Assembly: GCA_029667085.1 (NCBI GenBank)
Contig: JARUHJ010000003.1
Location: 62,001-126,000, forward strand
From: Deltaproteobacteria bacterium IMCC39524
Lineage (GTDB): Bacteria; Desulfobacterota; Desulfuromonadia; Desulfuromonadales; BM103
Direction: 5' to 3'
DNA length: 64,000 nucleotides
This document shows, one piece after another, positions 1 to 64,000 of this stretch. The notes under the pieces were generated by a model. That model ran no database searches. It saw only the letters and a list, made by a program, of their open reading frames with translations, and was not told the DNA's origin. Position numbers and translations under genes: made by a program. How positions within the stretch are numbered: position 1 is the first letter of the stretch; each line of letters starts with the position of its first letter.

Positions 1-13
1 AGTCGCCAACCTA

Positions 14-3000
14 TCATAGCCGACAAAAAGCTTGCAATTCCTTTTTAGCGATCGTCAAGACCTCTTCCTTGGCGATCCTGCCAAGACGGATACTCAAGCG
101 GTAATCGGGGCTGAACGAGTACTTTTTGCCGTCTTCAAGCAGAGCCAGAATCTGCTCCGGAGCAACCTTGGTATTGCCCGGGAAAGCAAAGACCAGGTTA
201 TGACCGTCAAACTCTGCCAGTTCAACATGTAACTGTTTCATCAGAACCCGCAACTTCATGACATCAAGCAGGAGCTCAGCGGCTTCTGGCAGTTCACCGT
301 AACGGTCGCGCAACTCATCCCCGGCCTGGTAGATTTCGACATCATCGACAGCGGAAGCGAGCTTGCGATAGAGGACCAGGCGCTGATTGGGGTCAGCAAC
401 ATAAGTCTCGGGCAAAAAAGCAGAAAGGCCGAGGCGGATTTCCGGATCGACGCTCTCTTCACGGCTTTGCCCTTGCAGCTCCTGGATCGTCTCCTCGAGC
501 AGCTCCGTGTACATTTCAAAACCGATGGCCGCAACCTGTCCGGCCTGTCGCGCACCGAGCAGGTCGCCGGCGCCACGTAATTCAAGATCGTGACGGGCGA
601 TGCGAAAACCAGCGCCCAGTTCCGCCTGCTCCTGGAGTACCTTGAGGCGTTCGCGAGCATCCCTGGTCAGCAAGCCTTCGCCGGGAATCATCAGGTAGGC
701 GTAAGCGCGTTGATGCGAACGACCGACCCGGCCACGCAACTGGTAAAGTTGCGACAGGCCGAAACAGTCCGCCCGGTTGATGATCATGGTGTTTGCTGAA
801 GAGATATCAATACCGTTTTCTATAATCGTTGTACAAACCAGCAGATTGGTTCGCCCTTCGATAAAGTCGAGCATGACCCTCTCCAACTCTTTTTCCGGCA
901 TCTGCCCATGGCCGACACCAACCTTGGCCTGGGGAACCAGCTGGCGCAGGAAATCGGCCATGGCTCCGATCGACTGCACCCGGTTGTGCACGAAGTAAAC
1001 CTGTCCGCCACGGCGCAGCTCACGCAGGATGGCGTCACGGATCAGATCATCATCAAAACGGGTGACATAGGTCCGGATTGCCTGTCGATCCACCGGTGGA
1101 GTATCGATAATCGACAGCTCTCTCAGGCCGGCCAAGCTCTGGTGCAGGGTCCGCGGAATCGGTGTGGCTGTCAGGGTCAGGACATCGACCTCGGCGCGCA
1201 TCTTCTTCAAACGTTCCTTGTGGGTCACGCCAAAGCGCTGTTCCTCATCAATGACGATCAGACCCAGGTTTTTAAAATGCACATCACGCTGCAGCAGGCG
1301 ATGCGTGCCGATCACGATATCAACCTGCCCGGCAGCCGTGCGCTCAATAGTCCGTTTTTGTTCCGCCGCGGTACGAAAACGCGACAACATATCAACGGTC
1401 ACCGGGTAATCGGCAAACCTCTGCCGGAAAGTCTCCAGGTGCTGACGGGCCAGAACTGTCGTCGGCACCAGGATGGCCACCTGGCGACTGTCAAGGACCG
1501 CTTTAAAAGCCGCCCGGATCGCAACCTCGGTCTTGCCGTAACCGACATCGCCACAGATCAGACGATCGACTGGGCGTTCGGAGACCATGTCCGCGAGGAC
1601 AGCTTCGATCGCCTCCAGCTGGTCAGGGGTTTCTTCGTGGGGGAAAGCCGCTTCGAATTCACGAAAAAGCCGATCCGGAGGACTGTAGCTGAAACCTTCA
1701 GCGAGCTGCCGTCGAGCCTGAACCTGCAGCAGGTCACGGGCCATCTCCTCGATCGTCGCCCGCGCCCGCAGCTTGGCTTTTTCCCAGGCGCCGCTGCCCA
1801 TCTTGTCCAGTCGCGGCGAGGAGCCATCCGACAGGTACTTCTGCACCTTCTCAATACGTTCAACCGGCAGGTAAAGGCGATCCTCTCCGGCATACTCGAG
1901 ATGGATAAAATCCCCCTCGACCGCACCGGTCTTTAAATGAACCAAACCGAGATAACGGCCGATTCCGTAGTCGGCATGTACAACCAGGTCCGCAGCCTTC
2001 AAGTCGGCCAGGGAGGATTCAAAGACCCGTTGCCGAGGGCGCACCTTGCGATGTGTGCGCGGTCCAAAAATTTCATCGTCACAGATAACGACCAGTTTCT
2101 CTTCGACCAGTCTGAAACCACTGTCCAGAAGACCTGTTGTGATGGTAATGCCTTCTGCAAAGACGCGCCCCGCCAGAAGATCCGGCTCCCAGCCAATTGG
2201 CAAGTCGCTCGGCACCAGAAGATCGAGTAACCGCTCCGCCTGACCGCGCTGGTGACAAACAATCAGCACTCTCCAGCCATCGTTCTGCCACTCTCGCAAT
2301 TTTTCGACAAGAGGAGCAAGACTGCCGTCATGGGCGGCGTGATCAGGCCGCAGGTCGGTATTGCCCAGAACCGGAACACGAAAAACCGGGTGCTCATCTT
2401 CAAGCTGATAAACCTGCAACGAAGCCAGGTCAATACGCGGCCCCTGGTTGAAGCGTAGATCGAGCTCTTGTGCGGTTAGATAAAACGTCTGTGCCGCAAC
2501 ATAGGGTTCGGAATTGCTCTGCGCACGTTTTTCACCGCTTTTTATGGCTGCAAAGAATTCGTCAGCAGCGGTGATGATTGCGGCAGGGTCCAGCAGCAGC
2601 CAGCAATAACGCCCCATATAGTCAAAAAGAGTATCAAGAGACTCGTAATTGAGCGGCAGGAGATTCTCCCGCCCGGGACCGAGCAAGCCCTCGCGGACTT
2701 CCTCCAGAATCGCTTCGCGCTGGGCACGGGGAATCTCCAGATCATCGCAGCGTTCCTTGCAACGCCGGGTAAAGGTATCCAGATGACGTCCGGCCAGGAT
2801 CATTTCCCGGGCCGGCGCCAGCTCAAGGCGTACCAGATGCTGATCACCGGAACGTTGACTGGCAGGGTCAAAACTGCGAATCTCCTCAAGCTCGTCGCCG
2901 AAGAACGCCAAACGTACCGGCTGTTCAAGCATCGGCGGAAAAAGATCCACTAGGTCACCACGTACGGCAAAGCTGCCGCGATCCTCAACCAGAGAGACCC

Positions 3001-3502
3001 GCTGATAACCAAGCGAAGCCAGCCCGTGCAAAAGGACGTCGCGCGGCATCTCGTCGCCGACCTCAAGCTGCAGGCGCAGGGAATCGAGAACCTCGCGGGG
3101 CAGGATTTTCTGCTGCAAAGCTTTGACCGTTGTGACTACGGCCTTGCCGCGGTCGTTGGCGAGAGCGGCGAGAGTCGCTAAACGGGTGGCTTCGATTTCA
3201 GGGTGAGGGCTTAAGGGAGCGTAAGGTTCGGTTTCCCAGTGCGGGAAGAAAAGAATATCGGCCTGAAGGCCATGAAAAAAGCTCAGAGCCCGGTAAAACC
3301 GCTGGGCTTCAGCCTGGTCGGATGCCACGATCAAGAGAGTTTCTGCGCTCTTTTTGCGGGCTAAGAGCCCGGCGGCAAACCAGGCGTCGCTACTGCCGTT
3401 GAGACCAAGAATTTCGCTGCGTCCGAACACGCCGGAAGCGAAAGGATGCTGAAGACCAGCAAGGCTGCTGTGTTGAAAGCGGGGTTCAGTCGGTTCTGAC
3501 AT
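14..3502 (-). CDS. mfd: transcription-repair coupling factor Mfd
   Basis: Mfd removes RNA polymerase stalled at DNA lesions and recruits UvrA to the site. The 1162-residue product has the family's usual length. It shows the UvrB-like N-terminal module, the RNA-polymerase-interacting segment around HADYGIGRYLGL, the translocase Walker A GDVGYGKTE, the DEEQ box (VIDEEQRFG) and the helicase motif QLRGRVGRS, followed by the TRCF C-terminal domain. A TTG 15 bases upstream (3517) could also start the frame. I prefer ATG at 3502, which follows a GGGTG stretch. It lies 87 bases downstream of nadA on the same strand. No terminator is visible between them, so the two may be cotranscribed. Confidence 0.97.
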   Translation of the reverse strand: MSEPTEPRFQHSSLAGLQHPFASGVFGRSEILGLNGSSDAWFAAGLLARKKSAETLLIVASDQAEAQRFYRALSFFHGLQADILFFPHWETEPYAPLSPHPEIEATRLATLAALANDRGKAVVTTVKALQQKILPREVLDSLRLQLEVGDEMPRDVLLHGLASLGYQRVSLVEDRGSFAVRGDLVDLFPPMLEQPVRLAFFGDELEEIRSFDPASQRSGDQHLVRLELAPAREMILAGRHLDTFTRRCKERCDDLEIPRAQREAILEEVREGLLGPGRENLLPLNYESLDTLFDYMGRYCWLLLDPAAIITAADEFFAAIKSGEKRAQSNSEPYVAAQTFYLTAQELDLRFNQGPRIDLASLQVYQLEDEHPVFRVPVLGNTDLRPDHAAHDGSLAPLVEKLREWQNDGWRVLIVCHQRGQAERLLDLLVPSDLPIGWEPDLLAGRVFAEGITITTGLLDSGFRLVEEKLVVICDDEIFGPRTHRKVRPRQRVFESSLADLKAADLVVHADYGIGRYLGLVHLKTGAVEGDFIHLEYAGEDRLYLPVERIEKVQKYLSDGSSPRLDKMGSGAWEKAKLRARATIEEMARDLLQVQARRQLAEGFSYSPPDRLFREFEAAFPHEETPDQLEAIEAVLADMVSERPVDRLICGDVGYGKTEVAIRAAFKAVLDSRQVAILVPTTVLARQHLETFRQRFADYPVTVDMLSRFRTAAEQKRTIERTAAGQVDIVIGTHRLLQRDVHFKNLGLIVIDEEQRFGVTHKERLKKMRAEVDVLTLTATPIPRTLHQSLAGLRELSIIDTPPVDRQAIRTYVTRFDDDLIRDAILRELRRGGQVYFVHNRVQSIGAMADFLRQLVPQAKVGVGHGQMPEKELERVMLDFIEGRTNLLVCTTIIENGIDISSANTMIINRADCFGLSQLYQLRGRVGRSHQRAYAYLMIPGEGLLTRDARERLKVLQEQAELGAGFRIARHDLELRGAGDLLGARQAGQVAAIGFEMYTELLEETIQELQGQSREESVDPEIRLGLSAFLPETYVADPNQRLVLYRKLASAVDDVEIYQAGDELRDRYGELPEAAELLLDVMKLRVLMKQLHVELAEFDGHNLVFAFPGNTKVAPEQILALLEDGKKYSFSPDYRLSIRLGRIAKEEVLTIAKKELQAFCRL

Positions 3503-3589
3503 GTTGGCACCCGACAAAGACCATCATTCTGTCTTCATCTTTCACACCTGAATCCGTAGCAAAAGAGCCGAGAACAGGGACTAAGGGAA

Positions 3590-4504
3590 TCAATCACGTG
3601 GAACGGCCAGCATCCGGTCCAGAGTAATTTTAGCTGGAATTCTGACCTCTTCCGGGACCGTCACCTGGGGGCTCATAGTCTGCAAAGATTTGAGAATATC
3701 CTCGATAGAGGTCAGCTTCATGTTGGGGCAGATAAGTCGCGTGGTCGGCAGGATAAATTCTTTGTCGGGATTCTCCTTGCGCAAGCGATAGAGAATCCCC
3801 GCTTCGGTACCGACGATGAATTGTTTGGCTGGATTTTCCGAGGCGAAGGTGTACATACCGCTGGTGGAACAGATATGATCGGCCTGAGCCAGCACCTCGG
3901 GAGGGCATTCGGGGTGTGCCATAAAGAGGGCGTCTGGATAATCCGCCTTGATCGCCTCAACATCGGCAACCGTAAAGCGTTCGTGCGTTGGGCAGTAACC
4001 ATCCCAGAAGTAACAGGTTTTGTCCACTTGATCGGCGATGTAACGGCCCAGGTTACGATCCGGAGCAAGAATGACTTCTTGGTCGGCAAGAGAGGCAACA
4101 ACATTGACGGCGTTTGAGCTTGTACAACAGATATCGCTCTCGGCTTTCACAGCAGCACTCGAGTTGACATAGGTCACCACGGGTACGCCGGGGTACTTGC
4201 TTTTGAATTCACGCAAGCCCTCTGCCGTAATCATGTCGGCCATCGGGCAACCAGCATCAAGGCGCGGCAGCAGAACCGTCTTTTCCGGTGCCAGGATGGC
4301 AGCGCTTTCTGCCATAAAGTGAACACCGCAGAAGACGATCACCGACTTGTCGGTGCGGGCGGCCTCCATCGACAGAGCGAGAGAATCCCCTGTAATATGT
4401 GCCAGTTCCTGGATTTCATCGCGTTGATAATTATGGGCCAGGATCAGAGCATCACGCTCGTCAGCCAGGCGGAGGATTTCTTTTATGATATCGTTTTGAT
4501 TCAT
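3590..4504 (-). CDS. nadA: quinolinate synthase A
   Basis: NadA condenses iminoaspartate with dihydroxyacetone phosphate to quinolinate in de novo NAD synthesis, using a [4Fe-4S] cluster. The 304-residue protein begins with the typical [10 protein letters not shown] segment. It carries the conserved cysteine contexts [23 protein letters not shown] and LICPNMK that fit the three cluster ligands of the family. The triplicated NadA fold covers the full length. The ATG at 4504 is preceded by a weak ribosome binding site. It is transcribed divergently from tatB across about 150 bases. No nadB or nadC is nearby. Confidence 0.96.
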
Positions 4505-4657
4505 GATACAACCATTTCCTTGCTGAAAGATTGCCGTATCCTAGTGTAAAACCCTTGATATGTCAAACGCTTATAGCCGTCCCAGTGCCCTTGACAGGGC
4601 CTCTGTTTGCCGGTATTCTCAGCTCACTTTTGCAACCCTGCTTACGGTGATTATATT

Positions 4658-5020
4658 ATGTTTGGTATAGGTTTTCCTGAACTCCTCATGATCATGGCCA
4701 TCGCCCTGATCGTGCTCGGGCCGAAACGTCTCCCCGATATTGCCAAAGCCCTCGGTCGTGGACTTTCCGAATTCAAACGCGCCTCCGACGAGCTGAAGCA
4801 GACCTTCGAGGCCGAAGTCCGTAGTCATGACACCGATCAGCAAACGCCTCCACCGGTCAAGCTGACCCCGCCCGGAGCCATGCAAAGCCCTTATCCTGAC
4901 GAGGCCAACTCTGGCGCCCCGGAGCCTTCCCTCGACCCAGAGCCTGTTGTCGACAAACCCACATTGGAAACAGCAACGGCTGAAACCGAGAAGAAGAGCG
5001 AGGACTCCCGGCATGAGTGA
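4658..5020 (+). CDS. tatB: Sec-independent translocase subunit TatB
   Basis: TatB is the membrane-anchored receptor partner of TatC for folded twin-arginine substrates. The 120-residue product has one N-terminal membrane helix ([20 protein letters not shown]), the GPKRLPD hinge and an amphipathic helix. An acidic, proline-rich cytoplasmic tail follows. The FGIG start and long tail favour TatB over TatA, but a bifunctional TatA/B cannot be excluded because no separate tatA lies in the window. The upstream-extended frame (from 4607) is implausible because the membrane helix begins at ATG 4658. The stop overlaps the tatC start (ATGAGTGA), indicating translational coupling. Confidence 0.9.
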
Positions 5021-5774
5021 TCAACAGATGCCGTTGACCACTCACCTTGAGGAATTGCGCCGCAAGCTGATTATTGCCGGCGTTTCCTGGCTGGTGGCCT
5101 TCCTGGCCTGCTATTCATTTTCAGAACAACTCTTCAACCTGATTGCCGACCCGGTTCGCCAGGCGTTGCCGGAGGGGACCTCGCTGGTCTTCATCACGGC
5201 AACCGAGCCGTTCTTTACTTACCTGAAAATAGGTGCCCTGGCCGGGCTGCTCGTCTCCATGCCGGTGATCTTCTGGCAAATCTGGTCCTTTATCGCACCG
5301 GGCCTTTATGCAAACGAGAAGCGCTACGTTTTCCCCTTTGTGCTGGCAAGCTCCTTCTGCTTCGCCTGCGGCGCATTTTTCGGTTTCAACTTCGTCTTCC
5401 CCATGGCCTTCAAGGTGCTTATCGAGTTCGGCACCGGCGGTGGTGAAATCAGCGCCATGCTCTCCATGGGCTCCTACCTCTCCTTGTCGAGCAAACTCCT
5501 GCTTGCCTTCGGATTGGTTTTTGAGCTGCCGGTCGTGATCTTCTTTCTGGCCCGCATGGGTATCGTTGACTACAAGTTCCTCGCCCGTAATCGCAAATTC
5601 GCTCTCCTCGCCGCGTTCCTGATCGGTGCCATGCTTACGCCACCGGATGTTTTTTCACAAACAGCGCTGGCCCTGCCCTTCATCATCCTCTATGAAATCG
5701 GTATTATCATCGCAAGGCTGTTTGGCAAACGTCGTGAAACCGATGACGAAGCAGAGCAAAAAACCGAGGCGTAA
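5013..5774 (+). CDS. tatC: Sec-independent translocase subunit TatC
   Basis: TatC is the multispanning core of the twin-arginine export complex. The 253-residue protein opens with [14 protein letters not shown], the conserved cytoplasmic HLEELRxR motif that reads the signal peptide. It then has six hydrophobic segments and ends in a basic and acidic tail. The start is the ATG at 5013, which overlaps the tatB stop. An in-frame upstream ATG at 4947 lies inside tatB and gives a hydrophilic, non-family extension. A perfect bidirectional terminator follows. In this kind of organism Tat exports cofactor-containing redox enzymes, but no Tat substrate is in the window. Confidence 0.96.
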
Positions 5775-5796
5775 CAACCCTGCTCAGCTTCAAAGA

Positions 5797-5841
5797 GACA
5801 AAAGGCGACCCTGCAAGAATAGAGCAGGGTCGCCTTTTGTC
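5797..5841. terminator. bidirectional intrinsic terminator between tatC and the dsbA-like gene
   Basis: An 18 bp perfect inverted repeat (5797-5814 with 5824-5841) encloses a 9-base loop. The arms contain GGCGACCCTGC and end in AAAA on one side and TTTTGT on the other. It can end both the tatBC transcript and the convergent dsbA-like transcript. Confidence 0.9.
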
Positions 5842-5861
5842 TTGGAGCAACGAACGAAGAG

Positions 5862-6707
5862 CTACTTGGCTGCTTTTTTCAGCTCCGCATCAATCATCAT
5901 CTTGAAGCCTTTAAGACTACGATCTTTCAACTGGCGTCCGTTGATATACGCAGCCGGTGTGCCACGCACGCCGGCTTTGGCTCCCAATTGTATATCGTTG
6001 TTCACTTCCTGAAGCAGGGCCGGGTTTGCCATATCCTGGTCAAAACGTGTCATATCAAGGCCGACAGCTTCGGCCAGTTCACGGATTTTGGCGTCATTCA
6101 GCTTGTTGTAATTGGCAAACAGTTGATCATGTAAAGGCCAGAAATTGCCCTGGTTGCGCGCTGCAATACTGGCAACAGCTGCCTGTTTGGCAAACTTGTG
6201 CATGCTCAAAGGAAAATGCTTGAACACCACCTTGACCTGCTTGGGGTAGGCAGCCATCACCTGGTCCAGAGTCGGCACCAGTTTTGCGCAGTAGGGGCAC
6301 TGGAAATCATCGAAGAGGGTAATAGTGACAGGCGCATCCGCATCCCCCTTTACGGCGGAGGGACCAACCGGAAGCTGCTGTACATGAGCAATAGCGAGAA
6401 TCTGCAATTCGTTGCTTTTGCTGTTACCCAGGTAAAGCGTCTGTCCGTCCGGGGAAACTTCCAGACTGGTGACTCCCGCTCCAACATTGAAGAGCTCCTG
6501 CGGCTGGCCGTCAGCTGAGAAAATCTGGACCTCTCCTGTTTCCAGGAGAACAAAGAGACGCCCGTCACTAACACTCTGGGCAACATCGACCGGTTGCTTG
6601 CCCAGGGGGTGACGTTTGACCAGATTCTTTTCGAGTTCCGCACAAACCGAGCCGGCCGTTAACAGCAGACCGAGCAACAAGATCAAAATACGACTTACAC
6701 CTGACAT
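5862..6707 (-). CDS. periplasmic DsbA/DsbG-like thioredoxin with N-terminal propeller-like repeats
   Basis: This is a 281-residue exported protein. A signal peptide (residues 1-23, ending SVCA) is followed by two beta-propeller-like blades at about residues 35-110, with SVSDGRLFVLLETG and SLEVSPDGQTLYLGNS. A DsbA-type thioredoxin domain at about 120-281 carries the active site C137-P-Y-C140 in FDDFQCPYC and the cis-Pro loop GVRGTPAAYING. The CPYC pair suggests a thiol oxidase or isomerase for periplasmic proteins such as multihaem cytochromes, which is an inference. I chose ATG 6707, which follows GAGGGA. The longer frame to 6776 would put 23 charged residues before the signal peptide. It is divergent from the ABC genes. 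Confidence 0.85.
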   Translation of the reverse strand: MSGVSRILILLLGLLLTAGSVCAELEKNLVKRHPLGKQPVDVAQSVSDGRLFVLLETGEVQIFSADGQPQELFNVGAGVTSLEVSPDGQTLYLGNSKSNELQILAIAHVQQLPVGPSAVKGDADAPVTITLFDDFQCPYCAKLVPTLDQVMAAYPKQVKVVFKHFPLSMHKFAKQAAVASIAARNQGNFWPLHDQLFANYNKLNDAKIRELAEAVGLDMTRFDQDMANPALLQEVNNDIQLGAKAGVRGTPAAYINGRQLKDRSLKGFKMMIDAELKKAAK

Positions 6708-6876
6708 GAGTGATTCCCTCTCGTTGTTGAATTTTGAGAACACGACCTGTTGTCGTGTATCCCTTAACTTAGCCATTAAACATTCCCTATAATTAACCCC
6801 AGCAGGGGGCTATGTCAATCACAGCAGATGACAAGCCTTGACAATCGTTCCTTGCGACGGCATAACTTGAGATTCC

Positions 6877-7803
6877 ATGACGACTCCAGCTCTTGCCATT
6901 CATAACCTCTCTAAAGAGTTCGACGGTGCCATCGCCGTCAACGACATCTCGTTTACGATCGAGCCCGGAGAAATATTCGGTCTGCTCGGCCCTAACGGTG
7001 CCGGTAAAAGCACGACAATCAACATGATCGGCGGTGTCTCGCGCATCGGTAGCGGCTCCATCGAGATCTTCGGTGCAGACAACCAGAAGGACTACCGCAC
7101 CACCCGACGTATGGTTGGCGTTATGCATCAGGAAATCGTCATCGATAATTTCTTCACCATCGACCAGGCCCTGAAACTGCACGCCGGCTATTACGGCGTT
7201 CGTGATGATGAAGCCTGGCGGCTGCAATTAATCGACCGCCTGGGACTTAAACCACACCTGCACAAGGTGATGATCAAGCTCTCCGGCGGCATGAAGCGCC
7301 GTTTCATGATCGCCAAAGCGCTGATTCACAAGCCCCGGCTGCTCATCCTTGATGAACCGACCGCCGGTGTCGACGTGGAACTGCGCCATACGCTCTGGGA
7401 TTTTGTGCGTGAAATCAACCAGCAGGGCACGACCATTCTCCTGACCACTCATTACCTTGAAGAGGCCGAGCAGATGTGCGAGCGCCTCGCTATCATGAAC
7501 CACGGCAAGGTCATTGCACTTGAAACAACCGAGACCCTGCTGCAGGAACTTGGCACGCGCACGATCATTGTCCACCTGCAGGAGCCGATTACACAAGTGC
7601 CCGATAATCTTTGTTGCCAGGCAACGGAACTTGACGCGTCCGGTACAACCTTGCAGTTGACCTTGTCGACCAGTCAACCGACCGGTGACCTGTTGCAACG
7701 ACTCTGTGAGATCGGCCTGTCGATCGCCGATATCGAAACCAGAAGTGCCGGGCTCGAAGAAATTTTTCTGCAAATGACCAAGGCGGGCAGGGTGGACGCA
7801 TGA
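6877..7803 (+). CDS. ABC transporter ATP-binding protein (ABC-2 exporter type)
   Basis: This is the ATPase subunit of a two-gene exporter. The 308-residue product has Walker A GPNGAGKST near residue 46, the signature LSGGMKRR, Walker B LLILDEPTAGVD and the H-loop TTHY. A C-terminal extension of the DrrA/CcmA-like drug and polysaccharide exporter class follows. Its stop overlaps the permease start (ATGA at 7800), so the two are coupled. The substrate cannot be read from sequence. Close families include the YadG/YadH and multidrug ABC-2 pairs. Confidence 0.93.
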   Translation: MTTPALAIHNLSKEFDGAIAVNDISFTIEPGEIFGLLGPNGAGKSTTINMIGGVSRIGSGSIEIFGADNQKDYRTTRRMVGVMHQEIVIDNFFTIDQALKLHAGYYGVRDDEAWRLQLIDRLGLKPHLHKVMIKLSGGMKRRFMIAKALIHKPRLLILDEPTAGVDVELRHTLWDFVREINQQGTTILLTTHYLEEAEQMCERLAIMNHGKVIALETTETLLQELGTRTIIVHLQEPITQVPDNLCCQATELDASGTTLQLTLSTSQPTGDLLQRLCEIGLSIADIETRSAGLEEIFLQMTKAGRVDA

Positions 7804-8588
7804 ATCAACAGAGCGACAACTCCTTCAACTCCTGGCTGCCTTTTTACACCCTGCTGAGAAAAGAAATCCGCCGGTTCCTGCGCGTGGCCTCCCAGACCCT
7901 GGTCACCCCGGTCATCACCGCCTCGCTTTATCTCTTTATCTTCGGAGCCACCCTCGGTGAACGTATCAGCGTACTCGAAGGCTTCAGCTATGCCCAGTTC
8001 GTTATACCTGGTCTGATCCTGATGGGTGTCATCAACAACTCTTTCTCCAACGTGGCCTCCTCGCTCTTCATGTCGCGCTACCTTGGCAGCATAGTCGACC
8101 TTCTGGTCACACCAGTCACGCCGACCCAGTTCATCATGGCTTACACCCTGGCCGCCATGTTGCGCGGGCTGGCTGTGGGCCTTGTGGTCTGGGTGATCTC
8201 CTGTCTTTTTGCCACGCTGCCCTGGGCGCACCCTTTTGCCGCGATCGCCATGGCTTGCCTCGCCAGCTTCCTCTTTGCCCAGTTCGGCATTATCGCTGCG
8301 ATCCACGCAGACAACTTCGATTCGCTGTCGATGTACACCAACTTCATCATTTTACCCCTGATCTATCTCGGCGGCGTATTTTACCCGATCTCCATCCTGC
8401 CGCCACTCTGGGCCAATCTTTCTCACCTCAACCCGCTTTTCTACCTGATTGACGGTTTCCGTTATGCGATTCTCGGTGTCGGCGACCTGTCCTTTGTCGT
8501 CTCTTTCTGCACGGTTATTGCGATGGCTCTGGGACTTTTTGCCTGGGCTGCCCTCCTGATTGGTCGCAGTTATCGTTTGCGCAACTAA
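7800..8588 (+). CDS. ABC-2 type transporter permease
   Basis: This is the membrane partner of the preceding ATPase. The 262 residues contain six hydrophobic segments typical of ABC2_membrane proteins. They also contain the conserved elements FSYAQFVIPGLILMGVINN and, near the end, PLIYLGGVFYPISILP, LNPLFYLIDGFRY. This signature is shared with YadH-like permeases. The translation start overlaps the ATPase stop by four bases. Two consecutive hairpins follow the gene. The substrate is unknown. Confidence 0.93.
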   Translation: MNQQSDNSFNSWLPFYTLLRKEIRRFLRVASQTLVTPVITASLYLFIFGATLGERISVLEGFSYAQFVIPGLILMGVINNSFSNVASSLFMSRYLGSIVDLLVTPVTPTQFIMAYTLAAMLRGLAVGLVVWVISCLFATLPWAHPFAAIAMACLASFLFAQFGIIAAIHADNFDSLSMYTNFIILPLIYLGGVFYPISILPPLWANLSHLNPLFYLIDGFRYAILGVGDLSFVVSFCTVIAMALGLFAWAALLIGRSYRLRN

Positions 8589-8607
8589 GACCACCTTCTT
8601 TCCTGCT

Positions 8608-8665
8608 TGTTGGTGCCCTTTGCACCAACAGAAAGAGGGCCCGTCCATTCAGACGAGCCCTCTTT
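8608..8665. terminator. tandem hairpins forming a bidirectional terminator
   Basis: Two hairpins lie back to back between convergent genes. The first is TGTTGGTGC paired with GCACCAACA (8608-8630). The second is a 14 bp stem with one mismatch (8632-8645 with 8652-8665), rich in GAGGGC and ending in CTCTTTATT. The second has a T-rich exit on the plus strand and AAAG on the other side. Together they can terminate both the ABC operon and the GntR gene. Confidence 0.8.
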
Positions 8666-8709
8666 ATTCACCTCATATCACACGATTGCCTGCAGCAATT
8701 TTTATGTTT

Positions 8710-9402
8710 CTAGGCTGACTCCGCATTATTTGCAACAGTTTCAGCTTCTGACATACTCTGAATCAGTACTCCGGCACCGATGGTTGCAGCGTGCCGTACC
8801 AAGCTATCTGCCCGTTCTCCATCATGGTTCCTAAAGGCTTCGATCATATTGCGGTGCTCTTCCACTGATATTTCCATACGGCCGGGCTGTGAAAGAGACG
8901 CCAGGCGCAGGCGCTTGAACCTCATCACCAGCTGGTTAATCATCTCGTAGAGTTTATCGTTACCGGCCGCCTTGATAAAGAGATCGTGAAACTCATTATG
9001 CACACGGAAAAAGCTCTTGACGTCACCCTCCACGGCGATCTTCTTAAGCCGCTCGTTAATTGATTCGAGCCGATCGATATCTTTCACGGTCAGTTTTTCT
9101 GCTGCCATCTTCGCAGCAAAACCTTCAAGGAGAATCTTGATCGCATAAAACTCTTCTATATCCCGCTCTGACAAGGACGCAACAACGGCTCCCTTGCGTG
9201 GAACCACAACAAGATAGCCCTCAGATTCAAGCTGCCGAAAAGCCTCCCTGATCGGGGTACGGCTGATGCCGAAACGTTCCGCCAGCTCTGGCTCCGAGAC
9301 TCGTTCGCCTGGTTTCATCGTTCCCTTGAGGATAGCATCCCGGATCATCTCCAGGATTTTTTCTCTTAGGGTCTGATGTCTTTCAATTGGTTTTTTGCGC
9401 AA
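8710..9402 (-). CDS. GntR-family (FCD/VanR-type) transcriptional regulator
   Basis: A 230-residue DNA-binding regulator. The N-terminal winged helix is canonical for GntR (LAERFGISRTPIREAFRQLE, then the wing at GYLVVVPRKGA). The C-terminal helical FCD domain shows the usual metal/ligand-site pattern: NEFHDLF, EEHRNMIEA and LVRHAAT. FCD proteins commonly sense small carboxylates. I place the start at TTG 9402, preceded by GGAG with 7-base spacing. The longer GTG frame (9450) would begin inside the operator and upstream of the predicted transcription start. The TGTATAC palindrome sits between and over the promoter elements, so it is probably autorepressed. Identical sites precede the ATP synthase and rnhA-nuo genes, suggesting an energy-metabolism regulator. 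Confidence 0.9.
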   Translation of the reverse strand: MRKKPIERHQTLREKILEMIRDAILKGTMKPGERVSEPELAERFGISRTPIREAFRQLESEGYLVVVPRKGAVVASLSERDIEEFYAIKILLEGFAAKMAAEKLTVKDIDRLESINERLKKIAVEGDVKSFFRVHNEFHDLFIKAAGNDKLYEMINQLVMRFKRLRLASLSQPGRMEISVEEHRNMIEAFRNHDGERADSLVRHAATIGAGVLIQSMSEAETVANNAESA

Positions 9403-9432
9403 GAGAAACTCCGTTTTATTAGTCTTCCACAA

Positions 9433-9460
9433 ATTGTATACAGTATACACCCAATGTCAA
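9433..9460 (-). promoter_or_regulatory. predicted promoter of the GntR gene
   Basis: On the minus strand, a perfect -35 box TTGACA (9455-9460) is followed after 16 bases by TACAAT (9433-9438), matching five of six -10 positions. Transcription should begin near 9425, upstream of the TTG start at 9402. The operator palindrome occupies the spacer and overlaps the -10. Confidence 0.75.
9435..9449. promoter_or_regulatory. GntR operator palindrome (site 1, autoregulatory)
   Basis: TGTATACAGTATACA is a perfect 15 bp palindrome with one central base. GTATAC half-sites fit the known VanR/FadR-type GntR consensus. Its position over the -10 of the regulator gene predicts autorepression. Confidence 0.8.
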
Positions 9461-9557
9461 GCTATTTCTCTTTCACAAACATTCCTAAACCACTTAACTG
9501 CTTGCCTTTTATTCTATGCATGATTATCATCCCATAAGTTTTTCTTGAGGTTAAAGT

Positions 9558-9839
9558 ATGGATCCGATTGGACATCTTCGCTTCTCTATCGGCGCACTTG
9601 TATCGATCATCGCGATCGGCACTTTTGGTTATTCCATGGTCGAAGGTTGGTCGCTTTTCGATTCCCTCTACATGACCGTCATTACCCTGGCAACAGTCGG
9701 CATCAAACTCACCGACAACGAAATGACCTTTATTCCACCATCCTACACTGTCATTGAACCGATATCCGTGCTGATCACACTTGGTGAAATACCTGCTATC
9801 GAAAAGCTGGAAAAGATTGCCGGAGGCTTGCAGCAATGA
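9558..9839 (+). pseudogene. remnant of a TrkA-linked potassium channel with internal deletion
   Basis: The 93-codon frame begins like a two-TM K+ channel: a first membrane helix (residues 8-27), then the pore helix SLYMTVITLATVG at 37-48. The expected selectivity filter TVGYG is broken after TVG. The sequence continues directly with NEMTFIPPSYTVIEPISVLI and LGEIPAIEKLEKIAGG, which reads like the last part of a TrkA-C (RCK) domain. The second membrane helix and the whole TrkA-N domain are therefore missing, consistent with an in-frame deletion of several hundred bases near 9702. The start has a GAGG ribosome site, and the stop overlaps the next start (ATGA). It is most likely non-functional as a channel. 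An assembly deletion is the alternative. Confidence 0.65.
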
Positions 9840-10645
9840 CCCGTCCTCGCTTTGGAGCCCATATTCCCTGGGCACAGATCACAACCGACCTGGATCTGGT
9901 CCTTGCGCTTGAACTCGCTCCAGAAATTGCCATCAAGGGCCCCGAGTTCGACACTCTGGACGAAAGCCTGCTCGATCAATCCAGTCAAAAACTTGCTGCA
10001 GCTCAGATCAGACCAACCCTCCACGCGCCCTTTTTCGATCTCAACCCCGGCGCCCTCGATCCACTGATCCGCCAGGCAACAAGGCAACGGTTGACCCAGG
10101 CCCTTACTGCGGCCGGGCGTCTTAACGCCCACCTGATGGTTATTCATCCGGGAGTCGATAAATGGCGGTACCCGAACCTCGAACAAGTCTGGTTGGTCAA
10201 GGCAAAGGAGTTCTTGCTACCTCTGATTGACCAGGCCGCAGCATGTGGATGTCGTTTGGCTATTGAGAACATCTACGAAGATGCGCCCGACCTGCTCGTA
10301 CAACTTGTGGATGAAATTGATTCAGAATGGTTTGGTCACTGCTTTGACGCCGGGCATTGGCACCTGTTCGGCAAAACCAACATGACAGATTGGCTCGACG
10401 CCATTGGCCCACGCCTTTTGCATCTTCACCTGCACGACAACCACGGCGTAGCTGACGAACATCTGCCGGTCGGTGAGGGCACGATAGACTTCTCACCTCT
10501 ACAGAATAAACTGCGCAGCATGCCGACTCTTCCGAGCATGACCCTCGAAGCGCACAGCGCAGAGCACCTGAAACGATCGTTGAAGCAGGCAAACAAGCTG
10601 TTCGCACCCACAAGTTATCGGCCAGACTCCCCATCCAGTTACTAG
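9836..10645 (+). CDS. sugar phosphate isomerase/epimerase-like TIM-barrel protein
   Basis: A 269-residue protein of the AP-endonuclease-2/xylose-isomerase-like TIM-barrel superfamily. It has the metal-site landmarks LHAPF, MVIHPG, LAIENIYED, HCFDAGHWH, LHLHDNHG and the closing TLEAH, so the metal ligands His, Glu, Asp and His appear intact. The specific substrate is unknown. Relatives include sugar isomerases, hydroxypyruvate isomerase and endonuclease IV. It overlaps the channel remnant by four bases, so it was probably cotranscribed with the intact channel gene. Confidence 0.8.
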   Translation: MTRPRFGAHIPWAQITTDLDLVLALELAPEIAIKGPEFDTLDESLLDQSSQKLAAAQIRPTLHAPFFDLNPGALDPLIRQATRQRLTQALTAAGRLNAHLMVIHPGVDKWRYPNLEQVWLVKAKEFLLPLIDQAAACGCRLAIENIYEDAPDLLVQLVDEIDSEWFGHCFDAGHWHLFGKTNMTDWLDAIGPRLLHLHLHDNHGVADEHLPVGEGTIDFSPLQNKLRSMPTLPSMTLEAHSAEHLKRSLKQANKLFAPTSYRPDSPSSY

Positions 10646-10701
10646 CTGTGCAAACAACCGGAATTCAACTGACGACACGAGCATTGCGGGAGTTTTCAAA
10701 T

Positions 10702-11475
10702 ATGTTGTTTAAATTATTATCACTTTTTACTGCAGGTTTTTTTGGAGGGATTCTTAACTCGATCGCCGGAGGTGGAAGTTTCATAACCTTTCCTGCACTC
10801 CTCTTTTTTGGGGTGCCTCCGATTAGTGCCAATGCCACAAATACTTTTGCTTCCTGTGCTGGTTATTTGAGCGGCGCTTATGCGTTCCGAAAAGATCTAT
10901 ACGCGCACAAGAGAGAATTGCCGCTCATTCTTCTGATTAGCCTGGCTGGTGGTATCGCAGGTGCATGGTTGCTTCTTCAGACACCAGAATCCATATTTCG
11001 TGAAATCATTCCCTGGCTACTATTATTTGCAACACTACTCTTTATCTTCGGTGGGAAACTTAATAGTACATTAAAACAGTTCGCTTCATATCACCAACAT
11101 GCCACAATTATAGGCCGTTTATTGCTGATTCTCTTGCTGCTGGGGATATGTATCTATGGTGGGTTTTTTAATGCTGGTTTGGGAATAATTGTTCTCAGCT
11201 ATCTGGCACTGGCAGGTTATTCTAACATTAACACGATGAATGGTTTGAAACTCCTTGTGTCATCAGCCATATCGATGATCGCGATTGTTTTATTTATTTT
11301 CAGTGGAGTCATTGCATGGCATGAGGGCATTAGTGTTTTACTTGGAACATTAGTGGGTGGGTATGTTGCCGCTCATGTTTCCCGCAAGCTCTCTCAAAAA
11401 CATGTAAGGTCCTTTATTATTATGGTTAGTTGTGGAATTACTTGTTACTTCTTTATCGACATGTACGTCCCATGA
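10702..11475 (+). CDS. TauE/SafE-family (sulfite exporter) membrane protein
   Basis: A 257-residue permease of the TauE/SafE (DUF81) family. It has about eight hydrophobic helices and the two inverted family motifs: GGILNSIAGGGSFITFPALL near the N-terminus and YGGFFNAGLGIIVLSYLAL in the second half. These proteins export sulfite, sulfonates or related anions; the substrate here is unknown. I prefer ATG 10702 with CGGGAG nine bases upstream. The GTG at 10648 would add a hydrophilic leader. The coding sequence uses many A/T-ending codons, unlike the GC-richer neighbours, which suggests recent acquisition. Confidence 0.85.
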   Translation: MLFKLLSLFTAGFFGGILNSIAGGGSFITFPALLFFGVPPISANATNTFASCAGYLSGAYAFRKDLYAHKRELPLILLISLAGGIAGAWLLLQTPESIFREIIPWLLLFATLLFIFGGKLNSTLKQFASYHQHATIIGRLLLILLLLGICIYGGFFNAGLGIIVLSYLALAGYSNINTMNGLKLLVSSAISMIAIVLFIFSGVIAWHEGISVLLGTLVGGYVAAHVSRKLSQKHVRSFIIMVSCGITCYFFIDMYVP

Positions 11476-11818
11476 AGAGAGTCCAAAAGACATATAAACT
11501 GAGCAACGAAGAAGTCATCTACAGGGTAGCACCCTCACAATACATTCAAAGATATCAAAAACTTTATTCAACGCAAACGGAAATCGTGTGAAGTAAAATT
11601 TCGCAATGCCTGCTCGAAAAAGCCTTCCATATTTACGCCTCAATCAAAGTTTTTTTGTTTTAAGTGGTCCAGGCAGGTTTTTCTCTTCGGGTGCCTCCAG
11701 GGGGCTGTAAGAGCCTTTTCTGAGCGCCCCTGTTAAGGTTTAAATTTTCATCATACAAGCAGCGTGCAAAGCACCAATAAATCCATAAAAACACAATCTG
11801 ACACTTATAAACGAAAAA
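11476..11818. other. AT-rich intergenic region without a recognisable gene
   Basis: No convincing coding frame is visible over about 340 bases. A hairpin-prone segment lies near 11697-11735, where CAGGGG can pair imperfectly with CCCCTG, and may end the TauE-like transcript. The low GC continues from the preceding gene, so the region may be the edge of an acquired segment. Confidence 0.5.
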
Positions 11819-11840
11819 GGGCGACTCGCAAGAGTCGCCC
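11814..11840 (-). terminator. intrinsic terminator of the ATP synthase operon
   Basis: A 9 bp GC-rich stem GGGCGACTC/GAGTCGCCC (11819-11827 with 11832-11840) with a 4-base loop is followed on the minus strand by TTTTTC. It lies 25 bases after the atpC stop. Confidence 0.9.
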
Positions 11841-11864
11841 TTTAATCATTATTTCAATGCCACA

Positions 11865-12278
11865 TCAGTGGACTTTCTTACTCGCCACCTGGACACGAAT
11901 TAAGGCACGTTCCAGGGCGCACTCCATGATCTTGAACTCTTTGTCTTCGCTTGTAAGCTTCTTGAGAGCTTCCTCTGCGCGAGAGAGGGCGGCTTTGGCA
12001 CGTTCCAGATCAATCTGATCAGCCGGCTCAGCTGTTTCGACCAGCACAGTCATAACATTGTCTTCAACTTCCACATAACCCCAGTTGACTGCAACGTGAA
12101 ACGTCTCGCCGTCCTTATTATAGGTTAACTCACCAACCTTCAAGGTGGTCAGCAGGGACGTATGGTCGGGAAGAACACCAAACTCGCCAACGGTGCCGGG
12201 AGCGGTGACTTCGTCAACCTCTTCCGATAACACGCGCTTATATGGTGTAACCATTTCCAATTTAAGCTTATCTGCCAT
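11865..12278 (-). CDS. atpC: ATP synthase F1 subunit epsilon
   Basis: Epsilon is the regulatory central-stalk subunit linking gamma to the c ring. The 137-residue product has the N-terminal beta-sandwich (KLEMVTPYKRVLSEEVDEVT, GEFGVLPDHTSLLTTL) and the C-terminal helical hairpin (ERAKAALSRAEEALKKL) that can inhibit ATP hydrolysis. It is the last gene of the operon, 33 bases after atpD, and is followed by a strong terminator. Confidence 0.97.
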   Translation of the reverse strand: MADKLKLEMVTPYKRVLSEEVDEVTAPGTVGEFGVLPDHTSLLTTLKVGELTYNKDGETFHVAVNWGYVEVEDNVMTVLVETAEPADQIDLERAKAALSRAEEALKKLTSEDKEFKIMECALERALIRVQVASKKVH

Positions 12279-12311
12279 GCCTATTTATTCCTTTATGCCG
12301 GAATCGTCTGA

Positions 12312-13787
<1,476 letters not shown>

Positions 13788-14663
13788 TTAAGCTTTAATA
13801 GACTCAGCGCCGGAGATAATCTCCAGCAGTTCCTTGGTGATAGCAGCCTGACGGGCACGATTGTACTGCAGGGTCAGCTTGCCAATCATTTCCGAGGCAT
13901 TCTTACTGGCACTATCCATGGCCGTCATCCGGGCACCGTGTTCTGAAGCCGCGGATTCAAGCAAGGAGCGGAAAATCTGTACTTCGATGTGCTTGGGCAG
14001 AATTTCTTCCAGAACCTCATTGGCATTCGGCTCATAGATATATTCGGTAACCTGCGCACCTTCATCCACGACCTTCGGTACGATCGGTAACAGCTGAGTG
14101 ACCGTTTGCACCTGGGTCATAGCACTCTGGAAAGCATTGTAAATCAGGAAAACGCTATCGTAATCACCGCTGCGATAGAGCTCAATGACTTCCTGGCCAA
14201 GCAGCGCTCCAGTCGGGTAGGACACCTGCCCGGTACCAACCAGGTTTTCATGAACCTTGGTGATCTCCATGCCTGCGCGACGTTTGAGGTAATCGTTGCC
14301 CTTACGACCAACGATTAACAGCTCGTAGCTCTCGAAGCCTTCGCCTTTTTCACGGATAAACCGTTCAGCGGCTTTGGAGATGTTGGTGTTGAAGCCGCCA
14401 CAGAGCCCTCGATCGCCAGTAATCAGAACGACTAATGCCTTGCCTTTGCCGCGTTCTGCCAGCAGAGGGTGGCTATCGGCGTCTTCACGCAGTGCCAGGC
14501 TGGAGAGTACATCAGCCATTTTGTCTGCATAGGGACGAGCCGCTACAACGGCTTCTTGAGCACGCCGCAGTTTGGCCGCCGAAACCATTTTCATGGCCTT
14601 GGTGATCTGCTGAGTGTTCTTGACCGTGCCTATTCGTTTTTTTATGTCTTTAAGACTTGCCAT
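13788..14663 (-). CDS. atpG: ATP synthase F1 subunit gamma
   Basis: Gamma is the rotating central shaft. The 291-residue product starts with the typical [24 protein letters not shown] coiled-coil helix region. It has [13 protein letters not shown] in the Rossmann-like domain and ends with the second coiled-coil helix [19 protein letters not shown]. Length and both ends match the family. Confidence 0.97.
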
Positions 14664-14688
14664 CTCTTCTTACCCGATCGTTGCGTTA

Positions 14689-16197
<1,509 letters not shown>

Positions 16198-16222
16198 TAT
16201 TGCGACCTCATCACCCTGTTCG

Positions 16223-16765
16223 TTAAGGATTCTTCAAGGATTCTTCGATTCGTTTAAGTTGAGTTTTGACGCTGCCATCAAAAAGGCGACCGCCAATTTC
16301 CGCTTGTAAGCCGCCGATCAGATCAGGATTAACTTCAACAGTTAAGGCGATCTGCTTACCGGTCTGCTTCTCCAGGCCGGAGGCAATCGCCTGCTGCTGA
16401 ACATCATCCAATTCAGTGGCAGCTGTTATTTTAGCGCTCAGGATACCGGACAGTTCGTCCGCCTGGCGTCGGTAACTTTCTTCTATTTGACTGAGGAAGC
16501 AAAGACGTCCCTTGCTCAGGAGAAGGCCGAGAAACTTGACCATTCCTTCTGACAACTCAAGGGCCTTGTAGACTTCGGACAGCATTGCCTGCTTCTTGTC
16601 CAAGGCCAGGGTGGGGTTGTCGAGCAACTGGCTTAACAACTCTTCCTGAGACAGGACTTCCTTAACTTTGGCCAATTCATCGGCATAGGCCTCAACAGCC
16701 TTTTCTTCCATGCCGATCTCAACCAACGCCTTGGCATACCGTCTGGTTAGGGCACTGACACTCAA
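16223..16765 (-). CDS. atpH: ATP synthase F1 subunit delta
   Basis: Delta links F1 to the peripheral stalk. The 180-residue product has the N-terminal helical bundle beginning [14 protein letters not shown] and the C-terminal [22 protein letters not shown] element. Translation starts at TTG 16765, with GGGAG seven bases upstream. The start overlaps the atpF stop (TTGA), so the two are coupled. Confidence 0.95.
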
Positions 16766-17361
16766 TGGAGTTCTCCCACTTTTTGCATATATTCATCGAC
16801 CAGACGTTTCTGATCGTCTGCAGAAACCTGCTTTTTCAGCATGTCTTCTGCAAGTTCCACGGCCAGGCTTGCAGCTTCTTCACGCAATTCAGCGCGAGCC
16901 TTGGCAACCACACCGGAGGCCTTGTTATCTGCTTCCTGTTCAATCTTGATTGCTAACTCTTTGGCAGCAGCAATAATCTTGTCACGCTCCAGTTCGCCTT
17001 CGCGACGAATCGAGTCGGTAATACCGGCAATCTCTTCGGTTGCCTTGGCCAGCTTCTCACTGTATTCGAGATGTTTAGCCTCAGCAGCCTCTTTGGCAGC
17101 CTGAGCGTCAGCGAGAGTCTTCTCAATCTCTGCGGTACGGCCTTTAAGACCTTTACGAATTGGCTTGGTTACAAAATAGGCGAGCAGGCCAACCAGCAAG
17201 GCGAAGTTGAAGCAACGGTATGCGAAGTCCTTAAGAATGACACCACTGTCGGCATGACCACCGCCACCACTTGCCAGAGCGACAACTGGCAAGAACACCA
17301 GGCCGGTCATAACCGTCAACTTAATCAAGGCGGGCATAAGCTTTGCGTTGGAATTTTTCAT
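16762..17361 (-). CDS. atpF: ATP synthase FO subunit b
   Basis: This is a peripheral-stalk subunit of 199 residues. A hydrophobic N-terminal segment (ALIKLTVMTGLVFLPVVALA) resembles a signal sequence. A second membrane helix follows at FNFALLVGLLAYFV, then a long charged coiled coil to the C-terminus. The double hydrophobic start, with GGGGHADSG between, is seen in deltaproteobacterial b subunits. I chose ATG 17361, whose TGATG overlaps the b' stop, over the in-frame TTG one codon earlier. Confidence 0.93.
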   Translation of the reverse strand: MKNSNAKLMPALIKLTVMTGLVFLPVVALASGGGGHADSGVILKDFAYRCFNFALLVGLLAYFVTKPIRKGLKGRTAEIEKTLADAQAAKEAAEAKHLEYSEKLAKATEEIAGITDSIRREGELERDKIIAAAKELAIKIEQEADNKASGVVAKARAELREEAASLAVELAEDMLKKQVSADDQKRLVDEYMQKVGELH

Positions 17362-17786
17362 CAAACGGCCCTCCCGAGTACCTTACCGGCAATCTCTTTA
17401 GCAAGAGCTTCAGTTTGGCCACGCAGTTCCTGACGGGCAGAGTCGGCTTCTTCCTGGATTTGCGCTGTGATCTTCTGCAACTTGTCAGCGGCGGTACGAT
17501 TGGCTTCACCTAGGATGCGGACTTCTTCTTCCTGGCCTGTCTTACGCAGGGCAGAACGTTCCTGAACGCCCTGTTGACGGGCTTCCTGAAGCTGTGCCTC
17601 GTAGCGTGTAATTTGTGACTGTACCTGCTCATCAATATCCTGAACCTTGGCCTTGGAACTCTCAATGGTTTCTTTGCGAGCCTGAAGAGCAGCGCGCAAA
17701 GGCTTGAAGAGCAGTGCATTCAGCACAACCAGAAGAATCATGAAATTGACAAACTGCAGGACCAGTGTCCCGTCTAGCTCGATCAC
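17361..17786 (-). CDS. ATP synthase FO subunit b' (second b-type subunit)
   Basis: This is a 141-residue b-type stalk subunit. It has one N-terminal membrane helix (LVLQFVNFMILLVVLNALLF), the conserved KPLRAALQARKETI region and a coiled coil. With atpF it makes a b/b' heterodimeric stalk. Translation starts at GTG 17786, preceded by GAGG seven bases upstream. As the first gene of the operon it lies just downstream of the GTATAC operator. Subunits a and c (atpB, atpE) are absent from the cluster and must be encoded elsewhere. Confidence 0.92.
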   Translation of the reverse strand: MIELDGTLVLQFVNFMILLVVLNALLFKPLRAALQARKETIESSKAKVQDIDEQVQSQITRYEAQLQEARQQGVQERSALRKTGQEEEVRILGEANRTAADKLQKITAQIQEEADSARQELRGQTEALAKEIAGKVLGRAV

Positions 17787-17832
17787 TGTCTTACCTCATT
17801 AAGTTCGCACCTTAAATAATTCAAGGTACATC

Positions 17833-17847
17833 GGTATACTGTATACG
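17833..17847. promoter_or_regulatory. GntR-type operator palindrome (site 2, ATP synthase operon)
   Basis: The 13 bp core GTATACTGTATAC (17834-17846) is a perfect palindrome identical to the core at the GntR gene. It is centred 54 bases upstream of the first atp gene. On the minus strand a TATACA inside it could serve as a -10, so binding would block transcription. Confidence 0.72.
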
Positions 17848-17992
17848 AAATTAGAAGCGCCTATAAAGCTTCAAGCTGGGGGCTCAAAGCAGTGGATGTC
17901 TACCATAGCACCTATGCCTTGTCAAGATTCTTTTCGCAAAACATCGCCACAAAAAGATCCTCTCCCGTCATAGGCACCACGGATGGTTGGTG

Positions 17993-18412
17993 CTACTTCT
18001 TGGCGTCAACCTCAACGGCTTTGCTTCCTGCCGCATTTTCGCCGATGTTCATTGTAATCGTGCCGTTCAGCAACACGCCATCCTCTACCGAAATAGCAGG
18101 CGTCTCAATAGTGCCATCAACTTTAGCCGGAGAACGGAGCTCAACCCTTGTCTTGGCTTTAACATTGCCTTTGAAATTACCACTCATAATCAAGGTTCCA
18201 ACCTGGATATCGGCTTGAATATCTGCACTTTCACCAACAATCAGGGTGTCGTGTGACGTCACTTCTCCACGAAAGGCACCATCCAGACGGACAATCTCAT
18301 TGAACACCAACTTACCTTCAAATTGGCTGCCAGGTCCCAAAAAGGCCTTGATATCACTCTTTTCGATCGGAGTTTCTTTGCGCATGGGTTCTTTTTCCTT
18401 CTTGTTGAACAT
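17993..18412 (-). CDS. bactofilin (polymer-forming cytoskeletal protein)
   Basis: A 139-residue bactofilin. A short basic N-terminal tail (FNKKEKEPMRKE) precedes the beta-helical core of about 100 residues, with the family signature KAFLGPGSQFEGKL, FNEIVRLDGAFRGEV and the rungs TLIVGESADIQADI and DGTIETPAI. Bactofilins polymerise without nucleotide and scaffold cell-shape or chromosome-segregation proteins. It lies directly downstream of parB on the same strand, 52 bases away. This suggests a link with the ParABS system, as described for Myxococcus BacNOP. Confidence 0.93.
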   Translation of the reverse strand: MFNKKEKEPMRKETPIEKSDIKAFLGPGSQFEGKLVFNEIVRLDGAFRGEVTSHDTLIVGESADIQADIQVGTLIMSGNFKGNVKAKTRVELRSPAKVDGTIETPAISVEDGVLLNGTITMNIGENAAGSKAVEVDAKK

Positions 18413-18464
18413 CGCTTAATTTTCCTAGATTTCTATAGTGAGTCTAACCAAAAAGCTTTTTCGA

Positions 18465-19322
18465 CTATCGACCCTCAAAAATATCAAGTAACCGCTCGAG
18501 TTCGTCCGGCGAATAATAGCTGATCTCGATTTTACCGCCCTTACCACCGCGGGCTTGAGGGAGAATGCTCACCTTGGTGCCGAGGCTGCGCTGCAACCGG
18601 GCAGCAAGATCCACCATTTCAGGATCAAGCTTGCTCTTGCGGGCAACCGCTTTGGTTACACCACCCTTGAGCTTTTTAACCAAGGCTTCCGTTTGACGGA
18701 CAGAAAACTGCTTCTTGACCACCTGGTCTCGGACTTCCTTGATACGGGCAGCGCTTTCCAGCGCCAGCATGGCCCGGGCATGACCCATGGTCAACTGGCC
18801 GGCAACAACATCCTGCTGGATCATCTCCGGCAGGCGTAACAGGCGCAGGGAGTTAGCAACGGTAGGCCGTTCACGACCGACCCGACGGGCCACTTCTTCC
18901 TGAGACAGATCAAAGGTGCTCATCAGGTAGCGGTAGGCTTCAGCCTCCTCGATCGGGTTCAGATCCTCACGTTGGATATTCTCTATCAGGGCCATCTCCA
19001 TGGCCCAATCTTCAGAGACATCCTGAATAACAACCGGAACTTCCTTAAGGCCCGCCTTCTGAGAAGCCCGCCAGCGACGTTCACCGGCGATGATCTGATA
19101 ATGATCACCTGCGTGACGGACAACCAGGGGCTGGATCACCCCTTTTTCCCGAATCGAGGCAACCAGTTCCGCCATTTTGGCGTCATTGAAGGTTTTACGG
19201 GGCTGCTGGTGATGCGGCTTGAGTTCTTCGACGGGGCAGACAAAGTATTTGTGTCGACCATCCTGGGAAGCAGACGTGAGCAGGGCACCGATACCCTTAC
19301 CGAGTGCAGGACGCTTGGCCAT
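18465..19322 (-). CDS. parB: chromosome partitioning protein ParB
   Basis: ParB is a CTP-dependent DNA clamp that loads at parS and marks the origin region. The 285-residue protein has the ParB/Srx nucleotide-binding box GERRWRAS and the ENIQREDLNPIEEA segment. The helix-turn-helix follows at LSQEEVARRVGRERPTVANSLRLL, and a C-terminal dimerisation domain ends the protein. It begins two bases after parA. Two parS-like sites lie about 3.5 kb away, between mnmG and mnmE. Confidence 0.97.
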   Translation of the reverse strand: MAKRPALGKGIGALLTSASQDGRHKYFVCPVEELKPHHQQPRKTFNDAKMAELVASIREKGVIQPLVVRHAGDHYQIIAGERRWRASQKAGLKEVPVVIQDVSEDWAMEMALIENIQREDLNPIEEAEAYRYLMSTFDLSQEEVARRVGRERPTVANSLRLLRLPEMIQQDVVAGQLTMGHARAMLALESAARIKEVRDQVVKKQFSVRQTEALVKKLKGGVTKAVARKSKLDPEMVDLAARLQRSLGTKVSILPQARGGKGGKIEISYYSPDELERLLDIFEGR

Positions 19323-19324
19323 TC

Positions 19325-20092
19325 TTAAGACTTCTCCCTGCGAATGATTTCACGCGCCAGATCCAGATACGCCGTAGCACCCCGTGAAGAGATATCATAA
19401 AGCAGTGCGGGCAGACCGTGACTGGGCGCCTCAGAAAGACGTACGTTGCGCGGAATCATGGTTTCAAAAACCTGTGTGGAAAAATGTTCCCGAATGCCTT
19501 CACTGACCTGGTGAGACAGGTTGTTACGGGCATCAAACATTGTCAGCAGGATGCCATGAATAATCAGGCTCTGGTTTAGCTCCCGCTGAATCAACCTCAC
19601 CGTATTGATCAACTGGCTCAATCCCTCCATGGCGTAATACTCGCACTGCAGGGGGATCAGTACGCTGTCTGCGGCAGTCAGGGAGTTAATGGTCAACAAA
19701 CCCAAAGAAGGTGGGCAGTCGATGAGGATATAGTCATACTCTTCAGCCACTTCGGAGAGGGCTGTCTTCAGCTTGTTCTCACGCGCCAAGGCAGAAATCA
19801 ACTCCACTTCGGCACCGATCAGGTCTGGATTGGCAGGCAACAGATGAAGGAGGTCAAGAGCAGTGGTTTTACGTAATTCGCTCACCGGCACAGAACCAAG
19901 CAGGGCATGGTAAACCGTTTGCTCCATACTGTTGGGATCTACACCAACGCCACTGGTCGCATTGGCCTGGGGATCGAGATCAACCAACAGGGTGCGTTTT
20001 TCGGCAACAGCCAAAGACGCCGCCAGATTCACGGCTGTGGTGGTTTTACCGACGCCGCCCTTCTGGTTGGCAATGGCAATGACTTGAGCCAT
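19325..20092 (-). CDS. parA: chromosome partitioning ATPase ParA
   Basis: A 255-residue ParA/Soj ATPase that moves ParB-origin complexes. It has the deviant Walker A KGGVGKTTTAVNLAA, Walker A' DLDPQANATSG and Walker B YILIDCPPSLG. It is the first gene of parA-parB, which may extend to the bactofilin gene. Its short form without an N-terminal HTH is typical of the chromosomal type. Confidence 0.97.
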   Translation of the reverse strand: MAQVIAIANQKGGVGKTTTAVNLAASLAVAEKRTLLVDLDPQANATSGVGVDPNSMEQTVYHALLGSVPVSELRKTTALDLLHLLPANPDLIGAEVELISALARENKLKTALSEVAEEYDYILIDCPPSLGLLTINSLTAADSVLIPLQCEYYAMEGLSQLINTVRLIQRELNQSLIIHGILLTMFDARNNLSHQVSEGIREHFSTQVFETMIPRNVRLSEAPSHGLPALLYDISSRGATAYLDLAREIIRREKS

Positions 20093-20243
20093 GCCTCTAT
20101 TTCTCCTTAGGAATTGATGTTTTTTGAGTCGCTCAGACTAACATAAGCATTTGGATCTGCAAAGGAAATTTGCCTACCCCCCATCCACTACCAGATGTTG
20201 ATCAGCAGGCAAACAAAAACACTACATCTGGTGTAAAAACCCT

Positions 20244-20879
20244 CTATCGGGCCAACTCAATCAGGCAGCGCTGGGCCCCGGAACGAGGTAAAACAAGGCG
20301 ATGCAAAGCAATGTTCCAACCCGATTCGCAAAGGCGCTTCCGATATGCCAAGAACTCCTGCTCACCTTCCGGCCCTTTCATCGCGACCAAACGTCCCCCG
20401 GCTTGCAGAAAAGGCTCAGCCATAACCACCAGATCCTCCAGGGAGGTCAACGCCCTGGCTGTCACCAGGTCGAAACCGGCCCGGTAGCTCTCCTCTTCCT
20501 GCAAGTCCTGGACACGTGCGTGCAAAGCGGCAAAAGACGGTAACCCGAGCTTTCTTGCTACATGCTTCTGAAAGTCTATCTTCTTGCCAACAGCATCAAC
20601 CGAAACGACCTGCAGAGAAGGGCAAACAATTTTGAGGGGTAATGCGGGGAAGCCGGCACCGGACCCCATATCGAGAAGGCGGCCGGCCGCCCTTGCAAAA
20701 GAGAGCATGGTCAGGGAATCAACCAGGTGTTTCTCCAGCACCTCATCCCGATCGGTTATGGCCGTCAGGTTTCTTCGTTTCGTCCAGCGCAGCAATTCGT
20801 CTACCAGCAACTCGAGTTGCGCAAGGCTGTCATTGGAGATTTCAAGCTCCAGTTTTTGTAACTGATCTTTAAGCACCAA
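20244..20879 (-). CDS. rsmG: 16S rRNA m7G527 methyltransferase RsmG
   Basis: RsmG (GidB) methylates N7 of G527 in 16S rRNA using SAM. The 211-residue protein shows the SAM-binding LLDMGSGAGFPALPLKI motif and the conserved LVTARALTSLEDLV segment. It begins six bases after mnmG, the usual gidA-gidB pair. A shallow inverted repeat (ACCAGATGT/ACATCTGGT, 20190-20233) lies downstream and could be a weak terminator. Confidence 0.95.
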   Translation of the reverse strand: MVLKDQLQKLELEISNDSLAQLELLVDELLRWTKRRNLTAITDRDEVLEKHLVDSLTMLSFARAAGRLLDMGSGAGFPALPLKIVCPSLQVVSVDAVGKKIDFQKHVARKLGLPSFAALHARVQDLQEEESYRAGFDLVTARALTSLEDLVVMAEPFLQAGGRLVAMKGPEGEQEFLAYRKRLCESGWNIALHRLVLPRSGAQRCLIELAR

Positions 20880-20885
20880 GAAAAC

Positions 20886-22733
20886 CTAACGTTTTAGAAT
20901 GACAGATAAAATTGCAAGTGCAGCGGGAGTCACGCCAGGAATTCTACCGGCCTGACCGAGGGTGCGAGGAGCGACCTTCATCAACTTCTCACGAACCTCT
21001 GCGGAGAGACTCCCCACGCTGTCATAATCAAAATCAACCGGGATAGCCAGGGCCTCCAGACGTCTGAAACGCTCAACCTGCTCGTGCTGGCGACGGATGT
21101 AGCCCGCATATTTAACCTCAGTTTCCAATTCATTGCGAACCTCGCCAGACATCTCGGCCAGCCAGGGATCCAGAAAATCGAGATTGACCAGTCTCAGCTC
21201 GGGTCTGCGCAACAACTCCTCAAGAGAGGCACCATTCTTCAGGTCCGGCAACCCCAAACGCTTGATTGCTTCCTGGTTGCCTGGTGAGACCCTCGTTATA
21301 CGCAAACGCTCACGTCCCTCCTCAAGAGAAGCCAACTTTGCAGAAAAGCGCAACCAGCGCTCCTCAGGCAACAAACCAACCTCATAACCAAGGGGACTGA
21401 GCCGTTGATCAGCATTATCTTCGCGCAAAAGGAGACGGTACTCAGCCCGGGAAGTAAACATTCTGTAAGGTTCCTTTGCGCCTAAATTGACAAGGTCGTC
21501 AATCAAAACCCCCAAGTAACCCTGTTCTCTGCCAATCACAACGGGTTCACGGCCCTGAATCTGTAGTGTAGCGTTAATACCAGCCACCAGACCTTGACCA
21601 GCGGCTTCCTCATAACCTGAGGTGCCGTTGACCTGCCCGGCGTGATAAAGACCTTTTATAAGCTTCGTCTCCAATGACGGGCGGAGTTGTATCGGGTCGA
21701 CATAATCATACTCAATTGCGTACCCGGGACGCATTATTTCAACCTTTTCCAGGCCTTTCATGGTTCTCAGGTAGGCCAACTGAACATCAACCGGTAGAGA
21801 GGTTGAAACGCCATTAGGATAAATTTCCCCACTCGTCAAGCCCTCCGGTTCGAGAAAAATCTGATGTTGCTCCTTCTCCGGAAAGCGCACCACCTTATCT
21901 TCTATGGAAGGACAATAACGAGGCCCGACCCCTTCTATAACGCCTGAATAGAGAGGGGAGCGGTCCAGGCCGCCACGGATCACCTCGTGGGTCCTCTCGT
22001 TGGTATAAGTGATATAGCAGGGAACCTGGGGACGGTCTATCGACACTGTGTCGGCGGAGAAAGGCTGTGGAGAGTCATCGCCAGGCTGCGCCTCCAGAAC
22101 TGAAAAGTCGATCGTTTCAGCAGCAAGCCGGGGCGGCGTACCTGTTTTTAAACGCCCAACAGTAAAACCGAGTTCGCGCAAATGGTCAGAAAGCCCTTCC
22201 GATGGCGGCTCTCCGGCACGGCCACCGGGATAATTCACCAGTCCAACATGAATCAAACCACGCATGAAGGTACCGGTTGTCAGAACCACGGCAGGGGCCT
22301 CAAAGAGCAGGCCGTCCCGGGTCTCGACACCGGCGACACGTCCATCCTCCACCAACAACCGCACAACCTGGGCCTGCTTGAGATCAAGGCCCGACTGGGT
22401 CTCAACAACCAGCTTCATCCGTGCACGGTAGAGATCGCGATCAGCCTGCGCCCTGGAAGCCCTAACTGCTGGCCCCTTCTTGGTATTAAGTAAACGAAAT
22501 TGAATCCCTGTTGCATCAATATTCCTGGCCATCTCACCGCCGAGCGCATCAATTTCTCGCACCAGGTGACCCTTGGCCAACCCACCAATTGCCGGGTTGC
22601 AGGACATTTGCGCTACCGCATCCAGGTTGAGCGTTAGCAGCAAAGCCCGGCAACCCATACGTGCCACCGCCAACGCAGCCTCGCAACCCGCATGACCAGC
22701 GCCAACAACGATCACATCGTATTTTTCAACCAT
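20886..22733 (-). CDS. mnmG: tRNA uridine-5-carboxymethylaminomethyl modification enzyme MnmG
   Basis: MnmG (GidA), with MnmE, adds the carboxymethylaminomethyl group at U34 of certain tRNAs, using FAD. The 615-residue protein has the FAD-binding VVGAGHAGCEAALA. It also has the conserved CNPAIGGLAKGHLVREIDAL, TGTFMRGLIHVG and ETKLIKGLYHAGQVNGTSGY segments. I use ATG 22733 (MVEKYDV). The upstream ATG at 22778 would add 15 non-family residues and run through a parS site. Confidence 0.96.
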   Translation of the reverse strand: MVEKYDVIVVGAGHAGCEAALAVARMGCRALLLTLNLDAVAQMSCNPAIGGLAKGHLVREIDALGGEMARNIDATGIQFRLLNTKKGPAVRASRAQADRDLYRARMKLVVETQSGLDLKQAQVVRLLVEDGRVAGVETRDGLLFEAPAVVLTTGTFMRGLIHVGLVNYPGGRAGEPPSEGLSDHLRELGFTVGRLKTGTPPRLAAETIDFSVLEAQPGDDSPQPFSADTVSIDRPQVPCYITYTNERTHEVIRGGLDRSPLYSGVIEGVGPRYCPSIEDKVVRFPEKEQHQIFLEPEGLTSGEIYPNGVSTSLPVDVQLAYLRTMKGLEKVEIMRPGYAIEYDYVDPIQLRPSLETKLIKGLYHAGQVNGTSGYEEAAGQGLVAGINATLQIQGREPVVIGREQGYLGVLIDDLVNLGAKEPYRMFTSRAEYRLLLREDNADQRLSPLGYEVGLLPEERWLRFSAKLASLEEGRERLRITRVSPGNQEAIKRLGLPDLKNGASLEELLRRPELRLVNLDFLDPWLAEMSGEVRNELETEVKYAGYIRRQHEQVERFRRLEALAIPVDFDYDSVGSLSAEVREKLMKVAPRTLGQAGRIPGVTPAALAILSVILKR

Positions 22734-22761
22734 AGTAACCACGCTTTTCAAACCAGGAAAA

Positions 22762-22777
22762 CGTTCCACGTGAAACA
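22762..22777. other. parS-like ParB loading site 1
   Basis: CGTTCCACGTGAAACA matches the general parS pattern TGTTNCACGTGAAACA at 15 of 16 positions, counting N as matched. It lies between mnmG and mnmE, close to parAB and the origin, where chromosomal parS sites are usually found. Confidence 0.85.
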
Positions 22778-22796
22778 TACTGGTAATGTCACCAGA

Positions 22797-22812
22797 GGTT
22801 CCACGTGGAACA
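22797..22812. other. parS-like ParB loading site 2
   Basis: The core GTTCCACGTGGAAC (22798-22811) is a perfect 14 bp palindrome identical to the parS core used by several deltaproteobacteria such as Myxococcus. It lies 35 bases from site 1, about three helical turns, so both can face the same side. Confidence 0.85.
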
Positions 22813-22814
22813 GA

Positions 22815-24185
22815 TTACTTACCTATACAGAAACGACTAAAGATTTGATCCAGAATTTCGTCCGGGGTTGTTTCACCAGTAATCAAACCCAGAGAATTGA
22901 GCCCTTCACGTAAATCCATCGCCAGACACTCGTAAGGTGCCGATAGATGCACACCCTCAAAAAACGCGTTGAGGGAAGCTATTGCTCTAAGCAGGGCCTC
23001 CTTGTGACGTTTTTCTGTGACGACAAGGCCCTCTCCCGCTGCAGTAAGACCGTCCTGCCCCAATCGCTCAGCAATAACAGCGCAGAGGGAATCAAGGCCT
23101 GCCAGCTGTTTAGCTGAAACCGGGACCATGTGTGAAAACTCTGTTAACTGACTGGAATCTATACAATGTGGTTTATCGTCCTTGTTAACCACAACGATCG
23201 TTTTATCAATTTGGCATTGGCTTATCGCCAGACGATCTTCCGCGGTCAAGGGGGTAGATCCATCGACAACCAAAAGGATCAGGTCAGCACTGCGGGCTTT
23301 ACTGCTAGCCCTTCGTACTCCTTCTTTCTCAACGGGGTCATCCGTTTCTCTTACGCCGGCTGCATCTATAAGACGAACCGGAAAACCGGCAAGGACGAGT
23401 GACTCCTCGAGAGTGTCACGAGTGGTTCCGGCTACATCTGTGACGATAGCCCTCGCCTCGCCAAGCAAGGCGTTCATAAGAGAGCTCTTGCCAACGTTGG
23501 GACGACCTAGGATAAGTATACTAACACCTTCCCGTAACACGCGGCCCACGTCAAAACTATTGGCAAGCGCAACCATCTCATCTACCTGAGCATGAATCGG
23601 GTCAACCAGGGAAGCTAGGTCCAGCGATCCAACTTCGTCATCAGGAAAATCAATGTGCGCCTCCAAAAGGGCCAGTGCCGACTTGAGCTGATCAGAGTAT
23701 GTGTAAATTTTACGAGAAAGGTGACCTTCAAGCTGATCTAGGGCCACCTGTCCAGACCTTTCTGAGCGTGCCTTGATAACGTCGACAACGGCCTCGGCCT
23801 GTGAGAGGTCAAGACGGCCATGCAAGAAAGCCCGCTGGGTAAACTCTCCGGGTGCGGCCATTCTTGCTCCGGCAGCCAGAAACAGGTCAAGGACGCTACG
23901 TATAATCTGGATTCCACCATGACAGTGTACTTCAACGACATCCTCTCCAGTGTAGGAACGGGGTGACCGCATCACAACAGCGAGGACTTCATCTAGGCGA
24001 ACCTCGTCCGCATTGAAGAGTTGGCCATAGTATAAACGGTGGGATTCAAACTCTTCATGCTTTGTTTTACTGCGAAAAGAATTTTTAAGGTAGGTGACAG
24101 CCTGGGGACCAGAGAGGCGAACGATACCAACACCACCTTCTCCCGGCGGAGTCACCGGAGCAACAATGGTATCCAAGTTCAACAT
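22815..24185 (-). CDS. mnmE: tRNA modification GTPase MnmE
   Basis: MnmE (TrmE) is the GTPase partner of MnmG. The 456-residue protein starts with the formyl-THF-binding domain (DTIVAPVTPPGEGGVGIVRL). A helical region follows, then the inserted G domain with GRPNVGKSSLMNALLG, DVAGTTRDT and VVNKDD. It ends with the catalytic C-terminal FCIGK motif. Its start overlaps the jag stop (TGATG). Confidence 0.97.
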   Translation of the reverse strand: MLNLDTIVAPVTPPGEGGVGIVRLSGPQAVTYLKNSFRSKTKHEEFESHRLYYGQLFNADEVRLDEVLAVVMRSPRSYTGEDVVEVHCHGGIQIIRSVLDLFLAAGARMAAPGEFTQRAFLHGRLDLSQAEAVVDVIKARSERSGQVALDQLEGHLSRKIYTYSDQLKSALALLEAHIDFPDDEVGSLDLASLVDPIHAQVDEMVALANSFDVGRVLREGVSILILGRPNVGKSSLMNALLGEARAIVTDVAGTTRDTLEESLVLAGFPVRLIDAAGVRETDDPVEKEGVRRASSKARSADLILLVVDGSTPLTAEDRLAISQCQIDKTIVVVNKDDKPHCIDSSQLTEFSHMVPVSAKQLAGLDSLCAVIAERLGQDGLTAAGEGLVVTEKRHKEALLRAIASLNAFFEGVHLSAPYECLAMDLREGLNSLGLITGETTPDEILDQIFSRFCIGK

Positions 24186-24820
24186 CAGTTCTCCCGGGGC
24201 TTTAGGACTATAACCTTGCGGTCACCTTCGTGATTTCTGGAAATCGCTTCGAGGTCGACTTCCAGCTTGAACCGTTCGTAGAGAATGCGGCGTTCACCAA
24301 GGGCGAGGGGAGGGGTGGTTGCAGGCTTGCCTGTCTCACGGACCTTACGAGACAACTTATCAGCCAACCGGGTCAGAAAATCGTGTCGGCGGGCACGGTA
24401 GCCGTCAACATCCAGGATAATGGGGGTGCGATCGGTGGTCTGCCGGTCTGTCATTGTGCCAACCAGGCCCTGCATGGCATCAAGCATCTGGCCATGACGA
24501 CCAATGAGAAGACTGGAATCATCAGAGGAAAGGAGCAGTTGAATCTGTTTTGTGGAGGTTACAACCTCTATCTCAACGGCCAAACCGCTCAAACGCAACA
24601 AACCGTCTGTAAATTGACGCGCTATAGCTCCCCGATCATGGAGCTTTACCCTGACCTTGGCCTGACGCTTGCCAAACAGACCAAAGAAACCTGATGAAGC
24701 GGCCTGCAACACCTCTACCTCGGCCTCGGCGCGAGTAGATTTTAACTGCGACAGGGCGTTCTCAACGGCAGTATCAAGGTTTTCAGCGGTGACTTCAAGG
24801 TGCAGGTGATCTAGCTTCAT
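24185..24820 (-). CDS. jag: Jag/KhpB RNA-binding protein (KH-R3H)
   Basis: A 211-residue RNA-binding protein. It has a Jag N-terminal domain with SSGFFGLFGKRQAKVRV, a KH-like domain with SSLLIGRHGQMLDAMQGLV, and an R3H domain near the end with a basic recognition segment (DGYRARRHDFLTRLA). In other bacteria KhpB acts with KhpA on RNA and influences cell elongation and division. Lying between yidC and mnmE is the classic arrangement and suggests cotranscription. Confidence 0.93.
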   Translation of the reverse strand: MKLDHLHLEVTAENLDTAVENALSQLKSTRAEAEVEVLQAASSGFFGLFGKRQAKVRVKLHDRGAIARQFTDGLLRLSGLAVEIEVVTSTKQIQLLLSSDDSSLLIGRHGQMLDAMQGLVGTMTDRQTTDRTPIILDVDGYRARRHDFLTRLADKLSRKVRETGKPATTPPLALGERRILYERFKLEVDLEAISRNHEGDRKVIVLKPREN

Positions 24821-24829
24821 AATCAGAAA

Positions 24830-26467
24830 TCAAGTGGCCTTACGGTGTATAAAATACTGCTGCAGAATGGTCAGGAGATTGTTAACCAACCAGTAAATAA
24901 CCAGTCCCGAAGGGAAATTAAGGAACATGAAGGTGAACACTATCGGCATCATCATAAAGATTTTAGCCTGCATAGGATCAGCCGTTGTCGGCGTCATCTT
25001 CTGCTGCACGAACATGCTCGCACCCATCAGGATAGGGGTGATGTAATAAGGGTCCTTGGCAGAAAGGTCCGTTAACCAGAAGGCGAAGGGAGCATGACGC
25101 AAGGCAATGGAGTCGAGCAGAACCTTATAAAGAGCAAAGAAGACTGGGATCTGTACGATCATCGGCAGGCAACCACCTAAGGGGTTGACGCTGTGTGTCT
25201 TGTACAGCTGCATCATCTCTTTATTCAGTCGTTCCTTGTCATTTTTGAATTTCTCGCGCAGTTTAGCCATTTCCGGCTGCAACTTCTGCATCGATTTCAT
25301 CGATGAATAGCTCTTGTGAGTCAAAGGCCAGAAGATGATCTTGATCAAGACGGTGAGGAGGATAATGGCGACACCGTAGTTCTTGAAAAACCCGTAGAAG
25401 AAGGTCAGTACGGTAAAGAGGGGTTGGGCCAGAAGGTTAAAGAAGCCGAACTGAACGATCTTGTCGAGCTGGTGACCTGCCGCCTTGAGCTGTGCCGGTT
25501 CCTTGGGCCCTATGAATACCAGGTAATCAAGCGTTCTCTTTTCACCGGGTTGCAGGGTAAAGTAGGGAGTTTCCATAATATTCTCTATGGCATCGCCCTT
25601 GCGTTGCAACAGGATTCGTTCAACGGTTTTATCGCCAGGAACGACAACGGAAAGAAAATATTTGGTTTGAAAAGAGGTCCAGGACAGATCCTGACCGTAC
25701 GACACAAAACCATCTTTCAGGTCATCAACATCCACCTCTTCAATTTCATCTTTAACCAGTGTGGCAGGACCCGAAAACGAGTAACTGTCTCCTTCCATAG
25801 AATCATCCCAGCGTTGCACCATGGCGAGGTTAACTGTGCCGCGCAGTGGAGTCTGGCTGGCATTGCTGAGTTCAAGGGCCATGTCGATGACATACTCATC
25901 ACCACGCACATTGAAAGATTTAACATACTGCATGCCGTTGGCCGCAACATGCTTGAAGAGAATCTCCAATTGCTCCTGACCGTTAACACTAACAACAGAA
26001 GCTGTTGCCGTTTCAAAAAGAGCTCCTTCGCTCAAACCGAAACCTTCTGCACCAGTCGTACGCAAGGTTGAATAACGCAAAGGACCCGTTTCGTACATTT
26101 GTACAGGAGCAGAGTCTTTAGCCGCCGTGGCCATGTACTCTTTCAACTTAAAAGAAATCAGCCGCGCGCCCTCTGTCGTAAAGACGGCCTGATATTTGTC
26201 TGTTTCAACCATAATCTCGCGAGCTGGTGTAGAGGTCTGCGCGTCCACCGAAACAGGGGTCTCTCCAGCAGCAGGTAAGGTCTCAACCTCAACAACCTTA
26301 TCGGTAACAACAGCCTCTTCTTTTTCCTGGGAAGCAGCAACAGGAGTTGTTTGCGCACTCTCTGCTTGTTGTTCCTTCTGTGGCGGGAAGAAAAAAGAAA
26401 ATCCCAACCAAACGGCAAGCATGAGGACCATCGCGAGAACCAGGTTTTTATTTTCAGCTGAATTCAT
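24830..26467 (-). CDS. yidC: membrane protein insertase YidC
   Basis: YidC inserts and folds inner-membrane proteins, including ATP synthase subunit c. The 545-residue protein is the Gram-negative long form. It has an N-terminal anchor (LVLAMVLMLAVWLGFSFFF), a periplasmic beta-supersandwich domain of about 300 residues, and the conserved five-helix core with GVAIILLTVLIKIIFWPLTH, GCLPMIVQIPVFFALYKVL and FNFPSG-like MFLNFPSGLVIYWLVNNLL. It is followed ten bases later by jag. Confidence 0.97.
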   Translation of the reverse strand: MNSAENKNLVLAMVLMLAVWLGFSFFFPPQKEQQAESAQTTPVAASQEKEEAVVTDKVVEVETLPAAGETPVSVDAQTSTPAREIMVETDKYQAVFTTEGARLISFKLKEYMATAAKDSAPVQMYETGPLRYSTLRTTGAEGFGLSEGALFETATASVVSVNGQEQLEILFKHVAANGMQYVKSFNVRGDEYVIDMALELSNASQTPLRGTVNLAMVQRWDDSMEGDSYSFSGPATLVKDEIEEVDVDDLKDGFVSYGQDLSWTSFQTKYFLSVVVPGDKTVERILLQRKGDAIENIMETPYFTLQPGEKRTLDYLVFIGPKEPAQLKAAGHQLDKIVQFGFFNLLAQPLFTVLTFFYGFFKNYGVAIILLTVLIKIIFWPLTHKSYSSMKSMQKLQPEMAKLREKFKNDKERLNKEMMQLYKTHSVNPLGGCLPMIVQIPVFFALYKVLLDSIALRHAPFAFWLTDLSAKDPYYITPILMGASMFVQQKMTPTTADPMQAKIFMMMPIVFTFMFLNFPSGLVIYWLVNNLLTILQQYFIHRKAT

Positions 26468-26499
26468 AACTTAAGAAAAACTCCTGTTTTTACAAGTAC

Positions 26500-26712
26500 T
26501 TAATCAAGCGGATCATAACCGCCTGGGTGCCAGGGATGACAACGGGTAAGGCGCTTCAAGCCCAACCACAGACCGCTCACGGCACCATACCTGTTGACAG
26601 CATCCAGAGTGTACATGGAGCAGGAAGGGTAAAAACGACAGGTCGGAGGCTTCAGCGGAGATAGAAAGGTTCTATAAAAGCGAATGCCCGCTATGGCTAA
26701 CCGTTTAAACAT
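26500..26712 (-). CDS. yidD: membrane protein insertion efficiency factor YidD
   Basis: A 70-residue small basic protein with the family motif FLSPLKPPTCRFYPSCSMY followed by GLWLGLKRLTRCHPWHPGGYDP. It probably assists YidC-dependent insertion at the membrane. I use ATG 26712, which overlaps the rnpA end by eight bases. A reading from 26736 lies wholly inside rnpA. Confidence 0.95.
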   Translation of the reverse strand: MFKRLAIAGIRFYRTFLSPLKPPTCRFYPSCSMYTLDAVNRYGAVSGLWLGLKRLTRCHPWHPGGYDPLD

Positions 26713-27061
26713 GTTCTTCGGTCTCCAAGCGGGCAAATACGGTTAAAAGTTCCCGGTCAAGTTGCAGGTGGGTCAGACCTCCGGCGTTGCGCTTGGCAAT
26801 GATCGATACATCTACGATCTGACCGAATAACTTATAATTGTGTCTGAACAGCTCTCGCATCCATCGTTTGAGTTGGTTTCGACAAACTGCATTGCCGACC
26901 TTGCGGCTTACAGTTAAGCCCAGGCGGGAATGAGCTCCGCCCGGGTTTACAATCACAACAAAGTGGGTTGTGTGATACCGTCGTCCCTCTCGCCAGATAC
27001 GTTCATAATCACATGAACGTAAGATACGGCGAAATTTATCGAGAGTATGTTCACCTTTCAC
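26705..27061 (-). CDS. rnpA: ribonuclease P protein component
   Basis: RnpA is the protein cofactor of RNase P, which matures tRNA 5' ends. The 118-residue protein has the signature RLGLTVSRKVGNAVCRNQLKRWMREL (RNR-type motif) and the early hydrophobic-basic HFVVIV strand. The start is GTG 27061. The gene sits between rpmH and yidD in the conserved order. Confidence 0.95.
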   Translation of the reverse strand: MKGEHTLDKFRRILRSCDYERIWREGRRYHTTHFVVIVNPGGAHSRLGLTVSRKVGNAVCRNQLKRWMRELFRHNYKLFGQIVDVSIIAKRNAGGLTHLQLDRELLTVFARLETEEHV

Positions 27062-27076
27062 CCGCTAACTTTTAAA

Positions 27077-27226
27077 CTATTTGGTCGGGATGGTTGCAGC
27101 TAAATTTTTGCGGCCCCTAGCGCGACGACGCTTGATAACGTTGGCGCCTCCTTTCGAACGCATGCGCTTGCGAAAACCGTGAGTACGTTTACGACTAACT
27201 TTACTGGGTTGATAAGTACGCTTCAT
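27077..27226 (-). CDS. rpmH: 50S ribosomal protein L34
   Basis: A 49-residue, very basic ribosomal protein beginning [20 protein letters not shown]. It continues with the typical [20 protein letters not shown] and ends IPTK. The start is ATG 27226 and the stop TAG at 27077-27079. It is the first gene of the rpmH-rnpA-yidD-yidC cluster, and its 5' end faces the origin region. Confidence 0.97.
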
Positions 27227-27460
27227 GACTTTTTAATCTCCTCGAATATCGTCAAAAGGGGGTTTTTGTAAAATTTGTAAAAGGAACTTTTAAGCATGCC
27301 TGAAAAATAAAGTCAAGAACGAAAAGGTTTTCTCCCTAATTACTCTTTAATAAACAGACAGTTTTCCCTTGCAATAAAAAAAACCATCTGATAATCTTTG
27401 CTGTCAAGTTTTACACCTTTTTTAAAACACCTAAACCTTTGTAATTAGGTTCTTTTTGAG

Positions 27461-27469
27461 TTATCCACG
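27461..27469 (+). promoter_or_regulatory. DnaA box
   Basis: TTATCCACG differs from the TTATCCACA consensus in the last base. It lies 75 bases upstream of dnaA and may serve autoregulation or origin function. Confidence 0.75.
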
Positions 27470-27483
27470 GTTGTTTAAAAGTT

Positions 27484-27492
27484 TGTGGATAA
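27484..27492 (-). promoter_or_regulatory. DnaA box (perfect consensus)
   Basis: TGTGGATAA reads TTATCCACA on the minus strand. It is 52 bases upstream of the dnaA start and 15 bases from the neighbouring box of opposite orientation. Confidence 0.8.
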
Positions 27493-27543
27493 ATCTATTG
27501 TCAAAGTCTTTTCCTGAAGGCTTGAGTTGAATAAGATACCGGT

Positions 27544-28896
27544 ATGAGTAAACTCTGGGATGATACCCTCTCACATCTGGAACTGAATCTCAGTCCTCAA
27601 CACTTTTCTACCTGGATAAAACCTTTAAAGCTCGTCAAGATCGAGCAGGATATGGTTTATCTGGAGGTCCCGAACCGTTTTGTCCTGGACTGGGTGAAAG
27701 AGAACTACAGTAAACTTATTCAGAAAAAACTCTCGGACCTTTCAGCTGTCAGTTACAGATTACATTTTGATGTTTCCAATCAAGCCACCGAGAAACACCC
27801 AAGAACAACTCCTGTTGTCGAAAAACCTGTTGCTGTTGCGGCTAAAAAAAGCATCGTTAATAACACTCATACGTCAGATCTCAACCTTAATAGAAAATAT
27901 ACTTTTGAAGAGTTTGTTTCAGGCTCTTCAAATCAATTTGCTTATGCAGCTGCCATGGCAGTCGCCAGCAATCCGGCAACCACTTATAACCCCCTCTTTA
28001 TTTATGGTGGGGTCGGCCTCGGTAAAACACATCTGGTGAATGCAATTGGCAACGCTATTCTCAAAAAATCTCCCCAGATGAGGATCTGCTATTACACGTC
28101 CGAAAAATTCATGAACGAACTGATTAATTCTCTGCGTTACAATCGCATGGATGAATTCAGAAACAAGTTTCGATCGATGGATGTTCTCCTCATTGATGAT
28201 ATACAGTTTATTGCTGGAAAAGAACGTACGCAGGAAGAGTTTTTTCATACCTTTAATGCTCTTTATGAATCTCACAAGCAGATCATTGTTACCTCCGATA
28301 AGTTTCCAAAAGATATTCCAGGACTTGAAGAACGCTTAAGATCGCGTTTTGAGTGGGGTCTTATAGCTGATATTCAAGCCCCTGATGTAGAAACAAAACT
28401 GGCTATTCTGAAAATGAAAGCAGAACAGAACAGTATAAATTTACCTGAAGATGTAGCTTTATTTCTGGCTAATTCTATCTGTAACAACGTCCGGGAATTG
28501 GAAGGTTATCTGATCAGGATTGGAGCCTACGCGAGTTTGACATCTGTTCCGGTCTCTCTGGAAATGGCTCGTGATGTCCTTAAGGATATACTGATAGAGA
28601 GAAACCGTGAACTCTCCGTAGAAGAGATCCTTAAAAAGGTCAGCCTTCATTTTAATATAAAAGTGTCAGATATAAAATCTGCCAAGAGGCTTAAGGCTGT
28701 GGTCTTGCCAAGACAGATTGCCATGTACATTTCACGCCAGTTGACCTCTTCCTCTTATCCAGAGATAGGGGACCGTTTTGGCGGCAAAGATCATTCAACA
28801 ATTATTCATGCCATCCGCAAGATTGAAAAATTGATGGAAGAAGATTTCCAACTGAAAAGCACGATAGAAAATTTAAAGAAAGAACTGACCAATTAG
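27544..28896 (+). CDS. dnaA: chromosomal replication initiator DnaA
   Basis: DnaA binds DnaA boxes and melts the origin. The 450-residue protein has an N-terminal domain I (LWDDTLSHLELNLSPQHFSTW) and a linker. The AAA+ domain follows with Walker A GGVGLGKTH, Walker B VLLIDDIQF and the LRSRFEWGL sensor region. The C-terminal DNA-binding domain carries GGKDHSTIIHAIRKIE. The coding sequence is more AT-rich than most of the window. The ATG at 27544 lacks a strong ribosome binding site. Confidence 0.98.
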   Translation: MSKLWDDTLSHLELNLSPQHFSTWIKPLKLVKIEQDMVYLEVPNRFVLDWVKENYSKLIQKKLSDLSAVSYRLHFDVSNQATEKHPRTTPVVEKPVAVAAKKSIVNNTHTSDLNLNRKYTFEEFVSGSSNQFAYAAAMAVASNPATTYNPLFIYGGVGLGKTHLVNAIGNAILKKSPQMRICYYTSEKFMNELINSLRYNRMDEFRNKFRSMDVLLIDDIQFIAGKERTQEEFFHTFNALYESHKQIIVTSDKFPKDIPGLEERLRSRFEWGLIADIQAPDVETKLAILKMKAEQNSINLPEDVALFLANSICNNVRELEGYLIRIGAYASLTSVPVSLEMARDVLKDILIERNRELSVEEILKKVSLHFNIKVSDIKSAKRLKAVVLPRQIAMYISRQLTSSSYPEIGDRFGGKDHSTIIHAIRKIEKLMEEDFQLKSTIENLKKELTN

Positions 28897-29148
28897 TTTT
28901 TAAAAGGGGGACTTATAACCTGTTTAAAAGAAGGTGGATAGACTGGTGATAAAATAGACTTACAAAAAAACCCATCTTTATCCCCATTTGATCAACAGCT
29001 TTTACAGGAAGTTATAAAGCTATTAAGTACCTGAAAATAATAAAAAAATATGATTTTATGAGCTATTAACAGACACTATTACTACTACTAGCTTTTAATA
29101 TTATTAGTATTTAAATAATAATAAGATCTGTGGATTGAGGAGGACGTT
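28897..29148. other. dnaA-dnaN intergenic AT-rich tract, candidate oriC unwinding region
   Basis: This 252-base gap is extremely AT-rich, especially 29030-29130. It has degenerate DnaA boxes: TTATCCCCA at about 28979 (one mismatch) and TGTGGATTG near 29130 (two mismatches). On the minus strand there is a run of TAG/TAA triplets at 29076-29090. These features fit a DNA-unwinding element. The exact origin cannot be fixed by reading alone. Confidence 0.6.
29076..29090 (-). repeat. DnaA-trio-like triplet repeat
   Basis: Read on the minus strand the segment is TAG TAG TAG TAA TAG, matching the DnaA-trio pattern that guides DnaA onto single-stranded DNA at bacterial origins. It lies in the most AT-rich part of the dnaA-dnaN gap. 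Confidence 0.55.
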
Positions 29149-30261
29149 ATGAATTTCACCATTGAAAAAGATGTTTTTCTGAAAGGCTTGGCCAGAGTTC
29201 AAGGGATTGTCGAAAAACGCAATACCATACCGGTGCTTTCCAATGTACTTCTGGAAGGCGCAGATGGTGAGCTGCATTTGACAGCCACAGATCTGGAAGT
29301 CGGTATGCAATCGTCCTATCCGGCCAATATACGTAAACCGGGCAAGATTACTGTTTCAGCAAAGAAGCTCTTTGAAATTATCAAGGAACTTCCAGATAAC
29401 GAAATCAGTTTTAATGCCAAAGACAATTGCTGGATAGAGATAGAATGCGGCAAAGCACAATTCAATATAGTGGGACTCTCTGCCGACGAATTTCCTAATT
29501 TTCCCCAACCGGATAGAAACACTTTTCTTTCTCTGAGTAGTTCCTTGTGCAAAGAGATGATAGAGAAGACTTTCTTTGCTGTTTCCCAGGATGAAAGTAA
29601 ATACAATCTCAACGGTATCTTCTGTCAGGTTCAGGAAGGTACAAATCAATTGCGCCTGGTCGCCACAGACGGTCATCGTCTATCGATGATTGATAAGCAG
29701 ATAGAGTTGGCAGAAAGTTCAGAACTGAGTCGTGGAGTTATTCTACCGCGTAAAGGTATCCTTGAACTGAAAAAACTCGCCGAAGAGGGCGAAGGCGATC
29801 TGCAGCTGGGTTTTATGGATAACAATGCCGTTGTAAGCAAAGATCAGACGGTTATTATCATGCGTCTGGTTGACGGAGAGTTTCCTGACTACAGCCGGGT
29901 TATTCCAAAAAATAATGAACAGACCGCAGCGATCGCTGTTGATCCTTTCCTGCATGCATTACGTCGCATGATTATCCTCTCAAGCGAAAAATCCCGTGGT
30001 GTGAAGATGAACTTCAAGAACAACTTGCTTGAAGTCTCATCATCCAATCCTGAGTTAGGCGATGCTCGTGAGGAGATGGATATAGAATATCAGGGACCGG
30101 AACTTTCAGTTGGTTTCAACGCACGTTACCTGCTTGACATATTACAGGTACAGAACCAGGATCAGATCAATATGATTCTTAAAGATAACCTTTCTCCCGG
30201 GCTGATTAAGCCGATTGAAGAGGATGGTTATCTGGCAGTCATCATGCCTATGCGGCTCTAG
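29149..30261 (+). CDS. dnaN: DNA polymerase III sliding clamp (beta subunit)
   Basis: DnaN is the ring-shaped processivity clamp. The 370-residue protein has the three repeated clamp domains, starting MNFTIEKDVFLKGLARVQGI. It contains LVATDGHRLSM in the middle domain and the C-terminal VIMPMRL that forms part of the partner-binding pocket. A strong GAGGAGG ribosome site precedes the ATG. Confidence 0.98.
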   Translation: MNFTIEKDVFLKGLARVQGIVEKRNTIPVLSNVLLEGADGELHLTATDLEVGMQSSYPANIRKPGKITVSAKKLFEIIKELPDNEISFNAKDNCWIEIECGKAQFNIVGLSADEFPNFPQPDRNTFLSLSSSLCKEMIEKTFFAVSQDESKYNLNGIFCQVQEGTNQLRLVATDGHRLSMIDKQIELAESSELSRGVILPRKGILELKKLAEEGEGDLQLGFMDNNAVVSKDQTVIIMRLVDGEFPDYSRVIPKNNEQTAAIAVDPFLHALRRMIILSSEKSRGVKMNFKNNLLEVSSSNPELGDAREEMDIEYQGPELSVGFNARYLLDILQVQNQDQINMILKDNLSPGLIKPIEEDGYLAVIMPMRL

Positions 30262-30274
30262 TCGGAAAGTTTTG

Positions 30275-30303
30275 AAAAAGCCTTTAATATTTGAGGCTTT
30301 TTT
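30275..30303 (+). terminator. hairpin between dnaN and recF (possible attenuator)
   Basis: AAAAAGCCT pairs with AGGCTTTTT around a 10-base AT-rich loop and ends in a T run. It lies 14 bases after dnaN and overlaps the region just before recF, so partial termination would lower recF expression relative to dnaN. Confidence 0.6.
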
Positions 30304-30315
30304 CTTGAAGGTTAT

Positions 30316-33808
<3,493 letters not shown>

Positions 33809-33834
33809 ACCCCGGAACGAGGTTATGGGTTCAA

Positions 33835-33882
33835 GGTTCGTGGAATTAGCTTTTACCACGAACCACGAACCACGAACCACGG
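33835..33882. repeat. heptanucleotide tandem repeat with inverted copy between gyrB and gyrA
   Basis: Four consecutive copies of ACCACGA (33855-33882, the last with one changed base) follow an inverted copy GGTTCGTGG (33835-33843). The inverted copy can pair with any of three registers, giving alternative hairpins just before the gyrA ribosome site (GGAGG, 33894-33898). It may tune gyrA translation or simply be a mobile low-complexity repeat. Confidence 0.75.
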
Positions 33883-33908
33883 TCCGGTTTTCCGGAGGAA
33901 AAACCTAG

Positions 33909-36413
33909 ATGCTTTCAGAACAGAACAAAGTCAGCGTCAATATCGAAGACGAAATGCGCAAGTCCTACATGGACTATGCGATGAGTGTAATCGTCGGCCG
34001 GGCTCTACCGGACGTGCGAGACGGTCTAAAACCGGTTCACCGGCGGGTGTTGTTCGCCATGAATGAACTGAACAACGACTACAACAAGCCGTACAAGAAA
34101 TCGGCTCGCGTGGTCGGTGACGTTATCGGTAAATACCATCCCCATGGTGACTCGGCGGTTTATGACACCATCGTTCGTATGGCCCAGGACTTCTCCATGC
34201 GCCATCCTCTGGTCGACGGACAAGGAAACTTCGGTTCGGTTGACGGCGACTCGGCGGCGGCTATGCGTTATACAGAAGTTCGCATGGATCGGTTGGCCCA
34301 TGAACTACTAAGCGACCTGGACAAGGAAACGGTTGAATTTGGACCCAACTACGATGACTCTCTCGAAGAGCCATTGGTTTTGCCCTGCAAGTATCCCAAC
34401 CTGCTGGTCAACGGCTCTGAGGGTATTGCGGTCGGTATGGCGACCAAGATACCACCACACAACCTGGGAGAGATTATCGATGGCTTGATTGCGGTAATCG
34501 ATAACCCGAAGCTAGAGGTTGAGGAACTGCTTGAGCTGATCCCGGGCCCTGATTTTCCGACCGGCGGCTTCATCATGGGCCGAGACAGCATCCACCAGGC
34601 TTACCGCACCGGTCGAGGGATTATCCCGATGCGCGCCAAGGCGATGGTCGAGCAGAACAGCCGCACCAGTCGTGAGAGCATCATCGTCACCGAGATTCCT
34701 TTCCAGGTTAACAAGGCGCGACTGATTGAAAAGATCGCCGACCTGGTTCGGGACAAGAAGATCGAAGGTATTTCCGATCTGCGCGATGAGTCGGACCGTG
34801 ACGGCATGCGCATCGTTATCGAGTTGAAGCGTGACAGCATCCCCCAGGTGGTGCTTAACCAGCTCTACAAGATGACGCCGATGCATTCGTCTTTTGGCAT
34901 CATCATGTTGGCGATTGTCAAAGGCCAACCACAGATTCTTAAGCTGCGCGAAGTGCTGGATCTCTTCATTGACCACCGCAAGGAGATCGTGACTCGACGC
35001 ACCATGTTCGAGCTGAAGAAAGCCGAAGCCCGCGCCCACATCCTCGAAGGTCTGAAGATCGCCCTGGACAACCTCGACGAGGTTATTCAAACGATCAAAA
35101 CCAGCGCCAACCCGGCTGAAGCCAAGGAGAGATTGATCTCCCGCTTCGAGCTGAGTGATATCCAGGCCCAGGCGATTCTTGAAATGCGCCTGCACCGCCT
35201 GACCGGCCTCGAGCGTGACAAGATTATCGAGGAGTATAACCAGGTCATGGCGCTGATCAAGCGCCTCAAGGAGATCCTTGCCAGCGAGGTCGAGATACTC
35301 AAAATCATCAAGACCGAACTGATAGATATAAAGGATCGCTTCGGCAATCCTCGTCGTACCGAGATCCTCGCTGTTGCGGCGGATCTCTCCATCGAGGACA
35401 TGATCGTCGAAGAAGATATGGTGGTCACCGTATCCCATTCCGGCTACATCAAGCGTAACGCTGTGTCTCTCTACCGGGCACAACGCCGGGGAGGCAAAGG
35501 TTCGACAGGGATGCGACCAAAGGATGAGGATTTTGTTGAAAGCCTATTTATTGCTTCAACCCACAGCTATGTCCTGATTTTTACCAGCAGGGGCAAGGTC
35601 TACTGGCTCAAGGTCCATGAGATTCCGCAAGGCGGCCGGGCTGCACGCGGCAAGGCGATCGTCAACCTCCTCAACCTGGAAGCGGATGAGCAGGTCATGA
35701 CGATCCTGCCGGTCAAGGAATTTGAGGAAGGCCGCTTCATCATTACCGCTACGCAAAAAGGCACGGTCAAGAAAACTGATTTGCTGGCTTATTCGAATCC
35801 CCGCCAGGGTGGCATTATTGCCCTGACCATCGACGAAGGTGATAGCCTGATCGCTGCGCGTCTGACCGATGGCTCCATGGATATTCTGCTTGCCAGCCAT
35901 AACGGTAAATCGATTCGCTTTAACGAAAGCGACGCCCGCCCCATGGGCCGCACAGCCCGGGGTGTTCGCGGTATGATGCTCGAAGGAGATGATGAAATCA
36001 TCGGCATGGAGGTTGTCTCCGATGCGACTGCGTCGACCCTGGTCACCGTTACAGAAACCGGCTACGGCAAGCGCACCAGTCTTACCGAATACCGCGTACA
36101 GAGTCGCGGCGGTAAAGGTATTATCACGATCAAGACCGGAGGTCGCAATGGCCAGGTGGTTGATGTTAAACTGGTAGACAATGAATCAGATCTGATGTTT
36201 ATTACCGACCGGGGTAAGGTGCTGCGTACACGGGTAAGTGCCCTCTCCGTTATCGGCCGAAACACCATGGGGGTTCGCCTGATGGTGCTCGAGGCTGATG
36301 AACGTATTGTTGCCGTCGCCAAGCTGGCAGAGAAGGAAGATGACGAAGGAAATCCAGAAATTGAAGAAACAGCTCCTTCTGGAGGAGTTGACGCGCCAGG
36401 GGAAGGCGCCTAA
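33909..36413 (+). CDS. gyrA: DNA gyrase subunit A
   Basis: GyrA is the DNA cleavage and rejoining half of gyrase. The 834-residue protein has the region [19 protein letters not shown], the catalytic tyrosine in [11 protein letters not shown], and the C-terminal pinwheel repeats with the GyrA box [10 protein letters not shown]. It ends with an acidic tail. A strong GGAGG ribosome site lies 11 bases upstream. The QRDR positions show Ser/Asp-type residues (GDSAVYD). Confidence 0.98.
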
Positions 36414-37224
36414 GCAGCGGCTCTGGATTTTACTCGGTCTGATCATGGTGGCGCTGGTCGCCGCCGGCGCTTACTGGTACCAGGCGAATTTACAAACAAG
36501 ACTCGAAGAACGTTTCCAGCAAGGCCTCGCTTTCAGGCAGGAAGCCAGGTATAGCGAAGCGGTTGAGCTCTTTAAGGAGCTTCACGCTGAGCAGCCGTCT
36601 TTTGTGCGGATACCTCAGGCTCTTTTTCAGGTCGCTGAAATACAGGATCTGTATCTGGGTCGTTATTCCGATGCCCTGCTGACCTACCTGCTGCTGGAGC
36701 GGGATTACCCGGACGCCCCAGAGGTGTTTGCTGCCAGGAAGCAGGTCGCTGTGCTTTACAAGTATCGGCTCAACGACTGTGGTCAGGCTATTGCTGTCTA
36801 CCAGAAGGTTCTCGATGATGCCGATAGCAACAGCGATCAGTTGCAATACGAGGTGGCAGACTGCTATTTCCGCCTGAATAACTTTGCCCAGGCCCGGATA
36901 GAGTTTGAAAGCCTGCTCAAGAATGATCCGCAAAGCGATCTTTTTGCCGAAGTTCAATACCGAATTGCCATGACCTACGCTCTGGAAGGAAAGCTTCCGG
37001 AAGCGGCCGGGGCCTATCGGGTTGTTATTGAGCGCTGGTCGGAAAGCTCCTATGCTGTAGAAGCAAGCTTCGGTCTGGCAACGGTACTGGAAGAGCAGGA
37101 AGAGCTCGTGGAAGCTTTGAAAATTCTCGAGGAGCTTAAAGGGATTTATCCCAAAGAAGATATCCTGACTCGCAAGACGGAGCAGGTACGCGAGCGGATT
37201 GAAAAGAAAAAGAAGGCGATTTAG
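36340..37224 (+). CDS. membrane-anchored TPR protein
   Basis: A 294-residue protein of unknown function. A charged N-terminus is followed by a membrane helix ([18 protein letters not shown], about residues 27-45). Several tetratricopeptide repeats follow (for example [40 protein letters not shown] and [17 protein letters not shown]), and a lysine-rich coiled tail ends the protein. Such proteins scaffold envelope complexes. It overlaps gyrA by 74 bases, with ATG 36340 just after AGAAGGA, and ends 43 bases before gpsA, so it probably belongs to that transcript. Confidence 0.82.
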
Positions 37225-37267
37225 CGCTTTTCGGTTGTTCATTACGCCAAGGGTGAGAGGATTTGAC

Positions 37268-38272
37268 ATGATGAAAATCGGAGTCATCGGTGCCGGTAGC
37301 TGGGGAACCACCCTTGCCAATGTTCTGGCTAAAAAGGGTCACAATGTCACCCTCTGGGTTTACGAAGCAGACCTGGCTAAACGCCTGCAGGAAACAGGAG
37401 TCAACGATCTCTATCTAGGTGGGATAACGCTTTCAAGTAAACTGTCTTATACCAACGATCTGTCAGAGGCTGCCAAAAACAGCCAACTCATGCTGCTGGT
37501 TTCACCATCGCAGGTCATGCGCCACGTCCTAAAAGATCTCAAAGCTTACATTACAGAAGATTGCCTGCTGGTTTCTGCGGCCAAGGGGATAGAAAACGGT
37601 ACCCTGTTGACTATGTCCGAGGTCTTGCAGGAAGTTCTTGGTGAGCAGGTCGCCAAACGCAGTGCTTTTCTTTCCGGACCCTCCTTTGCGCGTGAAGTTG
37701 CCGTAGAGCAACCAACGGCGGTTGCCGTTGCAGCGGAGGATCCTGAAGTTGCGCACCGTGTTCAGGAAATTTTCAGCACGGATTATTTCCGTGTTTATAC
37801 CAACCAGGATGTGGTTGGCGTTGAAATTGGCGGGGCGATGAAGAACGTGATTGCCTTGGCTGCCGGTGTTGGTGACGGTCTTGGCTTTAACCACAATGCG
37901 CGAGCGGCCCTGATTACCCGGGGTCTGGTAGAAATTTCCCGTCTCGGTGAAGCCAAGGGTGCCCAGGAAACGACCTTTTCAGGCCTGGCCGGCATGGGCG
38001 ATCTGGTGCTGACCTGTACCGGCGACCTTTCCCGCAACCGCTCGGTCGGTATCGAGCTGGGCAAAGGACGCAAACTGGACGAAATCCTCAATCAGATGCG
38101 TATGGTTGCCGAAGGGGTCAAGACCACCCTTTCCGCGTATCAACTGGCCGCCAAGCTTGGGGTTGCCATGCCGATAACGGAGCAGATGTACCAGGTTCTC
38201 TACGAAGAGAAAGACCCGAAGCAGGCGGCTGCTGACCTGATGACGCGGGCCCTGACTTCAGAAGACGAATAA
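37268..38272 (+). CDS. gpsA: glycerol-3-phosphate dehydrogenase [NAD(P)+]
   Basis: GpsA reduces dihydroxyacetone phosphate to glycerol 3-phosphate for phospholipid synthesis. The 334-residue protein starts with the Rossmann motif IGVIGAGSWGTTLANVLA. It contains LSGPSFAREVA and the catalytic lysine context EIGGAMKNVIALAAGV. It ends with the GMGDLVLTCTGDLSRNRSVG region typical of the family. I use ATG 37268 with GAGAGG upstream. The longer frame (37199) lies inside the TPR gene. Confidence 0.97.
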   Translation: MMKIGVIGAGSWGTTLANVLAKKGHNVTLWVYEADLAKRLQETGVNDLYLGGITLSSKLSYTNDLSEAAKNSQLMLLVSPSQVMRHVLKDLKAYITEDCLLVSAAKGIENGTLLTMSEVLQEVLGEQVAKRSAFLSGPSFAREVAVEQPTAVAVAAEDPEVAHRVQEIFSTDYFRVYTNQDVVGVEIGGAMKNVIALAAGVGDGLGFNHNARAALITRGLVEISRLGEAKGAQETTFSGLAGMGDLVLTCTGDLSRNRSVGIELGKGRKLDEILNQMRMVAEGVKTTLSAYQLAAKLGVAMPITEQMYQVLYEEKDPKQAAADLMTRALTSEDE

Positions 38273-38296
38273 AAAAACCATTTTAAGGGGATAAAA

Positions 38297-38866
38297 ATGA
38301 TGAAAAAAATAATCTTGATGATTCTTACCGCCAGTCTTTTATTTACCGCACCTGTGCTCGCTTTCGAGGTTGTTGTAATAGAAACCAATCATGGCGATAT
38401 AACTGTTGAGCTGGATAACGAAAAAGCGCCTATTTCAGTAGCAAACTTTTTGGCCTATGCTGAAAGCAACCATTATGATGGTACGATCTTTCACCGGGTC
38501 ATTAAGGATTTTATGATTCAGGGCGGAAACTTTACCCCTGATATGTCGCCCAAAAAGACTCTCGCTCAGATCAAGAACGAAGCAGGCAATGGTTTGCGCA
38601 ACCTGCGTGGCACGATCGCTATGGCTCGCACCGGCGTCGTCGACAGTGCGACCAGCCAGTTCTTCATCAACCTCAAGGATAATGATTTTCTCGATCATAA
38701 GGACACCTCTGTCAGGGGGTACGGCTACGCCGTGTTCGGCAAGGTCATCAAGGGCATGGATGTGGTTGACAAGATCGGTACGACCAAAACCCACACGTTT
38801 AAACGTTTCCGTGATGTTCCCGCCGAACCGGTTGTTATCAAGAGCGTCAAACGTGTAGCAAAGTAA
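38297..38866 (+). CDS. periplasmic peptidyl-prolyl cis-trans isomerase (cyclophilin type)
   Basis: A 189-residue cyclophilin. Residues 1-22 form a signal peptide ending PVLAF, so it acts in the periplasm like PpiA. The catalytic core has the active-site arginine in [15 protein letters not shown], the [10 protein letters not shown] strand, [10 protein letters not shown] and [18 protein letters not shown]. It follows gpsA by 24 bases with an AGGGG ribosome site. Confidence 0.93.
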
Positions 38867-38951
38867 AATCGGTCATTGGTTAAGTAAACTCTTTTTCGGA
38901 AGAGCAAGCTGAAGTCGTTACCCTGCGAGTAATGACGTTAGCGAGGCAGGT

Positions 38952-39686
38952 ATGTCCACCGCTCGCATCATGACTTACAACATTCAGGGCTGCCGAGGTG
39001 GCGATGGTCAGGTGAATCCTGACCGGATTCTGAATGTTATCGCCGACGCTGCTCCTGATATTGTCATCCTGCAGGAGCTCGGCGCGGTGCACCATGCCGA
39101 TATCCTCCCCTACCTGTCTGAGCGCCTCGGTCTTGAGGCCTTCCGGGATGTGACCGGAGGACCCTTGGCTTATCTTTCCTTTTTTCCCCTCAAAGGCGTG
39201 CAGCGATTCGATCTTGGTTATGGTGGGCAGTGCCTGCGGGCTGATGTCGAGCTGGCTGGCAAGCGCCTGCACCTCTTGAATGTCAGCTTGGACAGTTTCC
39301 CGCGTTTTCGCAGTCACCAGGTCACACGTTTGCTCGGTTCAGAACTGCTCGGCAACCCATCTATGGCGTGCCCGGCATTAATTGTTGGTGACTTTGCCGA
39401 TTTTCTTTGGGGTGCAGGCAACCTGGAATTGGCCTCTGTGCTGCGCCGGGCCCGTCGGCCCCTGTGGCGGGGCACCTACCCTTCCCGTTGCCCGGTTTTT
39501 GGCCGGGACCGTGCTTATCTGCGTGGTGGCGTACGAATCCTTGACGCTTCCATCAATCGTAGTTACATAGCCCGCCAGGCGTCAGGCCATTTACCTTTGA
39601 CGATGACGGTACAGATTACCGACACTCGCCGCTCCGTGCGTCTTAGACAGTTGACCGGTGGTCGCATGGAGGCCGCTCCAGGTTAA
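38952..39686 (+). CDS. endonuclease/exonuclease/phosphatase-fold protein with altered catalytic residues
   Basis: A 244-residue protein of the EEP fold. MTYNIQ (N10) and VILQEL (E42) fit the N-terminal metal-site motifs. Later motifs deviate: the usual NxHL is NVSL (S112), GDFN is GDFA (A149) and SDH near the C-terminus is SGHLPL. At least three canonical catalytic positions are therefore substituted, making a standard nuclease or phosphatase activity doubtful. Its function is unknown. It lies 85 bases upstream of nth, with a perfect DnaA box in between. Confidence 0.7.
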   Translation: MSTARIMTYNIQGCRGGDGQVNPDRILNVIADAAPDIVILQELGAVHHADILPYLSERLGLEAFRDVTGGPLAYLSFFPLKGVQRFDLGYGGQCLRADVELAGKRLHLLNVSLDSFPRFRSHQVTRLLGSELLGNPSMACPALIVGDFADFLWGAGNLELASVLRRARRPLWRGTYPSRCPVFGRDRAYLRGGVRILDASINRSYIARQASGHLPLTMTVQITDTRRSVRLRQLTGGRMEAAPG

Positions 39687-39720
39687 AAGAGTCGTGACAA
39701 GCCCACGCCGTGGAAAACTC

Positions 39721-39729
39721 TGTGGATAA
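39721..39729 (-). promoter_or_regulatory. DnaA box upstream of nth
   Basis: TGTGGATAA is a perfect DnaA box (minus strand) with a further GTTGATAAC 8 bases on. It sits 43 bases before the nth start and about 11 kb from dnaA. It could titrate DnaA or regulate nth, or be a chance 9-mer. Confidence 0.5.
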
Positions 39730-39771
39730 GGTTGATAACTCCCATTGAACCGGGTAAAAATCATTAAAAAA

Positions 39772-40425
39772 ATGAAAACCCGCCGCATAAGCAAAGTTCA
39801 TGCATTGCACACCCTGGATCGTCTTGAAGCAAGCTATCCGGACGCTCATTGTGCTCTCTTGCATGACAACCCATGGCAACTTCTGATAGCGACAATCCTC
39901 TCGGCACAGTGTACAGATGTGAGGGTTAACATGGTGACACCGGTTCTTTTCAATCGCTTTCCAGATCCTTTGAGTCTGGCGCAGGCAGAGCTTGGTGACG
40001 TTGAGGAGTTAATCCGCTCGACCGGGTTCTTTCGCAACAAGGCAAAGAGTCTGATCGGATGTTCGAGGGCGCTGGTTGAAGAACATCAGGGGAAGGTTCC
40101 GCAAGAGATGTCCGCTCTGGTTGCCTTGCCCGGGGTTGGCCGTAAAACCGCCAACGTGGTTTTGGGCAATGCCTTTGCTACGCCTGGGATGGTGGTGGAT
40201 ACCCACGTCGGTCGAATCGCCGGGCGCCTGGGATGGGTTACGGTGCGCACCGCAGAAGGCATTGAAGAGCAGCTCTGCAAGTTGCTGCCGAAAGAGCGTT
40301 GGACGCAAGCTGCACATGTCTTGATCTTTCATGGTCGGCAATGTTGTCGGGCGCAGACTGCCTGGTGTTCAAATTGTCCGGTTGTGGATCGGTGTCCGCA
40401 GGTTGGGGTTGGGCGGCAGAAGTAG
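39772..40425 (+). CDS. nth: endonuclease III
   Basis: Nth is a bifunctional base-excision glycosylase/AP lyase for oxidised pyrimidines. The 217-residue protein has the helix-hairpin-helix with catalytic lysine (LPGVGRKTANVVL), the catalytic aspartate (VVDTHVGRIAGRL) and the [4Fe-4S] loop C-X6-C-X2-C-X5-C in CRAQTAWCSNCPVVDRC. I use ATG 39772 (MKTRRISK). An upstream TTG at 39745 adds nine basic residues. Neither has a strong ribosome site. Confidence 0.95.
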   Translation: MKTRRISKVHALHTLDRLEASYPDAHCALLHDNPWQLLIATILSAQCTDVRVNMVTPVLFNRFPDPLSLAQAELGDVEELIRSTGFFRNKAKSLIGCSRALVEEHQGKVPQEMSALVALPGVGRKTANVVLGNAFATPGMVVDTHVGRIAGRLGWVTVRTAEGIEEQLCKLLPKERWTQAAHVLIFHGRQCCRAQTAWCSNCPVVDRCPQVGVGRQK

Positions 40426-40445
40426 GGGTAAGATAAAAACAATCA

Positions 40446-40480
40446 AAAAAAGGGACACGACATTAGTCGTGTCCCTTTTT
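40446..40480. terminator. bidirectional terminator between nth and PBP1A gene
   Basis: A perfect 10 bp stem GGGACACGAC/GTCGTGTCCC with loop ATTA (40452-40475) is flanked by AAAAAA on the left and TTTTT on the right. It serves the two convergent genes. Confidence 0.92.
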
Positions 40481-40501
40481 ACATAAAACCATGATGAAAA
40501 T

Positions 40502-42937
40502 TTAAAGCTCATCCATATCCAGTCGGAAAAAGTCCTTTGCCTCAGGTGTCTTCTCATCGAGTGCATAACGAACCGGAGCGGTATTGGGCGCAAAAGCCTC
40601 AATTACGATGTCCTGGCTGTCTTCGGGCGCAAGTAGACCAGTGAGTGGATCAATGGGCCGAAATAGGATGCTGTCCGGGACAGGAAAATGTTCAACCGGC
40701 ATATCCTTGGTTGCCTCGAGCATGAATGCAACCCAGGCGGGAGCCGCTGCCTTGGAGCCGGTTTCTTGCTTGCCGAGAGGACGTTCCAAGTCGTAACCGA
40801 CCCAGGAGACGGCAAGCAGCTGATTGACGTAGCCGATGAACCAGGCATCCTTGAGATCGTTTGTGGTGCCGGTTTTGCCGGCAGTGGGGCGTTTCAAGCT
40901 TCTGGCACGCCAACCCGTGCCATTTTGCACGACGCTCTCAAGGAGGTTGGTGGTCAGGTAGGCTGTTTCTGGGCTGATAACGCGGTTGCGGGATTGGCCG
41001 ATCAGCTTCTGACCACTCATAGGTCCAGCCGGGAAGTCTGCCGGGTCGTTCGATTCAATCACCTTGCCATCACGATCGAGAACCTTGTTGATGTAGGTCG
41101 GCGCAACGCGCACACCACCGTTGGCGAGCACCGAGTAGCTGCGTGCCAGTTCCATCGGGGTTAACGCCGAAGAGCCAAGACCAAGGGTCAAGTCTTCGGC
41201 AAGATCCGATTCAATGCCGAGTTTGCGGGCGTAGTTGGCCGCGTAGCGGACGCCGATATCCTCAAGGATTTTAATGGTGATGACGTTGTAAGACTTGGCC
41301 AAAGCGGTTCGCAGAGGAACCGGTCCGTAGAAGCGCTTGGAGTAATTCTTCGGCTTCCATTCCTTGATTTCACCACTCTCCAGGCGTTCTTTGTAGATCA
41401 AGGGAGTATCGAGAATCACAGTGGCCGGCGTATAGCCTTTGTCGAGGGCCGATGCGTAGATCAGGGGCTTCATCGCTGAACCGGGCAGGCGTCGGGCCTG
41501 GAGAACCCGGTTGAACTGACTGGTGCGGAAGTCGTAACCACCGACCATGACCTTGATCTGTCCTGTGTGAGGATCCATGGCCAGCAAAGCGCCCTGGGCT
41601 TGCGGCTCCTGCTCAAGACTCAGCTGCCAGGGGTCTTCTGTCGGGATATTGAGGACACGCACCTGGATCCTGGAACCAAGCGGCAGGCGGGTTGCTTGCT
41701 CATTGGCGTTGCCGCTTTCTGCTTCGGTGCGTTTGACCTGCTGGATCGGGCCGGCCCATTCGCTTTCCTTGAGCAAGATGCGCCCTTCCCGGTCGGCAAA
41801 GCGGAGGTGCAAACTCTTTTTGTCAGAACCACTGACGACGGCCTCGATGAAATCATCAACCTGCGGTGTCTTTTCAGCAAAGGATGCAACCTGTTCACTC
41901 AGGAAGAGCCCTTCTTCTTCAGGAGTCAAAACAGCAAGTGGGCCGCGGTAGCCCCGGCGTTTGTCATGATCACGCAGGTTGGCTTGCACCGACGCCTGGG
42001 CGGCAAGCTGCATCTGCAGGTTCATACTGGTCTGTACTTCGAGGCCGCCACGGTAGAGCTGTTCTTCACCGTAGGTGTCTTCAAGGTAGCGCCGAACCTG
42101 TTCGGTGAAATAAGCCGCGTTGGTCAGGTGTTGATTGATGCGCGGGCGAATGACGAGCTCTTGTGCCGCAGCCTGATCCGCTTCTTCCTGGGTGATGAAG
42201 CCCTCGCTGACCATGCGGCCTAGAACGTAAACTTGCCGATCCTTGGCGCGCTCATAATGACGGTAAGGGGAATAGCGACTGGGAGCTTTCGGTAAGCCAG
42301 CGAGAATACTGCACTCGGCGAGAGTCAGGTTCTCGACATCTTTGTCGAAATAGTTCTCGGCAGCAGCCTGCACGCCGTGGGCACCATGACCGAGATAGAT
42401 CTGGTTGAGGTAGAGGTAGAGAATTTCTTCCTTGGAGAGACGCTTTTCCATGCGATAAGCAAGAATGGCCTCTTTAAACTTGCGCTTGAATTTGCGCTCC
42501 GGGGTCAGTAAAAGACTTTTCGCAACCTGCTGGGTGATCGTGCTGCCGCCCTGAACAATGCCGCCCGCTTTAATATTCTTGATCGCTGCCCGGATAATCG
42601 AAACAATGTCGATGCCCTGGTGTTTGAAGAAGTTTGCATCTTCCGCCGCAACAAAGGCCTGAACGAGTTGTTTCGGCATCTTTGACACTGGCGCGATGAT
42701 CCTGCGCTCCTCGAACAGTTCGGCAATAACCGAGCCATCGTCGCTGAGCACACGGGTGATAATTGGCGGGCGATAGTCTGCAAGGGTATCGACCTTGGGC
42801 AAAGACTTGGAGATGTAGAGGTAAGCGCCTACCGGAATCAAAATGGCGAGCAGCAGGCCAAGCAGACCCAGGGTCAACAGGGTTCGGGTCAGTATGGTAA
42901 GCAATGATTTTTTTTGTTTCTCTTTCTGTTTTGGCAT
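40502..42937 (-). CDS. mrcA: class A penicillin-binding protein 1A
   Basis: A bifunctional peptidoglycan synthase of 811 residues. One membrane anchor (residues 11-34, LLTILTRTLLTLGLLGLLLA) precedes the GT51 transglycosylase with EDANFFKHQGID, GGSTITQQVAKSLLL and KEEILYLYLNQIYLGHGAHG. An OB-like insert follows. The transpeptidase carries SxxK in PGSAMKPLIYA, SYN in AKSYNVITIK and KTG in GKTGTTNDLKDAWFIGY. It is the only large minus-strand gene right of the origin, so it runs against the fork. Confidence 0.96.
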   Translation of the reverse strand: MPKQKEKQKKSLLTILTRTLLTLGLLGLLLAILIPVGAYLYISKSLPKVDTLADYRPPIITRVLSDDGSVIAELFEERRIIAPVSKMPKQLVQAFVAAEDANFFKHQGIDIVSIIRAAIKNIKAGGIVQGGSTITQQVAKSLLLTPERKFKRKFKEAILAYRMEKRLSKEEILYLYLNQIYLGHGAHGVQAAAENYFDKDVENLTLAECSILAGLPKAPSRYSPYRHYERAKDRQVYVLGRMVSEGFITQEEADQAAAQELVIRPRINQHLTNAAYFTEQVRRYLEDTYGEEQLYRGGLEVQTSMNLQMQLAAQASVQANLRDHDKRRGYRGPLAVLTPEEEGLFLSEQVASFAEKTPQVDDFIEAVVSGSDKKSLHLRFADREGRILLKESEWAGPIQQVKRTEAESGNANEQATRLPLGSRIQVRVLNIPTEDPWQLSLEQEPQAQGALLAMDPHTGQIKVMVGGYDFRTSQFNRVLQARRLPGSAMKPLIYASALDKGYTPATVILDTPLIYKERLESGEIKEWKPKNYSKRFYGPVPLRTALAKSYNVITIKILEDIGVRYAANYARKLGIESDLAEDLTLGLGSSALTPMELARSYSVLANGGVRVAPTYINKVLDRDGKVIESNDPADFPAGPMSGQKLIGQSRNRVISPETAYLTTNLLESVVQNGTGWRARSLKRPTAGKTGTTNDLKDAWFIGYVNQLLAVSWVGYDLERPLGKQETGSKAAAPAWVAFMLEATKDMPVEHFPVPDSILFRPIDPLTGLLAPEDSQDIVIEAFAPNTAPVRYALDEKTPEAKDFFRLDMDEL

Positions 42938-43156
42938 ATAACCCTCGATTGAACCTGATATCTCTACATGAAGAAGAGACCTCTTCTTCCCATAAGGGTG
43001 TAAGATACAGGTAGAACGGACTTTTCTACCATAGCACTTCCCTTTTCGGCAACACTTTTGCCGGTTTAACAGGCCTCTGCGCTATGCTATAGTTAGAAGC
43101 TGTGCAAAAGAGAGAATAAAAATTCAAAGGTCCACAAAACCTTTAAAGGAGATCCT

Positions 43157-44596
43157 TTGCCTGTCATAGCTTTTCGTCGAAACAAAATAGTCGCCACGGT
43201 TGGTCCGGCCAGTTGCAGTAAAGAGATGTTGCTGGCTCTGATGGAGGCGGGCGCCGATGTCTTCCGCCTTAACTTTTCTCACGGCCAGCATGATGCTTTA
43301 ACCGAAACGGTGGCCCTGATCCGGCAGATCTCGCGGAATCGCAGGCGCGCTGTTGCCATTCTCGGTGACCTGCAGGGGCCAAAAATTCGTACCGGTATGA
43401 TGCGCGGCGATGTCATGACCCTGACCAGTGGTGAAAGAGTGGTAATTACCACGGCCGATGTGTTGGGTGAGGATGGTGTTATCCCAACCACTTACAAGTC
43501 ACTACCGCAGGATGTGAGTGATGGCGACAGAATCCTCCTGGATGACGGCCTTTTGGAGCTTCAGGTTGAAAAAATCAGCGGCGAACAAGTGCATTGCCGT
43601 GTGCTTGTGGGAGGGCAGCTGAAGAATCGCAAAGGCATGAACCTGCCGGGCGTGGCCGTCTCTGCACCCGCTCTGACCGAAAAAGATCTGGCCGACCTTG
43701 AGTTTTGTATAGAGCAGGAGCTTGACTATCTGGCGCTCTCTTTTGTGCGTACGGCGGCAGAAGTCATCGAGCTCAAAAAACTCCTCGCACAAAGACAGGC
43801 GTCGATCCAGGTCATCGCCAAGATTGAGAAACCGGAAGCGGTGGAAGCTTTTACTGAAATCCTCGCAGCGGCCGACGGTATCATGGTGGCGCGCGGTGAT
43901 CTGGGTGTGGAGATCAACTCGGAAAAAGTTCCCCTGATCCAGAAGCATATCATCCGGCAGTGTAACCTGGCCGGTAAGCCGGTCATCACGGCAACCCAGA
44001 TGCTGGAGAGCATGGTCAATAACCCGCGACCGACCCGCGCCGAGACGTCCGATGTTGCCAACGCGATCCTCGATGGTACCGACGCGGTCATGTTGTCAGC
44101 GGAAACAGCTTCGGGAGATTATCCCTGTGAAGCGGTGGAGATGATGGTGCGGGTTGCCGTCGATGTTGAGCGAGACCCGCAGCTCAAAGAACAGTTTTTT
44201 CATCCCCTGTCAGAACAGAGCAGCACACCTAGCCTCACCGAATCAATTGGCCAGGCCGCCTGTCGGGTGGCTGAAAACGTCGGTGCCGCGGCCATTCTGG
44301 CTTTCACCCAGACCGGCAGTACGGCCGCCCTGGTCGCCAAGTATCGGCCGCCCATGCCGGTCTATGCTGTGACCCCGACCCTGGCGGTTCGTCGACGCAT
44401 GGCCCTCTATGCAGGAGTGCGCTCTATCCGTGTTGATATCGAAGGGGACACGGAAGCGCAGATTCGCTCGGTGGATGCGGCGGTTCTGGAAGCTGGAGTT
44501 CTTAGCAAGGGAGATATCGTGGTGATTACCATGGGCAGCCCGCTTTCTGATCCCGGCACCACCAACCTGCTCAAGGTTCACCAGCTTGGCAGTTGA
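43157..44596 (+). CDS. pyk: pyruvate kinase
   Basis: Pyruvate kinase transfers phosphate from PEP to ADP. The 479-residue protein has [13 protein letters not shown], the K+/substrate-site [19 protein letters not shown], the signature [10 protein letters not shown] then [11 protein letters not shown], and the C-terminal allosteric domain. Translation starts at TTG 43157, with an excellent AAAGGAG six bases upstream. It stands alone after a 219-base divergent promoter region shared with the PBP1A gene. Confidence 0.97.
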
Positions 44597-44630
44597 TTGT
44601 AAAAACTGGAACGCGGAACGAGAAAATAAA

Positions 44631-45320
44631 ATGAATAAAAAAGCAGTGGTTCTTTATAGCGGCGGTCTTGATTCAACGACCTGTATGGCGATCGCCAAAG
44701 CGGATGGTTTTGAGCCCTACGCGATGAGTTTCGCTTATGGCCAACGACACACCATCGAGCTGGAGAAAGCTCGTGAGTATGCAGCAAAGATCGGTGCCGT
44801 AAAACACCAGGTGGTGGAGATCGATCTGCGCCAGTTCGGCGGGAGCGCTTTGACCGCTGATCTTGATGTGCCAAAAGATCAGAGCTCAACAGACGATATT
44901 CCCATCACCTATGTCCCGGCGAGGAACACGATCTTTCTCAGCTTTGCGCTGGGTTGGGCGGAAGTCCTCGGTGCCAGTGATATCTATGTCGGCGTTAACG
45001 CTCTGGATTATTCCGGTTATCCGGATTGTCGCCCTGAATTTATCAGCGCGTTTGAAAATATGGCCAACCTTGCCACCCGGGCAGGTATCGAGGGCGATCA
45101 GCCCTACACCATACATTCGCCTTTGATCCAACTCAGCAAGGCGGAAATTATTCGCACCGGTCTGGACCTCGGCGTTGACTATGGCTTGACCCACTCCTGT
45201 TATGATCCGACTCCGGCAGGAATTTCCTGCGGACGCTGCGATTCCTGTTTTTTGCGCTTGAAAGGCTTTCGCGAGGCGGGCTTGGAAGATCCGATTGATT
45301 ATGTGACGCGGGGCGCGTAG
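44631..45320 (+). CDS. queC: 7-cyano-7-deazaguanine synthase QueC
   Basis: QueC makes preQ0 from carboxydeazaguanine with ATP and ammonia, on the path to queuosine. The 229-residue protein has the PP-loop [14 protein letters not shown]. The zinc-binding cysteines [17 protein letters not shown] lie near the C-terminus. The start is ATG 44631. The frame extending to 44586 overlaps the pyk end. folE2 follows 24 bases later and supplies the first step of the same pathway. Confidence 0.97.
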
Positions 45321-45344
45321 CGCGTTGCGAGAAAAGGCAAAAAA

Positions 45345-46205
45345 ATGAATCAAACAAAACAAGACCAGGGTTCTCCGCAGCACGCGCCACAGGCCATGCG
45401 CGCCACAGGCGAAGCCGGCTGCATGCCTGACATGCAGAAGAGCCACGACGATCGTAACATCGCCATCGACAAGGTCGGCGTTAAGGATATCCGCTACCCA
45501 ATCGTCGTCATGGACAAGAGCAAAGAGCAACAGCAGACGGTTGCGCGCATCAACATGTATGTTGACCTGCCCCATCACTTCAAGGGCACCCACATGAGTC
45601 GCTTCATCGAGATACTCAATCAGTATCACGGCCAGGTCAGTATCGACCGCATGAACACCATGCTGAGTGATATGAAAAAGCATCTTGAGGCCAGTTGTGC
45701 CCACCTCGAACTGGAGTTTCCGTATTTCATCGAGAAGCAGGCACCAGCGTCCGGAGCGCGCAGCTTGATGGAGTACCAGTGCAATATGACCGGCAGCCTC
45801 GGCGAGGATTACGATTTTGTGCTTGGCGTCACGGTACCCATGACCTCGCTTTGCCCCTGTTCGCGGGAAATCAGCGAACGCGGTGCTCACAACCAGCGCA
45901 GCGCCGTGACCGTTGAGATCCGCTATACCGATCATATCTGGTTGGAAGACCTGATCGAGTGGGTGGAAGAGTGCGGCAGCGCACCGGTTTATGCCTTGCT
46001 CAAGCGTGACGACGAAAAAGCCTTAACCGAGATGGCTTACGATAATCCAATGTTTGTCGAAGACGTGGTGCGCAAAGTTACCCAGCGTTTACTCAAAGTT
46101 CCCGAGATCACCTGGTTCAAGGTTGCCTGTGAAAATTTTGAGTCGATTCACAATCATTCTGCCTATGGCCAAGTGGAACGAACTAAATCTGAAAAGCGTG
46201 GATAA
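45345..46205 (+). CDS. folE2: GTP cyclohydrolase FolE2 (type IB)
   Basis: FolE2 converts GTP to dihydroneopterin triphosphate, the entry to folate and to queuosine precursors. The 286-residue protein has the family block IAIDKVGVKDIRYPI and the metal-ligand cysteine in TSLCPCSREISERGAHNQRS. The HNHSAYGQ segment is at the C-terminus. FolE2 tolerates metals other than zinc. Linkage to queC suggests a role in deazapurine synthesis. About 30 N-terminal residues (QGSPQHAPQAMRATGEAGC) are an extra leader of unknown use. Confidence 0.95.
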   Translation: MNQTKQDQGSPQHAPQAMRATGEAGCMPDMQKSHDDRNIAIDKVGVKDIRYPIVVMDKSKEQQQTVARINMYVDLPHHFKGTHMSRFIEILNQYHGQVSIDRMNTMLSDMKKHLEASCAHLELEFPYFIEKQAPASGARSLMEYQCNMTGSLGEDYDFVLGVTVPMTSLCPCSREISERGAHNQRSAVTVEIRYTDHIWLEDLIEWVEECGSAPVYALLKRDDEKALTEMAYDNPMFVEDVVRKVTQRLLKVPEITWFKVACENFESIHNHSAYGQVERTKSEKRG

Positions 46206-46896
46206 ACCTGTGGAAAAGGTGGATAACTCGTTAAACAGCAACATTTTTAATCATTCTGGCCCTGTTATCGGCCTGTTTGCCAAGGAGCCGGTTGCGGGTC
46301 GTGTCAAGACCAGGCTGTCTCCAGCCTTAACCACAGAGCAGGCCTGTTGGCTCTACCAGATCTCACTGTGCGAGACTGTGAATCGTCTGCTCGCCGCGGA
46401 CTTGCCGCTGGTGCTCTGCTACGACGGACGACGGGAATGGTTTGCTGAAGCCTTCCCGGGGCTGCCGCTACTGGCACAAGTTGGTGATAGTCTCGGCGAT
46501 CGCATGAGCAACGCTGTCCAGGAACTCTTTCATCTCCTTGATGGACCGGTTCTTTTGGCGGGCTCCGACAGCCCCGATTTACCCATAAGCCTGGTTGATC
46601 AGGCTTTGCAGTCACTCCGGGAAACGGACGTGGTCACCATCCCCTGCCGTGATGGCGGCTATGTTGTCGTCGGTCTGAGGCGGTCGACCACAGAGTTGTT
46701 TGCCGGCATCCCCTGGAGCACCTCAGGGGTCTTGCAGGCAACCCGACAGGCCTGTCGGCGGAACGGCTTGAGCTACGCCGAAACAGAAGAGTGGTACGAT
46801 CTGGATGAAATTGATGATCTGCGCCAGCTGGTAATACGCTCTCCCGAATCGGCGACCGCCCGTCATCTTCTTGCCGATCTGCAAGAACGGCTATAA
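46165..46896 (+). CDS. TIGR04282-type GT-A glycosyltransferase/nucleotidyltransferase-like protein
   Basis: A 243-residue protein resembling the DUF2064/TIGR04282 family of small nucleotide-sugar-transferase-like enzymes. It has the N-terminal GLFAKEPVAGRVKTRLSPAL phosphate-binding loop, LGDRMSNAVQELF and the DxD-like LLAGSDSPDLP. It then has CRDGGYVVVGLR. Some relatives act in arsenosugar-type or phosphosugar chemistry; the substrate here is unknown. The start is uncertain. ATG 46165 overlaps folE2 by 41 bases, while GTG at 46198 is an alternative closer to the conserved region. Confidence 0.78.
   Translation: MAKWNELNLKSVDKPVEKVDNSLNSNIFNHSGPVIGLFAKEPVAGRVKTRLSPALTTEQACWLYQISLCETVNRLLAADLPLVLCYDGRREWFAEAFPGLPLLAQVGDSLGDRMSNAVQELFHLLDGPVLLAGSDSPDLPISLVDQALQSLRETDVVTIPCRDGGYVVVGLRRSTTELFAGIPWSTSGVLQATRQACRRNGLSYAETEEWYDLDEIDDLRQLVIRSPESATARHLLADLQERL
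46197..46226 (-). repeat. cluster of three DnaA-box-like motifs
   Basis: CGTGGATAA (46197-46205, one mismatch), TGTGGAAAA (46209-46217) and GGTGGATAA (46218-46226, one mismatch) occur in the same orientation within 30 bases across the folE2 stop. They could bind DnaA cooperatively, or be chance coding constraint. Confidence 0.4.
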
Positions 46897-47011
46897 ATTC
46901 AACGGCAAGCCGGTTGACTTGCTGTCAGCGCTACCCGATAATCAATTGGCAGACAAGGCTGGCCTTTTGCTGTTGCCAGCCTGACATCCCGTAAGCGTAA
47001 GGAGATCTCCC

Positions 47012-47683
47012 TTGGAATTGGTTCTTAATGCCGGCCCGGTCGTCAAGCTGGTCCTGTTGATTCTGGTTTATTTTTCCGTGGTCTCCTGGGCCATTATCTT
47101 CTACAAACAGCTGGTCATTCATCGCGCGATAGCCGACTCGGAGCGTTTCCTCGATTTTTTCTGGTCGAAGAAAAGTTTCGATACCATCGGCAAGGGCCTG
47201 GATGACTATCGGCATTCACCTCTCACGGTTCTGTTTCGGGAAGTCTACAGTGAGTTGGCCCAGAACCGCCGCCAGAGCGAAGGTCAGGAAGATGGCAACC
47301 TGGTGGCTGACCTCGGCGAGCAGGAACGGGTGGCCCGGGTGTTGCGGCGCTCCACGACTTCACAGACCCAGCGCCTGGAGAAATATCTCTCTTTTCTCGC
47401 CACCACCGGCTCGGCAGCGCCTTTTATCGGACTGTTCGGTACAGTCTGGGGCATCATGGATGCCTTCCATGGCATCGGCACCAGCGGCAGCGCTTCGCTG
47501 GCTGTTGTCGCACCGGGTATTTCAGAAGCTCTGGTCGCGACGGCAATCGGCCTGGTCGCAGCGATTCCGGCTGTTATTGGGTACAACCACTTTGTTAACA
47601 AGATCAACGTTTTGATTGGCGAGATGGATAATTTCTGCCAGGAGATGTTGAACATTGTCCAGCGTATGAGCCGGGGCCGTTGA
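47012..47683 (+). CDS. tolQ: Tol-Pal system proton channel subunit TolQ
   Basis: TolQ (MotA/TolQ/ExbB family) forms the proton channel with TolR that energises TolA at the division site. The 223-residue protein has three membrane helices: VVKLVLLILVYFSVVSWAII, then LATTGSAAPFIGLFGTVWGI and GISEALVATAIGLVAAIPAV. The latter two are the conserved family motifs. Translation starts at TTG 47012, after AAGGAG with seven-base spacing. It opens the Tol-Pal operon. Confidence 0.96.
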   Translation: MELVLNAGPVVKLVLLILVYFSVVSWAIIFYKQLVIHRAIADSERFLDFFWSKKSFDTIGKGLDDYRHSPLTVLFREVYSELAQNRRQSEGQEDGNLVADLGEQERVARVLRRSTTSQTQRLEKYLSFLATTGSAAPFIGLFGTVWGIMDAFHGIGTSGSASLAVVAPGISEALVATAIGLVAAIPAVIGYNHFVNKINVLIGEMDNFCQEMLNIVQRMSRGR

Positions 47684-47684
47684 T

Positions 47685-48107
47685 ATGGAAGTTGGTCAAA
47701 ACAGCAATCGCCGGCGCACGGTGCTGGCCCAGATCAACGTGACACCCTTTGTCGACGTCATGCTGGTCCTGCTGATCATTTTCATGGTCACGGCACCGAT
47801 GATGGAAAAGGGTGTGGATGTTGCCTTGCCGGAAGTTGAAAACGCGCCGAACCTGACTGCGGTCAAAGAGCCTCTGGTGATTACCGTAACCCGCAAGGGT
47901 GAGATCATGGTCGGCAAGAACAGCGTCGCTGATGCGGGCAAGCTGACTCCGGTGTTGCAGCAGGTGTTAAGTGAACGTGAAGACAAGACCGTCTACCTGG
48001 AAGCCGACAAGGCTGTGCCTTACGGCACGGTCGTCAAGGTGATGGCTGCAATCAAGCGCGCCGGAGTCGCCAAGCTTGGTATGGTGGCTCAGGAACCACA
48101 AGAGTAA
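47685..48107 (+). CDS. tolR: Tol-Pal system protein TolR (ExbD family)
   Basis: A 140-residue partner of TolQ. A single membrane helix carries the proton-carrying aspartate in QINVTPFVDVMLVLLIIFMV (Asp of FVDVML). A periplasmic domain follows, with VYLEADKAVPYGTVVKVMAAI. It starts one base after the tolQ stop and is immediately followed by tolA. Confidence 0.96.
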   Translation: MEVGQNSNRRRTVLAQINVTPFVDVMLVLLIIFMVTAPMMEKGVDVALPEVENAPNLTAVKEPLVITVTRKGEIMVGKNSVADAGKLTPVLQQVLSEREDKTVYLEADKAVPYGTVVKVMAAIKRAGVAKLGMVAQEPQE

Positions 48108-48962
48108 GTGAGTGCGCCTCTGATGCCTGTCGAGTCTCTGCGCCAAATCAGCGCTTTTCACAAGGATCCGAAGTTCGGTCGCTTGCTGCTTGTCTCTCTG
48201 CTCGTCCACGGCCTGGTCTGGGTGGCCTTCACCGTTGACCTGTTCGGCACCAAGACCCGCCCCAAGCCCCCGGTCTATTACGTTGACCTGATTCACAAGC
48301 CGGTGCTCAATCCTCAGGCGGGACGACCCGATCCCCGTCCGGCCAAGAAGCCGAAAGCTGCGGAAGTCAAACGCACGGTCCAGACAGCACCACCTGCTGT
48401 GCAGAAAAAGGCCAAGCCGGCCGTCAAACCTTTGGTCAAACCGGTACAGACCAGCAAGCCCAAGCCGAAGCCAGTGGCGAAGTCGGAGGTCAGGTCAGAT
48501 ACGCGTAACGAACAGCAGGTGAAGAGCGCTCTTGATGAGATTCGTGAGCGTCAGGCCCGTCAAGCTGAGCGCGATGCCATAAAGGACAAGATTGCCAAAT
48601 TAAGCGCAGGGGCGGCCACCGTTGCAGCCGACGTGCCGGTGGGGATGCCTGACGGTACGGGTGACGAGGTGGGTGTCAGTGCTCTGGCTTTTGTGCAGGC
48701 TTTTATCCAGCAAAACTGGGCTCTTTCTCCTTATCTTCTGGATCAGTCGCGACTCCGTGATCTTGAAGCGAAAGCCACTCTGACCTATGCGGCGTCCGGA
48801 GAAATGATCCGTTACCGAATCAATACACCCTCAGGGAATCAGCAGTTCGATGATTCTCTGAAAAGAGCAATCACCAAATCGAAGCAGTTGCCGCAGCCGT
48901 TGCCGAAGCAGATCGATCTGTTGGTTACCTTCAACCTCAAGGAAATGGCCCGGGGAAAATAA
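48108..48962 (+). CDS. tolA: TolA/TonB-like energy transducer
   Basis: A 284-residue periplasm-spanning transducer. One membrane helix (LLLVSLLVHGLVWVAFTVDL, about residues 26-45) precedes a long Pro/Lys-rich stretch (residues 65-130). An alpha-helical region with RERQARQAERDAIKD follows, then a TonB/TolA C-terminal domain containing ATLTYAASGEMIRYRINTPS. GTG 48108 abuts the tolR stop. ATG 48123, five codons later, is an alternative start. Its place between tolR and tolB supports TolA. Confidence 0.88.
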   Translation: MSAPLMPVESLRQISAFHKDPKFGRLLLVSLLVHGLVWVAFTVDLFGTKTRPKPPVYYVDLIHKPVLNPQAGRPDPRPAKKPKAAEVKRTVQTAPPAVQKKAKPAVKPLVKPVQTSKPKPKPVAKSEVRSDTRNEQQVKSALDEIRERQARQAERDAIKDKIAKLSAGAATVAADVPVGMPDGTGDEVGVSALAFVQAFIQQNWALSPYLLDQSRLRDLEAKATLTYAASGEMIRYRINTPSGNQQFDDSLKRAITKSKQLPQPLPKQIDLLVTFNLKEMARGK

Positions 48963-48964
48963 GC

Positions 48965-50263
48965 ATGTTGATACGCTGGTTCACGATTTGTTTCTTCTGT
49001 CTGGTTCTGCCGTGGTCGGTTTTGGCCGCCACGGAAATTGAAATCTCCTCGCCCGGCGAACAATCGATTCCCCTGGCTCTGACCCGGTTGCTGCCTGACA
49101 AGGGCCCCGAGTCAGCGCAGATCTCCGGGGAGTTTAACGAGGTCCTCGATGCCGATTTGGATCTTTCTGGACTCTTTCGGTTTGTTGATCCTGAAGCTTT
49201 TCTCGATGATGCGCAGCGTATCGGGCTTTACAGCATCCAGGTTGATTTTCCGCAGTGGCGATTGCTCGGTAGTGAAACCCTGATTAAGGGAACCTATAAA
49301 ATTGAGGGTGATAAACTGACCATCGAGGCGCGCCTCTTTGATGTTGTCAACCGCAAGCTCCTGACCGGTCGACGCTATGTTGGTGAGACCAAGGATGTCC
49401 GGCGCATGGCGCACGCCTTTGCCGACCTGGTGCTTAAGGAACTCACCGGCGAAGAGGGCCCTTTCAGTGCACGCATCGCCTATATCTCCGATTTGAGTGG
49501 GGATAAAGAACTCTGGTTGATGGACGTCGATGGCAAGCGTCCGATTCGACTGACCAACCATCGCTCGATCGTACTCAACCCCGATTTCTCTCCACGTGGC
49601 AAAGAGATCCTCTTTACCTCCTACCGGGCCAACAACCCCGATCTTTATCGCAAGGAAATTTACACGGGCAAAGAGGCCAAGCTATCTTACAAGCAGGGTC
49701 TCAACGTTGCCGGACGAATGTCTCCTGATGGGCGCGAGATTGCCCTGACCCTTTCCAAGGACGGCAACCCGGAGATCTACCTGATCGGCACCACGGGTCG
49801 CATACGTAAGCGGATCACTGACAGCTGGGGAATCGACAGTGATCCTTCCTGGAGCCCCGACGGTAGCCAAATAGCGTTTGTCTCCAACCGGCAGGGCAAT
49901 CCGCATATCTTTGTCGCCGACACCTTTACCGGCCAGGCTGCAAGGTTGACGACCCAAGGCAAGTACAATGCCACGCCGGCCTGGGGCCCGAAGGGCGAGC
50001 GCATTGCCTTTACGCGCCAGATCGGCGGCCAGTTCGATATCTATACGATCAATATCGATGGCACTGACGAACGTCGCCTGACCTTTGGTCCCGGTAACAG
50101 CGAACATCCACGCTGGAGTCCAGACGGCCGCTTCATTATCTATTCATCAGACAAGGGTGGTAACCGTGCGATTTACGTTATGCGCAACGACGGTACCGGT
50201 GCCAGACGCTTGACAAAGCTGGACAGCGATTGTCGCCACCCGGCCTGGTCGCCGCGTTGGTAA
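48965..50263 (+). CDS. tolB: Tol-Pal system protein TolB
   Basis: A 432-residue periplasmic protein. A signal peptide (ICFFCLVLPWSVLAA) is followed by the N-terminal alpha/beta domain and a six-bladed beta-propeller. The propeller repeats end in WSPDGSQIAFVSNRQGNPHI, WGPKGERIAFTR and WSPDGRFIIYSSDKGGNRAI. TolB binds Pal and relays TolA force for outer-membrane constriction. It begins two bases after tolA. Confidence 0.96.
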   Translation: MLIRWFTICFFCLVLPWSVLAATEIEISSPGEQSIPLALTRLLPDKGPESAQISGEFNEVLDADLDLSGLFRFVDPEAFLDDAQRIGLYSIQVDFPQWRLLGSETLIKGTYKIEGDKLTIEARLFDVVNRKLLTGRRYVGETKDVRRMAHAFADLVLKELTGEEGPFSARIAYISDLSGDKELWLMDVDGKRPIRLTNHRSIVLNPDFSPRGKEILFTSYRANNPDLYRKEIYTGKEAKLSYKQGLNVAGRMSPDGREIALTLSKDGNPEIYLIGTTGRIRKRITDSWGIDSDPSWSPDGSQIAFVSNRQGNPHIFVADTFTGQAARLTTQGKYNATPAWGPKGERIAFTRQIGGQFDIYTINIDGTDERRLTFGPGNSEHPRWSPDGRFIIYSSDKGGNRAIYVMRNDGTGARRLTKLDSDCRHPAWSPRW

Positions 50264-50346
50264 TGGAAAGAGCAGAAGTTCTAACGCCTGTTTTGTAAGT
50301 GCTCCGTCGGCAATAGTGGTTGTTTGCCGAAGGCAAAAGCAAGTGG

Positions 50347-50375
50347 TTGTTATTTATGGTCTAGCTCGTTATAAT
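50347..50375 (+). promoter_or_regulatory. predicted sigma-70 promoter of pal
   Basis: TTGTTA (50347-50352) is separated by 17 bases from a perfect TATAAT (50370-50375). It lies about 80 bases upstream of pal, so pal and cpoB can be transcribed independently of tolQRAB. Confidence 0.7.
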
Positions 50376-50456
50376 GCGTGACTCGAAAAAGTTAGTGAGC
50401 ATCGTGCCGTTTTAAATGAGATGCTATGACCCCTGTCTTAAATCAAGGAGCCCACA

Positions 50457-50984
50457 ATGAAAGCAATGCAAACTCTCAAACTTGTTCTGATCGTCCTCTT
50501 CCTCTGCAGCAGTCTCATCGGTTGTGCCAAGTCTACTCCCCAGATGGATCAAGAAGACGTTGGTAAGTCCGATATGAGTCAGCCCTCTGAAGTCAAAGTC
50601 GCTGATGAAGGGTCCATGCAGGGCGAAGTCGTGCCGACTCATGATCAGATTGCTGGTATGGAGCGGATCAATTTCGATTTTGACCAGTTCACTCTTTCTG
50701 CCGAAGCACGCAGCATTCTCGGCAATAACGCCAAGTATCTGCAGGCCAACAGTGGTACCAACGTCGTCATCGAAGGTCATTGCGATGAGCGTGGTTCCGA
50801 CGAATACAACCTGGCTCTCGGTGAAAGCCGCGCCCTGGCTGCCAAGAGCTATCTGGTTTCTCTGGGCATCAGCGCCAAGCGGCTTTCGGTAATTTCCTAC
50901 GGCGAAGAGAAGCCCCTGAGCAAAGGTGCAGGCGAAAGCGCATGGGCTCAAAACCGTCGCGCAGAATTCAAAGCGATCAAGTAA
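50457..50984 (+). CDS. pal: peptidoglycan-associated lipoprotein Pal
   Basis: A 175-residue outer-membrane lipoprotein. The lipobox LIGC ends at Cys23. An OmpA-like peptidoglycan-binding domain (FDFDQFTLSAEARSIL, then VIEGHCDERGSDEYNLALGE and AQNRRAEF) binds diaminopimelate in the wall. It anchors the outer membrane and partners TolB. It has its own promoter (50347-50375) and an AAGGAG ribosome site. Confidence 0.96.
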   Translation: MKAMQTLKLVLIVLFLCSSLIGCAKSTPQMDQEDVGKSDMSQPSEVKVADEGSMQGEVVPTHDQIAGMERINFDFDQFTLSAEARSILGNNAKYLQANSGTNVVIEGHCDERGSDEYNLALGESRALAAKSYLVSLGISAKRLSVISYGEEKPLSKGAGESAWAQNRRAEFKAIK

Positions 50985-51026
50985 GCGTCCTCGCGTCATT
51001 ACTGATGCGTTCTTTGGAGTAGAGCC

Positions 51027-51875
51027 ATGTTTCGAATCTGTTTGCCGTTTTTTCTGATTGTCAGCCTGCTGTTGAGCGGTTGCGTGGTCACAGAACAAGA
51101 CCTGCAGATGCAGCGGGATCTGCTGGAGATGAAGCGGCGGCTCGGTGAAACGGAGCGTGCACTCAAGGAATTGCAGGATGACGCCTCGGGCGGGGTTCGC
51201 GCGCATGTGGAAACCCTGGCACGTAACCAGGCTGATTTCCAGGCTGAGCTCGATGGCGTGCGGGTTGACCTGCAGTCGATGCAAGGACAAACGGGTGACC
51301 AGGAGCGCGTCAACGAAGATATGCGACAGGATTTAGCTCTGCTTCGTGACGAGCTGAGTTTACAGATTGTCGATCATGAACAGCGTCTTAGCCTGCTGGA
51401 AGGGGGCGGTGGCGTTGATCTGCAAAAGCCGGTTGCCGCATCGTCTCCGACGATCCTTGAGCAACCCGTGGTTAAACCGCAAGCGGTAACGCCAGGCGGT
51501 GAAAGCGCTCCCGAGCTTTACGAGCGTGCACTCAAAACGATTCGTGAGCAGCGTGATTTTGCAGCTGGCCGAGACATGATGGAGACCTTCCTCAAGCGGT
51601 ATCCACAAGACGAGCTCGCGGTTAACGCAGCCTACTGGATTGGTGAAACCTACTACGCCGAAAAGGCTTACGAACAATCTATTCTGAAGTTTGAAGAAGT
51701 TATTGAGACCTATGGCGAACATCCGAAGGTCGCTTCGGCTATGCTCAAACAGGCACTCGCCTTTGAGGCCAGTGGCGACAAGGCGACTGCGGAGCTCTTG
51801 CTGCAGAAGTTGATCAAACGCTACCCTCTCTCCGGAGAGGCAGAAAAAGCCAAGAAAAAGTTACAGACCCCGTAA
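51027..51875 (+). CDS. cpoB: Tol-Pal accessory protein CpoB/YbgF (lipoprotein form)
   Basis: A 282-residue coordinator of PBP and Tol function. The N-terminus is a lipoprotein signal (LLSGC, Cys19), unlike the soluble E. coli protein. A trimerising coiled coil (residues 25-115) comes next, then a linker, then C-terminal TPR repeats beginning APELYERALKTIREQRDFAA, with YPQDELAVNAAYWIGETYY and a final KRYPLSGEAEKAKKKL. It lies 42 bases after pal. Confidence 0.92.
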   Translation: MFRICLPFFLIVSLLLSGCVVTEQDLQMQRDLLEMKRRLGETERALKELQDDASGGVRAHVETLARNQADFQAELDGVRVDLQSMQGQTGDQERVNEDMRQDLALLRDELSLQIVDHEQRLSLLEGGGGVDLQKPVAASSPTILEQPVVKPQAVTPGGESAPELYERALKTIREQRDFAAGRDMMETFLKRYPQDELAVNAAYWIGETYYAEKAYEQSILKFEEVIETYGEHPKVASAMLKQALAFEASGDKATAELLLQKLIKRYPLSGEAEKAKKKLQTP

Positions 51876-51909
51876 AAGGGTGAGATATTAGCAGTTAAGC
51901 AAAATATAG

Positions 51910-51938
51910 TTGACAACATAGCGCGGGTCAGTTTATAA
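51910..51938 (+). promoter_or_regulatory. predicted promoter of the tRNA-Lys/tRNA-Glu unit
   Basis: A perfect TTGACA (51910-51915), a 17-base spacer and TTATAA (51933-51938) end 12 bases before the first tRNA base. The short leader fits a stable-RNA promoter. Confidence 0.75.
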
Positions 51939-51950
51939 GACGCATCTCGT

Positions 51951-52026
51951 GTGCCGCTAGCTCAGTTGGTAGAGCATCTGACTTTTAATCAGATGGTCGT
52001 AGGTTCGATCCCTACGCGGCACACCA
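51951..52026 (+). tRNA. tRNA-Lys (UUU)
   Basis: Complete 76-base cloverleaf with encoded CCA. The acceptor GTGCCGC pairs with GCGGCAC, the D arm carries AGCTCAGTTGGTAGAGC, and the anticodon stem TCTGA/TCAGA encloses CTTTTAA with anticodon TTT at 51984-51986. The T arm is TAGGTTCGATCCCTA. Confidence 0.98.
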
Positions 52027-52081
52027 TTTTTAAAGCGTCGTACATTGCAGGAGCCTTTCCTGCTAGGTACTTGAGAATTAA

Positions 52082-52159
52082 GTCCCTATCGTCTAGCCTG
52101 GCCCAGGACACCGCCCTTTCACGGCGGCGACTGGGGTTCAAATCCCCATGGGGACACCA
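52082..52159 (+). tRNA. tRNA-Glu (UUC)
   Basis: Complete cloverleaf with encoded CCA. The acceptor GTCCCTA pairs with TGGGGAC. The anticodon stem CCGCC/GGCGG encloses CTTTCAC with anticodon TTC at 52118-52120. The T arm is TGGGGTTCAAATCCCCA. It is 55 bases after tRNA-Lys and cotranscribed. Confidence 0.97.
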
Positions 52160-52168
52160 ATAAAAAAA

Positions 52169-52206
52169 CAAAAGCCCTTCCACAAATTGTGGAAGGGCTT
52201 TTGTTT
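52169..52206 (+). terminator. terminator of the tRNA unit
   Basis: A long stem around AAAGCCCTTCCACAA / TTGTGGAAGGGCTTT ends in TTGTTTT, 10 bases after tRNA-Glu. Confidence 0.9.
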
Positions 52207-52607
52207 TGGGGGCTTCGTTGTCTGTTTGCAATACGATAAGCAGTAAGGTGAGCAGGTCAGGATACTGGACCGGGGAAAGTTTGGGGAGGTGTTTAAGGGT
52301 TCTCTCAAAGAGAAGAGATTCACAGGACCAAGACGTGTTCAAGACCCTCCCTGTAAGGAACATGACTTTCGTACCAGGTCATATAGCCAGAGAATAAGCC
52401 TTTCACAAAGGTATTGAAAAGGAGCACCGGCCCCTTTAGTCGCCAACCGGATTCTTGCTGTTTTTCTCTCAAAGATTTAGTATCTCAAGATTACAGAAAA
52501 GGCAGAGCCGTCGCTTTTTATTCGCTGCAGGAGGTTCATTCCCTTATTCTTGGGGCAAAAGCAATAACCGCTAAAAGGTTGGAACCGATATCATCGACTA
52601 ATCACAT
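52207..52607. other. intergenic region upstream of the YeiH-like gene
   Basis: About 400 bases without a convincing gene. A 65-codon frame here (52414-52611) has no family features, and its overlap with the next start looks accidental. A purine-rich AAGGAGC at 52421 and GCAGGAGG at 52529 have no associated good frame. No recognised RNA motif was seen. Confidence 0.5.
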
Positions 52608-53546
52608 ATGAATGATAATCAGCAAAAAACACATAGAGCGACTTTTGTCGCGCTTTTTCTGTTGACTGCGATACCCCTGGTGACTTCGCCAATGGCTCTG
52701 GTCGCGGGCTTTGCTTTCAGTTTTCTCTTCGACAACCCCTTTCCGGAAAAGACCGCCCGGATGAGCAAAGCTCTGCTCAAGCTTTCAGTTGTCGGGCTTG
52801 GCTTCGGCGTCAACTTCGCAGAGGTTCTAGAGGTCGGCAAAAGCTCTCTGTTGATTACCTTCGTCAGCATCACCGCAACCCTTGTGCTAGGAGAACTTTT
52901 GGGAAGGGCGCTGCGCTTGCCCCCGAATACCCGAACGCTGGTCTCTTTCGGCACGGCCATCTGTGGCGGCAGCGCTATTGCCGCCATGGCTCCGGTGATC
53001 AAGGCAAAGGATGAGGAGATCGCGGTTTCCCTGGCCACGGTTTTTTCTTTAAATGCCCTCGCCCTGGTTCTCTTTCCTCCTCTCGGCCATCTCTTTGCTC
53101 TCGACCAGCACCAGTTCGGCCTCTGGGCGGCTCTTGCGATCCACGACACCAGTAGCGTGGTCGGCGCCTCGGCCGCATATGGCGCTCTTGCTTTGAGCGT
53201 CGGCACTACGGCCAAGCTGACCCGTGCGCTCTGGATCGCACCCTGTACCCTGTTAGCGAGTGTGTTGAAAAAGTCGCAAGAACGAAGCGGCTTCCCCCTT
53301 TTCATTCTCGGCTTTATTGCGGCAGCTTTCGTCAATACCTGGCTGCCATCTCTCGACTGGGTGTGGGGAGGGCTTTATCTGCTGGCTAAACAGACGCTGG
53401 TGATGACGTTGTTTCTGGTCGGGGCAGGCTTGACTAAGAAAGTTCTCAAGCAGGTGGGCCTCAAGCCCCTTCTTCTTGGTATCATGCTGTGGGTCATGGT
53501 CAGCGCAACTGTTTTACTCTTGCTCCTCAGTGGCCACCTCCACTAA
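52608..53546 (+). CDS. YeiH/YadS-family (UPF0324) putative anion transporter
   Basis: A 312-residue membrane protein with about nine or ten hydrophobic helices. It carries the Cons_hypoth698 signatures VGLGFGVNFAEVLEVG, SFGTAICGGSAIAAMAPVIKA and AALAIHDTSSVVGASAAYG. Members are called putative sulfate exporters, with little experimental proof. No LysR-type regulator, its frequent partner elsewhere, is beside it. No clear ribosome site precedes ATG 52608. Confidence 0.88.
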   Translation: MNDNQQKTHRATFVALFLLTAIPLVTSPMALVAGFAFSFLFDNPFPEKTARMSKALLKLSVVGLGFGVNFAEVLEVGKSSLLITFVSITATLVLGELLGRALRLPPNTRTLVSFGTAICGGSAIAAMAPVIKAKDEEIAVSLATVFSLNALALVLFPPLGHLFALDQHQFGLWAALAIHDTSSVVGASAAYGALALSVGTTAKLTRALWIAPCTLLASVLKKSQERSGFPLFILGFIAAAFVNTWLPSLDWVWGGLYLLAKQTLVMTLFLVGAGLTKKVLKQVGLKPLLLGIMLWVMVSATVLLLLLSGHLH

Positions 53547-55213
<1,667 letters not shown>

Positions 55214-55228
55214 CCCAAACAGATGTTA

Positions 55229-55266
55229 AGCAGGGCCGGCAATAACTTTGCCGGCCCTGCTGTTTT
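55229..55266 (+). terminator. terminator of gdhA
   Basis: AGCAGGGCCGGCAA pairs with TTTGCCGGCCCTGCT and ends in GTTTT, about 16 bases after the gdhA stop. Confidence 0.92.
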
Positions 55267-55273
55267 AAAGGTC

Positions 55274-55496
55274 TATAATCCAAACAAAGGGAAGACGTCT
55301 TTACACCAAAACAGTAAAAGGTTGAAATCAAAAGACCAACGCAAAGACGCAAAGAAAAGCCAGGAATGACGAAAATGGTGACTATTCTCGCTTTTTGAAG
55401 TGGTTTCCTTTGTGGACGTTCTCTACCACTGCGCGCCTTCGCCTAAAGCGCCTACTTTTGGTGCGTTAAATACTTACAACCTTTGTTTGGGTTATA
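55274..55496. mobile_element. MITE-like element with terminal inverted repeats
   Basis: A 223-base non-coding segment bounded by 17 bp inverted arms with one mismatch (55274-55290, TATAATCCAAACAAAGG, and 55480-55496). Looser complementarity continues inward (CACCAAAA on the left, TTTTGGTG on the right). The arms begin and end in TATA, compatible with TA-target insertion by IS630/mariner-type transposases. The interior carries ACGCAAAGACGCAAAG (55339-55354), a motif repeated in the nuo operon gap. No transposase is encoded. Confidence 0.5.
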
Positions 55497-55652
55497 ATTC
55501 CTTTGTCTTATGCAGCATGGTCGCCAAACGCCAAGTTTAAGAGCGCAATGACGACGCCGGGGTAGAAAGAGGCCAAGGTTCTCCTCTGATTTTGCAGTTC
55601 CGAAAAGGCTTCAGCGGTTAAGTTTCTTGATGAAAGCTTAAAGGGGAAGTCC

Positions 55653-58247
55653 ATGAACAACAGATGGGTGACAACTGGTTTCGATGGTCTTGATGAAATC
55701 CTTGATGGCTTGCGGATGGGCGACAACGTCGTCTGGAAGGTTGATAGCATTGAAGATTATCAGTACTTCGTCACTCCTTATGTAAAGCAGGCCCTTGCCG
55801 AGAAGCGAAAGGTTGTCTATTTCCGCTTTGGCCAGCACCCCCCTGTGATTGACCCAAAATTGCCTATTGAAACCTATGTGCTCGATCCGCGCGAAGGTTT
55901 CGAGACCTTTGCCTGTGCTATTCACGAAATTGCCACCGAAAAAGGCGTTGGCGCCTTCTACGTCTTCGATTGCCTCTCTGACCTGTTGTCAGCCTGGGTC
56001 ACCGATCATATGATCGCCAACTTTTTCCACGTCACCTGCCCTTACCTGTTCAAGCTTGATACGGTGGCCTATTTCGCCCTGTTGCGCAATCGTCACGCCC
56101 ACAAAACCATCGCCCGCATTCGTGAGACGACCCAGGTTCTGCTGGAACTGCACAACCGTGAAGGGCAACGATATGTACACCCGCTCAAAGTCTGGGAGCG
56201 ACATTCCCCGACCATGTTCCTGCCACATCGACAGACCGGTGACAGCTTTGTCCCCCTTGCCAACAGCCTTGAAGCAACTGAGCTTCTGTCTAAAGCCTAT
56301 CGTCAGGTTCAGGATGCCGGCAGTCGTCGTCTCGACCACTGGCATCGCCTCTTTTTGCAAGCGGAGGAACTGAATTCTGAAAAGGTCTCGCAGCAGGAGC
56401 AGGAAAAGATGGTGGCACATCTTTGTCGTCACCTGATTGGTCGCGAAGACAATATCCTCAACCTGGCGCGGCGCTATTTTACACTCAGCGATCTGCTTTC
56501 CTACAAAGCGCGCATGATTGGCACCGGGTTTATCGGCGGCAAGGCGGTCGGTATGCTACTGGCGCGGCGCATTCTGGAAACCCAGCCGGATGCGGATTGG
56601 TCTGAACGACTGGAGCAGCACGATTCTTTCTTTGTCGGGTCAAACGTCTATTACTCTTATATTGTCAATAATGGTTGGTGGGAGCTCTATGCGGCACAGA
56701 AAACACCGGAAGGCTATTTTGAGGCCGGTGCCGAACTCCATCAGAAGATGTTGACAGGATCTTTCCCGGAACAGTTACGGGAAGATTTTATGAGCATGCT
56801 CGATTATTACGGGCAATATCCGATTATTGTCCGTTCAAGCTCATTGCTGGAAGACGGATTTGGCAACGCTTTTGCCGGCAAATACGACAGTTTTTTTTGT
56901 GCCAACCAGGGCTCGCCGGAAGATCGATACAATGCCTTCGAAGATGCCGTTCGCAAGGTTTTCTCCAGCACCATGAGCGAAGACGCCCTGACCTATCGCA
57001 AGCAACGCGGTCTTGATCAACAGGTGGAGCAGATGGGCCTTCTTGTTCAGCGTGTGTCCGGCTCTTACCATAAAAATTATTACTTCCCGGAATTGGCCGG
57101 TGTCGGCATTTCTTACAATACCTTTGTCTGGGACAAGCATATGGATCCGAAAGCCGGTATGCTGCGGCTGGTTCTTGGGCTTGGCACACGTGCGGTTGAT
57201 CGGGTCGAGGGAGATTATCCACGGATTGTCGCTCTTGACGAGCCGATGAAGCTGCCACTCAAAGGTTATGAAGATATTCGCCGTTTTTCCCAGAAGGATG
57301 TCGATCTGGTCAATATCAGCGAGAATGACCTGCAATCGCTGCCACTGTTCAACCTGGTCAGTGAAGGCATTGACCTGAACCTGGAGTGTTATGGTGTTCC
57401 GGACCAGGAAACCATTTCCCGATTAAAAGAGCGTGGGCGGCCGGCTCAAGATGTCTGGCTCCTGACCTTTGAGCACCTGCTGAAAAAAACGGACTTCCCT
57501 GTGAGAATGCAGCTGTTGCTCAAGACCCTTGAAAAAGCTTATCAGTACCCTGTTGATATAGAATTTACCGTTAACAAAACGAAGAATGGCGCGTCCAAAA
57601 TCAATCTGTTGCAATGCCGGCCACTGCAGACCAAGGGGTTAAAAAAACGAATCAGTATTCCAAGTGAGATCGAACCGGAAAAGGTCTTCTTTAGTGCGGA
57701 TGGCGGCTTTATGGGTGGCAATTCGGCATTGCCTATTAAACGGATAATCTGGGTTGATGCCAAACAGTACTCACAGTTGTCCCTTTCCGATAAACACGAA
57801 GTTGCTCGCTTGATTGGCCGTCTTAATAGGCGTATCAAGGATCGCGAACAACAACCGACTCTGCTGCTCGGTCCGGGGCGTTGGGGAACCTCCACACCGT
57901 CGCTGGGCGTTCCGGTCAAGTTTTCGGAGATAAACAATATGGCTGCCATCGGTGAAGTTGCCTTTGCTGAAGGGGACCTGATGCCTGAACTTTCTTTTGG
58001 CTCACATTTTTTTCAAGATCTGGTTGAAGCCGATATCTTCTATCTGGCATTGTTCCCGGACACTTTCCCTTGCACGTTGAACAGTGCCTGGCTTTATCAG
58101 CGCACCAACCTGCTGGAAGGCTTGATGCCAAGCAGCAGTCGGTTCAAGCCTGTTGTCAAGGTTGTCGATGTTCAGCCGGAAAATTTACTGATGTTGGCTG
58201 ATGTTGTAACGCAGCAATTGAGGTGTTTCTGGGTTGAGCAGATATGA
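55653..58247 (+). CDS. degenerate KaiC-like domain fused to PEP synthase-type ATP-grasp (PPDK_N) domain
   Basis: An 864-residue protein. Residues 1-250 resemble a KaiC/RadA-like RecA fold (TTGFDGLDEILDGLRMGDNV, then AFYVFDCLSDLLSAWVTD as a Walker-B-like strand), but the P-loop is absent. Residues about 285-655 are the ATP-binding half of PEP synthase/PPDK, with FIGGKAVGMLLARRIL, VRSSSLLEDGFGNAFAGKYD and LLQCRPLQ. A C-terminal 200-residue domain contains GPGRWGTSTPSLGVPV. The phosphohistidine and PEP-binding domains of PEP synthase are lacking, so it cannot be an ordinary PEP synthase. Its function is unknown. An AAAGGGGA ribosome site precedes the ATG. Confidence 0.75.
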   Translation: MNNRWVTTGFDGLDEILDGLRMGDNVVWKVDSIEDYQYFVTPYVKQALAEKRKVVYFRFGQHPPVIDPKLPIETYVLDPREGFETFACAIHEIATEKGVGAFYVFDCLSDLLSAWVTDHMIANFFHVTCPYLFKLDTVAYFALLRNRHAHKTIARIRETTQVLLELHNREGQRYVHPLKVWERHSPTMFLPHRQTGDSFVPLANSLEATELLSKAYRQVQDAGSRRLDHWHRLFLQAEELNSEKVSQQEQEKMVAHLCRHLIGREDNILNLARRYFTLSDLLSYKARMIGTGFIGGKAVGMLLARRILETQPDADWSERLEQHDSFFVGSNVYYSYIVNNGWWELYAAQKTPEGYFEAGAELHQKMLTGSFPEQLREDFMSMLDYYGQYPIIVRSSSLLEDGFGNAFAGKYDSFFCANQGSPEDRYNAFEDAVRKVFSSTMSEDALTYRKQRGLDQQVEQMGLLVQRVSGSYHKNYYFPELAGVGISYNTFVWDKHMDPKAGMLRLVLGLGTRAVDRVEGDYPRIVALDEPMKLPLKGYEDIRRFSQKDVDLVNISENDLQSLPLFNLVSEGIDLNLECYGVPDQETISRLKERGRPAQDVWLLTFEHLLKKTDFPVRMQLLLKTLEKAYQYPVDIEFTVNKTKNGASKINLLQCRPLQTKGLKKRISIPSEIEPEKVFFSADGGFMGGNSALPIKRIIWVDAKQYSQLSLSDKHEVARLIGRLNRRIKDREQQPTLLLGPGRWGTSTPSLGVPVKFSEINNMAAIGEVAFAEGDLMPELSFGSHFFQDLVEADIFYLALFPDTFPCTLNSAWLYQRTNLLEGLMPSSSRFKPVVKVVDVQPENLLMLADVVTQQLRCFWVEQI

Positions 58248-58268
58248 GTCGCTCTGACCGTCTTCAAG

Positions 58269-58283
58269 TGTATACAGTATACA
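58269..58283. promoter_or_regulatory. GntR-type operator palindrome (site 3, upstream of rnhA-nuo)
   Basis: TGTATACAGTATACA is identical base for base to the site at the GntR gene, and is again followed by ATT. It lies 6 bases upstream of a -35 box. Confidence 0.75.
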
Positions 58284-58289
58284 ATTCAG

Positions 58290-58318
58290 TTGACATTTAT
58301 TGGTCGTTTCTTTACAGT
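58290..58318 (+). promoter_or_regulatory. predicted promoter upstream of rnhA-nuo
   Basis: A perfect -35 TTGACA (58290-58295), a 17-base spacer and TACAGT (58313-58318), four of six -10 matches. The adjacent operator could block or assist polymerase. Confidence 0.6.
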
Positions 58319-58581
58319 GCAAAACTGCTGATGGCGGTAAAGATGCCGGGGTCAGTTTGCCCCAGAGATGTTGGCCCTTCTGCTTTGTTGTAGAGGGGTT
58401 TTTGTTTTTTCTCCTGTTTGGGTGTTTCTGCATATTCTATGCAACAGGAACACAGCAATTAGCTTTGCCTCATTGCTCTTGCGGGATTTTAATTTGTATA
58501 CCGGTTTAACAGGGCTGAATTGCAAAAAAAGCTGTGTTAGGATGCTCTCGTGTTTTTATGATCATCTTTTCAGATTGGAAC

Positions 58582-59049
58582 ATGGCAAGTATGAGTAAAC
58601 CTGCAGAGAAACTGGTGGAAATCTTCTCCGACGGTGCCTGCTCCGGTAACCCGGGGCCGGGTGGCTGGGGAACGGTTCTGCGCTGTGGCGATTATGAAAA
58701 AGAGTTCTCCGGTTATGACCCGGAGACCACTAATAACCGCATGGAGTTGATCGGTGCGATCGCCGGCCTGGAAGCCTTGAAGCGACCCTGTCAAGTCAGG
58801 GTGACCACCGATTCACAGTATGTAAAAAAAGGTATGACCGAGTGGATTGATGGTTGGGTCAAGCGCGGCTGGAAAAATTCCCAGAAGAAGCCGGTGGCCA
58901 ACCGTGATCTTTGGGAGCGCCTGCTGGAATTGACCGACCCGCACGAGGTTGAGTGGTGCTGGGTACGGGGGCACGACGGCCACGCTGAAAACGAGCGCTG
59001 CGATGCCCTGGCAAGGGCAGCGATAGAGACGGCACGGGATGGGCTTTAA
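58582..59049 (+). CDS. rnhA: ribonuclease HI
   Basis: RNase HI cuts RNA in RNA-DNA hybrids. The 155-residue protein has the four catalytic acids: Asp in [17 protein letters not shown], Glu in [13 protein letters not shown], Asp in [10 protein letters not shown] and Asp in [10 protein letters not shown]. The basic protrusion [14 protein letters not shown] is present. The start is ATG 58582 or ATG 58591 three codons later; both follow TTGGA. nuoA begins 114 bases after its stop with no terminator visible, so readthrough into the nuo operon is possible. Confidence 0.95.
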
Positions 59050-59163
59050 TCCCCCGCCAAAAGGTGGACTTGACCCATTTTTATGCTAGTCTGATTCGAG
59101 ACTTCAATGATAATTGACGATTGGTTTGTTCCCTCTTTTCAGAAGGTTACTTAACTTAAGCAT

Positions 59164-59631
59164 ATGTCACCTGCGACAGCCCCCTCACAGCTGATGGCGA
59201 CGCCACCCGAATTCGAGTCTTACCTGGCTCTGGGAATCTATGGTGGTATAGCCATTTTCCTGGTTGCGGTTCTTTTGCTGCTCTCCTGGGGGCTTGGCCA
59301 CAAGACCCGTTCCCGTCAGAAGCAGGAGCCTTACGAGTCGGGCATTCTGCCTCTCGACAATGCCCGCCTTAAAGGCCCGGTGCCCTTTTACCTGGTTGCG
59401 ATCTTCTTTGTTATCTTCGATGTCGAGGTCCTCTTTGTCGCCTCCTGGGCGGTTGCCTATGAGCGGCTCGGTTGGTCTGGTTATGCCCACGTCTGTTTTT
59501 TCATCTTCATCCTTTTCCTTGGCCTGGTACATATCTGGAAAACCGGTGGACTCGACTGGGAACCGCGAGCCCAGCGCGAGCGGCGCAGGGCGCAGAATGA
59601 TCAGCGCAGAGCAAAGGGGAGCGCATCATGA
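59164..59631 (+). CDS. nuoA: NADH-quinone oxidoreductase subunit A
   Basis: A 155-residue membrane subunit of Complex I with three helices. It has the conserved [12 protein letters not shown] loop (equivalent to the YECG loop at the quinone site) and [17 protein letters not shown] with its acidic residues. An arginine-rich C-terminal tail ([18 protein letters not shown]) is longer than usual. Its stop overlaps the nuoBCD start (ATGA). Confidence 0.95.
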
Positions 59632-62018
59632 GCGAAGAGTTGCCTCCCAATGTCATACTGACAACCCTGGACGATGCTATCAACTGGGGGCGCAAGAACA
59701 GCCTCTGGCCGATGTTCTTCGGTCTTTCGTGTTGTTTCGTCGAGATGATGACCAGCATGACGCCCCGTTTCGATATTGCCCGCTTCGGCGCCGAGGTCTT
59801 GCGCAGCACACCGCGTGAAGCCGATCTGATGATCATTTCCGGAACTCCTTTTAAAAAGATGGGCGCCAGCATGTTGCGTGTCTACGAGCAGATGGCCAAC
59901 CCCAAGTGGGTTATGGCGATGGGCAGTTGTGCAAACTCCGGCGGCATGTACGATGTCTACAGCGTCATGCAGGGCGTTAACCAGGTGCTGCCGGTCGATG
60001 TTTACGTGCCCGGCTGTCCACCACGTCCGGAAGCATTTCTGCAGGGTCTGATCATGTTGCAGGAAAAGATCGCCGCAGATGAGCAACCCGCCCGCAAGGT
60101 GCTCGGCATGCAAGGCGGCAGCGAGGGGACAGACGGACCGCTACTGATAGACGGCGTCAGCAAGAGCCGCGACACCCGTGGACCAGGCTTCGGCAACAGC
60201 CCTAACCGCGGCACATCCAGCCAGGCGCCAAATTTCTGGGGGAGCCGTGCCGAAGAGTTATGGCGTCCAGATCAGCCACGTGTAGACTTCGTCGCCTCAA
60301 CACCTGACCTGCGCAAAACCCTGCACGAACATTTTGGTGACCGGGTGCGTGAAGACGCCAAGGGCGCTGATATGCCAACCTTCTGGACCGACACTGAGAC
60401 GGCTCCAGAGTTGCTGCGTTTCCTCAAGGAACAGGCGCCGACCCGATACCGCCGCCTTGAAGACCTGACAGCAATCGACGAGCGGGCACGGAAAAAACGT
60501 CCCAATCACGATTTCACTCTCGTCTATCATCTCTTGTCCTTCGATGACCCCGGCTACCTGCGGGTCAAGGTCCCCCTGCAGGGAGAAACACCGACGGCAC
60601 CGACGATCACCGACGTCTGGACCACGGCCAACTGGTATGAGCGCGAAGCCTACGACATGTTCGGCATCGATTTCAAAGGCCATCCCGACCTGCGCCGTAT
60701 TCTCATGTCTCACGACTGGGAAGGGCACCCCTTGCGCAAGGACCATATCTCGCGCGCGACCGAGATGGAGCCCTTCACACCGGAAGCGGCAATGAAGATG
60801 GTGCCGCGTGATGCGGACAGCTTCTTCAGTGGCAAAGAGATGGAGCGGGTTGACGATGAGACCATGATTCTCAATCTTGGTCCTCATCATCCCGGTACTC
60901 ACGGCGTTCTGCGCCTGGTCGCCAAGCTCAATGGTGAAGAGGTCGAGGATGTTGATGTCGACCTCGGTTACCACCATCGTGGCGCGGAGAAGATCGCGGA
61001 ACGGCAACACTGGAACCAGTACATCCCTTACACCGACCGCATCGACTACCTCTCCGGCGTGCAGAATAACCTCGCTTACCTGTTGCCATTGGAGACCATG
61101 CTCGGTGTCGAGGTCCCGGAGCGGGCCCAGGTGATTCGGGTGATGCTCTGCGAGCTTTTCCGCTTGTCCAACCATCTGGTCTGGCTCGGCACTTTCGCTC
61201 ATGATGTCGGTGCCATGACGCCGGTCTTCTACACCTTCGAGTCGCGGGAAAAAATCTTTGACATCATCGAGCAGATCACCGGTGGCCGTATGCACCCGGC
61301 CTGGCTGCGCGTTGGTGGTTTGCCTATGGACCTTCCCGATGGCTGGAAGCAGACCGTCGATATCTTTACGCGCGATTTTGACAAGCGCATCGATGAGCTC
61401 GACCGCATGTTGACCAACGGACCGATCTTCCGTGCGCGCACCGAAGGTGTTGGTGCCACGACCCTTGACGAAGCGATCGACTGGGGGATGTCCGGTGCCA
61501 ACCTGCGCGCCTGCGGACTGGAATGGGACCTGCGCAAAAAGATGCCCTACTCCGGTTACGAACGCTTTGATTTCGAGATTCCCACTGAAACCGGTGGCTG
61601 CAGTTATGCGCGTTACCTGGTAAGGCTCAACGAAATGCGCCAGAGTTTGCGCATCGTCAAACAGGCCGCGGCCGATATGCCGGGTGGTCCTTACGTGAGC
61701 AACGATTTACGTTATGTCTATCCGGAACGCAATGCCGGCAAAAAAGATATCGAATCACTGATTCATCATTTTATGAATGTGACCCGCGGCCTGACGCCAC
61801 CACGTGGCGAGTGTTACCGCGGCATCGAATCGAGCAAGGGTGAGTGCGGTTATTACGTGGTCAGCGACGGTGGCAACACTCCGTATCGTTTGCGCATCCG
61901 CACCCCGAGCTTCGCCCACATGCAGGTTTTCCCCAAGATCACCAAGGGCTGGATGATTTCCGACTTGATCATGGTTTTGGGGGCAATTGATTTTATTCTC
62001 GCAGATTTGGACAGGTAG
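59628..62018 (+). CDS. nuoBCD: NADH-quinone oxidoreductase fused subunits B/C/D
   Basis: A 796-residue three-subunit fusion forming the core of the Complex I connecting module. The NuoB part (about 1-165) has the N2 cluster cysteines C35, C36 ([10 protein letters not shown]), C101 (GSCANSGG) and C130 (VPGCPPRPE). A flexible linker (about 165-210) is rich in Gly, Ser and Pro. NuoC (about 215-390) contains [19 protein letters not shown]. NuoD (about 405-796) begins [19 protein letters not shown] and ends ADLDR. NuoCD fusions are common and NuoBCD fusions are known but rarer. No frameshift is seen across the joins. Confidence 0.96.
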
Positions 62019-62024
62019 CTTTTT

Positions 62025-62122
62025 AACGCAAAGACGCAATGGAAAAAGAAAGACGCTATGAAAAGCAATGAAGAGAAAAGACTCTCTTTGCGCCATTCGT
62101 TAAACTTTGCGCCTTTGCGTTG
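62025..62122. repeat. hairpin-forming intergenic repeat between nuoBCD and nuoE
   Basis: AACGCAAAGACGCAA (62025-62039) faces an inverted CTTTGCGCCTTTGCGTTG (62105-62122), making an imperfect stem of about 17 bp across 65 bases. The same CGCAAAGACGCAAAG word occurs at 55340-55354. It interrupts an otherwise tight operon and ends just before nuoE. Confidence 0.6.
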
Positions 62123-62137
62123 CGCTGGTCGGTTTTT

Positions 62138-62632
62138 ATGAAAGAACTTTTACCTCAAAAACAGATCGACAGCTTCAAAGCCAAGGCGGCGGCGATTGCT
62201 CATCCCCATGAGTTGATCGTTGACCAGTTGCGGGCGATCCAGTTGCATCACGGCTGGGTGCCTGACGACGGTGTGCTGTTGACGGCTGAAACCCTCGGGG
62301 TTCTACCGATCGAAGTGGAGGAGGTGGCCACTTTCTACGATAAGATCTTCCGGCGTGAGGTTGGCAAGCGGGTCATTCATGTTTGTGATTCAATTTGCTG
62401 CTGGTCGACCGGTGCCGAGATGATCACCGAACATCTCATGAAAACTTTGGGAATCGGCCTGGGTGAAACAACAGCTGACGGCATCTTCACCCTGCTGCCA
62501 ACCTGCTGTCTTGGTGCCTGTGGTGATGCCCCGGCCATGATGATCGGCTTTACCACGCACGGTTTGCTGACCACCGAGAAGATTGATGCCATTCTGCAAA
62601 GGGAGCGTGCCGCAGTAGCGGCCGAGGTTTAA
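62138..62632 (+). CDS. nuoE: NADH-quinone oxidoreductase subunit E
   Basis: A 164-residue thioredoxin-like [2Fe-2S] subunit. It has the N-terminal helical domain (LRAIQLHHGWVPDDGVLLTA, VEEVATFYDKIF) and cluster ligands in VCDSICCWSTGAE (C-x4-C) and TCCLGACGDAPAM (C-x3-C). I use ATG 62138. The TTG at 62120 lies within the upstream repeat. No good ribosome site precedes the start, unlike the other nuo genes, perhaps because the repeat inserted there. Confidence 0.93.
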   Translation: MKELLPQKQIDSFKAKAAAIAHPHELIVDQLRAIQLHHGWVPDDGVLLTAETLGVLPIEVEEVATFYDKIFRREVGKRVIHVCDSICCWSTGAEMITEHLMKTLGIGLGETTADGIFTLLPTCCLGACGDAPAMMIGFTTHGLLTTEKIDAILQRERAAVAAEV

Positions 62633-62636
62633 GGAT

Positions 62637-63908
62637 ATGAACGCCTATACACAGGTTCTATTCAAAAATCGCCGGCCGAACGAGACGATCCTTTTGCCCG
62701 AGTACGAGAAGAACGGTGGCTACCAGGGCCTGCGCGCGGCGATGAAGATGTCGCCGGCCGAGGTCTGCGAGCTTGTCAAGGGCTCCGGTCTGCGTGGCCG
62801 TGGCGGCGCAGGCTTTCCCACAGGGATCAAATGGTCTTTTTTCCCGGCCGATCAACCGGGAGACAAATACCTGGTCTGTAACGGTGACGAGATGGAGCCG
62901 GGCACTTACAAGGATCGCCAACTGCTACTGGCCGACCCTCATCAACTGGTCGAGGGGATGGCGATTGCAGCCTATGCCCTGCAGACCCAGATCGGTTACA
63001 TCTTCCTGCGTTACGCGTACGAAGATTGTTTTCAACGGCTTGAGCGGGCGATTGAAGAAGCGGTCGAAGCGGGCTACCTGGGGGGAAATATCCTTGGTTC
63101 CGGATTTGACGTCGAACTGCACGTACACGGGAGTGCCGGGCGCTACATCCTTGGCGAGGAGACCTCTCAGCTCAACGGTCTCGAGGGCCGTCGGCCCAAT
63201 CCGCGTTCCAAGCCGCCTTTCCCGGCCCAGCGTGGTCTCTTCGGGCTACCCACCAACGTCAACAACGTCGAAACCCTGGCCACCGTACCGCATATTCTGA
63301 CTCATGGCACCGCCTGGTTTCAGGATCTGGCGCTGAATCCGGAGAGTGCCGGAACCAAGCTCTTTGGCCTGTCCGGACACCTGAACCGCACGGAATGCTT
63401 TGAGCTGCCCCTCGGCATCACCTTGCGTGAAGTCGTGGAAGATTTTGGCGGTGGCGTACGGGGGGGCAAAAAATTCAAAGCCTGTTTGCCAGGTGGCGCG
63501 TCAACCCCATACCTGAACACCGATCACCTTGACGTGATGATGGATTTCAACCCTCTTGAAGAGGTCGAGAGCCGTCTCGGTACAGCGGGCGTGACAGTCT
63601 TTGATGAAGACACCTGCATGGTGGCGGTAACCCGCAACCTCAACCAGTTCTTCGCCCGCGAAAGCTGCGGCTGGTGCACACCTTGCCGAGATGGTCTGTC
63701 CACCATCTCCTGGCTGCTCGACCGAATCGAGTTCGGCCAGGCGACCAACGACGATCTGGCGATGCTCAAGGACCAGGTGAAAAATATCAAGGGACGCTCT
63801 TTTTGCGCCCTGGCCGAAGGCGCCATGGGGCCGGTAGAAGCTCTGCTGCGGCTCTATGAAGATGAAATCAAGGATCACATCCGCAAAGGATGCTGTCCTT
63901 TTAACTAG
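62637..63908 (+). CDS. nuoF: NADH-quinone oxidoreductase subunit F
   Basis: A 423-residue NADH- and FMN-binding subunit. It has the dinucleotide-binding GSGLRGRGGAGFPTGIKWSF, the FMN-site CNGDEMEPGTYKDR, the ETSQLNGLEGRRPNPRSKPP segment and the [4Fe-4S] ligands ESCGWCTPCRDG with a later SFCAL cysteine. It starts four bases after nuoE. This makes Complex I NADH-linked rather than an F420H2 or 11-subunit type. Confidence 0.97.
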   Translation: MNAYTQVLFKNRRPNETILLPEYEKNGGYQGLRAAMKMSPAEVCELVKGSGLRGRGGAGFPTGIKWSFFPADQPGDKYLVCNGDEMEPGTYKDRQLLLADPHQLVEGMAIAAYALQTQIGYIFLRYAYEDCFQRLERAIEEAVEAGYLGGNILGSGFDVELHVHGSAGRYILGEETSQLNGLEGRRPNPRSKPPFPAQRGLFGLPTNVNNVETLATVPHILTHGTAWFQDLALNPESAGTKLFGLSGHLNRTECFELPLGITLREVVEDFGGGVRGGKKFKACLPGGASTPYLNTDHLDVMMDFNPLEEVESRLGTAGVTVFDEDTCMVAVTRNLNQFFARESCGWCTPCRDGLSTISWLLDRIEFGQATNDDLAMLKDQVKNIKGRSFCALAEGAMGPVEALLRLYEDEIKDHIRKGCCPFN

Positions 63909-63944
63909 GCGAGCCCCCAGAGGCCAGCCCCGACAACCGATTTT

Positions 63945-64000
63945 ATGCCTAAACTGACTATCGACAACCTTGAAGTGACCGTGCCGGACGGGACCAACGT
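63945..64000 (+). CDS. nuoG: NADH-quinone oxidoreductase subunit G (5' end only)
   Basis: A partial frame running off the window. It reads MPKLTIDNLEVTVPDGTN, the typical beginning of the NuoG ferredoxin-like domain, 36 bases after nuoF. Only about 18 codons are visible. Confidence 0.75.
   Translation, partial: MPKLTIDNLEVTVPDGTN

Follow-up and report, generated by a model that had tools for sequence, protein, structure and literature searches.

A palindrome upstream of rnhA and nuo is a probable operator of a GntR acetate-oxidation regulon and may drive a short RNA in Desulfuromonadales

Genetic organisation of the locus

We analysed a stretch of 64,000 nucleotides (hereafter the window), in which a gene with a PEP synthase/PPDK ATP-binding domain is followed on the same strand by rnhA, which encodes RNase H, and by a complex I operon starting with nuoA (Table 1). 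The gene after nuoA encodes the NuoB, NuoC and NuoD domains fused in one protein of 796 amino acids; a second complex I operon, with a separate NuoB, is present elsewhere in the genome (L013). Upstream of rnhA, one finds a palindrome, a promoter-like sequence with a -35 box (TTGACA, 58290-58295) and a -10 box (TACAGT, 58313-58318), an intrinsic-terminator-like hairpin (58373-58400), i.e., between this promoter and rnhA, and a conserved block. Another conserved block lies between rnhA and nuoA. The window also contains the gene of a GntR/FCD regulator and the ATP synthase F1 genes, each preceded by a site similar or identical to the palindrome.

Table 1. Coordinates of the features of the window. 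G016, G010 and G017 are close relatives of the genome carrying the window (G000).
Feature	Position	Strand	Basis
GntR/FCD regulator gene (gntR)	8710..9402	-	Pfam PF00392 and PF07729; orthologues; TTG start at 9402 inferred from alignment
Autoregulatory operator overlapping the gntR promoter	9435..9449	.	TTGAC (-18 from the palindrome centre) and TACAAT separated by 16 nt; 8/8 genomes
ATP synthase F1 operator GGTATACTGTATACG, 2 mismatches, 54 bp before atpX	17833..17847	.	Motif scan; atpX site in 6/8 genomes
Gene with PEP synthase/PPDK ATP-binding domain	55653..58247	+	Pfam PF01326
Operator palindrome TGTATACAGTATACA	58269..58283	.	Motif scans; identical (15/15) in G016, G010 and G017
Promoter-like TTGACA-17-TACAGT	58290..58318	+	Sigma-70 scan, 10 of 12; 6 bp separate it from the palindrome
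Proposed short structured RNA, about 86 nt	58325..58410	+	Conserved in 6 genomes; start inferred from the -10 box
Intrinsic-terminator-like hairpin and T-run	58373..58410	+	Terminator scan; 11-bp stem
Block upstream of rnhA, TTTTAATTTGTATAC and CTGAAT..TAGGAT	58488..58550	+	Conserved; promoter-like by eye
rnhA (RNase H)	58582..59049	+	Pfam PF00075
Intergenic rnhA-nuoA block with TGGAC..TATGCTA, possible promoter	59064..59100	+	Conservation
nuoA	59164..59631	+	Pfam; fused NuoBCD gene follows
Fused NuoBCD gene	59628-62018	+	Pfam

The palindrome recurs in the window and in the genome

The initial annotation of the window had described the palindrome upstream of rnhA as identical to the autoregulatory site of the regulator and as lying six bases before TTGACA-17-TACAGT, and our scans agree on both points. 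Exact copies of TGTATACAGTATACA are found twice in the window (at 9435, before the GntR gene, and at 58269), against 0.00 in 100 dinucleotide shuffles. A third identical copy had been announced in the window, but the ATP synthase site differs at two positions. The half-site TTGTATACC described upstream of rnhA does exist, at 58494-58502 instead of 58495-58503, i.e., one base off, and is a part of the conserved block rather than a palindrome.

The genome (3.78 Mb, 19 contigs) has one more exact copy, before icd on a different contig. Allowing up to two mismatches, we found 18 sites in the genome vs 5 for the reversed pattern. The refined pattern TGYATACWGTATRCA, which was picked after inspecting the sites of this first scan, gave 12 sites with at most one mismatch vs 1 for the reversed control. 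The site before the ATP synthase F1 operon is a thirteenth, weaker one. Taken alone it is not beyond chance, because shuffles of the window average 0.55 matches at up to three mismatches, and we regard it as an operator because it is conserved in relatives.

A GntR regulator of the FCD type

The product of the regulator gene has an N-terminal GntR winged helix-turn-helix and a C-terminal FCD domain, which places it among the FadR-type members of the GntR family; both Pfam profiles score above their cut-offs (67.8 bits for PF00392 and 96.3 bits for PF07729), and the first matches of a fold search are GntR/FCD regulators as well. The structure model has a mean pLDDT of 80 and a pTM of 0.62, and fold matches over the full length give poor superpositions (rmsd about 10 Å), so the domain arrangement of the model is untrustworthy. 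The metal site of FCD domains consists of Asp/Asn and three His. With this motif tentatively placed, H138, H142 and H186 are invariant in 20 aligned sequences, the last His is not conserved, and H138 presumably occupies the place of the Asp.

A profile search with an alignment of the GntR proteins confirmed 284 relatives on genome contigs. The best 80 of these 284 carry Desulfuromonadales, Geobacteraceae or Deltaproteobacteria labels (e.g., the genera Geotalea, Citrifermentans and Oryzomonas), with one MAG labelled Chloroflexi and one Desulfobacteraceae among them. The gene at 9558-9839 is divergent from gntR; from the type of sequence, we presume that its product is channel-like. Malonomonas, Citrifermentans and Geotalea have similar genes next to gntR.

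The same operator precedes genes of acetate oxidation and energy conservation

We named the genes of 14 further stretches around the sites with NCBIfam and Pfam. The 12 sites of the genome lie before gntR, icd-mdh, gltA, acnB, sdhC, an sfrAB-like oxidoreductase pair, the second complex I operon (nuoA2), the ATP synthase F0 genes (atpZ-I-B-E), a gene for an NrfH-like multihaem cytochrome and glyQ; one of the remaining two is the palindrome at 58269 and the other (L008) has no gene assigned. The oxidoreductase pair, which we call SfrAB-like, consists of a glutamate-synthase-small-subunit-like and a NuoG/formate-dehydrogenase-like protein.

Seven named genomes, picked among the carriers of a GntR orthologue, have 7-12 sites each vs 0-1 for the control pattern. 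When reference genes were placed by tblastn, 59 of the 65 sites were found at most 500 bp upstream of one of them (with one site at -8 by the inferred start and two overlapping sites counted apart), and six matched none. The count drops to 56/65 when we exclude the three sites whose reference gene (ppcA, a fumarase-like gene and a CoA-transferase-like gene) was added once the site had been seen. Including our own genome, a site is present in 8/8 genomes at icd, acnB, nuoA2, sfrB and gntR, in six at atpX, in five each at gltA and sdhC, and in three each at atpZ and glyQ.

The initial annotation had proposed that one regulator jointly controls itself, ATP synthase and complex I, and had suggested a motif scan upstream of citrate synthase. 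It was right on the regulon, which is larger than proposed: gltA carries a site in this genome, and the same operator precedes most of the acetate-oxidation TCA genes examined. A single operator thus seems to be common to genes of the TCA cycle, NADPH oxidation, complex I and ATP synthase over two orders, and the palindrome at 58269 is very probably an operator of this regulon, to which the regulator is predicted to bind. Acetate oxidation in Desulfuromonadia powers the reduction of metals and electrodes, and the shared operator would give a direct and testable map of its control.

The position of the operator relative to the promoter differs between targets. At icd, TTGACA lies 26-27 positions before the centre of the palindrome in 8/8 genomes, and is separated by 15 or 16 nt from TATACT; at acnB, TTGAC lies 26-28 positions before it, also in 8/8. 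At these two genes, as at gntR, the promoter core and the operator overlap, which predicts steric repression. In other cases TTGAC comes after the palindrome: at +14 for the 58269 site of the window, at +17 for ppcA in Malonomonas and for sdhC in one genome of five, at +16 or +17 for gltA in four of five, and at +17 to +19 for nuoA2 in five of the eight genomes. The three Geobacterales genomes have a different arrangement at nuoA2, and sfrB and atpX, like most sdhC sites, show no TTGAC at a fixed position.

Operators co-occur with the regulator

We scanned 136 genomes of the order, taking matches of at least 240 bits as orthologues of the regulator. The orthologue was found in 102 genomes, all of which have 4-13 sites. 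Three or more sites are present in 102/102 genomes with the orthologue vs 12/34 without it, and the other 22 of these 34 have at most one. If only genomes with at least 90% completeness are considered, the figures are 71/71 vs 2/17. Ten of the 12 genomes that have at least three sites and no orthologue are less than 90% complete; the other two (G100 and G101, both of family f12) have 7-8 sites each and are real exceptions. No close GntR was found in them, even when the query was restricted to the DNA-binding part (best E 2.1e-15, at most 48% identity). Eight of their 15 sites were inspected (L282-L288): they precede icd and glyQ in both genomes, acnB and gltA in G100 and sfrB in G101, and one is targetless.

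The operator therefore co-occurs with the regulator in addition to sitting at the regulator's own promoter (a gntR site in 8/8 genomes). The 22 genomes with neither regulator nor more than one site keep gltA in 18 cases and a relative of sdhC in 18 (one a fragment), so the sites vanish along with the regulator though the targets remain. For the same reason, the absence of the regulator cannot in general be put down to a lost TCA cycle. Lineages that lack regulator and sites and have the target genes are natural controls.

Relation to known regulators

PmiR of Pseudomonas aeruginosa responds to 2-methylisocitrate and regulates the methylcitrate cycle. This GntR/FCD protein is the closest solved relative of the window's regulator by sequence (PDB 7xp0 and 7xp1; E 1.4e-34) and comes first in the fold search, with 31-32% identity. 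The two differ in their targets, the regulon described here covering the TCA cycle and respiration. The ligand of PmiR makes a TCA-type acid a sensible candidate in our case.

The regulator may be partly known, because in Geobacter sulfurreducens GSU3370, also of the GntR family, reportedly binds the promoter of gltA and has a role that is little known (PMC10599522, citing Ueki and Lovley 2010). Our comparison is one of descriptions, and the likeness is that of a GntR protein acting at gltA. In Geotalea, Citrifermentans and Oryzomonas, an orthologue of the window's gene is accompanied by sites before icd and further genes, and in Citrifermentans also before gltA. The passage on GSU3370 in PMC10599522 describes no wider regulon. 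HgtR (GSU3364), a locus distinct from GSU3370, is described in PMC7726332 as a repressor of gltA, atpG and nuoA in Geobacter, and in PMC7894505 as induced by hydrogen, with a consequent lowering of citrate synthase. Compared by description, its set of targets functionally matches the regulon found here. A GntR protein at gltA is thus already known from these passages, and in the literature searched we found no description of the wide regulon, the operator or the RNA discussed below, parts of which may stand in Ueki and Lovley 2010.

A conserved stretch downstream of the palindrome may be a short RNA

Scans of the region gave two promoter-like and two terminator-like sites, vs 1.0 and 1.4, respectively, in shuffles, so the number of terminator-like sites does not exceed chance. 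The promoter-like sequence next to the palindrome is the only sigma-70-like site found on the + strand in 58200-59300. The hairpin that follows had been overlooked in the initial annotation, and transcripts from this promoter would most likely stop at it (58373-58410), which would produce a short structured RNA.

A NuoA match was present in 122 genomes; we used the 30 with the best ones, of which 29, including our own, have sequence upstream of the locus. The palindrome (up to two mismatches) is present in seven of them: G000, G016, G017, G010, G002, G007 and G003. A conserved RNA-like element follows it in six of the seven, each time a few hundred bases before rnhA, and the palindrome is separated from the -35 box by 6-7 nt in these six (by eye). 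The -10 box is identical in G016, G010 and G017, and over 58319-58408 these three genomes show 99%, 98% and 84% identity to ours, respectively. In G017, the most distant of these three close relatives, the palindrome (15/15) and the -10 box (6/6) are intact, the -35 box matches at 4/6 positions, the spacer at 8/17 (47%) and the next 79 bases at 52%. G007 and G003, from other genera, have a recognisable version of the RNA. In G002 the palindrome is accompanied by a promoter-like stretch and a hairpin, as judged by eye, with no match to the covariance model.

The predicted fold is better than that of shuffled sequences (z -2.9, 1/200 as good). The alignment has two helices with three two-sided changes, a number reached by 8/500 shuffles (one slid version reaches four), and a covariation score reached by 127/500; the covariation is weak. 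The covariance model built from the six genomes (R1) gives them 58-111 bits, as expected of seeds, and 37.5 bits (E 4e-7) to the best non-seed among the 136 genomes of the order. Some match at E <= 0.1 is present in 47/136 genomes. Of the weaker matches, 24 were fetched, and none has a palindrome (up to two mismatches) nearby, one exact palindrome being more than 1 kb away; we take them as chance terminators. By this count the RNA is found in 6/136 genomes, four of the six in one genus.

Small RNAs located behind a gene, with a promoter and a terminator of their own, form a known class. The candidate resembles them by its promoter-like, structured and terminator-like elements between two same-strand genes, and differs in that it is known from sequence alone and matches no Rfam family at the gathering score (best chance-like match, E 0.3). 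The same Rfam search gave nothing for a GEMM-like riboswitch motif, which we had suspected, and no match was found in the plasmid records searched. A search for complements of the seed (up to two mismatches, both strands, four genomes) showed no excess, with 40 matches vs 33 for the control; four of the 40 are the RNA itself, and one that was inspected (window position 21863) is inside an open reading frame. A small peptide is an unlikely product of the stretch: G000, G016 and G010 have an open frame of 20 codons, and G007 one of 25 codons in the matching frame, but in G017 a one-base shift displaces it and in G003 that frame is closed and a different one open; no good ribosome site was seen before it.

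Possible transcription of rnhA and nuo from promoters of their own

The gene order around nuoA is more conserved than the palindrome, since rnhA precedes nuoA in 29/29 genomes with upstream sequence and the palindrome, in 7/29 (both counts including our own genome), is not conserved with rnhA-nuo across relatives. Each of the two genes is preceded by a conserved block. The one before rnhA is found, by eye, in most genomes of our own genus, and TGTATAC occurs at most 150 nt from rnhA in 10/29 genomes, ours included. Within the block before nuoA, TATGCTA is exact in 11/16 genomes of the family (counted by eye); the block fits no sigma-70 spacing, again by eye, and is possibly a promoter of another type. 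We speak of possible promoters because the sigma-70 scan of the region flagged neither block.

Our preferred explanation, held with moderate confidence, is that the palindrome is an operator of the GntR regulator in an acetate-oxidation regulon, that at this locus it drives a short RNA, and that rnhA-nuo are transcribed mainly from their own promoters. The sites, their targets, their co-occurrence with the regulator, the conservation and the hairpin are computed observations. The regulator would bind the palindrome and control the TCA enzymes, the SfrAB-like NADPH oxidoreductase, complex I, ATP synthase and itself, most likely by repression at icd, acnB and gntR, with release probably caused by a TCA-type carboxylate. 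At 58269, where the operator sits just upstream of the -35 box, a short terminated RNA is the most likely product, rather than direct control of rnhA-nuo. We tentatively propose that this would be an undescribed small RNA, restricted to a few genera of one Desulfuromonadales family, acting as a post-transcriptional arm of the regulon. We know of no short RNA in such a regulon, where it would be an added layer. If true, one carboxylate-sensing regulator would set the TCA enzymes, both energy-coupling complexes and the RNA together.

The initial annotation had placed rnhA-nuo under the palindrome, by transcription from its promoter through rnhA into nuo, which would give the regulator direct control of this complex I operon. 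Several observations fit this view: the invariant order of rnhA and nuoA, the lack of any other + strand sigma-70-like site in the region, the operator at another complex I operon in 8/8 genomes and the absence of a terminator between rnhA and nuoA, which the annotation had reported and where our scan of the + strand found none either. We nevertheless consider it unlikely, given the hairpin on the way to rnhA, the few relatives with the palindrome and the conserved possible promoters before both genes. The proposed regulon stands, and it is its specific control of rnhA-nuo that these data weaken. The annotation had itself named transcription of nuo only from a promoter between rnhA and nuoA, together with a palindrome not conserved in relatives, as the outcome that would speak against it, and what we found is close to this.

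The RNA could also be a regulated leader of rnhA-nuo, i.e., an attenuator or riboswitch, the operator setting initiation and the hairpin setting read-through. The structured RNA and its terminator-like hairpin do lie a few hundred bases before rnhA in all six genomes that have them, but Rfam has no matching riboswitch, a conserved possible rnhA promoter lies downstream of the hairpin, and most genomes lack the element, which makes this reading improbable. Finally, the hairpin might be a mere terminator of the PEP synthase-like gene, whose stop is 126 bp upstream, and the palindrome a relic or decoy missing from most relatives. In a stricter terminator scan of 21 genomes (in 10 of whose loci, including G007 and G003, the PEP synthase-like gene was not located), 3/7 genomes with the palindrome pass (G000, G016 and G010), and the hairpin may serve the upstream gene because 4/14 without the palindrome also have one before rnhA. 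We regard this as the least probable reading, and quite doubtful, since palindrome, -10 box and RNA stretch are conserved while adjoining bases diverge, and the spacing to the -35 box is kept in the six RNA-bearing genomes.

Variant operators and unexpected targets

glyQ, encoding the alpha subunit of glycyl-tRNA synthetase, is an unexpected member of a TCA regulon. It has the operator in our genome (L006:6001-6015), in Geothermobacter, in Geotalea and in both f12 genomes (L184, L200, L287 and L288). The form of the operator also varies: in Desulfuromusa, overlapping tandem operators, GGTATACTGTATACAGTATACC, precede atpX (L214:3001-3022); elsewhere, a form with three half-sites precedes nuoA2 (L013 and others). 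In Malonomonas, an operator precedes a gene for a small multihaem cytochrome (L164:3001-3015, - strand), which we presume from its resemblance to be PpcA; if so, the regulon would connect to extracellular electron transfer.
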